From assembly GCA_026710325.1 (NCBI GenBank), contig JAPORH010000228.1, forward strand, positions 1 to 49,299: DNA of 49,299 nucleotides, written 5' to 3'. Under the pieces are notes generated by a model. The model did no database searches. It saw nothing but the letters and a program-made list of their open reading frames with translations, and had not been told where the DNA came from. This document shows, in pieces, positions 1 to 49,299 of the stretch (position 1 is the stretch's first letter; every line of letters begins with the position of its first letter). The DNA comes from Litoreibacter sp. Lineage in GTDB: Bacteria; Pseudomonadota; Alphaproteobacteria; Rhodobacterales; Rhodobacteraceae. The position numbers and the translations under genes were made by a program.

Positions 1-68
1 CGGGCGCTTTCAAGCCCAAAATCGAAGGCTATTTCGCCGTGAGTCGTGTACCGTGGGCAAACTGTTAA
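1..68 (+). CDS. possible C-terminal end of a gene cut by the window edge
   Basis: An open frame enters from the left edge (codons from base 3) and ends at TAA 66-68. The 21 visible residues, GAFKPKIEGYFAV followed by SRVPWANC, look protein-like, but the family cannot be recognised. The next small open frame starts two bases later. This is only a tentative partial gene. Confidence 0.2.
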   Translation, partial: GAFKPKIEGYFAVSRVPWANC

Positions 69-69
69 A

Positions 70-222
70 ATGAGTCGAGGCGACGTTGCGGATCAATTGA
101 ACGAAAGTCATAGAACCTGGGAAATTTTTGACCGGATCGATCAGAAAAGCGTTCAGCGCGACAGCGAATTAGCTGATCGAGTGATGAGTAAACGATCAGC
201 GGAATTTAGTCAGAACCCCTAA
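70..222 (+). CDS. possible 50-residue hypothetical protein
   Basis: An ATG at 70 opens a 50-codon frame ending at TAA 220-222. It overlaps the convergent parE stop by four bases. The product is highly charged and hydrophilic (starts MSRGDVADQL, ends AEFSQNP) and has no signal peptide or membrane segment. No convincing Shine-Dalgarno precedes it, and base composition is poorer in GC than its neighbours, as in intergenic or recently acquired DNA. I do not recognise a family. It could be a chance open frame in the stretch left of parE, which otherwise holds nothing I can identify. Confidence 0.25.
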   Translation: MSRGDVADQLNESHRTWEIFDRIDQKSVQRDSELADRVMSKRSAEFSQNP

Positions 223-2174
223 ACATCCACATCCTCAACAAACCGGGCGTTCTCCTGAATATACTCGAAGCGGAGCTCGGGTTTTTTGCCCATGAGGCGC
301 TCGACGAGGTCTCCGGTCTCTCCCGGGGTGTCCTCGTCCACGGTGACGCGGATCAGCTGGCGTGTGGCGGGGTTCATGGTGGTCTCTTTGAGATCCTTGG
401 CGTCCATTTCGCCGAGGCCCTTGAAACGCTGCACGTCGATTTTGCCCTTTCCGCCGAGGCCTTTCTCCAGCATCGCGTCCTTCTCCAGATCATTGGCGAC
501 ATAGACACGGGATGCGCCTTGGGTGAGGCGGTAGAGGGGCGGGCAGGCGAGGTAGAGGTGGCCCTTGTCGATGAGCGGGCGCATTTGCACGAAGAAGAAG
601 GTCATCAGGAGCGACGCGATATGGGCGCCGTCGACATCAGCGTCGGTCATGATGATGATCTTTTCGTAGCGCAGATCGTCGATGTTGAAACGCGTGCCCA
701 TGCCGCAGCCCAAGGCCTCGCACAGGTCGGAGATTTCAGCGTTTGAGGTGAGCTTGCCGGAGGCGGCGCCGAGCACGTTGAGGATTTTGCCCTTGAGCGG
801 GAGGAGCGCCTGATTTTCGCGGTTGCGCGCGCCTTTGGCGGAGCCGCCGGCGGAGTCGCCTTCCACGATGAAGAGCTCGGTGCCCTCGCGGGTCTTGGAG
901 GTGCAGTCGGTGAGCTTGCCGGGGAGGCGCAGCTTCTTGGTGGCGGATTTTCTTGCCGTTTCCTTTTCCTGGCGGCGGCGCAAGCGTTCTTCGGCGCGCA
1001 GGACCAGGAAGTCGAGGATGGCGCCCGCGGATTTGGTGTCGGCGGCGAGCCAGTTGTCGAAATGGTCGCGGACGGCGCCCTCGGTCATTTTCTGCGCGGC
1101 CTCGGTGGAGAGGCGGTCTTTCGTCTGGCCCACGAAGGCGGGGTCGGCGATGAAGCAGGAGACCAGCGCGCAGCCGCCCGAGAGTAGATCGTCACGCGTG
1201 ATTTGGGCGGCCTTTTTGTTGTTTGTGAGCTCGCCGTAGGCCTTGATGCCCTTGAGGATCGCGGCCCAGAAGCCCGCGACATGGGTGCCGCCCTCCGGCG
1301 TGGGGACGGTGTTGCAGTAGGATTGGATGAAGCCGTCGCGGGAGGGGGTCCAGTTGATGGCCCATTCGACCTTGCCGGGGGCCCCGAATTTCTCCTGGAA
1401 GTCGACCGTGCCCGCGAAGGCCGCGTCGGCATAGGTGGTGGCGGTGCCGAGGGTTTCGGTGAGGTAGTCCGACAGCCCGCCGGGGAAGTGGAAGGTGGCC
1501 GTGGTCGGGGTTTCGCCGTCGTCTATGGCGGATTTCCAGCGGATTTCGACGCCGGAGAACAGGTAGGCCTTGGAGCGGATGGATTTGAACAGGCGGGCGG
1601 GTTTGAAGCGGTGCTTGCCGAAGATGTCCTCGTCGGCGTGGAAGGTGACGGTCGTGCCACGGCGGTTGGGGGCGGTGCCTACTTTCTCGACCGGGCCAAG
1701 GGGCAGGCCGCGGGAGAAGCGTTGCTCGAAGATGGTTTTGTCGCGGGCAACCTGGACGACCATGGAATCTGAGAGCGCGTTGACCACGGAGGCGCCGACC
1801 CCGTGCAAACCGCCGGAGGTCTGGTAGGCCTTGCCGGAGAATTTGCCGCCTGCGTGAAGCGTACAGAGAATGACTTCGAGGGCGGATTTGTCAGGGAATT
1901 TCGGGTGCGGGTCGATCGGGATGCCGCGGCCATTGTCCTTGATGGTGATGGAGTAGTCGTCGTTCAGCTCCACCTCGATCCGGTTGGCAAAGCCCGCGAC
2001 GGCCTCATCCATGGAGTTGTCGAGCACCTCGGCCACCATGTGGTGCAGCGCGCGCTCATCGGTGCCGCCGATATACATGCCGGGGCGCTTGCGGACGGGC
2101 TCAAGCCCTTCCAACACCTCGATGGAGGAGGCGTCATAGCTGTCCGCCCCGCCGCTCAAAAGATCATCCGCCAT
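219..2174 (-). CDS. parE: DNA topoisomerase IV subunit B (ParE)
   Basis: This is the ATPase subunit of topoisomerase IV, which with ParC decatenates daughter chromosomes. From the start MADDLL the protein has 651 residues. The GHKL ATPase fold shows the N box (EVLDNSMDEA, about 49-58), the DNGRGIP loop (80-86) and the GLHGVGASVVNALS glycine loop (about 122-135). The Toprim domain has EGDSAGG (438-444) and the metal-binding DADVDGAHI (511-519), followed by the QRFKGLGEM block. Length, and the lack of the DNA-binding insert of some GyrB proteins, fit ParE rather than GyrB. An ATG four codons upstream (2186) is also possible; MADD was chosen because family members begin this way. The gene stands alone, with no parC in view. 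Confidence 0.96.
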   Translation of the reverse strand: MADDLLSGGADSYDASSIEVLEGLEPVRKRPGMYIGGTDERALHHMVAEVLDNSMDEAVAGFANRIEVELNDDYSITIKDNGRGIPIDPHPKFPDKSALEVILCTLHAGGKFSGKAYQTSGGLHGVGASVVNALSDSMVVQVARDKTIFEQRFSRGLPLGPVEKVGTAPNRRGTTVTFHADEDIFGKHRFKPARLFKSIRSKAYLFSGVEIRWKSAIDDGETPTTATFHFPGGLSDYLTETLGTATTYADAAFAGTVDFQEKFGAPGKVEWAINWTPSRDGFIQSYCNTVPTPEGGTHVAGFWAAILKGIKAYGELTNNKKAAQITRDDLLSGGCALVSCFIADPAFVGQTKDRLSTEAAQKMTEGAVRDHFDNWLAADTKSAGAILDFLVLRAEERLRRRQEKETARKSATKKLRLPGKLTDCTSKTREGTELFIVEGDSAGGSAKGARNRENQALLPLKGKILNVLGAASGKLTSNAEISDLCEALGCGMGTRFNIDDLRYEKIIIMTDADVDGAHIASLLMTFFFVQMRPLIDKGHLYLACPPLYRLTQGASRVYVANDLEKDAMLEKGLGGKGKIDVQRFKGLGEMDAKDLKETTMNPATRQLIRVTVDEDTPGETGDLVERLMGKKPELRFEYIQENARFVEDVDV

Positions 2175-2318
2175 GACCGCTCTCATCTTGTTGTTTTTCA
2201 GGCAGTATAGGCGGCGCGCGGTGCTGTCGCAATCTGATTAGAGGCGAAGAAAAAGGGGACAGGCCTGCGCCCATCCCCCATGTCATCGATAACAGTCAAC
2301 TCGCTACTTTGACGGTAT

Positions 2319-2915
2319 CTAGCTGCCAGAGGTAAAGAAAAGGCGAAGAGAAACGGGGCTAACGCGGGTAATGCTGTCGAGGCCTGCAAGTTCCTGCAAA
2401 ACGTCGATGCCTGCGTTGATCCCGGCATCCTCAGTGCTGAGCATTACCATACCCTCGCTGGCCACCATGACCTGGGTCTCGGAGAGGCGCATGACGAAGA
2501 GTTTCGCGTCGAGCTCGTTATCCGTGCCCAAAAGCGCTACGGTTCCGAAGGTCTCGATTGTGGTGGCCTCCCCAATGGCGAGTGCGTCCAATTCGCTCAT
2601 ATCAATCTCGGCTGTGATTTTTGCATCAGGCGCGTTTTTGAAGACATGCTCGATCATGCGCTCATTGCGGATGTCGATATTGGTTTGAACGGAGCCCAAA
2701 CCCAATGAGATTTCGACCTGACCATTCCCGGTTACGCCGCCAGAAATGTCACCGAAGGAATGGGATTCACCAACATAGTCGTTCTTGATCGACCCGAAGG
2801 AGACATTCGACAGCGCAGGGTCCAAGGTCCAGGATTTTGCGTGACCGTCTGCCCATGCGGCGGCGGCCATAAGGCTCAAGGTTCCAGCAAGTGTGATTGA
2901 TTTGAATTTGCCCAT
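2319..2915 (-). CDS. YceI-like periplasmic protein
   Basis: The 198-residue protein has an N-terminal signal peptide (MGKFK, a hydrophobic stretch, then AWADGHA with likely cleavage near residue 22). The rest resembles the YceI lipocalin-like family: it opens with WTLDPALSNVSFGSIKN and alternates short beta strands. YceI proteins bind isoprenoid-type lipids in the periplasm, but the substrate here is unknown. The start is set by a strong GGGAGGAA site 9 bases upstream of ATG 2915; a longer frame to 3026 lacks such a site. It is divergent from the sigma/anti-sigma pair, and YceI-like genes are plausible targets of such extracytoplasmic sigma factors, but no promoter motif could be assigned with confidence. 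Confidence 0.8.
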   Translation of the reverse strand: MGKFKSITLAGTLSLMAAAAWADGHAKSWTLDPALSNVSFGSIKNDYVGESHSFGDISGGVTGNGQVEISLGLGSVQTNIDIRNERMIEHVFKNAPDAKITAEIDMSELDALAIGEATTIETFGTVALLGTDNELDAKLFVMRLSETQVMVASEGMVMLSTEDAGINAGIDVLQELAGLDSITRVSPVSLRLFFTSGS

Positions 2916-2994
2916 TGGATGTTCCTCCCATAGTGTTTTGCTACGCCGTCGCGACAGTGGCGGCTGACTTGAAAACACCTCGGGGGGCGGGTTT

Positions 2995-3537
2995 ATTCGC
3001 TGGCTTGGAAAAAAATCGGCACGCAAAGCTGTCGAAGCCGGTTTACCGGAGATTTATCCAAGGCTTTGGCGCTTTTGTCTGGTGCAGACGAAAACCCGAC
3101 ACGGGGCGGATGATCTGGCGCAATCCGCCTGCCTGCGGGCCATGGACCAAGCGGAAAAGTTCGAGCCGGGCACCAATCTGGACCGTTGGGTGTTTACCAT
3201 CGCGCGCCGGATTTGGCTCAATGAGATCAGGGCCAATACAGTCAGGCAGGGCAGCGGTCTGGTCCCGGTCGAAGAGGCCGAGATCGAAGATAAAAAACCC
3301 AGCACCGAGACGAATATTTTCGCCCGTGAAGTGTTTGACAGGGTACAGACCTTGCCTGAGGCGCATCGGATCACCACTCTATTGGTCTATGTCGAGGGCT
3401 ATAGTTACAAGGACGCGGCCGAATTGCTCGACATCCCCATCGGGACCGTGATGAGCCGTTTGGCTGCCGCACGTAAAGCGATTAAGGCGCAGACAGAACA
3501 AGGGTTCTCAGCAGGGCATGAATTGATCGATGACTGA
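2995..3537 (+). CDS. ECF RNA polymerase sigma factor, non-canonical start
   Basis: This is a small sigma-70 family (ECF) factor. Region 2 is visible in LPEIYPRLWRFCL, then ADDLAQSACLRA and LDRWVFTIARRIW. Region 4 is visible in the C-terminal third (RVQTLPEAHRITTLLVYVEG, then YKDAAELLDIPIGTVMSRLAAAR). The first conventional start is GTG 3082 (151 residues), but it has no ribosome site and cuts off the first region 2 helix. The frame stays open back to 2968 and encodes that helix, yet contains no ATG, GTG or TTG. ATT 2995, just after GGGGGGCGGG, would give a 180-residue protein of normal ECF size starting RWLGKKSARK. The gene overlaps the anti-sigma gene by 8 bases, so the two are translationally coupled. 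Confidence 0.85.
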   Translation: MRWLGKKSARKAVEAGLPEIYPRLWRFCLVQTKTRHGADDLAQSACLRAMDQAEKFEPGTNLDRWVFTIARRIWLNEIRANTVRQGSGLVPVEEAEIEDKKPSTETNIFAREVFDRVQTLPEAHRITTLLVYVEGYSYKDAAELLDIPIGTVMSRLAAARKAIKAQTEQGFSAGHELIDD

Positions 3538-4267
3538 CACGAACCCAGCTTTCACCGATGAAGCCCTGACCGCCTATCTGGACGGTGAGGCGGATGCTGC
3601 TTTGCGCGCCCAAATTGAGGGCGCCCTGCAGGATGATGCGGCGCTGCAGGGAAGGCTTGAGGCCTTGTCCTTGCCTGAGGGTGCGGTGTCGCGAGCCTTT
3701 GACCTTGGGGCGATCGCAGCGCCATCCTATCCGAAAGGGTTAGGGGCGGAGCCCGCGCCAAAGACCAGCAAAATCATTTGGCCTGCCGCAATCGCGGCGT
3801 CTTTTGTCCTTGGGATGGCGGTGATGCAAGCGCTGCAACCGGAGCCCAGACAGCCGGGCTGGGTAGACGTCGTCGCCTCCTATCAGTCGCTTTATGTGAC
3901 CGAGACCTTGGAGGGCATGGCGCAACCGGAGGCCGTATCGCGCGAGATTTTGGCCGAGGCCGAGACGCTTTTAGGTGTGTCGTTGGAGGCTGCGTTGCAG
4001 ATTGACGGGCTGGAGTTCAAACGTGTGCAACGCTTGGCTTTGGGCGACACCCCCCTTTACCAAATGGCCTATCTGGACGCCGAAGGACGCCCCTTTGCCT
4101 TTTGCCTGACCCCAGTGTCTGCCGAGAGCCGCGGCATGGCCACCAAAACCAGCTGGCAGCTGGCGCAAAGCAGCTGGGTGGAAGACGGGGTCGGCTTCGT
4201 GCTGATCGGCGGCGAGGATGAGGCGCGGGTCGCCCGCCTGTCTGAAGGCTTGCGCGGGCGGCTTTAG
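3530..4267 (+). CDS. membrane-bound anti-sigma factor
   Basis: The 245-residue protein follows the ECF sigma gene with an 8-base overlap. The N-terminal cytoplasmic part (FTDEALTAYLDGEADAALRAQIE) is a typical anti-sigma helical region but lacks the HxxxCxxC zinc motif. One membrane span lies at about residues 83-102 (IIWPAAIAASFVLGMAVMQA). The C-terminal 140 residues are probably periplasmic and would sense the signal that releases the sigma factor. Its stop codon overlaps that of the convergent mscS gene by four bases. Role is inferred from position and topology; the sensing domain is not a recognised family. Confidence 0.85.
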   Translation: MTDTNPAFTDEALTAYLDGEADAALRAQIEGALQDDAALQGRLEALSLPEGAVSRAFDLGAIAAPSYPKGLGAEPAPKTSKIIWPAAIAASFVLGMAVMQALQPEPRQPGWVDVVASYQSLYVTETLEGMAQPEAVSREILAEAETLLGVSLEAALQIDGLEFKRVQRLALGDTPLYQMAYLDAEGRPFAFCLTPVSAESRGMATKTSWQLAQSSWVEDGVGFVLIGGEDEARVARLSEGLRGRL

Positions 4268-5592
4268 ACCCCGATCGCGTCTGCGTCGTCTTTGCGGATT
4301 TCGATGACGCGGCGCGGATAGGGCATCTCGATCCCTTCGGCCTTGAGCGCGTTCCAGATCAAAAACAGCACGTCGGACGTGAATTTATTGTCCCCGTCAT
4401 CAAGCCCATTGACCCAGAACTCGCAGGCGAAATCGACGCCGCTTTCGCCAAAGCCGCGCAGCTCGCAATCGGGCGGGTAGGGCTTGTCGAGCACGCCGGG
4501 GTGGGTGGCGACAGCCTTCTCGACGATGTCAGGAACCCGGTTGATATCGGTCTCATAGGTGACGGAAAACGGCGCCTCATAGCGGTTGGCAGACCCGCTG
4601 TCGGAGTAGTTTACGACGCGGGTGGTGATGAAATCCTCGTTTGGGACCACAATCCAGCGCCCGTCGAAGGTCTCCAGGATCGCGGCGCGGGCCATCATCT
4701 TGACGATCTTGCCCTGCTCGCCCCCGTCCAGTTCGACATAGTCGCCCACGGTGGCTTGCCCTTCGAGCAGAAGGATGACGCCCGAGATGAAGTTCGAGGC
4801 GATTTTTTGCAGGCCGAAGCCGAGGCCAACGCCGATAGCACCGCCGAGGATGGCAAGGGCGGAGAGGTTGATCCCCATCACATTCATCAAGATCAGGAAG
4901 GCCGCGCCGAAAATGGCGAACTCCACCACCTTGATCAAAAGCGTGCGCAGGGAGGGGCGGATTTCCTGCTGTGAGATATAGTCGGTCGATTGCCGGTTGG
5001 ACCAGCTGCCCAGCCAGAACAGGATGGAGCCCGCGATCACCCCGCGGATCACCGCCATGACCGAGAAGCTGATATTGCCAAGCTCGATCCGCGTGGTTTC
5101 CAACAGGGTTGAGACCGGGTCCAAGAGCCCCACTACGTAGAGCGCTGTGACCGGGATCAGGACATATTTGCCCAGAAGCTTCAGGAACGGATCAGACAGG
5201 ATGTCGCGCACCACAATGCGGGCAGCGATGAAGATGAAGACCCTCTTGCCGAAGGCGATGACCTCGCCCGAGCCGAAGATTGAGCGGGTGGCCTGCTCCC
5301 CGATGCCTGTCAGCGCGAAGGCAATGAGAGGTAAGAGCAACGGCAGGAATTGGAGCGTAAACCGGCGCGCGGTGGCGATCATGTTGTCGGCATCTGGCGC
5401 AGGGGCGATCAGTTTGTTGAGGCGTGGCGATATCCAGCGCGTCAGAACAACCGCCAGGATGTAGGAGACAACGAGCACCCCAAATTGCGACCAGGCGGCG
5501 GGCGAGAGCAGCCAGCCTTGGGCCAGCTCTATGCCTTGCATCACATACCCCAAAGCGGTCTGCACGATGGGTGGCAAAGTCTCGAGTTCCAT
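4264..5592 (-). CDS. MscS-family mechanosensitive ion channel
   Basis: The 442-residue inner-membrane protein opens under membrane tension to release solutes during osmotic downshock. About five hydrophobic spans precede the MscS core. The glycine/alanine-rich pore helix (LAILGGAIGVGLGFGLQKIASN) is followed by the beta domain (GDYVELDGGEQGKIVKMMARA, then FDGRWIVVPNEDFITTRVVNYS) and a cytoplasmic alpha/beta tail. The start MELETL at 5592 follows a GGGGGAA site; upstream in-frame ATGs lack one. It is larger than E. coli MscS (286 residues) because of extra N-terminal spans, as in other medium-length members. It is convergent with the anti-sigma gene and divergent from the MATE gene. Confidence 0.92.
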   Translation of the reverse strand: MELETLPPIVQTALGYVMQGIELAQGWLLSPAAWSQFGVLVVSYILAVVLTRWISPRLNKLIAPAPDADNMIATARRFTLQFLPLLLPLIAFALTGIGEQATRSIFGSGEVIAFGKRVFIFIAARIVVRDILSDPFLKLLGKYVLIPVTALYVVGLLDPVSTLLETTRIELGNISFSVMAVIRGVIAGSILFWLGSWSNRQSTDYISQQEIRPSLRTLLIKVVEFAIFGAAFLILMNVMGINLSALAILGGAIGVGLGFGLQKIASNFISGVILLLEGQATVGDYVELDGGEQGKIVKMMARAAILETFDGRWIVVPNEDFITTRVVNYSDSGSANRYEAPFSVTYETDINRVPDIVEKAVATHPGVLDKPYPPDCELRGFGESGVDFACEFWVNGLDDGDNKFTSDVLFLIWNALKAEGIEMPYPRRVIEIRKDDADAIGV

Positions 5593-5707
5593 GGCGTTCC
5601 CCCGGGGTTGTGTTCCGCGCAGTCTTAGCGCCGCAATCCGTGCGCGCCAAGTCATCATAACCCGGCCGGGCTTGTAAACGCCGGTCCTCAAGCGTAGCGG
5701 TGAGACT

Positions 5708-7051
5708 ATGACTTATGCCCAACATATTCGCGCGATTCTGGTTCTGGGGCTGCCGCTCATTGGCAGTCATCTGGCGCAGTTTGCGGTGCATATGGTCGAT
5801 ACGATCATGCTGGGGCGCTACGGCGTGACTGAGCTGGCGGCGAGCGTGCTCGCGACGTCCGTCTTCTTTGTCATCTTCATCATGGGCTCGGGCTTCGCCT
5901 TTGCGGTTATGTCGATGGTGGCGGAGGCGGCGGAGCAGGGGGATCAGACCCGCATCCGCCGGGTGAACCGCATGGGAATGTGGCTGTCCGCGATTTATGC
6001 AGCAGTGTTTCTGCCATTGATGATCTGGTCCGCGCCCTTTTTGCGACTGCTTGGGCAAACGGAGGAGCTGTCGCTGCTGGCACAGGACTATCTTGCGATT
6101 GCAGGAGTGGGGTTGTTCCCCTCCCTGCTGGTTATGGTGATCAAAAGCTATCTCGCAGCCATGGAGCGCACGCAGGTGGTGCTTTGGGTCACTGTTGGGG
6201 CCATTTTCGTAAATGCCGCGCTGAACTGGGTGCTGATTTTTGGCAATCTTGGCGCGCCGGAGCTGGGTTTGCAGGGCGCGGCGCTGGCCTCCGTGCTGAC
6301 GCAGGTGGCGACCTTGCTAGCGCTGGCGATTTATCCCTCCCGTGTGTCGGAGCTGAAAGAGCATGCGCTTTTCCAGAATATTTGGCGCAGCGACGGGGTG
6401 GTGATGCGCGATGTGTTTCGGCTGGGCTGGCCCATTGGCCTGACCAATCTGGCTGAGTCCGGCATGTTTTCCGCCTCGGCCTTTATCATCGGGTTGATTG
6501 GCAAGCTGCCGCTGGCGGCTCACGGCATCGCGCTGCAAATCGCCTCGGCCACATTCATGGTGCATCTCGGGCTCAGCCAGGCAGCCACCGTGCGGGCAGG
6601 GCGTGCCAAAGGGCGGCGCGACAAAGACGGGTTGGGCCGCGGTGCGGTTGCCGTGGTCATTCTGTCCGGCGGAATGGTCGCGTTGACCATCGCCATTTTC
6701 CTTGGCCTGCCGGAGATTTTGATCTCCGCCTTCTTGTCGGCAGACGAGCCCAACCGGGTCGAAATTATTGCAATTGGCGTGACACTGCTCGCAGTGGCGG
6801 GTTTGTTTCAGCTTGTGGATGCGGGCCAGGTCATGGCCTTGGGCGTGTTGCGCGGCATTCAGGACACGCAGGTGCCAATGTATATGGCCGGGTTCAGCTA
6901 CTGGCTGATGGGCATCCCTGCGAGCTACCTGTTTGGTATCACCTGGGGCGGCGGGGCCACCGGCGTTTGGCTGGGCCTGGTGGTTGGGCTGTTCTTTGCG
7001 ACGATTTTGCTCTGGTGGCGGTTTTTGCGGCTTTACCGGATGATGGCATAG
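5708..7051 (+). CDS. MATE-family multidrug efflux transporter
   Basis: The 447-residue protein has about twelve transmembrane helices in two homologous halves, as in NorM/DinF-type MATE exporters, which use Na+ or H+ gradients to expel cationic compounds. The opening segment LVLGLPLIGSHLAQFAVHMVDTIMLGRYG is the typical first helix pair, and GWPIGLTNLAESGMFSASAFIIG marks the start of the second half. Start ATG 5708 has a GGTGAGA site. No local regulator or partner gene is present. The substrate cannot be inferred. Confidence 0.93.
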   Translation: MTYAQHIRAILVLGLPLIGSHLAQFAVHMVDTIMLGRYGVTELAASVLATSVFFVIFIMGSGFAFAVMSMVAEAAEQGDQTRIRRVNRMGMWLSAIYAAVFLPLMIWSAPFLRLLGQTEELSLLAQDYLAIAGVGLFPSLLVMVIKSYLAAMERTQVVLWVTVGAIFVNAALNWVLIFGNLGAPELGLQGAALASVLTQVATLLALAIYPSRVSELKEHALFQNIWRSDGVVMRDVFRLGWPIGLTNLAESGMFSASAFIIGLIGKLPLAAHGIALQIASATFMVHLGLSQAATVRAGRAKGRRDKDGLGRGAVAVVILSGGMVALTIAIFLGLPEILISAFLSADEPNRVEIIAIGVTLLAVAGLFQLVDAGQVMALGVLRGIQDTQVPMYMAGFSYWLMGIPASYLFGITWGGGATGVWLGLVVGLFFATILLWWRFLRLYRMMA

Positions 7052-7063
7052 GCGACACGCACC

Positions 7064-7588
7064 TCAAAGGTTTGGAAAGATATGGATCGCGGCCTCAGAG
7101 GCGCGGTCGGGGAACATGGCGATGCGGCGCGCACGAGCTTCGGAAACGGGGCGGTCGGGCGGGTGGACAAAGCAGAGCATCTCCGCCCCGCCAAGAGACC
7201 ATCCACGTTGCACGCGTTCGGGGTGGGTCATCTCCTCCCCCCGGCCGAACTGTTTAGATAGCTCCGCAATGGCGCGTGCGTAGTTGAGCGCGGGGGCTGT
7301 GGCTTTGCGCACTGCGCAGCGTAGCATCTGTGGAGGCTGGTCAAGAGCCGTGTCGTGAGACACCTCAAACACGATGGGCCCGGATTGCGCTTTTATGAAA
7401 GGTGCTGCGTCTTCGATAACGCATATGTCGATATCGGGGACCCATCCAAGCGGATGCGTGCCGTATCTTTCGACCAGCGTGCCCACGCTCGCGCGAAACG
7501 GCACATTGCAGGCGTCGAGCCGGTCATAAATAGCCTGTCCAGACGGGCCAGTCTTTCGCCCGCCTAGCAATGCGGACAATCGCTTCAT
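7064..7588 (-). CDS. hypothetical protein, 174 residues
   Basis: This cytoplasmic protein has no signal peptide or membrane span and no family I recognise. Features seen are an N-terminal basic stretch (MKRLSALLGGRK), an acidic middle (VPDIDICVIEDAAPF) and a C-terminal WSLGGAEMLCFVHPPDRP. Its ATG overlaps the stop of the upstream 138-residue protein gene as ATGA, so the two form a translationally coupled pair and may act together. No neighbouring gene gives a further clue. Confidence 0.7.
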   Translation of the reverse strand: MKRLSALLGGRKTGPSGQAIYDRLDACNVPFRASVGTLVERYGTHPLGWVPDIDICVIEDAAPFIKAQSGPIVFEVSHDTALDQPPQMLRCAVRKATAPALNYARAIAELSKQFGRGEEMTHPERVQRGWSLGGAEMLCFVHPPDRPVSEARARRIAMFPDRASEAAIHIFPNL

Positions 7589-8001
7589 CCCTGCGCGCCC
7601 TCGTCCTTCAACAGCCGGTCTGCTTTTTTGCGCACCAGCACGGTGCGCAAGTCATGCATGGCCAGAAGCAGCGCGTCTGTGACCTCCTCCAATTGAGCGG
7701 GCTCGGCTTTGGTCTGCGCCCAATGCGTGGTGAGGTTGAGGTAGTCCACCGCACGGTGAATGTCGTCGAGATCCCGGGTCGCCAGAAGCGCCTGACGCTC
7801 CGCCATCCAGTGTTCGATGACGGTCCGCTCTTCGTCCGTCAGATCGTGGCGATTATGCGCCTTGATTTGCCCATTCTTGACGTTGACCACCGCGATCTCG
7901 TCCATCTCGATGCGCCGCTGCCGGTTCTCGGTGTCGACACGAAACACGGTCGCCCCGTTCTCGCGCACGCGAAAGTAAAATTCCGGAAGCTCGCTGGTCA
8001 T
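7585..8001 (-). CDS. hypothetical protein, 138 residues
   Basis: This soluble protein has no recognised family. The N-terminal half is beta-rich (FYFRVRENGATVFRVDTENR, then MDEIAVVNVKNGQIKAHNR). The C-terminal half is helical and charged (DLTDEERTVIEHWMAERQALL, ending VRKKADRLLKDEGAQG). The start ATG 8001 follows a strong GGGGGGAGAG site. It is the first gene of a two-gene unit, overlapping the next by four bases. The helical charged tail would suit a protein-protein interaction role, but that is inference only. Confidence 0.75.
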   Translation of the reverse strand: MTSELPEFYFRVRENGATVFRVDTENRQRRIEMDEIAVVNVKNGQIKAHNRHDLTDEERTVIEHWMAERQALLATRDLDDIHRAVDYLNLTTHWAQTKAEPAQLEEVTDALLLAMHDLRTVLVRKKADRLLKDEGAQG

Positions 8002-8081
8002 GTCTCTCCCCCCGTCGGATCGTTGGACGGGTTTAGCACGTGTCGCGCCGCAACGGAAATCATGTCCTTGAGGCGCGCGCG

Positions 8082-8477
8082 TTATCCGCGCGACATGGCT
8101 TCAAGCGCGTCCATTGCATCGGCTTCGCGGCCGTCGGGGACAAACAGGTGGTCGTGGAAGAACCCGGAGACCGGGTTGACGCCCATATCGTGTTTGGCCA
8201 GCTCGGTCGCAATGCGCGCCATGAACCCCACGGCCTCCAATGAGGAATGTATGTTGAGCGTGATCATGCGGCAGGGGAATTCGTAGGCAAGGCCCAGGGC
8301 CTCCGCTTCTGATTTGAAAAGGATCAGAGTGGTCCCCTCGGCCTCTCGGAACATCATACGCGTGGTGATCGCTGGGAGCGGTGCCCCGTCTGCAATCGTG
8401 GCGAAGACATACACCCCGTCTACGAGTTCCGCCGACATTGAGGCGATCAGCCTGTCCAGATTTGTTTCACCGCTCAT
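8082..8477 (-). CDS. ACT-domain protein (DUF2241-like)
   Basis: The 131-residue protein resembles stand-alone ACT/CASTOR-like small-ligand binding proteins. It has tandem ACT-like halves: VDGVYVFATIADGAPLPAITTRMMFREAEG with strands continuing to LAYEFPCRMITLNIHSSLEAVGF, then helix and strand ARIATELAKHDMGVNPVSGFFHDHLFVPDG. Such proteins are usually taken to bind amino acids and regulate a partner; the ligand and partner are unknown here. Start MSGETNL at 8477 was chosen over a frame extending to 8522 because of a GGGGA site. It is transcribed alone. Confidence 0.8.
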   Translation of the reverse strand: MSGETNLDRLIASMSAELVDGVYVFATIADGAPLPAITTRMMFREAEGTTLILFKSEAEALGLAYEFPCRMITLNIHSSLEAVGFMARIATELAKHDMGVNPVSGFFHDHLFVPDGREADAMDALEAMSRG

Positions 8478-8634
8478 GATTGCGTCCCCAAAGCCGATCT
8501 GTCTTGCGCCGCACGCGCCCATATTTGATGTCTCATACAGGCATTCGGGCGGGGCTCAAGCGTGTTCGCTTTGATCACTAGGCGATCAAGGTGCATGCGC
8601 CCAGGCGAACAGACGCAGGTTCTTGACGTCGTGC

Positions 8635-9006
8635 CTACTGGATCGGCGACCGTCTCAGAAGCTTGAGGGTCAGATTACGACCTGCTCTGAGGACCGGGTA
8701 GGCCAGTCTCGCAACACTGCGCTTGCTGAATAGGACGCTTGCGACCCTGTTCATGACGCCTGACCTGCTTGAAAGGAGGGAGAGAAAATGGATGCAATCC
8801 GCGCCAAAATACTCTTTGCCTTTATACTGGGCCAGCATGCCTTCGTTCAGATCAATGCCGCGGTCCTTGATGTCAGTGACCAAAGGGTGATCTGTGCGCG
8901 CGTCGATCAGCTCAACCGAGCCCACACTTTCGCGCAGGCGCGTCATGGTGACGTATTGGGAGCAAAACGGGCACTCCCCATCATAAACAATTTTCAGATC
9001 GCTCAT
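8635..9006 (-). CDS. DCC-family (DUF393) thiol-disulfide oxidoreductase-like protein
   Basis: The 123-residue protein carries the family's hallmark near the N-terminus, VYDGECPFCSQYV, with the CxxC pair at about residues 14-17. The thioredoxin-like remainder includes IELIDARTD-like strands and the IHFLSLLSSRSG segment. DCC proteins are often encoded beside, or fused to, HTTM-type membrane proteins. The decayed membrane-protein gene just upstream on the same strand fits that pairing. If the partner is dead, this gene may be a survivor of a broken system. Start MSDLKI at 9006 was preferred over an ATG 24 bases earlier, by family length. Confidence 0.82.
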   Translation of the reverse strand: MSDLKIVYDGECPFCSQYVTMTRLRESVGSVELIDARTDHPLVTDIKDRGIDLNEGMLAQYKGKEYFGADCIHFLSLLSSRSGVMNRVASVLFSKRSVARLAYPVLRAGRNLTLKLLRRSPIQ

Positions 9007-9111
9007 TGATATAACTATCCTGGAAGTCACTCAAATTCTTGCGCCGAGACCGGCACGATGTGAAACGGCTGACTTTGTCATGTCGAACAGACGGTTTGCC
9101 GTCTGACACGC

Positions 9112-10665
9112 TCACATATTCGGACCGTGTTGCATACACATGGTGCGCGATCTCGTCTGGGACAAGTTCAGCAAATTCGTCAAAGTACCAGGGGTTTGAT
9201 CAAATATGATGGGGAAGAGGTCGTATTTGTGGTCGCCTGACTTTTCGTAGCGTTGAACAGAATAGGCATGGGCCAATTGCAGCTGTTTCACGACATCTGA
9301 AGTCTCGCGCTTGAACTGCCACGGTTCTTCAGACCCAAATGCGCAAGACCTATTTCCGCGCTGGAAATCCGACATGCTGTATGCGGTACCCCACGTGCTC
9401 ATAGGGTAGTGGCCGGCCTCGACCCGACCCAGCCTGTGTTGTGCCGCGGTCACGGAAATTGTGCCAAAGTAGTTCGACGGCACGCGCACCTCACGTCCAT
9501 CCTCAGTCACTGCGAAAGCCTCAGAAACGTTTTGGGCGGGGGTGTCATACCAGCCGAGCCGTACGATCGTGAAAGCCTGGGGAGACAACAAAAGAAGCGT
9601 CAAGGCAGCAAAAACGATACGTTTTCCTCGACGAAAGGTGGAAGGAGCCGAATGGCTGCAACAAGCGCCAGGTTCAACAAAATCCATTTCCAGAAAAAAA
9701 CTGTCACAAAGAAAATGACGATATGGGCCAAATCGTAAAAGAGCGTGATTGCAATCATCAGCTTGCGCCGGAACAGCATCAACAATGCGGCGAGCTGCCC
9801 GAATAGCGTGGCAAAGTTGATAGGGGTTTGCGCCCAGGCCCCGAAATTTGCAGTCGCCATGGCAACAGACTCAACATGAGCGGAGGGTAAAAAGCCGCCC
9901 ACTCAGGCGTTTGGTGTCAGCACCGCGGTTGGGTTTTCGAAAAGCCAAACCCAAGGACCGCCGTCCAGAACCATTTTGGCATGTCCGGAATAAAAGTAGT
10001 CGGCAAAATGCACTGCGATACCCGCAACGACCAGTAAGGCCGTCGTGTTTTCGATCGCTTCTTTTTCAGGGCGCAGCTTTTCCCATTTTGCGGCGAGGCG
10101 CTGGGAAGCTTCGAGAACCAGCATTCCCGTACCCAATAAAATGCCGAATTCGACAACAACAACGTAGTCGGTATGCGATATCGAAACGCCAAAGAGGAAT
10201 TCGCCCGCACCCTTTTGGGCCATGACAAAAAGCGCAGGTATCAGGACAAAGATCGGCCAACGGAATGCCGCGATAGCCGTCGCCGCAGAAAAGACGGAGG
10301 CGAGCCGAAACACCAGCAGGATGAGATCAGCCTCGTCAGACACACCTTTGGGATAAGTAATTCCCGCGGCCAAGGAGTAGCCGCCCAAAAACAACAGCGA
10401 CCATTCGGACGATGATGTTGAAAGCGGGCGAGACGTCGCTTGCCCTGATTTTTGCCAATGTCCCGCAGATCAGCGCGATTGCGAAAATGATGGCAAACGA
10501 AACAAACGGCCCTTCTTCCGTGAGGCGTCGAAAAAATGCAAAAGCCAAAAACGTGACTGCGAGTGCACCAAAGGCGAACCGAGGGTTTGACAGATGCTCT
10601 GGTTGCGGCGCGCGATCGCGTCTTTGCATCAAGCCAACCAATACCAAAGTCTCCCGCCTGCTCAT
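9112..10665 (-). pseudogene. disrupted multi-span membrane protein (HTTM/DoxX-like), three lesions
   Basis: Reading 5' to 3' on the minus strand, one membrane protein of roughly 510 residues is spread over two frames. Segment A (from ATG 10665, about to 10395) has spans such as FAFGALAVTFLAFAFF. Segment B (about 10395 to 9906) carries ILLVFRLASVFSAATAIAAF and YFYSGHAKMVLDGGPWVWLF. An in-frame TGA at 9903-9905 then separates B from segment C (GAWAQTPINFATLFGQLAALL, then ILLNLALVAAIRLL). Around 9640-9690 the frame shifts again to segment D, which has one span (IVFAALTLLLLSPQAF) and a soluble tail ending at 9112. A and D share a frame; B and C share another. The DGGPWVWLFENPT region resembles HTTM proteins, known partners of DCC proteins like the next gene. 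Separate small genes cannot be excluded. Confidence 0.6.
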
Positions 10666-10755
10666 TTTTGCATGGCAACCCCGAAACAGTGCGTTTTGGG
10701 TAGATGCTGCCTGTCACAAGGACATTTTTAGCCACTTAACTTGGGTGACACGGTG

Positions 10756-10782
10756 TTGCCAAGCGCTTCATGCAATTGGCAA
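10756..10782. other. inverted repeat in the gap before the aminotransferase gene
   Basis: TTGCCAA (10756-10762) and TTGGCAA (10776-10782) form a perfect 7-bp inverted repeat with a 13-base loop. It lies in the 236-base gap between the start of the decayed membrane gene and the stop of the aminotransferase gene. No T-run follows on either strand, so it is not a clear terminator. Confidence 0.3.
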
Positions 10783-10901
10783 TCGCAGCCGCTGTCTAAA
10801 CAAGTAACTGCACGGCGTCACATTCAGCGCTAGGCGATAACGTCGCACTTGAAGGCCTTTGCTTAGGCTTACCTTGAGCGCATGAAGCGAAATAGGGCTC
10901 C

Positions 10902-12591
<1,690 letters not shown>

Positions 12592-12592
<1 letters not shown>

Positions 12593-12876
12593 TGCGAGAG
12601 GAGCCGCGCCATGACGAGCCGCGCGAGACGCGGGAGCGTCGTTTGAAACTGCGCTCCATGCGGCGCGGGATCAAGGAGATGGACCTGATCTTGGGCGGTT
12701 TCGCCCAAGAGGGTTTGAGGGATCTGAGCGACGCGGATTTGGCGCTTTATGACGAGATGCTGAGCGAAAACGACCATGACATGTACGCCTGGGCTTCGGG
12801 GCAAGTTCCGGCCCCTGAGCGGTTTGCAGAATTGATGCAGCGTGTCGTTGAAAACGGGCCTGCGCTGAAGCGCTGA
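12592..12876 (+). CDS. sdhE: FAD assembly factor SdhE
   Basis: The 94-residue protein belongs to the SdhE/Sdh5 (DUF339) family, which helps attach FAD covalently to the succinate dehydrogenase flavoprotein. The family signature RRGIKEMDLILGGFA (the RGxxE motif) is at about 32-46, followed by LSDADLALYDEMLSENDHDMYAW and a C-terminal helix. The start overlaps the XRE stop as TGATG; GTG 12589 one codon earlier is an alternative. No sdh genes are in view, which is common for sdhE. Confidence 0.92.
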
Positions 12877-12967
12877 AAATTTTTCGCTAACTCACGGCGC
12901 GTTTAACTGAATTTTCAAACCTTCCCCGTTACATCACTCCAACGAGCGTTTTTCGACGGAGTTTAGT

Positions 12968-13465
12968 ATGAGTATTCAGGAACGGTTTGTGAAATCGGAC
13001 GCCCGCGATTTTATGACCAGTTATTTAGAGAGTTTGGCTCTGGTGGAGCGGCTGCACCGGCTGCTTTTGGATGTCATCAAGGATGAATTCGAACGGTTGG
13101 GTCTTTTGGACATCAATGCCGTACAGGCGCTGCTGCTGTTCAACATCTCCGATAATGAGGTCACTGCGGGCGAGCTGAAATCGCGCGGTTATTATCAGGG
13201 CTCCAATGTCTCCTACAACCTCAAGAAACTGGTTGAGATGGGTTACATGCATCACCAGCGCTGCGAGATTGATCGCCGCTCCGTGCGCGTACGACTGACG
13301 GAAAAAGGCCGCAAGGTACGCGATCATGTTCAGGACCTGTTTTCACGTCATGCCGAAGGCATGGAGAAAAACGGCTTTCTGGGCAGCGAAGGCATGAGCG
13401 ATATCAACGGCTCTTTGCGTCGGATGGAACGCTATTGGAGCGACCAAATCCGCTACATCTACTAA
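12968..13465 (+). CDS. MarR-family winged-helix regulator (LdtR-like)
   Basis: The 165-residue protein has the MarR winged-helix fold: a dimerisation helix at the N-terminus, then LLDINAVQALLLFNISDNEV, the recognition region AGELKSRGYYQGSNVSYNLKK, and the wing CEIDRRSVRVRLTEKGRK. The SRGYYQGSNVSYNLKKL block is like that of LdtR, an alphaproteobacterial MarR regulator of L,D-transpeptidase and osmotic tolerance genes, but no such target is in the window. Start ATG 12968 has a GGAG site. It is convergent with ccmD. Confidence 0.88.
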   Translation: MSIQERFVKSDARDFMTSYLESLALVERLHRLLLDVIKDEFERLGLLDINAVQALLLFNISDNEVTAGELKSRGYYQGSNVSYNLKKLVEMGYMHHQRCEIDRRSVRVRLTEKGRKVRDHVQDLFSRHAEGMEKNGFLGSEGMSDINGSLRRMERYWSDQIRYIY

Positions 13466-13485
13466 AGGATGACGCGGCAAGACAT

Positions 13486-13671
13486 TTAAGCATCTTGTGT
13501 TTTTTCAGACGATCTGGCCGGGGTAGTTGCAACACGCGCTTCAACCTCGGCCAATTGCCGTTTTATGGCTCTTGAGCGCCAGACCGACAAAGCGACAATG
13601 GCCGCAATCAAAATGAGCGATACGGCGTAGGCCGACAAAACGGCTTCGGCATATTTTCCGAGATCAGGCAT
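13486..13671 (-). CDS. ccmD: heme exporter protein CcmD
   Basis: This 61-residue single-span protein (span about 12-32, AVSLILIAAIVALSVWRSR) has a positively charged cytoplasmic tail. Size, topology and position 21 bases after ccmC identify CcmD, which helps release holo-CcmE from the CcmABC complex during cytochrome c maturation. In many Rhodobacterales a ccmG (DsbE) thioredoxin follows; here a convergent MarR gene ends the cluster instead. Confidence 0.9.
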   Translation of the reverse strand: MPDLGKYAEAVLSAYAVSLILIAAIVALSVWRSRAIKRQLAEVEARVATTPARSSEKTQDA

Positions 13672-13692
13672 CGTGTATTCCGTGCATTATGG

Positions 13693-14427
13693 TCATTGGG
13701 CGGCCCGCTCCCGCGCGAGCAGGGCATGCAAACGGCGATGCCTAATCTCGGTCCGGGTGCGCAGAAGAACCAAGGCGACGAACAACAGCCCGAACCCGAT
13801 CATTGAAATGACGAGGGGCACAAAAAAGACGTCGTCGACAGTTCGTCCGCCCGTTGCGACCGGAACGGAGGTGCCCTGATGCAGGCCTTGGTTCCAGAAA
13901 TTCACAGCATAGCGACTGAGCACAGCAAAGACAGATCCGACAAGACAGAGGATCGAGGTCAGGTCGGCAGCCACGTCCTGCGTTTCAATCGCTTGCCAGA
14001 GCGCGATATAGCCAAGGTAAAACAGAAACAGGATCAGGAATGAGGTGAGGCGCGGGTCCCAAGCCCACCATGTGCCCCACATCGGCTCGCCCCAGACAGC
14101 GCCTGTGAACAGTGCAATCAGCGTCATCACTACCCCGATCGGAGCTGCCGCCCGCGCCGCAAGTGCGGACACATGGTGCCTACGGATCAGCCAGATCAGG
14201 GACGCCACCAGCATCATGAACCATGCATTGATCGCCATAAGTGCAGAGGGCACGTGCAGGTAAATGATTTTCACCGTAGAGCCCTGACGGAAATCATCGG
14301 GTGTGAAGAAAAACCCCCAGATCAGCCCCACGGCGATGAAGCCTGCGGCCGCGTAGGAAAAAAGCGGCACCAGCCACGCCGTGCTGTGCATGAATTGCTT
14401 GGGGTTTGCGTATTTCCAGATCGACAT
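13693..14427 (-). CDS. ccmC: heme exporter protein CcmC
   Basis: The 244-residue inner-membrane protein has six predicted spans and the heme-handling tryptophan-rich motif WGTWWAWD at 117-124. A conserved histidine lies in IIYLHVPSA (His58), and a second candidate in NQGLHQGTSV. CcmC loads heme onto the chaperone CcmE for System I cytochrome c maturation. Length matches the family. It is followed by ccmD at 21 bases and separated from ccmB by 75 bases. Confidence 0.95.
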   Translation of the reverse strand: MSIWKYANPKQFMHSTAWLVPLFSYAAAGFIAVGLIWGFFFTPDDFRQGSTVKIIYLHVPSALMAINAWFMMLVASLIWLIRRHHVSALAARAAAPIGVVMTLIALFTGAVWGEPMWGTWWAWDPRLTSFLILFLFYLGYIALWQAIETQDVAADLTSILCLVGSVFAVLSRYAVNFWNQGLHQGTSVPVATGGRTVDDVFFVPLVISMIGFGLLFVALVLLRTRTEIRHRRLHALLARERAAQ

Positions 14428-14502
14428 AACCGCCTACCTAATCGAGCCTGCGCGCGGCATCAATGCGACGCAAATGCGCCCACGAAAATGTCAGAAGGCG
14501 CG

Positions 14503-15159
14503 TCATCGCAAATTCATTCTCAAAGCAGCCGCGGTGACAAAGGGCATAAGCGCCACGGCCGCGGCGCTGATCCCGGCGAGCAGCAGCAAGGGCGTGCTTG
14601 CCTCTAGCCCGGCCGCGCCGCGCCGCGCCGCATCGGCGCCGTACAGCAGCGTTGGCATGTAAAGGGGTAGAACGAGCAGTGAAATCAACAGCCCGCCGCG
14701 TTTCAACCCCACGGTCAACGCCGCGCCAAACGCGCCAATCACCGACAGCGCGGGCGTTCCTAGCGCAAGACCCAGAACCAGAGCTGGGACGGCCTGTGCG
14801 GGCAGATTTAAAAGCATACCCAAGGGCGCTGCGGCCAGGGTCAGGGGCAGACCGGTCGTGACCCAATGCGCCAGCGCTTTGACCAAAGCGACACCCTCAA
14901 GGGGGAGCGGGGCGGTAGCCAGCACCTCAAGCGTGCCATCTTCATAGTCGAACTGAAAGATACGGTCGAGCGACAGGAGTGCCGCGAGTAGCGCGCCGAC
15001 CCAAAGAATGCCGGGCGCGATGCGCGCTAAAAGCGCAGGCTCTGGCCCGACGCCAAAGGGCACCAGCACGCAGAGGATCAGAAAAAAGGCGAGCCCCAGG
15101 CCGAAGCCGCCGCCTGCCCGTATGGCCAGGGCAAGATCGCGCTTGACGAGCGCGATCAA
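14503..15159 (-). CDS. ccmB: heme exporter protein CcmB
   Basis: The 218-residue six-span membrane protein is the permease subunit of the CcmAB ATPase that drives release of holo-CcmE. The N-terminal [20 protein letters not shown] and the [20 protein letters not shown] segment are typical of the family. Its ATG overlaps the end of ccmA by four bases. CcmC and CcmD follow on the same strand. Confidence 0.94.
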
Positions 15160-15782
15160 AAGGCGTCCTCCGACAAAAACGGATCCAGCGTTGTGTGATC
15201 GACGTCCGCGCGAAACGGGGTCAGATCCATCACCTGAGCGTCACGCAGCCCTAGATCAATATGAGTGGCGATGAGTGCCGCGCCACCACTTGCCAAATGC
15301 GCTTCTACCGCGCTTGCAAATTGCGCGACAGCGTTCGTGTCGAGCGAGACGGTCGGCTCATCCAGCGCCCAAAGCGGGCGTCCTGACAAGACCAGCCGCG
15401 ACAGGGACACCCTGCGCTTTTGCCCCGCCGAGAGTGTGTCGATGCGCCGCGTGAGTAGTGATGCCAGCGTAAAGCGCTCGATGGCGGCATTTGTATGTGC
15501 GGCACCATAAACACGCGCCCAAAATGACAAAGTTTCCTGCACGGTCATCTGCGTTTTCAAGGCGTCTGCATGCCCTGCATAGGCGACCTGATCGGACTCA
15601 AAACTCAGTCTGCCCGCAACCGGTGGTGTGAGCCCGGCGAGGCAGCGCAGCAAGGTCGTTTTGCCCGACCCATTGGGCCCGCGGAGTACCAGCGCATTGC
15701 CCGGCAAAACCGAGAAACCGACACCGCTTAGAACGGTCAACTCGCCGCGCCTGCAGGCCAAATCTGTCACGGTGAATTCCAT
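15156..15782 (-). CDS. ccmA: heme exporter ATP-binding protein CcmA
   Basis: The 208-residue ABC ATPase of the CcmABCD complex has Walker [12 protein letters not shown] (about 36-46), signature [22 protein letters not shown] and Walker [12 protein letters not shown]. The start is uncertain: MEFTVTDL at 15782 fits family length, an ATG 12 bases earlier is possible, and neither has a good ribosome site. A much longer open frame reaches into the acnA promoter region and is not believed. The gene is divergent from acnA. Confidence 0.93.
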
Positions 15783-15957
15783 ACCAATGCGCATAGCGGA
15801 TAAGGGGGGGCCGTGAAAGCCCGCGCAGCGCTGCCGGTTTGAACTGTGGCCCTTGCGCGCATATTTATGTGACATCCCTGTCCCTTGATCCGGTGTCGGA
15901 ATTTTGGGTAGAGCAGGGAGGACCGCGTTCAAGCCATTGCCAGCAAGGAGACTGCTC

Positions 15958-18645
15958 ATGCCCATCACCGTCGGCCAGGACCTATCGAAAACCCGTAAAA
16001 CTCTGACGGTTGGCTCAAAAAGCTACGCGTATTATTCGATCAAAGCGGCGGAGGAGGCTGGTCTTGGCGCGTTTTCCAAACTGCCCGCGGCCTTGAAAGT
16101 CGTGCTCGAAAATATGTTGCGCTTTGAAGATGGAAAAACCGTTCATGTCGACGACATCAAAGCGTTTTCAGACTGGGGCAAGCAAGGCGGCAAGAATCCG
16201 AAAGAAATTGCATACCGCCCCGCTCGCGTCTTGATGCAGGATTTTACCGGCGTGCCGGCAGTTGTGGACCTGGCTGCGATGCGCGACGGGCTGGTGGCTT
16301 TGGGTGGCGACCCTGAGAAAATCAATCCGCTGAACCCGGTGGATTTGGTCATTGACCACTCGGTCATGATCGACGAATTTGGCAACCCGCGCGCGTTTCA
16401 GATGAATGTGGACCGCGAATATGAGCGCAATATGGAGCGCTACACCTTCCTGAAATGGGGCCAGTCGGCGTTTAACAACTTCCGCGTCGTGCCGCCAGGC
16501 ACCGGGATTTGCCACCAGGTTAACCTGGAATATCTGGCCAAGACCGTCTGGTCGGACACGGATCAAACTGGCGAGATGGTGGCTTACCCCGATACGCTTG
16601 TCGGCACGGACAGCCACACAACCATGGTCAATGGCGCGGCCGTGCTGGGCTGGGGCGTGGGCGGCATTGAGGCGGAGGCCGCGATGCTGGGTCAGCCAAT
16701 CTCGATGCTTATCCCCGAGGTGATCGGGTTTGAACTGACAGGCGAGATGATGGAAGGCACCACCGGCACGGATTTGGTGCTGAAAGTGGTCGAGATGCTG
16801 CGCGAGAAAGGCGTCGTGGGCAAATTTGTCGAATTCTTCGGCGACGGGCTGGACCGCCTGCCACTGGCCGACCGCGCGACGATTGGGAATATGGCACCCG
16901 AATATGGCGCGACGTGTGGGTTCTTCCCGATTGACGGTGAAACGCTGCGCTACCTACGCACGACAGGGCGCGAAGAGGAGACGATCGCGCTGGTCGAAGC
17001 CTATGCCAAGGAAAACGGGTTGTGGCGCGACGCGGAATATCGCCCTATCTACACCGATACACTGACGCTGGATATGGGGACGATTGTGCCTGCGATCTCC
17101 GGGCCAAAACGCCCGCAGGATTTCGTACCACTAACCGAAGGGGGCGCGGCGTTCCGCCGGGAGATGGAGGAGACCTTCAAGCGCCCCTTGGGCAAAGGGG
17201 TGGCCGTGGCGGGCGAAGACTACACGATGGAATCGGGCAAAGTTGTGATCGCCTCGATCACCTCCTGCACCAACACGTCCAATCCTTATGTGATGATAGG
17301 GGCCGGGCTTGTGGCGCGCAAAGCACGCGCGCTCGGTCTGGATCGCAAGCCTTGGGTGAAGACCTCGCTGGCGCCGGGTAGCCAAGTGGTGTCGGCCTAT
17401 CTGGAAGCGGCCGGGCTGCAAGAGGATTTGGACGCGATCGGGTTCAACCTGGTGGGCTATGGCTGCACGACCTGCATCGGCAATTCCGGCCCCATCCAGA
17501 AAGAGATTTCCGAGGCGATTGCCGAGGGCGATCTGGTTGCGACCTCCGTTCTATCGGGCAATCGCAACTTTGAAGGGCGGATCAGCCCGGATGTGCGCGC
17601 CAATTACCTGGCCTCCCCGCCGCTGGTGGTGGCTTACGCGCTGGCGGGCACGCTGGACATCAACCTGGCGGAGGATGCGATTGGGCAGGACAAGGACGGA
17701 AATGACGTGTTCCTCAAAGACCTTTGGCCTAGCTCCCAAGAAGTGGCGGAGCTGGTCGAGCAGACTGTGACCCGCGCCGCGTTTCAGGAGAAATATGCAG
17801 AAGTCTTCACGGGCGACGAGAAATGGCAGAGCGTGGAAACCACAGACAGCCAGACCTATGACTGGCCTGCAACCTCGACCTATGTGCAAAACCCGCCCTA
17901 TTTCCAAGGTATGGGCGCGGAGCCGGGTGTGATTTCGAATGTGAAAGGAGCCAAAGTGCTGGCGCTTCTGGGCGACATGATCACCACCGACCACATCTCG
18001 CCTGCCGGCGCGTTCAAGGAATCGACGCCTGCCGGAAAATACCTGATCGATCGGCAGGTGCAGCCACGGGAGTTCAACTCCTACGGATCACGACGCGGCA
18101 ACCACGAGATCATGATGCGTGGGACCTTTGCCAATATTCGGATCAAGAATGAAATGCTGGACGGTGTCGAAGGCGGTTACACCAAAGGCCCCGATGGTGA
18201 TCAAATGTCTATCTTTGATGCGGCGATGGCGCATTTGGAAAACGGCACGCCCTTGGTGATCTTTGGTGGCGCGCAATATGGGGCGGGCTCGTCGCGTGAC
18301 TGGGCTGCGAAGGGGACCGCGCTTTTGGGCGTGAAGGCGGTGATTGCGGAGAGCTTTGAGCGCATCCACCGTTCCAACCTAGTGGGCATGGGCGTGATCC
18401 CGTTTGAGTTTACTGGCGGTGACACGCGTAAAACGCTGGGGCTGACTGGCGAGGAGACGGTGAGCATCACCGGGCTGGAAGGCGATCTGCAGCCCCTCTC
18501 AGAAGTGCCGTGCGAGATCGTGATGGGCGATGGCAGCGTCAAAAACATCATGCTGAAATGCCGGATCGATACCGCGATCGAGAAAGAATATATCGAACAT
18601 GGCGGCGTGTTGCATTACGTGCTGCGTGATCTGGCGGCGGCGTGA
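15958..18645 (+). CDS. acnA: aconitate hydratase AcnA
   Basis: The 895-residue cytoplasmic enzyme interconverts citrate and isocitrate in the TCA cycle through a [4Fe-4S] cluster. Cluster cysteines are in [13 protein letters not shown] and [13 protein letters not shown]. The swivel-domain substrate loop [12 protein letters not shown] is near residue 780. [13 protein letters not shown] marks the N-terminal domain. Start ATG 15958 follows AAGGAG; 18 upstream in-frame residues are not supported. It is monocistronic, divergent from ccmA, and followed by GC-rich hairpins. Confidence 0.97.
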
Positions 18646-18660
18646 GGAGTGTGACCGAAA

Positions 18661-18682
18661 GGCGCGCGCCCGACGGCGCGCC
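18661..18682 (+). terminator. GC-rich hairpin after acnA
   Basis: GGCGCGC (18661-18667) pairs with GCGCGCC (18676-18682) around an 8-base loop, 16 bases after the acnA stop. There is no adjacent T-run, so intrinsic termination is uncertain. Confidence 0.45.
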
Positions 18683-18698
18683 CATGAGGCTTGAGGGT

Positions 18699-18738
18699 GG
18701 GGGCTCTGCCCCCGGCTACGCCTCCCCCGGGATATTTT
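18699..18738 (+). repeat. C/G-rich hairpin element with ATATTTTT tail
   Basis: GGGGGC and GCCCCC (18699-18704 and 18708-18713) form a tight hairpin with loop TCT. A CCTCCCCCGGG run and ATATTTTT follow. From memory, elements of this composition recur in intergenic regions of Rhodobacterales genomes. It may terminate acnA transcription. It lies directly before the next start codon, with no normal ribosome site between. Confidence 0.4.
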
Positions 18739-18745
18739 TGAAACA

Positions 18746-19192
18746 ATGAAGGGCTTTCCGGACCTTCCACCTTTGTGGCTTGTGCTGGGCCTTGTGTTGA
18801 ACTGGGGCCTCGCACGCGCGCTCCCTGGGTTTGATCCGGGCGATTTTGGGCGGTTGGCAAGTTGGGTGTTGATTGGAGCGGGGCTTGGCCTGATTGGTTG
18901 GGCCGCGATCTGGTTTTGGCGGCGCAAGACCACGATCGAGCCGCATCATGAGGCGCAACACTTGATTATAGAAGGCCCGTTCCGCTTCAGCCGCAACCCG
19001 ATTTACCTCGCCATGGTTGTGATTTTGCTTGGCGCGGTGATCGGTCGCGGCCAGCCCTTGGGGCTTATGCTGGTTGTGGGCTTATGGTTTGTCTTGGACC
19101 GTCGCTTTGCCCGACCGGAGGAGGACGGGCTGCGCGCCAGTTTCGGGGAGGAAGCCGAGCGTTATATCGACGGCACAAAGCGTTGGATATGA
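18746..19192 (+). CDS. isoprenylcysteine carboxyl methyltransferase-like membrane protein
   Basis: The 148-residue protein has three to four membrane spans and the family signature EGPFRFSRNPIYLAMVVILLG at about 77-97, followed by a C-terminal RPEEDGLRASFGEEAERYID. It belongs to the PEMT/ICMT-like SAM-dependent methyltransferase superfamily; bacterial members of this size have no established substrate. ATG 18746 sits just after a GC-rich hairpin and has no clear Shine-Dalgarno. The DUF1223 gene follows 76 bases downstream on the same strand. Confidence 0.82.
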   Translation: MKGFPDLPPLWLVLGLVLNWGLARALPGFDPGDFGRLASWVLIGAGLGLIGWAAIWFWRRKTTIEPHHEAQHLIIEGPFRFSRNPIYLAMVVILLGAVIGRGQPLGLMLVVGLWFVLDRRFARPEEDGLRASFGEEAERYIDGTKRWI

Positions 19193-19268
19193 CATTTTCT
19201 CGCGAAGGCTTGATTGGTATCTGTTGCTCCGCTGCGATAGGTGTTTGTCGAACGTAGGAATAGGAAAA

Positions 19269-19967
19269 ATGATGCGCAAGCTGCTGACACATGCATTGGC
19301 CGGGTTCCTGGCGCTCGCCCCGCTGGAGGGTGCGCGGGCGGATGTCGTGGTCGAGCTTTACACATCGCAAGGCTGCAGCTCCTGCCCGCCTGCCGATGCG
19401 CTGCTGGAACAGTTGGCAGCGCGCGACGATGTGATCGCCTTGTCTTTGCATGTAGATTACTGGGATTATCTGGGCTGGCAGGATGCGTTTGCAAACCCGG
19501 CCTTTACTAAGAGGCAACGCGGATATGCGGCGCGCGCCGGGTCTTCCATGATTTACACCCCGCAGATGGTGATTGGTGGGCGCGACCATATCGTCGGCAC
19601 CAAGGGTATGGAGCTATCTGATCTTATTGCGAAACATAGCGCGCAGGCTGCGCCTGTGACTTTGACGCTCGATCGTGCGGAAAACAGGTTGCGCGTCGGG
19701 GCTGATATATCCGCGCCACCAACCGGCGAACTCGCAGTCTTCCTTGTGCATTACAGCCCGTCTGAAACCGTGAAGATCAAACGCGGTGAGAATGCGGGTC
19801 GTGAGCTGACCTATCACAACGTGGTCACCAATTGGACGCTGCTAACGACCTGGGATGGGGCCGAGCCCTTGGCACTTGAGACCGAACTGGCCAGCGAAAA
19901 CCCTGGTGTCGTGATCGTGCAGGATGGACGCGTTGGCCCTGTACTGGCAGCGCAGAAAATCGACTAG
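19269..19967 (+). CDS. DUF1223 secreted thioredoxin-like protein
   Basis: The 232-residue protein has a signal peptide (MMRKLLTHALAGFLALAPLEGARA). The mature start VVVELYTSQGCSSCPPADALL carries a CSSCPP redox-like CxxC motif typical of DUF1223. The core continues with VDYWDYLGWQDAFANPAFT and YTPQMVIGG. The family is assigned a thioredoxin-like fold in the periplasm; function is unknown. Start is at ATGATG 19269 after GGAATAGGAAAA; an in-frame extension to 19074 overlaps the previous gene and is rejected. Its stop overlaps the convergent acyltransferase stop by four bases. Confidence 0.87.
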   Translation: MMRKLLTHALAGFLALAPLEGARADVVVELYTSQGCSSCPPADALLEQLAARDDVIALSLHVDYWDYLGWQDAFANPAFTKRQRGYAARAGSSMIYTPQMVIGGRDHIVGTKGMELSDLIAKHSAQAAPVTLTLDRAENRLRVGADISAPPTGELAVFLVHYSPSETVKIKRGENAGRELTYHNVVTNWTLLTTWDGAEPLALETELASENPGVVIVQDGRVGPVLAAQKID

Positions 19968-20884
19968 CGGCCAAACAGGCTTTGACGCCACTCTTCCTGC
20001 TCGGGCTTCCAGCGACGATGGATCCAGAACCATTGATCCATGTTTTGCCGCACCAGCGCTTCCAATGAGTCGTTGAGCGCCTGTGTCATTTCCGCTGGCG
20101 TCGAATGCGGGATGGGGGCTTCGCATATCACCTCGAAATCGAGCCCGTTGGCCTGCCGAATGCCGTAGGTTGGCACCACCAGCGCATCATATTTTAAAGC
20201 AAGCTCGGCCGCTGACAGTGCAGTTGGCGCAGGTTTGCCAAAGAAAGTAAGCGACGCCCCGTCGCGCATGTATTGATCGATCAGAAAGCCGCCCATATTG
20301 CCCGCGCGTAAGAATTTCAAAAGAGCCGATAGGCCGCGGCGGCCGCGAGGGAAGACCGGTGTGCCGATCTTTGAAATCGCGGCCACGTAGTGATCATTGA
20401 AATAGCCATTGTTCATTTCGCGGTAGAGCGCGCCGACGTTGAAGCCCTTTGCAATCAAAGCTGCGCGCGGGGCGTCGTAATTCCCAAAATGACCTGTCAC
20501 GAGGATCACCGGTCGCTTTTGCGCGTGCGCCTCCTCCAGTGCTGCGACGCCGGGGCCAGTCAGCGGGGCATTGGCGAAGCGTTTGGTGAAGCCCGCGCCG
20601 GAGTAGATTTCGATCAGCGTCCGACCCGCATTGTCCGGCACTGCTCGCATCAGTCTTTTGACCTCGGTCTCGGGTAGGTCGGGGCAGGTATAGGCGAGAT
20701 TTTCTTTCACACGGGCGCTGTAGCCCGCCAAAGGGGCCACGAGGCGCGACACAATCCAGCCCGCCATGGGGACCCGAAATCGGTATGGCACAAGCATGGC
20801 GGTGCCGATCAAAGCGCGGATCGCAAGGTTGATGGCGTAGTCGCGCCACCCTCTGCGCCCCGCCGCTGTTTTGCCCAATGCCAT
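19964..20884 (-). CDS. LpxL/HtrB-like lysophospholipid acyltransferase
   Basis: The 306-residue protein is a lipid A biosynthesis acyltransferase-like enzyme. An N-terminal membrane anchor (about 15-35) precedes the catalytic HX4D motif in GHFGNYD. Further blocks are FPRGRRGLSALLKFLRAGN with GGFLIDQYMRDG, and QWFWIHRRWKPE near the C-terminus. Family members add secondary acyl chains to lipid A or acylate other lipids at the inner membrane. It follows the nitrile-hydratase-like alpha gene after a 49-base gap on the same strand and could be co-transcribed, but the functions are not obviously linked. Confidence 0.88.
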   Translation of the reverse strand: MALGKTAAGRRGWRDYAINLAIRALIGTAMLVPYRFRVPMAGWIVSRLVAPLAGYSARVKENLAYTCPDLPETEVKRLMRAVPDNAGRTLIEIYSGAGFTKRFANAPLTGPGVAALEEAHAQKRPVILVTGHFGNYDAPRAALIAKGFNVGALYREMNNGYFNDHYVAAISKIGTPVFPRGRRGLSALLKFLRAGNMGGFLIDQYMRDGASLTFFGKPAPTALSAAELALKYDALVVPTYGIRQANGLDFEVICEAPIPHSTPAEMTQALNDSLEALVRQNMDQWFWIHRRWKPEQEEWRQSLFGR

Positions 20885-20933
20885 GTTTGCCGGTCATCCC
20901 GCACTTCACCTTCAGCGCAGAGACATAAATCCG

Positions 20934-21569
20934 CTAGGGCTGTTTGGCCAGCCCCGTGCCGATCATGCTGTCGCGCGTGACGAGCTCTGCCAAGGCCTCC
21001 TGCGTCCAGCCGTCGGTGCCTTTGGGCCGTGCGGGCAGAACGATGTAGCGCATGTCGGCGGTGCTGTCATGGACGCGGCAGGTGACGTTGTCTGGCAATT
21101 CGACCCCAAACTCAGCCAGGACCTTGCGCGGCTCCTTCACCGTGCGGGAGCGGTATTCGCGGGTCTTGTACCAATCTGGCGGCAACCCCAGCAGGTTGCG
21201 CGGGTAGCAGCTGCACAGCGTGCAGACGATAACGTTGTGAACGTCCTGAGTGTTTTCCACCGCGACAAGGTTCATCGGGCCGATGTCGAAGCCCATCTCG
21301 CGTGTGGCGTTTGTCGCATCGGCCAAAAGTGCGGCGCGAAACTCGGGCTCGTCCCAGGCGCGGGCAACCACCCGTGCACCATGAGATGGATTGCGCGCAT
21401 CCATTGCATCGATTTGGGCGGCGACCTCGGCGGCCGTGACCTCCCCCTTTTCAATCATCAACTCGCGTACGGCGATCTCCATCACCTGCCAATAGCTCAG
21501 GGGCGCGTCATTGTCGGACCGGTAGGGGTGGCCCGAGGGGGATAGATGGTCGTGATGGTCATGCGGCAT
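20934..21569 (-). CDS. nitrile hydratase/thiocyanate hydrolase-family metal-binding (alpha-type) subunit
   Basis: The 211-residue protein is the metal subunit of the nitrile hydratase family. The metal-binding claw VCTLCSCYPR places cysteines at 116, 119 and 121; CTLCSC is the cobalt-type form, while iron enzymes usually have CSLCSC. GLPPDWYKTREYRSR follows, as in the family. The N-terminus is histidine-rich (PHDHHDH). The start MPHDHH at 21569 lies 11 bases inside the preceding gene, so translation is coupled; a 52-residue extension in the frame is rejected. It is last in a six-gene operon. Nitrile hydratases turn nitriles into amides; thiocyanate hydrolase gamma, a homologue, hydrolyses thiocyanate to carbonyl sulfide and ammonia. 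Substrate is undetermined. Confidence 0.92.
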   Translation of the reverse strand: MPHDHHDHLSPSGHPYRSDNDAPLSYWQVMEIAVRELMIEKGEVTAAEVAAQIDAMDARNPSHGARVVARAWDEPEFRAALLADATNATREMGFDIGPMNLVAVENTQDVHNVIVCTLCSCYPRNLLGLPPDWYKTREYRSRTVKEPRKVLAEFGVELPDNVTCRVHDSTADMRYIVLPARPKGTDGWTQEALAELVTRDSMIGTGLAKQP

Positions 21570-21840
21570 GAGCGGCCTCAATCCAGTGTTCGTAAATCTC
21601 TGCGTCCAGCGTGTCTTCTGGGTGCTCAGCGCCGTCGCCCCAAATTTCCGCCATCGAAAAACGCACGCGGTAGAGCGGTTTTTCTGGGGCAGGGAGCATG
21701 TAGGCGCGCTGTTCGGGGTTTTCATAAGGGCCCAGGACCCGCTCGATTACACCGGTTTTGCCGCGTAGGTAGTGTGGCGTGCGGACATGACCCGGCGGTT
21801 GCAATGCGCGGATGCGAACGGTTTGGCCCGGCTCATACAT
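21559..21840 (-). CDS. nitrile hydratase beta-type subunit, C-terminal (SH3-like) half
   Basis: The 93-residue protein corresponds only to the C-terminal beta-barrel of nitrile hydratase beta. It carries GHVRTPHYLRGKTGVIE (17-33) and LYRVRFSMAEIWG (56-68), the standard family blocks. In ordinary nitrile hydratases this is fused behind a helical N-terminal half; here that half is the preceding gene. Start MYEPGQ at 21840 overlaps the end of that gene by 8 bases, and its own stop lies 11 bases inside the alpha gene. This matches thiocyanate hydrolase alpha (ScnA). The split is clean, with starts and stops in place, so it is architecture and not a frameshift. Confidence 0.9.
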   Translation of the reverse strand: MYEPGQTVRIRALQPPGHVRTPHYLRGKTGVIERVLGPYENPEQRAYMLPAPEKPLYRVRFSMAEIWGDGAEHPEDTLDAEIYEHWIEAAHAA

Positions 21841-22171
21841 CTTGCGCGGCTCCGTAGGTCTCACCGCGGGTGCGGACCTCTTCCATTTTGGAGCCGAGCT
21901 CTTCCAGCGAATAGACGCCGGCCTCGATCAGGTTTTGATTGATGGAGGCGATCCAGCGCTCGTAGTAGCTCATGTCTTCAAAAGCCTGCTCGCCCATATC
22001 TTCCAAGGCTCGGCGCAGCCCGTCGACGGTGAAATGGCCGCGCGCAGCGCCTAGGATCATCAGCGCGTCAACACGTTTTTCCCATAAGGCGAAATCGTGT
22101 TGGTCGGTCGGTACAGGGCCCGCGGCGTCGCCGCCCATGTCGTGCCAACGTCTTTCTGGTGTATCTGTCAT
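21833..22171 (-). CDS. nitrile hydratase beta-type subunit, N-terminal helical half
   Basis: The 112-residue protein matches the helical N-terminal domain of nitrile hydratase beta: RRWHDMGGDAAGPV (7-20), a central helical part, and YYERWIASINQNLIEAGV from residue 69. It corresponds to thiocyanate hydrolase beta (ScnB) or, less likely, to a p14K/NhlE-type cobalt activator, which is also homologous to this domain. An intact C-terminal half encoded immediately downstream, with an 8-base overlap, favours a structural subunit. The start is nine bases after the DUF442 gene and has only a weak ribosome site, so coupling is likely. Confidence 0.87.
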   Translation of the reverse strand: MTDTPERRWHDMGGDAAGPVPTDQHDFALWEKRVDALMILGAARGHFTVDGLRRALEDMGEQAFEDMSYYERWIASINQNLIEAGVYSLEELGSKMEEVRTRGETYGAAQDV

Positions 22172-22180
22172 GTCTACAGG

Positions 22181-22603
22181 CTAGGTCGCCGATTTCTGCT
22201 GTGCAAGCATCTCGATCTGGCCGCGAAGACCTTCGAGCGGGTAGCCTGCTTTGGTGAGCGCATCCATGATATCATCAGTCGGCATCTCGCCCGCTTGCGA
22301 CAATGCCCAGAGAATGGCGGACCGGGTGCCGGAGGCGCAATAGGCCAAGACCTTTCCGTCCACCTTCTGCGCCGTGATGTGCTCCAGCGTCAGCTGGCCA
22401 GAGACGAGCGGGTTGTCCGTCCACCCTATGCCGGCGGCCTCCACGGCTGTTTTGATCGCATCAGGCGCGTCTTCTGGCGCGCTTTCAAATGCAGGGCGGT
22501 TGCAGATCACATGGGTGAAGCCAGCCTCCGCCAACACAGCGACCTCGGCCACGGTGATTTGAGGGGAGACTGCGAAATCGGGGGAGAGGGGTCTGATATC
22601 CAT
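22181..22603 (-). CDS. DUF442/TIGR01244 phosphatase-fold sulfur transferase-like protein
   Basis: The 140-residue protein has the DUF442 (Blh N-terminal) fold: SPQITVAEVAVLAEAGFTHVICNRP, then the active-site loop YCASGTRSAILWALSQ with a CxxxxR cysteine. In Blh proteins of the BigR regulon this domain is fused to a persulfide dioxygenase-type metallohydrolase and takes part in hydrogen sulfide detoxification; here it stands alone. It sits between two YeeE/YedE sulfur-transport genes (4-base gap) and the nitrile-hydratase-like genes (9-base gap), which supports a role in handling persulfide or sulfane sulfur. Confidence 0.86.
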   Translation of the reverse strand: MDIRPLSPDFAVSPQITVAEVAVLAEAGFTHVICNRPAFESAPEDAPDAIKTAVEAAGIGWTDNPLVSGQLTLEHITAQKVDGKVLAYCASGTRSAILWALSQAGEMPTDDIMDALTKAGYPLEGLRGQIEMLAQQKSAT

Positions 22604-22607
22604 GACC

Positions 22608-23033
22608 CTACCTAACGCTCTGAAACCGTGCTGTCACCCGGGGCTGGGCGATCATGGCCGCAACCATTGCGGCAAAGAATATGCCGCCTTGCCAGCCGCC
22701 AAAGCTGAGCGACGCCATTGCAGGTCCGGGGCAAAGCCCTGAAAGCCCCCAGCCGACCCCAAAAAGGCCGGAGCCAATGGCGAGCTGAGGCGTAATCTTT
22801 GCATCCGGGCGGTCGGGAAAGGCCCCGCCCAGGAGCGCTGCCTTGCGCTTGGCGGCGATGCGCCAGGCCATAGCCATGGGCAGAATGGCCCCGCCCAAAA
22901 CAAAGGCGAGCGTCGGATCCCAGTCGCCTAACAGATCGAGCCACCCTTGCACTTTGCGTGTGTCCGTCATGCCAGAAAGCAGCAGCCCCATGCCAAAGAG
23001 CGCGCCGGTGAAAAGTGAAACGACCCCGCGCAT
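22608..23033 (-). CDS. YeeE/YedE sulfur-transport family protein, second half
   Basis: The 141-residue membrane protein has about four spans. The family cysteine motif is at GLSGLCPGPAMASLSFGG, and the N-terminus GVVSLFTGALFGMGLLLSGM also carries the repeat glycine motif. YeeE/YedE proteins such as TsuA import thiosulfate; the two-gene form (PmpA/PmpB-like) pairs two half-size proteins. The start overlaps the first half's stop as ATGA. A longer open frame upstream reads through the first half in the wrong frame and is rejected. The DUF442 gene starts four bases after its stop. Confidence 0.88.
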   Translation of the reverse strand: MRGVVSLFTGALFGMGLLLSGMTDTRKVQGWLDLLGDWDPTLAFVLGGAILPMAMAWRIAAKRKAALLGGAFPDRPDAKITPQLAIGSGLFGVGWGLSGLCPGPAMASLSFGGWQGGIFFAAMVAAMIAQPRVTARFQSVR

Positions 23034-23461
23034 CAGATCAGCCCCAGAATGTGGCGCGCGAGCGCGACTGTCGCGAAGCCTGCGCCGAGGTAGATTAGTG
23101 TCGCCCCGATGCCGCGTATCGACAGGCGGGAGATACCGCAGACGCCGTGGCCCGAGGTGCAGCCATTGGCTAGTCGCGTGCCGAAACCCACGCAAAGGCC
23201 TGCGACAATCAGAACGACGATGTTGGAGGTCAGGTAAGTCGGTGGCGCGGTAAAAGTGATGTTGTATAGCAGCGGCGCGCCGATCAAACCCGCCAGAAAA
23301 AGCAGTGAGTGGGTTCGGGTGCTGCCGCTTTGTGAGCCGTCGACGACGCCGCCAATGAGCCCTGACGCGCCCATGATGCGCCCGTTCAAAAGCAGAAACA
23401 GCGCCGCTGCGCTGCCAATCATGAGGCCGCCGATCAGCCCCCAAACCCATTCGATTGGCAT
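23033..23461 (-). CDS. YeeE/YedE sulfur-transport family protein, first half
   Basis: The 142-residue membrane protein has about four spans and the conserved [19 protein letters not shown] block with two cysteines (about residues 100-118). It opens the six-gene operon; ATG 23461 follows a good TTAGGAGA site. With the adjacent second half it should form one transporter for a sulfur-containing anion or sulfane sulfur. The substrate is unknown. Confidence 0.9.
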
Positions 23462-23513
23462 TTTTGGTGTCTCCTAATTGGTGCGAGCCGCGCGTCTTTT
23501 TGCAGCCAAAAAC

Positions 23514-23531
23514 TGCATGCGACAGTATGCA
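23514..23531. promoter_or_regulatory. inverted repeat upstream of the sulfur/nitrile-hydratase operon
   Basis: TGCAT (23514-23518) and ATGCA (23527-23531) are separated by 8 bases. The site lies 53 bases before the first start codon of the six-gene minus-strand operon. A 5-N8-5 dyad suits an ArsR-type dimer, and ArsR-type BigR/SqrR repressors control related sulfide genes. Assignment is inferred from position and shape only. The rest of the 263-base gap is AT-richer and holds no other gene. Confidence 0.35.
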
Positions 23532-23724
23532 ATTTCAAAGGCCTTGCTGCGGGTGCGAGAAAGTTAACCCTATGATGCAAAAATAAGCAAAAAACAGCCC
23601 AAAAGGTTAATTTAGTCCCGATTTCCAGCCCGGTTTGCCGGGTTTGACTGGAAATCGCTATTTCTGGGACCGGTGCCGTGCTACGATTTGACTGTAGCCA
23701 AATGATTTTATCTGGGAGGATTGA

Positions 23725-23907
23725 ATGACCAAATTAAACCCGGCCGAGCTGGACTTTGCCTTGCGCACGTTGATCGACAATCCCGAGAAACTGGACGAGG
23801 TCAAAGAGAAAATCCAATCCGGCCAACAGGCGCATCCCGCGCGCTCCCGCGCGTCCGAAATGCACAATGACGACTACGACGACATGTTCGATAACCTGCC
23901 GGTGTAA
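23725..23907 (+). CDS. small acidic hypothetical protein, 60 residues
   Basis: ATG 23725 follows a strong CTGGGAGGATTG ribosome site. The product has a predicted helical N-terminus (LNPAELDFALRTLIDNPEKL) and an acidic, asparagine- and aspartate-rich tail (MHNDDYDDMFDNLPV). No membrane span or signal peptide is seen, and the family is not recognised. It is convergent with the acyl-CoA dehydrogenase gene 11 bases away. The clear ribosome site and codon use support a real gene. Confidence 0.7.
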   Translation: MTKLNPAELDFALRTLIDNPEKLDEVKEKIQSGQQAHPARSRASEMHNDDYDDMFDNLPV

Positions 23908-23918
23908 CCGGACGGCTT

Positions 23919-25139
23919 CTACATCTTTTCCTGAGTATATTTTTTGAGCTCCGCGCGCGCGACCTGCCTGCGCTGCACCGCATCGGGGCCGTCAGCGAGA
24001 CGTAGCGTTCTGAGATGGGCCCATTGGCGCGCCAAGGGCGTGTCTTGGCTGATGCCTTGTGCGCCAAACATTTGGACGGCCTGGTCGGTGATCTCCAGCG
24101 CGACGCGCGGTGCCTCAACCTTGACCTGGCTGATCCAGGGTGCGGCCGCACGGGCGTCGCCTTGATCCATCATCCAAGCGGCTTTCAGGCATAAAAGGCG
24201 TGCCTGCTCGATCTGCATGCGGGCGTTGGCGATATAGTCATAGTTACCGCCGAGCTGAGCAAGCGGTTTACCAAAGGCCTCCCGCGCGAGGGAGCGTTTG
24301 CACATCAGCTCCAGCGCCCGCTCAGCCATCCCGATGGCGCGCATGCAATGGTGGATCCGACCGGGGCCCAACCGACCTTGCGCAATCTCAAACCCGCGGC
24401 CTTCGCCAAGAAGCATGTTTTTCGCAGGCACCCGAACGTCCGTAAAACGGATATGCATATGCCCATGCGGCGCCTCGTCATCGCCGTAAACCTGCATGGC
24501 GCGCAGCTTTTCAATGCCAGGCGTGTCGGAGGGCACGACGATCATTGAATGCTGCTGGTGGCGGGGGCCATCCGTGGCTGTGCGCACCATGACAATATAG
24601 ACAGCGCAGCGCGGATCGCCGGCACCCGTGGCCCACCATTTTTCGCCATTGAGTATGTAGTGATCCCCGTCGCGGCGACAGGCGAGGGAGATATTCGTTG
24701 CATCCGATGAAGCCACCTGTGGCTCAGTCATCAGATAGGCAGATCGGATTTTACCCTCAAGCAGTGGCTCGAGCCATTGGGCCTGCATCTCGGGCGTTCC
24801 GTATTTCTGGAAGACCTCCATATTGCCTGTGTCCGGCGCGTTGCAATTGAAGGTCTCCGGCGCCAGATGGGCCTTGCCCATTTCCTCGGCCAGATAGGCG
24901 TAGTCCACAGTCGACAGCTTGTGGCCTGTCTCAGATGACCACAGGTTCCACAGCCCCGCCGCGCGTGCCTTGGCCTTCAGGCTCTCGATGATCTCGGACT
25001 GGCGCGGCGTGAATGACCAGCGGTCGCCGATCTCGACCTCATCGAAATAGGGGGTGTCCATCGGCGCGATCGCGTCGCGCACCATACCGGCCACGGCCTC
25101 ACGAATAGGTGCCAGTCTTTCGTTTGGTCCGAGGATCAT
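23919..25139 (-). CDS. acyl-CoA dehydrogenase (ACAD11-like clade)
   Basis: The 406-residue flavoprotein has all acyl-CoA dehydrogenase blocks: CNAPDTGNMEVFQKYGTPEMQ, YLMTEPQVASSDATNISL (flavin-binding), GEKWWATGAGDPRCAVYIVM, HHCMRAIGMAERALELMC, and QMFGAQGISQDTPLARQWAHLR. In place of the YEGTSE segment holding the usual catalytic glutamate, it has ADGPDAVQRR (about 382-391), as in the ACAD10/11-type clade. Start ATG 25139 has a GGAGGTA site. It is divergent, by 87 bases, from an APH-like kinase gene; in mitochondrial ACAD10/11 these two domains are fused. Function may therefore be 4-hydroxyacyl-CoA metabolism and not simple beta-oxidation. Confidence 0.92.
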   Translation of the reverse strand: MILGPNERLAPIREAVAGMVRDAIAPMDTPYFDEVEIGDRWSFTPRQSEIIESLKAKARAAGLWNLWSSETGHKLSTVDYAYLAEEMGKAHLAPETFNCNAPDTGNMEVFQKYGTPEMQAQWLEPLLEGKIRSAYLMTEPQVASSDATNISLACRRDGDHYILNGEKWWATGAGDPRCAVYIVMVRTATDGPRHQQHSMIVVPSDTPGIEKLRAMQVYGDDEAPHGHMHIRFTDVRVPAKNMLLGEGRGFEIAQGRLGPGRIHHCMRAIGMAERALELMCKRSLAREAFGKPLAQLGGNYDYIANARMQIEQARLLCLKAAWMMDQGDARAAAPWISQVKVEAPRVALEITDQAVQMFGAQGISQDTPLARQWAHLRTLRLADGPDAVQRRQVARAELKKYTQEKM

Positions 25140-25226
25140 GCGCGTACCTCCGCTCAGTTCACTGCGGGGAAGGTCATGGCGCAAAGCGCGCTTGTCAATC
25201 CTGTGCGCGAGAGTAAGGTCAGCGCC

Positions 25227-26255
25227 ATGGGCGATATCGAGTTAAATGACATCTCCGCGTTCCTGTCCCATCACGCGCCCGAGCTGCCGCCTGTTACGGC
25301 GCTCGAAAAGTTTCCGACGGGCCAGTCGAACCCGACATACAAGCTTGTTTGCGGCGATCAGGCTTTCGTGCTGCGCGCCAAACCGTCCGGGCAGCTGCTC
25401 AAATCGGCCCATTTGGTGGAGCGGGAATACTGGGTGATGCGCGCGCTGGGTGAAAGCGCGGTGCCAGTGCCACGTATGATCGCACTGGCCGAGGATGAAA
25501 CCTCGCCCATTGGGCGCGCATTTTTTGTGATGGAGATGGTCGAGGGGCGTATCTTTTGGGACCCGGCCACGCCGGAGCTATCCCTGAGCGAGCGCAGCGC
25601 AGTCTATGACGAGATGAACCGCGTATTGACTGCCCTGCATGAAGTGGATGTTGATGCAGCTGGGCTCACAGATTTTGGCAAGCCGGGCAATTACTTCGCG
25701 CGCCAGACGGACCGGTGGTCAAAGCAATATCTCGCCTCCCGCACAGATCCGAGTGCACAAATGGACCGGCTTATGGATTGGCTCGAGCAGAATATGCCTG
25801 AGGATGACGGGCAGGTGGCGTTGGTGCATGGCGATTTCCGGCTCGACAACATGATTTTTGCCCCGGATGAACCCAAGGTGCTGGCGCTGCTGGATTGGGA
25901 GCTGAGCACGCTTGGCCACCCGCTGGCCGACCTTGCTTATCAGTGCATGCAATGGCGGTTGCCGCATGATGGCGGTATGCGTGGGCTCGGGGGGCTCGAC
26001 CGCGCCGCGCTTGGTCTGCCTGACGAGGAGGGCTATGTGGCGCGATATTGTGCGCGCCGCGGTATCGTGCCGCCTGAGAACTGGTCGTTTTACCTCGCTT
26101 TTGCCTTCTTCAGGCTGGCGGCCATCCTTGAAGGCGTGGTGCGGCGCGCCAAGGATGGGAACGCCTCCAACCCGGAAACCGCCCGAACATACTCAGCCGC
26201 GATCCCCGTATTGGCGGCGGAAGCCAACCGCATCACGCAGGGAGCGCCGTCATGA
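25227..26255 (+). CDS. APH-like phosphotransferase (ACAD10/11 kinase-domain type)
   Basis: The 342-residue protein has the aminoglycoside-phosphotransferase/choline-kinase fold. An N-terminal lobe reads FPTGQSNPTYKL with QAFVLRAKPSGQLLKSAH. The catalytic loop is LVHGDFRLDNMIF and the metal-binding block is LALLDWELSTLGHPLADLAY. This subfamily is homologous to the kinase domain of ACAD10/11 and to LvaA, which phosphorylates 4-hydroxyacyl-CoA in Pseudomonas levulinate catabolism. It overlaps the following hydratase fusion gene by four bases. Start ATG 25227 fits the family; an in-frame start 51 bases earlier is possible. It is not expected to confer antibiotic resistance. Confidence 0.9.
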   Translation: MGDIELNDISAFLSHHAPELPPVTALEKFPTGQSNPTYKLVCGDQAFVLRAKPSGQLLKSAHLVEREYWVMRALGESAVPVPRMIALAEDETSPIGRAFFVMEMVEGRIFWDPATPELSLSERSAVYDEMNRVLTALHEVDVDAAGLTDFGKPGNYFARQTDRWSKQYLASRTDPSAQMDRLMDWLEQNMPEDDGQVALVHGDFRLDNMIFAPDEPKVLALLDWELSTLGHPLADLAYQCMQWRLPHDGGMRGLGGLDRAALGLPDEEGYVARYCARRGIVPPENWSFYLAFAFFRLAAILEGVVRRAKDGNASNPETARTYSAAIPVLAAEANRITQGAPS

Positions 26256-28303
26256 ACCACCCCGTCAGGTTGGAGCGCCGCAAAGCCTTGGCCGTAATTG
26301 TTATCGACAACCCGCCGGTAAATGCGCTGAGCCACAGCGTGAGGCTTGGCATTCTGGGCGCGCTTGAGGCGGCGCTGCAAGACACCTCCGTCACCCGTAT
26401 CATTTTGGCTGCCAAGGGCCGGACTTTCCCGGCAGGTGCGGATATAAAGGAGTTTGACCAGCCGTCGCGCGCGCCGTCTTTGGGGGATCTATGCGATATC
26501 ATAGAGCTGTCACCGAAGCCGGTCGTTGCCGCGCTCCACGGTCAGGTTTTGGGGGGCGGGCTGGAGCTTGCCATGGCCGCGCATTACCGCGTTGCCGCGC
26601 CAAATACGCAGCTGGGTTTGCCCGAGATCAAACTGGGTTTACTGCCTGGCGCAGGCGGCACGCAACGCGCTCCCCGGCTGATTGGCGCGCGAGACGCTTT
26701 GGGCATGATGCTGACGGGCACACCCATTAGCGCGGAACGTGCAGAGCCACTTGGCCTGATTGATGGGATTGTAGACGGCGATTTGCTGCAAATGGTTGAG
26801 CGCCTGGCCCTCGAATTGGATCAGCCGCGCCCGACGCGCGAACTGCGACACCGTCTTTCAGATGGTGCCGCCTTCATGTCGGCTACGGCGAATGTGCGGG
26901 CGGGACTGGCGCCGGGCGACATTGCCGCGACGCGCATCGTAGAATGCGTCGAGGCGGCACTTCTTGTGCCCTTCGATGCCGCGCTGGAGATGGAGCAACA
27001 GGCCTTTTCCGATTGTCTGACATCGGAGGCTTCCGCCGGGATGCGCCATGCCTTTTTCGCCGAGCGCCGCGCGCAAAAGCTGACCATTCCGACAAATATG
27101 GATGCGCGCCAGATTGGGCATGTCGCTGTGGTCGGCGACGGGCAATTTAGCGATGCGATTGCGCTCTCGGCGCTGAACGCGGGCGTGAAGGTCACGCTCC
27201 TTGGCGCAAATGAGGCCAGCGTGACAGCGACGCTGGACCGGATTGGGGAGTATTACCTGCAAGAGGCCAAAGCCGGTCGCATCTCTCAGGAACAAGGCGC
27301 GCAGGCCCTGTCGGACCTCACACTAACCACAAAGGTATCGGCGCTCGCAGAGGCTGATTTTATTTTGGAAGGCCTTGGCGATGGCGGGCCACCCATGAAC
27401 ATGGTCATGCGCAAGATTGGGCAGGTTGCGAAGGCCGGCGCGGTACTTTGCGCCAACCGCGCTACCGTTTCCGCAAAGCTGGTGGGCGCTCTGACGGGGC
27501 GGCCGCAGGATACGATATTGATGCATTTCTTTGCCCCGATGGGCCGGCTGAACGTGGTTGAGCTTGGCCGGGGCGTGCCTTGTGATGCGCGTGCGCTCGC
27601 GGGGGCGCATCTTTTTGCCAAACGGCTTGGCATGATGCCGGTGCGCATGCGGGGTCGGGAAGGGTTGATCGGGACCCGACTGCTTTCGGCCTATTTGGAC
27701 GCCGCTGACGCGTTTTTGTTGAAAGGCGCGAGCCCGGAACAGGTAGATCGCGCGATGCTGGAATTTGGCATGCCGGAGGGGCCTTATCAGATGCAGGACC
27801 GCCTTTCATTGGTGGCGGCCCAGAAAATGAGGCTTCGTGGCACGAAGCCGATTCTGCGTTTGCAAGAGCGTATGGTGGAGGCGGGGTGCGTCGGCATGAG
27901 TGTCGGGCAGGGCTTCTATATCTATGGGCAGAACGCGCAAGACAATCGCCTGAACGAAGAAGTCATGCGCCTTTTGTTGGCTGAACGGCGCGAGAAAAAT
28001 GTGACGGAAACACCTTCCAGTATGCGCGAAATCCAAAACACGCTCGTCGCTGCGATGGCGAATGCGGGGGCGGCCTTGCTGGAGGCCAAGACGGTCTCTG
28101 TTCCCAGCGATATTGACGCCGTGATGCTTCATGGGATGGGATTCCCACGCGCGAAGGGCGGGCCCATGTATCAGGCTGATCGGCAAGGCGCGTTCCGGAC
28201 CCTCGGCCATCTTGAGCAGCTTTACTCGGTCGTGCCCGGGTTTTGCACCATCTCACCTTTGCTGCGTAAAAAGGCGGCGGAACGCGAAGAATTCGCAAGT
28301 TGA
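26252..28303 (+). CDS. enoyl-CoA hydratase/3-hydroxyacyl-CoA dehydrogenase fusion with altered dehydrogenase half
   Basis: The 683-residue protein is FadJ/FadB-alpha-like. The hydratase half keeps both catalytic glutamates: Glu105 in GGGLELAMAAHYRVAAP and Glu125 in LGLPEIKLGLLPGAGGTQR. The dehydrogenase half (about 288-680) keeps His425 (MHFFAP) and Glu437. It deviates elsewhere: the glycine loop is GDGQFSD (third glycine lost, 295-301); the acidic residue after the second strand is Gly318 (VTLLGAN); the SNTS serine is Ala404; the asparagine of the GNR motif is Thr475. The NAD-dependent step is therefore doubtful. It is translationally coupled to the APH-like kinase. Confidence 0.92.
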   Translation: MNHPVRLERRKALAVIVIDNPPVNALSHSVRLGILGALEAALQDTSVTRIILAAKGRTFPAGADIKEFDQPSRAPSLGDLCDIIELSPKPVVAALHGQVLGGGLELAMAAHYRVAAPNTQLGLPEIKLGLLPGAGGTQRAPRLIGARDALGMMLTGTPISAERAEPLGLIDGIVDGDLLQMVERLALELDQPRPTRELRHRLSDGAAFMSATANVRAGLAPGDIAATRIVECVEAALLVPFDAALEMEQQAFSDCLTSEASAGMRHAFFAERRAQKLTIPTNMDARQIGHVAVVGDGQFSDAIALSALNAGVKVTLLGANEASVTATLDRIGEYYLQEAKAGRISQEQGAQALSDLTLTTKVSALAEADFILEGLGDGGPPMNMVMRKIGQVAKAGAVLCANRATVSAKLVGALTGRPQDTILMHFFAPMGRLNVVELGRGVPCDARALAGAHLFAKRLGMMPVRMRGREGLIGTRLLSAYLDAADAFLLKGASPEQVDRAMLEFGMPEGPYQMQDRLSLVAAQKMRLRGTKPILRLQERMVEAGCVGMSVGQGFYIYGQNAQDNRLNEEVMRLLLAERREKNVTETPSSMREIQNTLVAAMANAGAALLEAKTVSVPSDIDAVMLHGMGFPRAKGGPMYQADRQGAFRTLGHLEQLYSVVPGFCTISPLLRKKAAEREEFAS

Positions 28304-28372
28304 TCGTTGGCACCGGCGGAAAATGGAACCGCAATGCGGGATGTGGCTTGACCGGTCGAGGATTCTGACGTT

Positions 28373-28386
28373 TGAATACGTATTCA
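28373..28386. promoter_or_regulatory. 14-bp perfect palindrome upstream of the ABC importer
   Basis: TGAATAC/GTATTCA is a perfect palindrome centred on CG, 82 bases before the start codon of the substrate-binding protein gene. CG-centred 14-bp palindromes are typical of LacI-type operators, which suits a sugar importer. No LacI-family gene is in the window. The rest of the 164-base gap shows no other structure. Confidence 0.45.
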
Positions 28387-28467
28387 GTGTTTAACATGCG
28401 CCGTAGGGCGTTGATAAAACCTTGCGCGGCTGGTCTGCTCGACTGGCGACTACTTAGGGAGAGAACT

Positions 28468-29709
28468 ATGAAAGATTTCACAACGGCATTGCTAAGCGGT
28501 GTGGCCGCTCTGGCATTCGCCTCTTCGGCAATGGCAGATGGGCATGGCTGCTCGGTTACCTCGGGCTCGGTGCGCATTCTGGGCAACGAGTTTCCTGCCA
28601 TCCAAACGATTGCAGCTAAAGCGCAAGAGTGTGTCTCGGGTGACGCGACTTTCGCGTCGAACCTGACCAAGGATCACCGGGATATCCAAGTGGCGGCGCT
28701 GACGCCAAACCCGGCAGAATACACCTCCGCCATTGTGGCCAATGGGTCGATCGTGCCGCTGATGAACGATGGGCTGATCCGGCCGCTGGACGATCTGGTC
28801 GCCAAACACGCGCCCGACTTTCCCAAAAGCCAGCTGATCACCATCAACGGTCAGATAATGGCCGTGGCCTTCATGGCCAATGCGCAGCACCTGTTCTACC
28901 GTGAGGACATCCTAGCCGAGGCCGGCGTTGAGGTCCCCACCAGTTACGAAGACGTCCTGGCCGCCGCAAAGGCGATCAAGGATAAAGGCCTTTTGGAATA
29001 CCCGCTGTCGGGCACCTATAAGGCCGGTTGGAACCTCGGCGAGGAATTCGTCAACATGTATATGGGAACCGGGGCCTCCATGTTCGAAGAGGGCACCGCG
29101 AGTCCCGCCATCAACAATGAGAACGGCATCGCTGCGCTCAACATGATGAAGGCGCTCAGCGAATATATGAACCCCGACTTTCTGACCTACGACTCCAACG
29201 CCGCTGCGGCGGAGTGGGAAGCCGGCAATGTCGCCATCATGAACATGTGGGGTTCCCGTGCGGGGCCAGTGACCGATGACGAAGGCTCTACGCCCGAAAT
29301 CGTCGCCGCTACCAAATTTGCCGCCGCCCCAACCCTTGGCGAAGGCCCAGAGCTGGCCACAACGCTGTGGTGGGACGGGTTCACCATCGCGGCCAATATC
29401 TCGGATGAGGACGCCGAAGCGACCTTTATTGCCTTGATGAACGGCATCAATGACGCGACCGCAAACGCCAATCCGGAACAGGCGGTCTGGTTGTCGCCCG
29501 GCTACAAACCAAGCCCGGCTGCTGCTGGCGTCTTCGCCTCCGCTTCCGCCACACCATACCCAATGGTGCCTTACGGCGGCCTGATGCACACCGCGCTTGG
29601 TGCCGAGCTGACAGAGTTCATGCAAGGCAATGAATCCGCTGAACAGGCGCTGGCCGATGTCGAGGCCGCCTACACTGCCGCCGCAAAAGAAGCGGGCTTC
29701 ATCCAGTAA
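28468..29709 (+). CDS. ABC transporter extracellular solute-binding protein (sugar type)
   Basis: The 413-residue periplasmic protein has a signal peptide (MKDFTTALLSGVAALAFASSAMA). The mature sequence resembles family 1 carbohydrate-binding proteins: VRILGNEFPAIQTIAAKAQE, IVPLMNDGLIRPLDDLVAKH, AVAFMANAQHLFYREDILAEAG and AAEWEAGNVAIMNMWGSRAG. Start ATG 28468 follows TTAGGGAGAGA; a frame extending to 28372 would run into the palindrome and is rejected. It leads a four-gene operon with two permeases and an ATPase. Substrate is not predictable: no catabolic genes are adjacent. Confidence 0.92.
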   Translation: MKDFTTALLSGVAALAFASSAMADGHGCSVTSGSVRILGNEFPAIQTIAAKAQECVSGDATFASNLTKDHRDIQVAALTPNPAEYTSAIVANGSIVPLMNDGLIRPLDDLVAKHAPDFPKSQLITINGQIMAVAFMANAQHLFYREDILAEAGVEVPTSYEDVLAAAKAIKDKGLLEYPLSGTYKAGWNLGEEFVNMYMGTGASMFEEGTASPAINNENGIAALNMMKALSEYMNPDFLTYDSNAAAAEWEAGNVAIMNMWGSRAGPVTDDEGSTPEIVAATKFAAAPTLGEGPELATTLWWDGFTIAANISDEDAEATFIALMNGINDATANANPEQAVWLSPGYKPSPAAAGVFASASATPYPMVPYGGLMHTALGAELTEFMQGNESAEQALADVEAAYTAAAKEAGFIQ

Positions 29710-29798
29710 GCGGGCGCAGATATCAAAGGGCAGGGGCCGCCAAAGTGCGGCCCGGCCCACCAGATTAAGGACTTTTCCACGCGACATGGGGGTGCGAG

Positions 29799-30830
29799 AT
29801 GAAGCACAAGACGTTTCTTTGGTTCATGCTGCCCTCGGGCTTTGCGATGCTCCTGTTCATTGCGTTGCCGATCATGTCGGTGCTGGTCCAGTCGCTGTAT
29901 ATTGAGCATGAAAAGGTCCTGATCGAGGTCGAAAACTGCGTGCCGCTGGGCGGCTGCACCAAAGAAACCGTCGTCGATACTGAGGCCGCCGCTCGGCTGA
30001 AGGCCGAACAGCCACTAGGCCAATTCAACGGGTTTGGCACCTATACCAATCGCAACCACCTCGCGACTGCCGAAATTGCTGGGTTCTGGCGTAGTACCAA
30101 CAGCTGGGCCGAATTCGGCAAACAGGTCTACGGGCTGCCCTTCTACAAGGCGTTGGCCTTCACGCTGACCTACACGTTCCTCGTCACGCCGATGGTCATC
30201 ATCCTGGGCTTTTGCATCGCGCTTGCGGTCAACGCCTTGCCGCGCATGTTCAAGGGGCTGGCGATCTTCTTTTCACTGCTTCCGATGATGGTAACGCCGC
30301 TGGTCGGCTCGCTGATCCTTTATTGGATGATCGACAGCCGCGGCGTATTGGGTCAGACGCTGCAGGTGATCATGGCCGATCCGGACCTGTCACTCAGGGC
30401 CAGCCCGGTGCTGACGTGGATTATGCTGATGGTTTACGGGACATGGTCTTCTGCCCCCTTCGCCTTCGTGGTCTTTTACGCCGGGCTGCAGACCGTGCCG
30501 GAGGACACGTTGGAAAGTGCAATGATCGATGGCGCCTCGCGATGGGAGCGGGTGCGCTACGTCGTCATCCCCTATCTGATGCCGCTGGTAACGTTTATTG
30601 CGCTCATTCAGCTGATGGACAACTTCAGGGTGTTCGAGCCGATTGTCGGCTTCTCGGCGGAGGCCTCGGCCACGTCGCTCAGTTGGATCATCTACAATGA
30701 TCTGCGCGGCGAGTTCCAACTCTTTGGTTCGGCAGCTGCAACGTCGATGCTGACCATTCTCGGTGTAGCGGTGTTGCTGACGCCAGTGCTGATCCGGACA
30801 TGGCGCGATTTCAAGGGAGCAAAATCATGA
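29799..30830 (+). CDS. ABC sugar transporter permease (MalF type)
   Basis: The 343-residue inner-membrane protein has six spans and the permease EAA loop at LESAMIDGASRWERVRYVVIPYLMP. After the first span is a periplasmic insert of about 80 residues containing a cysteine pair (ENCVPLGGCTKE), longer than in many MalF-like permeases. It lies 89 bases after the binding-protein gene and overlaps the next permease gene as ATGA. Confidence 0.93.
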   Translation: MKHKTFLWFMLPSGFAMLLFIALPIMSVLVQSLYIEHEKVLIEVENCVPLGGCTKETVVDTEAAARLKAEQPLGQFNGFGTYTNRNHLATAEIAGFWRSTNSWAEFGKQVYGLPFYKALAFTLTYTFLVTPMVIILGFCIALAVNALPRMFKGLAIFFSLLPMMVTPLVGSLILYWMIDSRGVLGQTLQVIMADPDLSLRASPVLTWIMLMVYGTWSSAPFAFVVFYAGLQTVPEDTLESAMIDGASRWERVRYVVIPYLMPLVTFIALIQLMDNFRVFEPIVGFSAEASATSLSWIIYNDLRGEFQLFGSAAATSMLTILGVAVLLTPVLIRTWRDFKGAKS

Positions 30831-31711
30831 GCGAAGCACTCGCAACAAGGCGCTCCCTTCCGTTACGGGCGCTGCTGATGGGGTTCTTGTTCCTTTGGTT
30901 GATAGCTGCGGCCTTCCCCTTCTTCTGGACGCTCTGGGGCAGCTTTAAGGTCCAGTCGGACTTCTTCTCGATCCAGGACTGGCGCAACGCGCTTTGGGGG
31001 ACCCGTACGGTGATCGAGACAGGAGGGGCGTTTACCGGCGCGGGTTACGAGGGAGCCTGGATACAAGAGGGCTTCGGCAGGGCGGTGTTTAACACTCTGA
31101 TCGTCACCGTCTGCGTCACTGCCATATCACTGACCTTCGGCACGCTGGGCGGCTATGCACTCAGCCGGTCGAGCTACAATTACACCTTTTGGATCCTGAT
31201 GGTGGCGCTGGTTTTCCGGGCCATGCCGCATATCACGCTGGTCTCGGGCTACTTGCTGCCCTTCTTCGAGCTGAATATTTGGGGTTATCTGTCTACCTCT
31301 ATCGTGGTGCTGGTCGCGATCAATCAGCCATTTACGATATGGATGCTTCGGTCGTTTTTCATGAACATCCCCAAGGATCTGGATGAATCCGCCATGGTCG
31401 ACGGCTGCACCCGGTTTCAGGCCTTCCGCTACGTGATTATCCCGGTGATGTGGCCCGGCGTGATCACGACGGGGCTGTTTTCCTTCCTGCTTGCCTACAA
31501 CGACTTCGCTGTCACAGCGATGCTGCTTTCAAAGGAAAATCAAACGATGATTCCCAAGATTGCCAGCTTCCTTGGTTCCACCCAACAGGAAGGCAACGTG
31601 ATGTTCGCTGTCGCCGCCGTGGTATCGGCAACTGCGCCGCTCTTTGTGCTGGTGCTCTTCTTCCAACGTCAAATTGTCAGCGGCTTGACCGCAGGCGCCG
31701 TGAAAGGCTGA
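30827..31711 (+). CDS. ABC sugar transporter permease (MalG type)
   Basis: The 294-residue inner-membrane protein has six spans. The EAA loop is DLDESAMVDGCTRFQAFRYVIIPVMWPG; the N-terminal MGFLFLWLIAAAFPFFWTLWGSFK is the first span. Start ATG 30827 overlaps the previous stop. It pairs with the MalF-type permease to form the channel; the ATPase gene starts five bases after its stop. Confidence 0.93.
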   Translation: MSEALATRRSLPLRALLMGFLFLWLIAAAFPFFWTLWGSFKVQSDFFSIQDWRNALWGTRTVIETGGAFTGAGYEGAWIQEGFGRAVFNTLIVTVCVTAISLTFGTLGGYALSRSSYNYTFWILMVALVFRAMPHITLVSGYLLPFFELNIWGYLSTSIVVLVAINQPFTIWMLRSFFMNIPKDLDESAMVDGCTRFQAFRYVIIPVMWPGVITTGLFSFLLAYNDFAVTAMLLSKENQTMIPKIASFLGSTQQEGNVMFAVAAVVSATAPLFVLVLFFQRQIVSGLTAGAVKG

Positions 31712-31716
31712 TCGAG

Positions 31717-32766
31717 ATGGCTGAAATCAAGCTTAAGAACGTCAACAAGCGCTGGGGCAGCTTTGTCGGGGTGAAGGATTTTGACCTGACGATCCCGGAC
31801 AAGGAGTTCCTGGTGCTGCTGGGCCCCTCAGGCTGCGGCAAGACCACGACGATGCGGATGATTGCCGGGCTGGAAGACCCAACCGAGGGCGAGATCTGGA
31901 TCGGCGACAAGATGGTTAACAATGTGGAGCCCAAAGATCGCGACATCTCGATGGTGTTCCAGTCCTACGGGCTTTACCCGAACATGACCGTTTACGAGAA
32001 CATCCGCTTCCCGCTGAAAGTGCGTAAGGTGCCGGAAGCCGAACATCACGACCGGGTCATGCGGGCGTCGGCCATGGTGGAACTGGATGATTTCCTGGAT
32101 CGCAAACCTGCCGCTCTGTCAGGCGGGCAGAGGCAGCGTGTGGCGCTTGCGCGCGCCATCGTGCGCAAGGCGCAGGTGTTCCTGATGGATGAGCCGCTGT
32201 CGAACTTGGACGCCAAACTGCGGGTCTCGACGCGGGCGCAGATCAAGAACCTCAGCCATGAGCTGCAGGCGACGACAATCTACGTGACTCACGATCAGAT
32301 CGAGGCGATGACCTTGGCGGACCGCGTTGTGGTGATGGAGAGGGGCATTGTGCAACAAGTGGGTACGCCCACCGATATCTATGACAATCCCGCCAATACT
32401 TTTGTGGCGAGCTTTATCGGTAACCCGGCTATGAACCTCGTGGACGGGGAGCTGAAGGCCGGCACGTTCACTGCGCCTAATATGACGGTCAGCGGGCTCT
32501 CAGGCCGCGACGGGCCGGTGACGCTGGGATACCGTGCGGAAGACGCTGCGGTCGCCCAGAGTGCCGACGGTGCGCAGATCACAGCGCCTGTCTATTCTAT
32601 GGAGCTATTGGGCGATGCCACGATGGTCACGGTGCGCTCTGGTGGGGCCATGCTTGCGGTGAAAGCGGACAAGGATTTTCGCGCAGAGATTGGTGACAGC
32701 TTCTCCGCGACTGTACCGGCGGAAATTTGCCACCTCTTCGATAAGGCAACCGGGGCGCGGCTCTAG
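31717..32766 (+). CDS. ABC sugar transporter ATP-binding protein (MalK/UgpC type)
   Basis: The 349-residue cytoplasmic ATPase has Walker A GPSGCGKTT (36-44), Q-loop at FQSYGLYP, signature LSGGQRQRVALARAIVR (134-150), Walker B FLMDEPLSNLD (155-165) and the switch His192. The C-terminal 110 residues form the TOBE/regulatory domain (GNPAMNLVDGEL, then LGYRAEDAAV) of MalK/UgpC importers. Start MAEIKL at 31717 follows the MalG gene by five bases; a long in-frame extension into that gene is rejected. It is the last gene of the importer operon. Confidence 0.95.
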   Translation: MAEIKLKNVNKRWGSFVGVKDFDLTIPDKEFLVLLGPSGCGKTTTMRMIAGLEDPTEGEIWIGDKMVNNVEPKDRDISMVFQSYGLYPNMTVYENIRFPLKVRKVPEAEHHDRVMRASAMVELDDFLDRKPAALSGGQRQRVALARAIVRKAQVFLMDEPLSNLDAKLRVSTRAQIKNLSHELQATTIYVTHDQIEAMTLADRVVVMERGIVQQVGTPTDIYDNPANTFVASFIGNPAMNLVDGELKAGTFTAPNMTVSGLSGRDGPVTLGYRAEDAAVAQSADGAQITAPVYSMELLGDATMVTVRSGGAMLAVKADKDFRAEIGDSFSATVPAEICHLFDKATGARL

Positions 32767-33112
32767 GCTTATGCGCTACACAATACAAAATTTGAGAATC
32801 ACTGGTCCCAGTTTGTGGGGCTAGAGGGCTAATTGTTGACTTAATCGAAACAGTAATTTATGCGTTAAGCTATTGTTTCCAATAGGGAAACAGAATTCAT
32901 GATTGATCTGTGTTTGATCTGTGACAGTGACGCAACGTCCGCGTTAACCTTTGATTCGGCGATTTTTTTGAAAATCTTTTAAAAACAGATAGTTAAGAAT
33001 TTTCGAATCTCACGAAGTGCAAAAAGGTTAAAAAAACCTTTCCGTTCCCCCTAAAGCTTCGCGGCCGTTTCGGCAAAACCTTGCTCACTGCTACTCTGTA
33101 GGGGGATTTGAA
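32767..33112 (+). other. 346-base AT-rich intergenic leader with alternative hairpins
   Basis: No gene is seen between the ABC ATPase and the 75-residue protein. Two mutually exclusive perfect stems overlap: CTATTG/CAATAG (32870-32875 with 32880-32885) and TGTTTCC/GGAAACA (32874-32880 with 32886-32892). TTGATCTGTG is repeated directly with an 11-base period (32903 and 32914). A possible promoter is TTGACT at 32835-32840 with TATGCG 17 bases later. The base composition is much poorer in GC than the coding regions. Confidence 0.45.
33023..33041 (+). terminator. weak A/T-rich hairpin
   Basis: AAAGGTT (33023-33029) pairs with AACCTTT (33035-33041) around an A-rich loop, 71 bases before the 75-residue protein gene. 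It could be a terminator or attenuator in the leader; no T-run follows. Confidence 0.3.
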
Positions 33113-33340
33113 ATGAGATTTTTAAACAGAGAGTTAGAGAGTTCTAAGACGTATTGGCTGCCTGTACGCGCACCACATATACGGATCGCTGTGCCTGCAC
33201 TCTTCGATGATGTGAAGCGCAGACCCGCCAAGAAGAAGGCGCCTAACCCGGCGCATTGCGAGTTACTGGATACCTTTCAGCGCGACATGGACGGCCTGAT
33301 GCCGCTTCCGGTTTCACGTAGGAAGGCAATGAAACGTTGA
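33113..33340 (+). CDS. hypothetical protein, 75 residues
   Basis: ATG 33113 follows a good TAGGGGGATTTGAA ribosome site. The product is basic and soluble (NRELESSKTYWLPVRAPHIR, a KRRPAKKKAP run at about 35-44, ending SRRKAMKR). The composition suggests nucleic-acid or acidic-partner contact, but no family is recognised. The long, structured AT-rich leader upstream suggests the gene is regulated. It has no operon partner. Confidence 0.6.
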   Translation: MRFLNRELESSKTYWLPVRAPHIRIAVPALFDDVKRRPAKKKAPNPAHCELLDTFQRDMDGLMPLPVSRRKAMKR

Positions 33341-33384
33341 GCAGTGCGGGGCGACGTGCGCGGTTGCGTGTCGTCCCGTTGCTT

Positions 33385-33471
33385 TCACTTCAGCATAATT
33401 CTCAGCAGCTCGGCGAAAATCAGCACCGAGGAGAATACGACGCCTGAGGAAATCAGCGTTGAATATGTCAT
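33385..33471 (-). CDS. possible 28-residue membrane peptide
   Basis: An ATG at 33471 opens a 28-codon frame on the minus strand (MTYSTLISSG, then VVFSSVLIFAELLRIMLK) ending with TGA 33385-33387. One hydrophobic helix fills most of it. GGAAAA lies 7 bases upstream. Single-helix peptides of this size occur as small subunits of membrane complexes, but nothing adjacent identifies a partner. The rest of the 282-base gap (33341-33622), including an (AC)n run near 33490, shows nothing else. Confidence 0.25.
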   Translation of the reverse strand: MTYSTLISSGVVFSSVLIFAELLRIMLK

Positions 33472-33622
33472 AGGGTTTTCCAAACTCGTTACACACACAC
33501 ATGCTGGCGTACAACACTTGCCAACACTTGATTAATGCCATCTTATAAGTCTGATTGTAAACGATATCTCGGGCTATTCGATGCAGACAGTGCGTTCTTA
33601 AATTGGAAACAGTTCGGCTGCG

Positions 33623-34093
33623 TTATTGATATTGGCCGGCGGTTATGAACTCCCCAAAACTTTCGCACCAGATGACAACCGTAGAATAGGCGCCGACGTC
33701 GATCCCTGCAGGAACGTCTATCAAGAAACCGTCGAACGTTTTAATATCGCCGATCAAAGCAGCCTCGGCTTTAAGCGGATTGAATTCGTCCTCATGCTCT
33801 ACAAACCTATTGGTGAGGTAGAGTTTGTAGTCGGGCCCGGGTGCAAGCGCGCCCTCATGAACAATCCGCGTTGGTGTCACACTGATCCGGCCCTCTCCCC
33901 AATGCAGCAGGTCGCTGCCCCGCAGGTCGCGGGTCAAATCGGTGGTGAAGAGTGCGTCACGCGCGCTTTCCTCAAGAATGGCCGCATCCGGCGCATCGGG
34001 CGCTGTCAGGATCGGCAACAGATAAATCCCGAGGGCAAAACCTGTCACCAACGCGGCGCTGTGTGTCGTTATGGCAAGTAACACCCGTTTCAT
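33623..34093 (-). CDS. DM13-domain secreted or membrane-anchored protein
   Basis: The 156-residue protein has an N-terminal signal/anchor (MKRVLLAITTHSAALVTGFALGIYLLP). A DM13 domain follows: RDLRGSDLLHWGEGRISVT, GPDYKLYLTNRF, FDGFLIDVPAGIDVGAYSTV and WCESFGEFITAGQYQ, whose single cysteine is the conserved DM13 residue. DM13 is proposed to act in electron transfer or redox reactions; function here is unknown. Start MKRVLL at 34093 follows GAGGGAGATATAC. It is divergent from the acetyltransferase gene. Confidence 0.85.
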   Translation of the reverse strand: MKRVLLAITTHSAALVTGFALGIYLLPILTAPDAPDAAILEESARDALFTTDLTRDLRGSDLLHWGEGRISVTPTRIVHEGALAPGPDYKLYLTNRFVEHEDEFNPLKAEAALIGDIKTFDGFLIDVPAGIDVGAYSTVVIWCESFGEFITAGQYQ

Positions 34094-34141
34094 GTATATC
34101 TCCCTCTTGCACCTCATTAGCGCTTACGTAGGGGAAACTCC

Positions 34142-34753
34142 ATGCTCCTGCACAATTGCCTTGCGCCCTCTAGATCGAAACCTATTTTCCGCGAAATGAT
34201 TATTCGTCCCGTTAAATCCTCCGACCACCAAGCGCTCTGGGATATTGTGCGCCCGGTCTTTCGCGCGGGCGAGACCTATGCGGTAAAGCGCGACATCAGT
34301 CGCTCGGCCGCGCTCAACATGTGGTGCAGCGCGCCGCGCGCGACATATGTGGCCGAGGAGCAGGGAAGGCTCTTAGGGACTTACTACATCAAAACAAACG
34401 CGCAGGGCGGCGGGTCGCATGTGTGCAATTGTGGCTACGTGACGGCGGAGGCCGCGCAAGGGCGCGGCGTGGCCCGTGCCATGTGCCTGCGCTCCCAGGA
34501 GCAGGCAATCAAGCTCGGCTATAAAGCGATGCAGTATAATATGGTGCTTGCAAGTAACGCCGGTGCCGTCGCCCTGTGGCATAAGTTGGGCTTCGAGACG
34601 GTTGGCGAACTGCCGCGCGTCTTTGAGCATCCCACGAAAGGCTTCGTCGACGCGTATGTGATGTATAAATGGCTGTTGCCTGACACCTCGCGGCGCGAAG
34701 CGGCTTTAGCCCAGAATGATGCCCAAAACGACGAGCATCAAGCCCAGCCCTGA
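34142..34753 (+). CDS. GNAT-family N-acetyltransferase
   Basis: The 203-residue enzyme has the GNAT fold. The acetyl-CoA-binding motif is in VTAEAAQGRGVARAMCLRSQEQAI, and the following strand and helix in NMVLASNAGAVALWHKLGFETVG. The C-terminus has the usual DAYVMYKWL block. The substrate (small molecule or protein) is unknown. ATG 34142 is chosen because TAGGGGAAA precedes it; ATG 34196 (MIIRPVKSSDH) fits the family N-terminus better but lacks a ribosome site. The last 48 bases overlap the convergent 71-residue protein gene. Confidence 0.86.
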   Translation: MLLHNCLAPSRSKPIFREMIIRPVKSSDHQALWDIVRPVFRAGETYAVKRDISRSAALNMWCSAPRATYVAEEQGRLLGTYYIKTNAQGGGSHVCNCGYVTAEAAQGRGVARAMCLRSQEQAIKLGYKAMQYNMVLASNAGAVALWHKLGFETVGELPRVFEHPTKGFVDAYVMYKWLLPDTSRREAALAQNDAQNDEHQAQP

Positions 34754-34921
34754 CACGAGCAACGCACCAAGGTTCATCGGAACCACCGATTGCAGCACGC
34801 CGCGCATTTCATCATCGCTCAAGCCTTGCTTCTTGGCCTTGTTGATTTTGGCAATACAGATAAACAACAGCGCCAGCCCTGCCACCGTGACAACAGCCCC
34901 TGCCGGGATCAAATAGCTCAT
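34706..34921 (-). CDS. hypothetical two-span membrane protein, 71 residues
   Basis: The protein has two hydrophobic helices (about 5-25, AGAVVTVAGLALLFICIAKI, and 50-70, LGALLVSGLGLMLVVLGIIL). A charged cytoplasmic loop, KINKAKKQGLSDDEMRGVLQ, lies between them. A clear AAGGAG site precedes ATG 34921. I do not recognise a characterised family. It is divergent from gapR and convergent with the acetyltransferase gene. Confidence 0.75.
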   Translation of the reverse strand: MSYLIPAGAVVTVAGLALLFICIAKINKAKKQGLSDDEMRGVLQSVVPMNLGALLVSGLGLMLVVLGIILG

Positions 34922-35024
34922 GGGCAGCTCCTTTTCGAAAGGGGTGGCAATCGGCGCTTGATGCGCGGGACACTGCGATATATCCCATGGGTTCCGCCGC
35001 GTTTCAAGCTAGGGAAGAGCCCCC

Positions 35025-35294
35025 ATGTCCGACACTTCCGACACCTCCGTCATCGACAGCACCTACCGCGTCACGGCCGATGAGCTGCGCCAGTTCGTTG
35101 AGCGTTATGAGCGCCTGGAGATGGAGAAAAAGGACCTCGCCGACCAGCAAAAAGAGGTGATGGCCGAGGCCAAAGGCCGTGGCTACGACACAAAGGTGCT
35201 GCGCAAGGTGGTCGCGCTGCGCAAGCGCGACCCGCAGGATATCTCCGAGGAAGAGGCGGTTCTGGAGCTCTATAAAGAAGCGCTTGGGATGTAG
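35025..35294 (+). CDS. gapR: GapR-like nucleoid-associated protein (DUF2312)
   Basis: The 89-residue protein has the GapR/DUF2312 core from DELRQFVERYERLEMEKKDLADQ through KEVMAEAKGRGYDTKVLRKVVALR with RDPQDISEEEAVLELYKEALG. It is a coiled-coil helical protein. GapR of Caulobacter clamps overtwisted, AT-rich DNA ahead of replication and transcription. Length fits the family. Start ATG 35025 has a GGAAGAG site. The gene stands alone. Confidence 0.93.
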   Translation: MSDTSDTSVIDSTYRVTADELRQFVERYERLEMEKKDLADQQKEVMAEAKGRGYDTKVLRKVVALRKRDPQDISEEEAVLELYKEALGM

Positions 35295-35312
35295 TCGTCG
35301 GCCGCACGGCCT

Positions 35313-36209
35313 CTATACAGGTCGCGACCCGAGCCAAGGCTCGATCAGCCGCACATTCGGCATGTTACGAATGACGTCAATATCAGCCTCATATTGCACT
35401 GTAAGTTGATCCACATCCTGTGCCGTCCAGCCGGGCAAGTCGATCTCCTGTTCGAGCGCATCGGGGCGCGCGAATTTTTCCAAGAAGGCTTCCAACACGC
35501 GCTGTCGTTGCCGGTCATTTTGCGGCGGGTGCCCCTCTAGATAGGATCGCATGCGGGCAAAGCCGCGTTTGGTCATCAACTGCGCCACGAAGTCGTCGCT
35601 GCCGTCTAGCACGGTGAATTCGTCATGGCCTGAGACCTGACGCAGCACGCGGTGCCATATGAGCGGCGTATCTTCGTTGCACCAAACGGTGATGGGGGTG
35701 TCGGGCACGACCTCTTTCAATCGAGCCAGCAGGTTTGACCAACGCAGCCTTCCGGGGTCTGTGTCCCCAAGGAATTGCGTGAAATCCTCTTCAGCAGATT
35801 TTTGAAACACGTCGGGAATGAAAGTCGCCGGGTTCGCAATGGCGATGAACAACTCCAGCTCGCAACTTGCAAAGAGGCTGCGGATACGCGGCATACGGTA
35901 GCCGGTGCCGCCATAAAACTGATTGCGGTCCACCGCGCGGCGGGCGACACCAAGAAAGGCATCATGGCTCAGAACAATGCGCTCGACTTCTTCCTCCTCG
36001 ACCATGGCGTCGATCAGGGTCTGTTCGGTCTCGGGCGTGGCGGGCGCGTCTTTGAGCACCTGAAGCGCTTCGCGGATCATCGGACGATAGCGGTTGGGAT
36101 CAGCGACGAGAATGCCTTGCTCAACGAGCTTGTCAGTGTTCTTTATAAGGCACCGCAGCAAGCGCCCTTCGTCGGTGCAATGCGCGCCGAGATGTAGGGC
36201 TATTTGCAT
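35313..36209 (-). CDS. hypothetical protein, sulfotransferase-like fold suspected
   Basis: The 298-residue soluble protein begins MQIALHLGAHCTDEGRLLRC. This resembles the HLGAHKTGTT-type P-loop start of sulfotransferase-like proteins, but the lysine is replaced by cysteine and the threonines are missing, so PAPS binding is doubtful. Later blocks are VLSHDAFLGVARRAVDRNQFYGG, RIRSLFASCELELFIAIANP and PDTPITVWCNEDTPLIWHRVL. Start ATG 36209 follows GGAGAGCAG. The gene is divergent from the demethylation operon, across the gap containing the twin palindrome. Confidence 0.65.
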   Translation of the reverse strand: MQIALHLGAHCTDEGRLLRCLIKNTDKLVEQGILVADPNRYRPMIREALQVLKDAPATPETEQTLIDAMVEEEEVERIVLSHDAFLGVARRAVDRNQFYGGTGYRMPRIRSLFASCELELFIAIANPATFIPDVFQKSAEEDFTQFLGDTDPGRLRWSNLLARLKEVVPDTPITVWCNEDTPLIWHRVLRQVSGHDEFTVLDGSDDFVAQLMTKRGFARMRSYLEGHPPQNDRQRQRVLEAFLEKFARPDALEQEIDLPGWTAQDVDQLTVQYEADIDVIRNMPNVRLIEPWLGSRPV

Positions 36210-36297
36210 GGGCTGCTCTCCGCTTTGCGCGTGTTTTTCATCTTTATGTTAAGATTCGCTGTTGGCGACGAAATGTAAAGCCTTATGGCGAAATCCA

Positions 36298-36325
36298 CAT
36301 GTCTGGACATTAATGTCTAGACATG
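36298..36325. promoter_or_regulatory. twin-palindrome operator upstream of the demethylase operon
   Basis: Two 10-bp palindromes, TGTCTGGACA (36300-36309) and TGTCTAGACA (36314-36323), are separated by TTAA. Together with the flanking CA/TG they form a 28-bp palindrome with one mismatched pair. It lies 52 bases before the dimethylglycine dehydrogenase-like start codon and could serve the TetR-family regulator encoded at the end of the operon. The divergent 298-residue protein gene could share it. Confidence 0.6.
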
Positions 36326-36376
36326 GGCGAAACTCGATTCTAGCGTCTTTGAAAATCGAAAACCGGGAGGGTCGCC

Positions 36377-38782
36377 ATGAAATCGCAGTATCGTGTTGTT
36401 GTCATAGGGGGTGGCGTCGTCGGCGCCTCGGTGCTCTATCACTTGGCCAAAATGGGATGGACAGACGTGGCACTTGTCGAACGCTCGGTCCTGCCGGCGG
36501 GTTCCAGCTGGCACGCGGCGGGCGGCATCCACGCGCTGAACGCCGATCCCAATATCGCACAGCTTCAGGCCTACACGATCGACCTTCTGTCGGAGATCGA
36601 GAAGGAAAGCGGCCAGAACATTGGGCTTCACATGACAGGCGGTCTGACCATGGCCGGCACGCCCGACCGGTGGGAGTGGCTGCAATCGGCTTACCGCACT
36701 TTCCAATCCATCGGCATCGAAGACTGTCGCCTTGTCACGGTTGAGGAGGCGGTTGAGCTGAACCCGATCATGTCGGGCGACGGGCTCCTCGGTGGCATGT
36801 GGGCGGACCGCGAAGGTTATATCGACACAACAGGCACAGTGCATGCCTATGCTGGTGCCGCCAAGAAACATGGAGCGGAGGTGATCGAGCATACCCGCGT
36901 GCTTGAGCTGAACCAAACGCTGCAGGGCTGGGAGGTTGTGACCGACAAAGGCACGATCACCTGCGAGCATGTGGTAAATGCGGCTGGCCTCTGGGCCAAG
37001 CAGGTGGGCCGCATGGCCGGGATCGAGCTGCCGGTCTCGCCCCTCAACCACCATTACCTGATCTCCGACACGATCCCCGCGCTTGAGGAGCTCGATTTCG
37101 AGGTGCCAATGACCGTGGACCTCGAAGGGTTCACCTATCTGCGCCAGGACCAAAAGGGTGTGCTGCTGGGTATCTATGAGATCGACCACCAGCACTGGAT
37201 GATGGATGGCGCGCCCTGGGAATACGGGTTTGAGCTGCAGCAGGAAGACCCAGACCGGATCGAGAAAGAGTTGATCTTGGGCTTTGAACGCTACCCGGCC
37301 CTGCAAGATGTGGGCGTCAAAACCTGGGTCAACGGCGCTTTCACCTTCTCCCCTGACGGAAACCCGCTGGTGGGCCCCGTGCCCGGTAAGCGCGGATACT
37401 GGTCGGCCTGCGCGGTGATGGCGGGCTTCCTGCAAGGCGGCGGCGTTGGCAAGTCGCTGGCCGAGTGGATGATCCACGGGGAGCCGGAGGCCGATGTCTA
37501 CGGCATGGATGTCGCCCGCTACGGCGTCTTTGCCGAAAACAAACAATATATCAAAGAGACGACCGGGCAGTTCTACTCCCGCCGCTTCGTGATGACCTAT
37601 CCGAACGAGCAACTGCCTGCCGGGCGACCTCTGAAGATGGCGCCTGCTTACAGCGACATGACGGCTGCAGGCGCCCGTTGGGGACAAAGCTATGATCTTG
37701 AAGTGCCGCTATACTTCGCGCCCGAAGGGTTCGAGGAAACGCCTACGCTCAAGCGCTCCAACGCCCACGACATCGTGGCGGAGGAATGCCGCAAGGTCCG
37801 CTCCGGCGTCGGGCTGCTCGATATCACCGGATTTTCGCGGTTCGAGGTGACGGGCGCGGGGGCCGAAGCATGGCTCGCCAAAATCTTCTCCACCAAGCTG
37901 CCCAAACCCGGACGCGCGCGGCTTGCTGTGATGCTCGGCCATGACGCCCGGCTCAAGGGCGATCTAACGCTCTTCAATTGGGGTGACGGCTCTTATTGGA
38001 TCATGGGCAGCTACTACCTGCGCGAATGGCATAAGCGCTGGTTTAATGATCATATGGACGAAGGGGTCCAAGTCCGCGATCTGGGGGAGGAAATGGCAGG
38101 CTTCTCCCTCGCAGGCCCCAAATCCCGCGCGGTGATCGAGAAGCTGACCGATGGCCCCGTGGGCGATCTGAGCTTCATGGGCTGCGGCCAATTCGATATC
38201 GGCATGATCCGCGCCCGCGTCGCTCGCATGTCCGTCGCGGGTGAGCTCGGCTACGAGATCAACTGCCGGATGGGCGACCACATCACGTTGCGCAAAGCAC
38301 TGTTGGAAGCGGGGGCTGAGGAAGGCATCCATGAATATGGATTCAACGCGCTCCTGTCGCTTCGGCTAGAGAAGTCTTTCGGCATCTGGTCGGCCGAGTT
38401 CACCCAGGGCTACACCGCTGGCATGACTGCGATGGACCGTTGGATCGATTGGGAGCGGGAGGGCTTCATCGGCCGTGACGCCGCCATTGCGGAGCGCGAC
38501 GGCAACGGCCCCGCGCAGCTACAAGTCACGCTGGAAATCGAGGCTGACGGCGCGGATGCGTCGGGCTATGAGCCGATCTGGGCGGGCGAAGACAAGGTCG
38601 GTTTCGTGACCTCCGGCGGCTATGGCCACACGGTCGACAAATCGCTCGCCATGGCGCTGGTCAATGCCGATCAGGCCAAGGAAGGCACCGAGCTGACGGT
38701 TCATGTCGTGGGCGTCGCGCGCAACGCAAAGGTCATCGCGCCGTCGCCTTATGACCCAGAAGGCAAGGCGATGCGCGGATGA
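36377..38782 (+). CDS. dimethylglycine/sarcosine dehydrogenase-like FAD oxidoreductase with GcvT domain
   Basis: The 801-residue protein has an N-terminal DAO fold (VVVIGGGVVGASVLYHLAKMG, 7-27), the SSWHAAGG motif with His46 (the site of covalent FAD attachment in this family) and the FSPDGNPLVGPVPGKRGYW block. The C-terminal half (about 420-800) is a GcvT/aminomethyltransferase domain that binds tetrahydrofolate (VRSGVGLLDITGFSRFEVTG, AGELGYEINCRMGD). Such enzymes demethylate N-methyl compounds and pass the one-carbon unit to folate. Start ATG 36377 has a GGGAGGG site. It overlaps the MttB-like gene as ATGA, with a TetR gene downstream. The substrate is inferred only. Confidence 0.92.
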   Translation: MKSQYRVVVIGGGVVGASVLYHLAKMGWTDVALVERSVLPAGSSWHAAGGIHALNADPNIAQLQAYTIDLLSEIEKESGQNIGLHMTGGLTMAGTPDRWEWLQSAYRTFQSIGIEDCRLVTVEEAVELNPIMSGDGLLGGMWADREGYIDTTGTVHAYAGAAKKHGAEVIEHTRVLELNQTLQGWEVVTDKGTITCEHVVNAAGLWAKQVGRMAGIELPVSPLNHHYLISDTIPALEELDFEVPMTVDLEGFTYLRQDQKGVLLGIYEIDHQHWMMDGAPWEYGFELQQEDPDRIEKELILGFERYPALQDVGVKTWVNGAFTFSPDGNPLVGPVPGKRGYWSACAVMAGFLQGGGVGKSLAEWMIHGEPEADVYGMDVARYGVFAENKQYIKETTGQFYSRRFVMTYPNEQLPAGRPLKMAPAYSDMTAAGARWGQSYDLEVPLYFAPEGFEETPTLKRSNAHDIVAEECRKVRSGVGLLDITGFSRFEVTGAGAEAWLAKIFSTKLPKPGRARLAVMLGHDARLKGDLTLFNWGDGSYWIMGSYYLREWHKRWFNDHMDEGVQVRDLGEEMAGFSLAGPKSRAVIEKLTDGPVGDLSFMGCGQFDIGMIRARVARMSVAGELGYEINCRMGDHITLRKALLEAGAEEGIHEYGFNALLSLRLEKSFGIWSAEFTQGYTAGMTAMDRWIDWEREGFIGRDAAIAERDGNGPAQLQVTLEIEADGADASGYEPIWAGEDKVGFVTSGGYGHTVDKSLAMALVNADQAKEGTELTVHVVGVARNAKVIAPSPYDPEGKAMRG

Positions 38783-39864
38783 GCGAGCGACGCGGACGTA
38801 GACGCGGCAGGGCGGAGGCGCATACCGCCCCCGCCGCCCGCGACGTCAATTACCGCCAGCTGAAAAACCCCTTTCCGTCAATGGAGGTGTTTTCAGCCGA
38901 CGAGATCGCCAACATGCACGACACGGCGCTGCGCACGCTCGAAGAGCTGGGCATGAAAGTCTTGCTGCCCGAGGCCACGGAGATTTTCCGCAAAGGTGGC
39001 GCGCGCGTCGAGGGCGATATGGTGTTCATCGGTCGCGATATGGTCGAGGCTGCTTTAAAAACTGCGCCCAAATCCATCGACGCCCGAGCAGGCGCGCGCC
39101 ATCGCGACCTGACTTTGGAGCTGGGCTCGCTCATGTTCCAACCCGGCGCAGGCGCACCGCACGCGACGGACCTCGAGCGGGGACGGCGGCCCGGAAGCGC
39201 GCGCGACTATATCGAATACACCCAGCTCAACCAGCATTTCGACGTTCTGCAAATGCTCTCACCTTCCGTCGAGCCGCAGGATGTTGAAACCCATTTGCGC
39301 CACTATTTCACGACCGAGGTGCAGCTGACCCACAGCGACAAATTCCCCTTCGTCTTCTCCCGCGGCACCCCGCAGGTGATGGACTGCTTCCAGATGATCC
39401 GCGATTTTCGCGGCCTCACCGACGCGGAATTCGCCGCCAACCCGCATTGCTACACGATCATCAACACGAACTCCCCCCGTACACTCGACATTCCGATGGC
39501 ACAGGGGCTGATCGACTTTGCGCGTCACGGCCAAATGTCCATCGTGACGCCCTTCACGCTCATGGGCGCGATGGCCCCGATCACGGTCGCGGGCGCGATC
39601 ACGCTTTCCCATGCGGAGGCGCTCGCCGCGATCACTCTCGTCCAGCTGGTGAAGCCCGGCGCCCCGATTTGCTATGGCACCTTTACGTCGAACGTCGACA
39701 TGAAATCCGGCGCGCCTGCTTTCGGGACACCCACACATTTCCAAGCCTCACTGGCTGCGGGACAACTCGCCCGGCTCATTGGTCTGCCTTGGCGCTCCGC
39801 TGCTGGGTCTGCGTCCAACCTCAATGACGTGCAGGCGGCAAACGAAAACCAGATGGGGCTTTGA
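38779..39864 (+). pseudogene. MttB-like methyltransferase, 5' fragment (first copy of duplicated segment)
   Basis: The fragment encodes the N-terminal 361 residues of a trimethylamine methyltransferase (MttB) superfamily protein: FPSMEVFSADEIANMHDTALR, then GRDMVEAALKTAPKSI, through SNLNDVQAANENQMGL, where TGA stops it at 39862-39864. The intact gene would be 510 residues (38779-41128 minus 817 bases), the usual family length. The stop arises because the 817-bp tandem repeat is not a multiple of three. The protein lacks pyrrolysine (no in-frame TAG), so it belongs to the non-Pyl glycine betaine-type branch. It is coupled to the dehydrogenase by ATGA. No corrinoid protein gene is nearby. Confidence 0.85.
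39046..39862 (+). repeat. 817-bp tandem direct duplication, copy 1
   Basis: Bases 39046-39862 recur at 39863-40679 with no difference found by eye, including identical reading frames on both strands at an offset of exactly 817. The copies abut with no spacer. The joint falls where GAGGCTGC (copy start) and GGGGCTGC (just after copy 2) are nearly the same. Confidence 0.95.
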
Positions 39865-40679
39865 GGCTGCTTTAAAAACTGCGCCCAAATCCATCGACGC
39901 CCGAGCAGGCGCGCGCCATCGCGACCTGACTTTGGAGCTGGGCTCGCTCATGTTCCAACCCGGCGCAGGCGCACCGCACGCGACGGACCTCGAGCGGGGA
40001 CGGCGGCCCGGAAGCGCGCGCGACTATATCGAATACACCCAGCTCAACCAGCATTTCGACGTTCTGCAAATGCTCTCACCTTCCGTCGAGCCGCAGGATG
40101 TTGAAACCCATTTGCGCCACTATTTCACGACCGAGGTGCAGCTGACCCACAGCGACAAATTCCCCTTCGTCTTCTCCCGCGGCACCCCGCAGGTGATGGA
40201 CTGCTTCCAGATGATCCGCGATTTTCGCGGCCTCACCGACGCGGAATTCGCCGCCAACCCGCATTGCTACACGATCATCAACACGAACTCCCCCCGTACA
40301 CTCGACATTCCGATGGCACAGGGGCTGATCGACTTTGCGCGTCACGGCCAAATGTCCATCGTGACGCCCTTCACGCTCATGGGCGCGATGGCCCCGATCA
40401 CGGTCGCGGGCGCGATCACGCTTTCCCATGCGGAGGCGCTCGCCGCGATCACTCTCGTCCAGCTGGTGAAGCCCGGCGCCCCGATTTGCTATGGCACCTT
40501 TACGTCGAACGTCGACATGAAATCCGGCGCGCCTGCTTTCGGGACACCCACACATTTCCAAGCCTCACTGGCTGCGGGACAACTCGCCCGGCTCATTGGT
40601 CTGCCTTGGCGCTCCGCTGCTGGGTCTGCGTCCAACCTCAATGACGTGCAGGCGGCAAACGAAAACCAGATGGGGCTTT
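39863..40679 (+). repeat. 817-bp tandem direct duplication, copy 2
   Basis: This is the second copy of the 817-bp unit inside the MttB-like gene. Being 3x272+1 bases long, it shifts the frame. Removal of either copy restores one open reading frame from 38779 to 41128. Confidence 0.95.
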
Positions 40680-41128
40680 GGGGCTGCCTCATGGCAGGCG
40701 CGACCGTGGTGATCCATTCGGCGGGCTGGCTGGAAGGGGGGCTCAGCGTGTCTTACGAGAAGATCGTCACCGATGTGGAGGTGCTCAACATGGTCGCCGA
40801 GCTTTGCGCGGGCGGCAAAGCTGGCGCGGACGAGATCGGCTTCGACAACGCGCTCACCCATGTTGACCCGTCGGGGCATTTCTTCGCCTCCCCGCAAACC
40901 ATGGCGCGCTACAACACCGAGTTTTACGAGCCGATCGTGCATGACTACGCCAATTACGGCACCTGGACGGAGGCGGGCGCAAAAGACGCGACCACACGCG
41001 CGACGCAAGTCTGGAAGGGTATCGTTGCCGCCAACTACCAGCCGCCGGCAGACCACGCACGGATAGGCGCGCTAAAAGAGTTCATCGCCAAACGCACGGA
41101 GGCGGGCGGCGCCCCGCCTGAAAGCTGA
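39863..41128 (+). pseudogene. MttB-like methyltransferase, 3' fragment (second copy plus true C-terminus)
   Basis: The frame resumes within copy 2 (EAALKTAPKSI onward) and then continues past the duplication into the real C-terminus, WGCLMAGATVVIHSAGWLEGG through KEFIAKRTEAGGAPPES, ending at TGA 41126-41128. It lacks the first 90 or so residues and has no ribosome site of its own, though open frame extends upstream to 39779 in the wrong frame of copy 1. Translation of a functional product is unlikely unless the duplication is lost by recombination. The TetR gene begins at its stop (TGATG). Confidence 0.8.
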
Positions 41129-41760
41129 TGGACGGCACAGGGGAGCTTCCCGGCAACACTAAGGTTACGCGTGAGGACTGGCTTAAAATAGCGATGGAGC
41201 TGCTCATCTCCCATGGCGTTTCAGAGGTGAAAATCCTGAGCATAGGGGAGCGGCTCGGCGTCTCCCGCTCCAGCTTCTATTGGTATTTTAAAAGCCGCAA
41301 AGACCTGCTCGCCCAACTTCTGGCGGAGTGGGAGCGGACGAATACCACCGTCATGATCGCCCATAGCGAAAAACCTGCGGAGGATATCATCGACGCACTG
41401 AACAATTTCTTTCTCTGCGTGGTGGACCCCGATGGCTTTGACCACAGGCTCGATTTCGCGATCCGGGAATGGGCGCGGCGCGACGAGGCGGTGCGGGACG
41501 TTGTCGACCGGTCCGACCAAGCACGGCAGGAAGCTGTAGCGCGCATGTTCGCTCGTCATGGATACAGGCAGGAGGAGGCCGATATCCGCGCGCGTGTGCT
41601 CTACTACCAGCAAATCGGCTACTACGCTTTGGAGCTGAATGAAAGCTTGGAAGAGCGTCTGTCGCGCGTCCCTGGCTACCTCTTTGCCTTCACCGGTGTT
41701 GAACCAAGGCCGGAGCAGGTCCGGGCCTTTGAACAGGCGGCACGGGCCTTGGCCGATTGA
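41128..41760 (+). CDS. TetR-family transcriptional regulator
   Basis: The 210-residue protein has an N-terminal TetR helix-turn-helix: WLKIAMELLISHGVSEVKI, then IGERLGVSRSSFYWYFKSRKDLL at about 38-60. A helical ligand/dimer domain follows (FFLCVVDPDGFDHRLDFAIREW, ending EQAARALAD). It starts on the stop of the MttB-like gene, so it is the last gene of the demethylase operon and probably its local regulator. The twin palindrome at 36298-36325 is the obvious candidate site; binding is inference. Confidence 0.9.
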   Translation: MDGTGELPGNTKVTREDWLKIAMELLISHGVSEVKILSIGERLGVSRSSFYWYFKSRKDLLAQLLAEWERTNTTVMIAHSEKPAEDIIDALNNFFLCVVDPDGFDHRLDFAIREWARRDEAVRDVVDRSDQARQEAVARMFARHGYRQEEADIRARVLYYQQIGYYALELNESLEERLSRVPGYLFAFTGVEPRPEQVRAFEQAARALAD

Positions 41761-41841
41761 TGCGGTTGGTTCCGGACGGATTGCAATGTCATAGCTTTAG
41801 GTGAAATAAAGCATCGAACCGTCTGTAAGGCATTCCTTCGC

Positions 41842-42876
41842 ATGCCCATCCCAAGCAAGTCCCTTCCCACGATGCTCGCCACGCTGGCGCTGGCATTCAC
41901 AGGTGGGTTTGTCTTCCATTTGCTGTCTGTCCCGCTCCCGTGGCTTCTTGGCCCCATGTTTGCCTGCCTCGCAGCGGCACTGGGTGGCGCGAAGCTCAAT
42001 GGCCCGCCGGTGCTGGGCGACGCGATGCGCACCATTTTGGGCGTGGCGGTTGGGGCATCTATCACGCCTGATGTGGTCGCCCGGGTACCTGAAATGGCCA
42101 CATCCCTCATGCTGATCCCACCTTTTATTCTAGTCATCGGCTGCGCGGGCTACCCGTTTTTCCGTCGCGTTTGCGGGTTAGACAAAGCCACCAGCTTTTA
42201 CGGCGCTATGCCCGGCGGCTTGCAGGATATGCTCATTTTTGGGGAGGAGGCGGGCGGCAATGTGCGTCACCTCTCCCTGTTGCATGCAACACGAGTGCTG
42301 ATCGTGGTGACGGCACTTCCTGTGGTGCTGACGCTGGTCCTCGGCCTGTCGCTGGATCAGCCGATTGGCGCGCCCACGCTGGACCTGCCGCCGCATGAGT
42401 TGGGGTTGATGGTCGTCATTGCCGGGCTCGGTTGGTGGGGCGCGAAGAAGGTGGGCCTATTCGGCGCTTCGATCCTTGGGCCGATGATCCTTGCAGCCGT
42501 TGCAAGCCTGACAGGGATCATTCATTCCCGCCCACCTGCCGAGGCCATTTTGCTGGCGCAATATTTCATTGGGCTGAACATCGGCGTGAAATATGTGGGC
42601 GTCACCTGGGGGGAGCTCACCCGGATCGTGCTGGCGGGCATTGGCTACACGCTGATCATCATGATCATCGCCTTCTGCTTTGCGGAAGCAGCGGTATTTC
42701 TCGGCCTCGCTCCGCAGGCCTCCGCGCTTTTGGCATTCTCACCGGGGGGGCAGGCAGAGATGACGGTGCTGGCCATCGTCGCGGGTGTCGATTTGGCCTA
42801 TGTCGTAACCCACCATCTGACGCGCATCGTTGTGGTGATCGTTGGTGCGCCGATCGCCGCGAAATTTCTGCGCTAA
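41842..42876 (+). CDS. AbrB-family membrane protein (putative transporter/ammonia monooxygenase-like)
   Basis: The 344-residue protein has about ten spans in two repeats. PWLLGPMFACLAAALGG with VGASITPDVVARVP in the first half correspond to GASILGPMILAAVAS and ALLAFSPGGQAEMTVLAIVAG in the second. This is the AbrB/YcgA membrane family, sometimes labelled ammonia monooxygenase but of unknown transport substrate. It is unrelated to the Bacillus DNA-binding AbrB. It follows the TetR gene after 81 bases and may belong to the same transcript. Confidence 0.85.
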   Translation: MPIPSKSLPTMLATLALAFTGGFVFHLLSVPLPWLLGPMFACLAAALGGAKLNGPPVLGDAMRTILGVAVGASITPDVVARVPEMATSLMLIPPFILVIGCAGYPFFRRVCGLDKATSFYGAMPGGLQDMLIFGEEAGGNVRHLSLLHATRVLIVVTALPVVLTLVLGLSLDQPIGAPTLDLPPHELGLMVVIAGLGWWGAKKVGLFGASILGPMILAAVASLTGIIHSRPPAEAILLAQYFIGLNIGVKYVGVTWGELTRIVLAGIGYTLIIMIIAFCFAEAAVFLGLAPQASALLAFSPGGQAEMTVLAIVAGVDLAYVVTHHLTRIVVVIVGAPIAAKFLR

Positions 42877-42882
42877 ACTATC

Positions 42883-42911
42883 TTGTTTCGTATCGGAAAC
42901 ACGCCTAGTGT
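42883..42911 (+). promoter_or_regulatory. candidate promoter of the glycine-cleavage operon
   Basis: TTGTTT (42883-42888) and TAGTGT (42906-42911) are spaced by 17 bases just upstream of the glycine riboswitch. Transcription would begin near the first aptamer. Match to consensus is moderate. Confidence 0.4.
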
Positions 42912-42917
42912 GCTGTG

Positions 42918-43078
42918 GTATCCGACGGGAGAATCGAGTGCGCTCGATGCCGAAGGAGCAACCGCCCCGGAAACTCTCAGGCCCAAGGACCGGCGTATGC
43001 GACAACACTCTGGAGAGAGGCGCGCCCGACGCGTCCGCCGAAGGGATAGCGATCTCAGGCGAAAGGACAGAGGGGGCA
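42918..43078 (+). ncRNA. tandem glycine riboswitch (gcvT element)
   Basis: Two consecutive aptamers are visible. The first (about 42921-42994) has CGGGAGAATCG, GCCGAAGGAGCAA and CTCAGGCCCAAGGACCG. The second (about 43005-43076) has CTGGAGAGAGGCG, GCCGAAGGGATAGC and CTCAGGCGAAAGGACAGAGG. These are the conserved core elements of glycine aptamers, which bind glycine cooperatively and switch on glycine cleavage genes. The element ends about 47 bases before the gcvT start. Confidence 0.95.
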
Positions 43079-43124
43079 TCACCCGCGTGAGGCATCGCTT
43101 CGCGCCTTGATGCCGGAGCGCCTG

Positions 43125-44249
43125 ATGGCCGATCTCAAAACCACCCTGCTGCACAATCTGCACCTGTCTTTGGGGGCCAAGATGGTGCCCTTTGCAGGTT
43201 ATGATATGCCGGTGCAATATGCGCTTGACGTGATGAAGGAACACCAGCATACGCGCGAAAAGGCAGGGCTGTTTGACGTCAGTCATATGGGCCAAGTGGT
43301 GGTGCGCGGCGACAGCTACACTCAGGCCGCTGAGGCGCTGGAACGCTTGATCCCCGTTGATATTCTGAGCCTTTCGGAGGGTCGCCAGCGATACGGGTTT
43401 TTCACCAATGAGGCAGGCGGTATCGAGGATGACCTAATGCTCGCCAACCGGGGCGATCATGTTTTCGTTGTGGTCAACGCGGCCTGCAAGGAGGCTGACA
43501 TTGGGCATATGAAATCCGCCCTCGAACCTGCTGTAAAGGTGGAGGAAATCACCGGCCGCGCGCTTCTAGCTTTGCAAGGCCCGGCCTCTGAGGCCGTGCT
43601 CGCAGCGCTGGATCCACGCGCCGCCGAGATGCGTTTCATGGATGTGGCGACGCTGGATCTAAACGGTGTCGAGGCCTGGGTGTCGCGCTCGGGATATACC
43701 GGTGAAGACGGCTATGAAATTTCTGTGCCGTCCGAAGCCGCCGAAGACATCGCCAAAGCTTTGCTGGCGCATGAAGATGTCGAACCAATCGGCCTGGGCG
43801 CGCGCGACTCGCTTCGGCTTGAGGCCGGGCTTTGCCTCTACGGCCATGATATCGACACGACGACAACCCCGGTTGAAGGGGCGCTGACATGGGCCATCCA
43901 GAAGGTTCGTCGCACGGGTGGAGTGCGGGAGGGTGGCTTCCCCGGCGCAGAAACGATCCTCAAACAGCTCGACACGGGCGCGCCCCGCAAACGCGTGGGG
44001 CTAAAGCCCGAAGGTCGTGCACCTATGCGCGAGGGGGTAGAGCTGTTTGCAACCGAGAACGCTGATGTCCCTATCGGTCAGATCACCTCAGGCGGCTTTG
44101 GCCCAACTGCAGGCCACCCGGTCGCTATGGGCTACCTCGCCACCGCGCACAGCCAAATCGGCACAACAGTCTATGGCGAGTTGCGCGGCAAACGCCTGCC
44201 ATTGACCGTCGCTACCTTGCCCTTCACACCAGCCAATTTCAAACGATAA
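43125..44249 (+). CDS. gcvT: glycine cleavage system aminomethyltransferase GcvT
   Basis: The 374-residue T-protein transfers the methylene group from the H-protein-bound aminomethyl to tetrahydrofolate, releasing ammonia. Family blocks: HLSLGAKMVPFAGYDMPVQY, KAGLFDVSHMGQVVVRG, SRSGYTGEDGYEISVP and LGARDSLRLEAGLCLYGHD. Start MADLKTT at 43125 has a GGAG site at 6 bases; two earlier in-frame starts are less likely. It is controlled by the tandem glycine riboswitch and is the first gene of gcvTHP. Confidence 0.95.
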   Translation: MADLKTTLLHNLHLSLGAKMVPFAGYDMPVQYALDVMKEHQHTREKAGLFDVSHMGQVVVRGDSYTQAAEALERLIPVDILSLSEGRQRYGFFTNEAGGIEDDLMLANRGDHVFVVVNAACKEADIGHMKSALEPAVKVEEITGRALLALQGPASEAVLAALDPRAAEMRFMDVATLDLNGVEAWVSRSGYTGEDGYEISVPSEAAEDIAKALLAHEDVEPIGLGARDSLRLEAGLCLYGHDIDTTTTPVEGALTWAIQKVRRTGGVREGGFPGAETILKQLDTGAPRKRVGLKPEGRAPMREGVELFATENADVPIGQITSGGFGPTAGHPVAMGYLATAHSQIGTTVYGELRGKRLPLTVATLPFTPANFKR

Positions 44250-44263
44250 CAGGGAGATACGAT

Positions 44264-44623
44264 ATGAAGTTCACTGAAGAGCATGAATGGCTCCGCGAGG
44301 AAGGCGAGCTGATCGTGGTTGGCATCACCGAACACGCGGCGGAGCAACTGGGCGACGTGGTTTTCGTCGAGCTGCCTGACGTCGGCGACACGGTTTCTAA
44401 GGATGATGAGATCGTGGTCATTGAAAGTGTCAAAGCGGCGTCTGACATTCTTGCGCCGCTGGATGGGGAGATCGTCGAGATCAACGAGGCGCTGGCCGAT
44501 GAGCCTGGCAAGGTCAATGACGACCCGATGGAAGGCGCATGGTTTTTCAAGATGAAAGCGTCAGATCTGTCGCCCATGGACGAATACATGGACGAAGCCG
44601 CTTACAAAAAACTGATTGCCTAG
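44264..44623 (+). CDS. gcvH: glycine cleavage system H protein
   Basis: The 119-residue lipoyl carrier has the lipoylation motif ESVKAASD with Lys57, preceded by [15 protein letters not shown]. The H protein shuttles the aminomethyl intermediate between GcvP, GcvT and the dihydrolipoamide dehydrogenase. ATG 44264 has a GGGAGATA site, 14 bases after the gcvT stop. Confidence 0.96.
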
Positions 44624-44636
44624 AAGGAATTGCGCC

Positions 44637-47480
44637 GTGACGTTCGAGCCGACCGACTACCTGCCATATGATTTCGCCAACCGCCGCCATATCGGCCCGT
44701 CGCCTGCCGAGATGGCAGAGATGCTCGAGGTCGTCGATGCTGACAGCCTTGAGGCGCTCATCGACGACACGGTGCCGGAGGCGATCCGCCAGAAGGCCCC
44801 GCTTGATTTCGGCAAGGCCTTGTCGGAGCGTGAGCTGCTGCATCACATGAAGGGCGTCGCGGGTAAGAACAAGGTTCTGACCTCCCTCATAGGTCAGGGC
44901 TATCACGGCACGGTCACGCCGCCTGCGATCCAACGCAACATCCTTGAAAATCCCGCGTGGTACACGGCTTACACCCCTTATCAGCCGGAGATCAGCCAGG
45001 GACGGCTTGAGGCGCTTTTGAACTTCCAGACCATGGTCACCGACTTGACCGGGCTCGATATTGCCAACGCTTCTCTCTTGGACGAGGCCACGGCCTGCGC
45101 TGAAGCGATGACCATGGCGGGCCGTGTCGGAAAGTCAAAGGCCAAAGCCTTTTTCATCGATGAGAACTGCCATCCGCAAAATATCTCCGTCATGAAAACC
45201 CGCGCAGCGCCTTTGGGGATCGAGATCATCGTGGGCGATCCGGACGATTTGGACGCGGAGCAGGTTTTCGGTGCGATCCTCCAGTTCCCCGGCACCCATG
45301 GCCGTTTGCGCGATTTCACCCCGCAGATGGAGGCGCTACATGCGCATAAAGCCATCGGCATCATCTCAGCCGACCCGCTCTCGTTGACGTTGTTCAAAGA
45401 GCCGGGCGCCATGGGCGCGGATATTGCCGTTGGCACCACGCAACGTTTCGGCGTGCCTGTGGGATATGGCGGCCCGCATGCCGCTTACATGGCCACCAAA
45501 ACGCAATATGCGCGCAACATGCCCGGCCGGATTGTCGGCGTCTCCGTCGACAACCACGGCAACCGCGCCTACCGGCTGAGCTTACAGACGCGGGAGCAGC
45601 ATATCCGGCGCGAAAAAGCGACTTCGAATGTCTGTACCGCCCAAGCTTTGCTGGCGGTCATGGCAGGTTTTTACGCAGTTTTCCATGGGCCCGAGGGCCT
45701 GAAAGCCATTGCGCAACGCATTCACCGCAAAACAGCGCGCCTGGCGGAGGGCCTGAAAGGGGCAGGCTTCGACGTGCGCCCACGCAGCTATTTCGATACG
45801 ATCACGGTCGAGGTTGGCGCGCTGCAAGCAGCTGTCATGAAATCGGCTGTGGAGGAGGGGATCAACCTACGCAAAGTCGGCGCGACCCAAGTGGGCATCA
45901 CCCTGGACGAGCGCACGCGGCCTGACACGATTGAGGCCGTTTGGCGCGCCTTCGGGATTGATCGCGCAGACAAGGATTACACCCCGCATTACCACGTCCC
46001 CGAAAAGCTGATCCGCACCAGCGATTACCTGACCCACCCGGTTTTCCACATGAACCGGGCGGAGACGGAGATGATGCGCTACATGCGCCGCCTTGCCGAC
46101 CGTGATCTGGCACTTGACCGCGCCATGATCCCGCTCGGCTCCTGCACGATGAAGCTGAATTCGGCGGCAGAAATGATGCCGGTGACATGGGATGAGTTCT
46201 CCCTTCTGCATCCTTTCGTGCCCAAGGATCAGGCGGCGGGTTACACCGCGATGGTCGAGGACCTTTCGGCCAAGCTTTGCGATGTCACAGGCTATGATGC
46301 GATCTCGATGCAGCCCAATTCAGGCGCACAGGGGGAGTATGCAGGGCTTTTGACCATTGCCAGTTACCACCGCGCGAGGGGCGAGGGACACCGTAACATT
46401 TGCCTCATTCCGATGAATGCGCATGGGACCAATCCGGCCTCTGCTCAAATGGTGGGCTGGAAGGTCATGCCAGTTGCTTGCGACGTGCGCGGGGATATTG
46501 ACCTCGATGACTTCCGCGCGAAAGCGGCGGAGCATGGCCCGAACCTGGCTGGTTGCATGATTACGTACCCGTCTACTCATGGGGTTTTCGAGGAAACCGT
46601 AATCGAGGTTTGCCAAATCACGCATGACGCAGGGGGCCAAGTTTATATCGATGGCGCAAATATGAATGCGATGGTGGGCCTGTCGCGCCCTGGCGACCTG
46701 GGCGGCGATGTGAGCCACCTGAACCTGCACAAGACCTTCTGCATCCCGCATGGCGGCGGCGGGCCGGGTATGGGGCCAATAGGTGTAAAGGAACACCTTA
46801 TCAGTCACTTACCGGGCGATCCTCAGTCTGGTGATGGAGCTGTGAGCGCGGCGCCTTACGGCTCACCTTCGCTGCTTCCGATCTCTTGGGCCTATTGCCT
46901 GATGATGGGCGGCGACGGGCTGACGCAAGCCACCCGTGTCGCGATCCTCAATGCCAACTACTTGGCCAAACGGCTCGAAGGGGCGTTTGACGTTCTCTAC
47001 AAGGGGCCAACAGGCCGGGTTGCGCATGAGTGCATCATAGACACACGCCCATTTGCGGATAGTGCCCATGTCACTGTGGACGACATAGCCAAGCGGCTTA
47101 GCGATTGCGGGTTTCACGCACCGACAATGTCCTGGCCCGTCGCGGGCACACTCATGATCGAGCCAACGGAAAGCGAAACTAAGGCCGAACTGGACCGCTT
47201 TGTCGAGGCTATGCTGGGTATTCGCGACGAAATTCGCGCGATTGAAAACGGTGCCATGGATGCGGAGAACAACCCCCTCAAAAATGCGCCTCATACGATG
47301 GAGGATCTCGTGCGCGACTGGGATCGGCCTTACACGCGTGAGACTGGTTGCTTCCCGGCGGGGGCCTTCCGGGTGGACAAATATTGGCCGCCTGTGAACA
47401 GGGTCGATAACGCTTGGGGTGACCGTAACCTGACTTGCACCTGTCCACCCATGGAGGAGTATTTAGAAGCGGCAGAATAG
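44637..47480 (+). CDS. gcvP: glycine dehydrogenase (decarboxylating) GcvP, single-chain
   Basis: The 947-residue P-protein decarboxylates glycine with PLP and loads the aminomethyl onto GcvH. Both homologous halves are fused in one chain; the PLP lysine (Lys699) lies in [20 protein letters not shown]. The N-terminus [15 protein letters not shown] is typical. The start is GTG 44637 with AAGGAA upstream, 13 bases after gcvH; an in-frame TTG at 44616 is less likely. No lpd gene for the L protein is in view. Confidence 0.96.
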
Positions 47481-47491
47481 TGCGCATAATT

Positions 47492-47505
47492 TAATGCATA
47501 CATTA
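47492..47505. promoter_or_regulatory. imperfect 14-bp palindrome before the ABM/lactonase pair
   Basis: TAATGCATACATTA has 12 of 14 positions symmetric and is bracketed by ATAAT and ATTAT. It lies 62 bases before the monooxygenase-fold gene. The shape resembles GntR-type sites (T-rich arms around GCATAC). Support is positional only. Confidence 0.3.
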
Positions 47506-47566
47506 TTCACTTGCGAAACCCTGGATTTCAGAGTTCACTGACCCTGAAACCGAAAGGAGCCTGGAC

Positions 47567-47857
47567 ATGTATGCCGTAACAGTGACTTTCACGATCAAAG
47601 AGGGGCAGATGGGCTCGTTCATGCCCCTCATGTTGCAAAATGCGCGCCTGTCGCAGGCCCGAGAACCCGAATGTCATCAATTTGACGTCTGCACCGAAAC
47701 AGACCGGCCAAATGAGGTGTTCCTTTACGAGCTCTATTCCAACGCGGACGCTTTCCAGGATCACCTTAAGAGCGCCCATTTTAGAAGTTTTGACGCCGAG
47801 GTGACCGACATGATCGCGACCAAACAGGTTTGCCTCTACGCGCAGGTTGTTCAGTGA
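47567..47857 (+). CDS. antibiotic biosynthesis monooxygenase (ABM) fold protein
   Basis: The 96-residue protein has the dimeric ferredoxin-like ABM fold seen in YgiN and LsrG-type proteins: YAVTVTFTIKEGQMGSFMPLM, AREPECHQFDVCTETDRPNEV, FLYELYSNADAFQDHLKSAHF. Family members act on quinols or signal-molecule breakdown products; no catalytic residue is diagnostic. Start ATG 47567 has an AAAGGAG site. It overlaps the downstream lactonase-like gene as GTGA, so the two proteins are made together. Confidence 0.88.
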   Translation: MYAVTVTFTIKEGQMGSFMPLMLQNARLSQAREPECHQFDVCTETDRPNEVFLYELYSNADAFQDHLKSAHFRSFDAEVTDMIATKQVCLYAQVVQ

Positions 47858-48651
47858 ACGGGCCCTGGCAGGTCCACGCGCTCAAATATGCGGAGCGAAA
47901 CGCCCGCACGCGTGCCGATAGCTTCATTTTCGACGACAATCATGACGCGCCGCACGCGATGGATTACTTTATCTGGGTGCTTAGGCGGGGGGATGAGGTC
48001 ATCCTCGTTGATACTGGTTATGACAGCGAAGAAGCCGCTGCCAGAGATCGCCCCATCCAAATGGACCCGCGTGAGGCGTTAAAGCCATTGGGGCTAAAGG
48101 CTGAAGACATAACCCAGCTCATCATCACGCATCTCCATTATGACCACGCAGGCGGGCTGCACCTGTTTCCCAATGCCACGATCCATCTGCAAGCCGCAGA
48201 GATGGCCTTCGCCACAGGCCCCTGCATGTGCCACGGCGTGCTGAAGATGCCCTTTACTGCGGATCATGTCTGCGAGGCGGTCAAACGCGTTTATTCGGGG
48301 CGCTGCGTCTTCCACGAGGGTGAGGGGGAGGTCGCCGAAGGCGTCACCGTTCATTGCCTGGGCGGGCATTCGCGCGGCCTGCAAGCGGTGCGGGTCCGGA
48401 CGGAAGCTGGCTGGCTTTGCCTTGCCTCCGATGCGACGCATTACTATGAAAATGTGTTTGAAAAGAAACCTTTCCCCATCGTTGTTGATCTTGAGGACAT
48501 GATGCGCGGTTTCGCACGGTTGCACGAGCTGGCCTCCAGCCCGCAGCTCATTATCCCCGGCCACGACCCGTTGGTCCGGGAGTTGTTCCCGCAAGATCAA
48601 GACGATCATGTGTTCCGCCTGGACCGTGGCCCCGATCGCTGGACATTCTGA
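47854..48651 (+). CDS. metallo-beta-lactamase-fold hydrolase, N-acyl homoserine lactonase family
   Basis: The 265-residue hydrolase has the dinuclear zinc motif HLHYDH (His93, His95, Asp97, His98) in LIITHLHYDHAGGLHLFPNA. A further histidine lies in VHCLGGHSRGLQAVRV, the bridging aspartate in LASDATHYYENVFE and the last histidine in IIPGHDPLV. The overall layout, including DYFIWVLRRGDEVILVDTGYD, matches AHL lactonase-like enzymes (AiiA/AttM). It could open lactone rings of quorum signals or other lactones. The start is GTG 47854, overlapping the ABM stop; an earlier TTG in frame is rejected. Confidence 0.9.
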   Translation: MNGPWQVHALKYAERNARTRADSFIFDDNHDAPHAMDYFIWVLRRGDEVILVDTGYDSEEAAARDRPIQMDPREALKPLGLKAEDITQLIITHLHYDHAGGLHLFPNATIHLQAAEMAFATGPCMCHGVLKMPFTADHVCEAVKRVYSGRCVFHEGEGEVAEGVTVHCLGGHSRGLQAVRVRTEAGWLCLASDATHYYENVFEKKPFPIVVDLEDMMRGFARLHELASSPQLIIPGHDPLVRELFPQDQDDHVFRLDRGPDRWTF

Positions 48652-48807
48652 CCGCGTTGCGCCCTCCCTAATGGGAGCGCACGGACCTCCCTCAACTTGT
48701 TAACCAGACCCCATCTAAACCTCTCCCCGTAAGCCAGGGGCAGGTGGCCGTGGCGTTGAGAACTGACGTCAACGCTCACGCCATCGGTGAGCCGCAAGGG
48801 TTTTTCA

Positions 48808-49134
48808 ATGGATCATCATATCGACCATATGCAGATGCCAATGGTGTACGGGCTCATTGGTGCGGCCTACCTGTTGGTGAATTTCGTGCTGTTTTTGTCA
48901 GAGGCTTATATCTGGCAACGTAAGGTAAAACTTAAAGCAAAAGGCCGCACGAGTTTCGGAGAGGATGCGGTGAATGCCGGCCTCGCCATGGCCGCTGCTC
49001 ACCTGTTTCATGCAGGCCTCATGACCTTGGTGCCAATGCACCACTACGCGTTTATCGCTTGGTCCCTGACGCTGACCATCGCCGGGATTACGCTCTATAG
49101 CGTCCGCCGCGCGACCTATCTCGACAGCCTCTGA
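48808..49134 (+). CDS. hypothetical membrane protein, 108 residues
   Basis: The protein starts with a histidine/methionine-rich segment (MDHHIDHMQMP). Three likely membrane helices follow: YGLIGAAYLLVNFVLFLSEAY, NAGLAMAAAHLFHAGLMTLV and FIAWSLTLTIAGITLYSV. HHIDHMQM and PMHHY might bind metal, but no family is recognised. Start ATG 48808 has a modest AAGGG site; a start 21 bases earlier is less likely. It stands alone after the lactonase-like gene, and a hairpin follows. Confidence 0.7.
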   Translation: MDHHIDHMQMPMVYGLIGAAYLLVNFVLFLSEAYIWQRKVKLKAKGRTSFGEDAVNAGLAMAAAHLFHAGLMTLVPMHHYAFIAWSLTLTIAGITLYSVRRATYLDSL

Positions 49135-49146
49135 TCGGCAATTCTT

Positions 49147-49176
49147 TGCGGCGCGTGCCGAACGGTATGCGCCGCA
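49147..49176 (+). terminator. hairpin after the 108-residue membrane protein gene
   Basis: TGCGGCGC (49147-49154) pairs perfectly with GCGCCGCA (49169-49176), with partial pairing inside the loop. It starts 13 bases after the stop codon. There is no T-run, so it may be a rho-independent terminator of the weak type or an mRNA end-stabiliser. The remaining 123 bases to the window edge show no gene I can support. Confidence 0.5.
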
Positions 49177-49299
49177 TGTCGCCTGTTGCATGCTTGTAAG
49201 TAGAGTCAGGGAGAGGCGCGCCCTGCTGTAGGTGCGGGGAGTTGCTGTTTTCCGGTGGCTTTCGCCCTTTACCGGTGCCTCAATCCTCACCTTGGCCAC

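Follow-up and report, generated by a model that had tools for sequence, protein, structure and literature searches.

What does a nitrile hydratase (NHase)-type enzyme act on when its beta subunit is encoded in two halves behind a set of sulfur genes, and do those genes belong to its function? The question is raised by a marine Litoreibacter sp., in which the 49,299-nt stretch analysed here (contig JAPORH010000228.1; hereafter the window) carries a six-gene block on the minus strand, consisting of two YeeE/YedE halves, a DUF442 protein, the N- and C-terminal beta halves and a CTLCSC-containing alpha subunit, listed here with the gene that follows it:

23033..23461, minus strand: YedE/PmpA-like half of a YeeE/YedE transporter for sulfur compounds (10 protein letters not shown); PF04143, 27.4 bits, marginally above the cut-off of 27
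22608..23033, minus strand: YeeE/PmpB-like half (DUF6691); PF20398, 128.2 bits
22181..22603, minus strand: DUF442 rhodanese-like sulfurtransferase, Cys89 in YCASGTRS; TIGR01244, 106.9 bits (cut-off 85.85), and PF04273, 81.8 bits
21833..22171, minus strand: NHase/thiocyanate hydrolase beta N-half (ScnB-like), with Arg53-Arg54 and YYERW; PF21006, 68.2 bits
21559..21840, minus strand: NHase/thiocyanate hydrolase beta C-half (ScnA-like); PF02211, 82.4 bits
20934..21569, minus strand: metal subunit alpha (NthA/ScnC type), Cys116-Thr-Leu-Cys119-Ser120-Cys121-Tyr-Pro-Arg124; PF02979, 267 bits
19964..20884, minus strand: lipid A acyltransferase (LpxL-like); PF03279, 136.9 bits

Organization of the gene block

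All six genes described in the preliminary description as tightly packed are present, with gaps of at most 9 nt or overlaps: proceeding down the block, the spacings are a 1-nt overlap, in which the ATG of the YeeE-like half shares one base with the stop codon of the YedE-like half, a 4-nt gap, a 9-nt gap, an 8-nt overlap and an 11-nt overlap. The genome has a single match each for NHase alpha, NHase_beta_N, DUF442 and DUF6691, all within the block. The YedE-like half matches the TsuA thiosulfate transporter model weakly (19.5 bits; cut-off 400), and a search of the window at Rfam gathering scores detected no known regulatory RNA in the operon, the only match being a glycine riboswitch elsewhere. 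The LpxL-like gene is the seventh on the same strand, 49 nt downstream of alpha; it is a frequent neighbor (following alpha in 61 of the 80 named relatives) that plays no apparent part in the enzyme.

An old split-beta branch that includes thiocyanate hydrolase

The alpha, beta-C and beta-N proteins measure 211, 93 and 112 residues, respectively. Because the beta halves occupy separate reading frames at 21/21 Litoreibacter loci (window included), at 80/80 named relatives and at 43/43 split loci from across the family, an assembly error in this one genome does not explain the split. The order is likewise stable: alpha follows the beta halves in 20 of the 21 genus loci, the remaining locus stopping at a contig end, and in 79 of the 80 named relatives. 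In trees of each of the three subunits, the ordinary alpha-first NHases, including the solved ones, lie on one side (100/99), and the N-C-alpha split enzymes together with thiocyanate hydrolase lie on the opposite one. The beta split had been proposed as a real departure from ordinary NHases, to be checked by trees against a recent split within fused-beta enzymes, and the window trio falls outside the ordinary side in all three. The split thus goes far back, in a branch that includes thiocyanate hydrolase, and the enzyme did not arise by recent breakage of an ordinary nitrile hydratase.

The label "fused" given to the ordinary enzymes in the alpha tree was checked at their 22 loci, of which 17 have a one-frame beta, as do two more upon reading (L028 and L048), and two have one beta half without a match (L079 and L088). 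The last, L062, has a truly split beta in the order alpha, N, C, along with a pocket Trp and an activator-like frame downstream; this secondary split, inside the ordinary clade, left the Trp in place, so that a split is not by itself enough to introduce the arginine discussed below. Among the titles and abstract openings surveyed, in which subscription journals are thinly covered, we recognized no study of the split clade.

Comparison with characterized enzymes

Thiocyanate hydrolase converts thiocyanate to carbonyl sulfide and ammonia, and its gene order was given in the preliminary description as scnB-scnA-scnC; one report gives alpha, beta, gamma, activator (PMC7193024). The likeness to this enzyme noted at first is borne out in part, and the window enzyme is distinct from thiocyanate hydrolase itself. 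Like ScnABC of Thiobacillus thioparus (PDB 2DD4), the window enzyme combines a split beta with a CTLCSC subunit, shares the CSCYPR arginine and the same side of the trees, and carries in beta-N both Arg54 and the YYxRW motif of ScnB, whereas the aligned ordinary sequences show His, Phe or Trp in place of the arginine and different residues in place of the motif. Unlike ScnC, however, its alpha fails the ScnC model TIGR03887 (207.7 bits; cut-off 291.45), and beta-N has Leu52 in the column of ScnB Arg90, the second pocket arginine. None of the 398 genomes of the phylum sample passes TIGR03887 as a bona fide thiocyanate hydrolase, and a plasmid-borne scnC (L083) was therefore added to the alpha tree. 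There, ScnC and the plasmid ScnC form a long branch of their own, and ScnC clusters only with a Roseomonas ScnC (100/100), not with the window alpha.

The beta halves score 72.3 and 60.9 bits on the fused-beta model TIGR03888, both below its cut-off of 152.2. The best solved match of beta-N is ScnB (2dd4_B, 38.7 bits), followed by NthB (3qxe_B, 36.7 bits); beta-C matches NthB (1v29_B, 53 bits) and ScnA (2dd4_A, 29.3 bits). The NthAB enzymes of Pseudonocardia thermophila, Pseudomonas putida and Bacillus share homologous subunits and the CTLCSC claw, but differ in their fused beta, their pocket Trp, their usual second NHase_beta_N gene and their position across the trees. The toyocamycin nitrile hydratase of Streptomyces rimosus acts on a neutral nucleoside nitrile. 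It is described as consisting of three unique subunits of 21.2, 10 and 11.4 kDa (PMC8574189), matching in size those of the window enzyme. A separate Streptomyces homologue, plasmid-borne (L084), is split, has the order N-C-alpha and carries the arginine.

An arginine in the predicted substrate pocket

In the window alpha, CSCYP is followed by Arg124, as it is by Arg136 in wild-type ScnC; in ordinary enzymes, this position is taken by Trp, Phe or His. Alignment with ScnC would place Arg124 in the substrate pocket, and the residue adds weight to the thiocyanate hydrolase likeness noted initially. Two solved structures, of ScnC with Trp (PDB 3vyg) and of P. thermophila NHase with Arg (3vyh), are reciprocal changes at exactly the equivalent residue. 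Among 40 further family loci, the arginine is found in 25/25 split loci and in 0/15 others, the latter comprising nine with a one-frame beta and six with a beta half lacking a match; at the best 29 loci of the class-level search, 28 alphas were found, with Arg in 24, Lys in one, Val in three and Trp in none. L035, the one locus of N-C-alpha order observed to carry Trp, lies beside an amidase gene, an arrangement that true nitrile degradation would predict; among the 14 neighbor genes scanned at Arg-type loci, a minority of all such neighbors, there is no amidase. Because Arg124 replaces Trp in the predicted pocket, the substrate is most likely a small anionic or strongly polar C–N compound and not one of the ordinary hydrophobic nitriles, an assignment of class that we infer from sequence.

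Metal claw and cobalt loading

The CTLCSC claw is that of the cobalt-type NHase superfamily, in which the threonine marks cobalt, and cobalt is the probable metal of the window enzyme. No p15K/P14K-type activator was detected in the genome, in agreement with the preliminary description and in contrast to ScnABC, the single NHase_beta_N match being the beta N-half itself. The same holds more broadly: 15/15 split-type family genomes have one NHase_beta_N match, and 37/45 ordinary-type genomes have at least two. The split enzyme may mature without a recognizable P14K/P15K-type activator, although known activators score poorly against their model and a divergent one might escape detection. The histidine-rich alpha N-terminus was considered as a substitute metal loader and rejected, as ordinary alphas are no poorer in histidine over that region (mean of 6.06 in 31 ordinary sequences vs 4.85 in 85 split ones, after those without a recognizable motif were dropped).

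Linkage and origin of the sulfur genes

The sulfur genes had been read as a hint that the substrate contains or releases sulfur, provided that their adjacency was not confined to one strain. It is not: DUF442 adjoins beta-N in 21/21 Litoreibacter genomes (window included), with 55–78% identity to the window copy, and the YeeE half is present at 11 of these loci and was not found at 10. Across the family, by contrast, DUF442 is a neighbor at just 3 of the 43 split loci retrieved, and the substrate of the clade at large cannot therefore be set by the sulfur genes. DUF442 itself occurs in 259/290 family genomes and so has a general role.

These data bear on a reading in which the sulfur genes are bystanders, a common YedE-YeeE-DUF442 module having landed upstream in an ancestor and been kept by a shared promoter and inheritance. 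In favor of this reading, the trio occurs without NHase at 15 of the best 26 other DUF442 loci in the family, and locus L263 has the arrangement DUF442-EamA-LpxL without NHase genes, its genome (G084) being in neither list of NHase matches. In the DUF442 tree, the NHase-linked genes form one side together with L255 and L263 (97/89). Linkage requires three changes on this tree and two on the NHase tree, where they fall in separate clades and speak against a passive origin, as does the retention of DUF442 throughout the genus while the YeeE half was not found at nearly half of the loci. An AU test does not reject a single origin for the linked DUF442 genes (p = 0.056), which counts for the bystander reading; independent double recruitment is accordingly not established as proof of function, and the trio is a widespread module taken up on one or two occasions. 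We regard the bystander reading as a substantial possibility, if one short of an even chance.

Less probable, and on balance unlikely, is that the substrate is a different small, charged C–N compound, common to all Rhodobacterales carriers (cyanide to formamide, cyanate, cyanoacetate, or beta-cyanoalanine to asparagine), the sulfur genes serving something else. It would account for the rarity of adjacent DUF442, for the 444 candidate relatives in genome contigs, whose clade spans many genera without sulfur genes adjacent, and for an arginine kept where sulfur neighbors are lacking; nothing positive, however, points to any one of these compounds, and the DUF442 linkage is strict within the genus. 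Least probable of the three is an ordinary-type nitrile hydratase, whose trimer would hydrate organic nitriles of algal or environmental origin to amides with the arginine tuning specificity: the alpha does pass the curated NCBI model for nitrile hydratase alpha (TIGR01323, 259.7 bits; cut-off 249.85), its best solved matches are NHases (1v29_A, 208.5 bits, vs 171.5 for ScnC), and the toyocamycin enzyme provides a three-subunit precedent, but the near-uniform exchange of Trp, Phe or His for Arg in split loci and the amidase seen beside the Trp-type locus and not among the scanned Arg-type neighbors make this reading unlikely.

Proposed function

Our preferred explanation, a cobalt-type split trimer served in the genus by a sulfur route to thiocyanate, is a tentative one, to which we give slightly less than an even chance. 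The three small genes would encode one heterotrimeric (or larger) enzyme, in which the beta halves close an active site whose metal is bound by the CTLCSC of alpha. As the likeliest concrete route in the genus, the YeeE/YedE halves could import thiosulfate or another sulfane-sulfur compound, DUF442 could transfer sulfane sulfur to cyanide to yield thiocyanate, and the trimer could hydrolyse the latter to carbonyl sulfide and ammonia. The DUF442 domain of Xylella Blh is reported to convert thiosulfate and cyanide to thiocyanate in vitro (PMC5823870), and a Cupriavidus DUF442 protein has rhodanese activity (PMC6441731). The Blh domain, however, is fused to a persulfide dioxygenase in a sulfide-detoxification (bigR) operon, whereas the window DUF442 is an unfused protein encoded ahead of an NHase-family trimer. 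Both thiocyanate as the true substrate and the cyanide route are speculative, and we consider it improbable that the scheme holds in full, namely, that the operon serves cyanide detoxification and nitrogen scavenging through DUF442-mediated sulfuration of cyanide and subsequent thiocyanate hydrolysis by an activator-free cobalt trimer of a wide, uncharacterized alphaproteobacterial branch, of which thiocyanate hydrolase would be one specialized twig.

If this is correct, proteins of many marine alphaproteobacteria at present annotated as "nitrile hydratase" (alpha) or, for the halves, as "SH3-like protein" would have another class of substrate, and one such enzyme would be wired to a sulfurtransferase family able to make thiocyanate. 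The branch would also put to a natural test the Arg/Trp switch, otherwise represented only by engineered single changes in solved structures; it would serve as a model of activator-independent cobalt loading and might be a source of carbonyl sulfide in the sea.

A split enzyme of the nitrile hydratase superfamily within a compact six-gene block

As the preliminary description had it, six tightly packed genes occupy 23461 to 20934 on the minus strand of the window, neighbours being separated by 4 or 9 nt or overlapping by 1, 8 or 11 nt, and family searches identify their products and that of a following gene as listed below.

First of six, minus strand: YedE-like half
Second of six, minus strand: YeeE-like half (DUF6691)
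Third of six, minus strand: DUF442 sulfurtransferase
Fourth of six, minus strand: nitrile hydratase beta N-half
Fifth of six, minus strand: nitrile hydratase beta C-half
Sixth of six, minus strand: nitrile hydratase alpha
49 nt after nitrile hydratase alpha: lipid A acyltransferase (LpxL) homologue

The nitrile hydratase alpha, NHase_beta_N, DUF442 and DUF6691 families each have a single match in the 4.19-Mb genome (240 contigs). Elsewhere in the window, a glycine riboswitch aptamer (42916-43002, plus strand, 56.1 bits) lies upstream of an open reading frame at 43107-44249.

Phylogenetic placement of the three subunits

By its single best match the alpha subunit resembles nitrile hydratase and the beta N-half matches ScnB and NthB about equally well, and trees are a better guide to kinship than such single matches. 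Of the 57 rows in the alpha tree, 25 are ordinary; these, among them the P. thermophila, Bacillus and P. putida structures, are set apart at 100/99 from an opposite side that holds the split clade of Rhodobacterales, further split enzymes from Alphaproteobacteria, Streptomyces and Planktothrix plasmid homologues, and ScnC. Trees of beta-N with 48 rows and of beta-C with 49 show the identical division (100/99), so that comparison with ScnABC and ordinary nitrile hydratases places all three window subunits outside the ordinary clade; the trees are unrooted and assign neither the split nor the fused state as ancestral. The proposed likeness to thiocyanate hydrolase holds for the side of the trees and for a pocket arginine, but ScnC itself sits on a separate long branch, paired only with a Roseomonas plasmid ScnC. 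Because the Roseomonas enzyme carries both beta parts within one 283-aa protein, beta fusion can be secondary too. Among 22 ordinary-side loci, beta lies in one frame in 19 and one half has no match in two; the remaining locus, the alpha-first L062, has undergone a secondary split that left beta in two overlapping frames, and an activator-like frame lies downstream of it.

Genes for cobalt uptake (CbtB/CbtA) and a TauE-type exporter lie close to the fused-beta Roseomonas marmotae plasmid enzyme (L083, 7095-8744), and the Planktothrix plasmid enzyme (L085, 3051-6236), directly behind an asparagine synthase gene, is perhaps part of a biosynthetic cluster. Two split enzymes (L086, L087) are ordered C-half, alpha, N-half and adjoin DUF302 and cobalt or nickel transporters, L087 with an aquaporin gene nearby. 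A Litoreibacter relative (G171) carries a second, diverged split locus with the motif CSCYPRS.

A predicted pocket arginine accompanies most split enzymes

The window alpha motif is CTLCSCYPR, ending in Arg124, and that of ScnC is CSCYPR. Two pocket arginines reportedly, according to one paper, control thiocyanate hydrolase selectivity. In the Protein Data Bank, 3vyg is ScnC with W at the pocket Arg position and 3vyh is the P. thermophila nitrile hydratase with R there. Across 40 further family loci, chosen non-randomly by mid-range alpha score, arginine occurs in 25/25 split loci and 0/15 others, which have Trp or Phe. Both halves were found in separate frames in 28 of the 29 best class-level loci (L312 has no beta-C match), and the 28 alphas found there (L309 has no alpha match) comprise 24 with Arg, one with Lys and three with Val; the Val and Lys enzymes (L301, L306, L308, L298) are possible further substrate classes. 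Trp was seen in two split loci, the ordinary-clade L062 and L035, which is ordered N-half, C-half, alpha with an amidase directly downstream.

The window beta N-half has Arg54 and YYERW; in these columns the aligned ordinary rows show His, Phe or Trp and other residues, and the split rows are not uniform either, with Lys54 in L130 and L058 and YYEQW in L035. Unlike ScnB, which has Arg90, the window protein aligns a Leu in that column.

Split-type genomes carry one NHase_beta_N gene

NHase_beta_N is present in 60 of 120 family genomes. Of these, 15 were assigned to the split type, 14 of them from their loci or the window and G109 from score and frame length alone; the other 45 were counted as ordinary-type genomes. 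At least two matches, interpreted as beta plus activator, occur in 37/45 ordinary-type genomes and one in 8/45. The impression that no p15K-type activator is visible was borne out by the window genome's single match, as in all 15 split-type genomes; no activator homologue was found in these, where a diverged one could escape, weaker second matches elsewhere scoring 21-45 bits.

The sulfur genes are linked at the level of the genus

That sulfur genes adjoin the hydratase beyond one strain is confirmed by DUF442 directly upstream of beta-N in 21/21 genomes of the genus Litoreibacter, window included. Conservation of the whole block is partial: of these 21 loci, 11 show the YeeE half and 10 the YedE half, one gap being a contig end, and DUF442 is adjacent in only 3/43 split family loci (1/18, a congener, plus 2/25 in a second set). 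Of the 80 best named relatives (L131-L210), 21 have DUF442 next to the split genes: 17 Litoreibacter or close kin, two Jannaschia, Thalassobacter stenotrophicus and one uncultured bacterium. In 44 of the 80, none of them with DUF442 there, a fliG homologue is located upstream of the split genes, and in 61 the genes have an LpxL homologue downstream. The relatives without adjoining sulfur genes show that the enzyme is independent of this linkage.

DUF442 itself is present in 259/290 family genomes. Two of the 28 best family DUF442 loci, window and congener excluded, adjoin nitrile hydratase genes, and YedE, YeeE and DUF442 stand in a row at 15 of the remaining 26, judged from flanks of about 1.5 kb. 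On the hydratase tree (107 loci, 22 with DUF442) the linkage requires two changes, and the DUF442 tree does not reject a single recruitment followed by losses (p = 0.056). In one stretch (L263, genome G084), EamA and LpxL homologues come after DUF442 and nitrile hydratase genes are absent, as if the latter had been lost.

Relation to earlier work and proposed function

Marron and colleagues, in the portion of their report available, noted that the Roseobacter CCS2 beta 'appeared truncated' and replaced it (PMC3323583); since the CCS2 locus has both halves in separate frames and the usual order, theirs was probably one half of a split beta. A 2023 phylogeny, likewise available in part, finds thiocyanate hydrolases and nitrile hydratases both enriched in Alphaproteobacteria (PMC10098168), and no treatment of split subunits, the pocket Arg or neighbours was found in that portion. 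The expressed Roseobacter nitrile hydratase of PMC7321127 is presumably of the ordinary type, having been chosen, according to the accessible text, for its accessory protein. Our literature search found no report of the split clade or its DUF442 link.

The DUF442 sulfurtransferase of Xylella Blh forms thiocyanate in vitro, with thiosulfate and cyanide as substrates (PMC5823870). Judged by its motif, YCASGTRS, Cys89 of the window DUF442 protein is presumably the equivalent residue (compare C94 in PMC6441731). We infer a chain in which putative thiosulfate import would supply sulfur, DUF442 would use cyanide as acceptor, giving thiocyanate, and the trimer encoded next in the operon, with its thiocyanate hydrolase-like Arg, could hydrolyse that product.

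By the tests made, the window enzyme is not a thiocyanate hydrolase. It belongs to a real and conserved, apparently uncharacterised split branch of the nitrile hydratase superfamily, which in architecture and in one pocket residue resembles thiocyanate hydrolase more than it does ordinary nitrile hydratase. Linkage to the sulfur genes is conserved at the level of the genus, and the putative chemical logic behind it is plausible.
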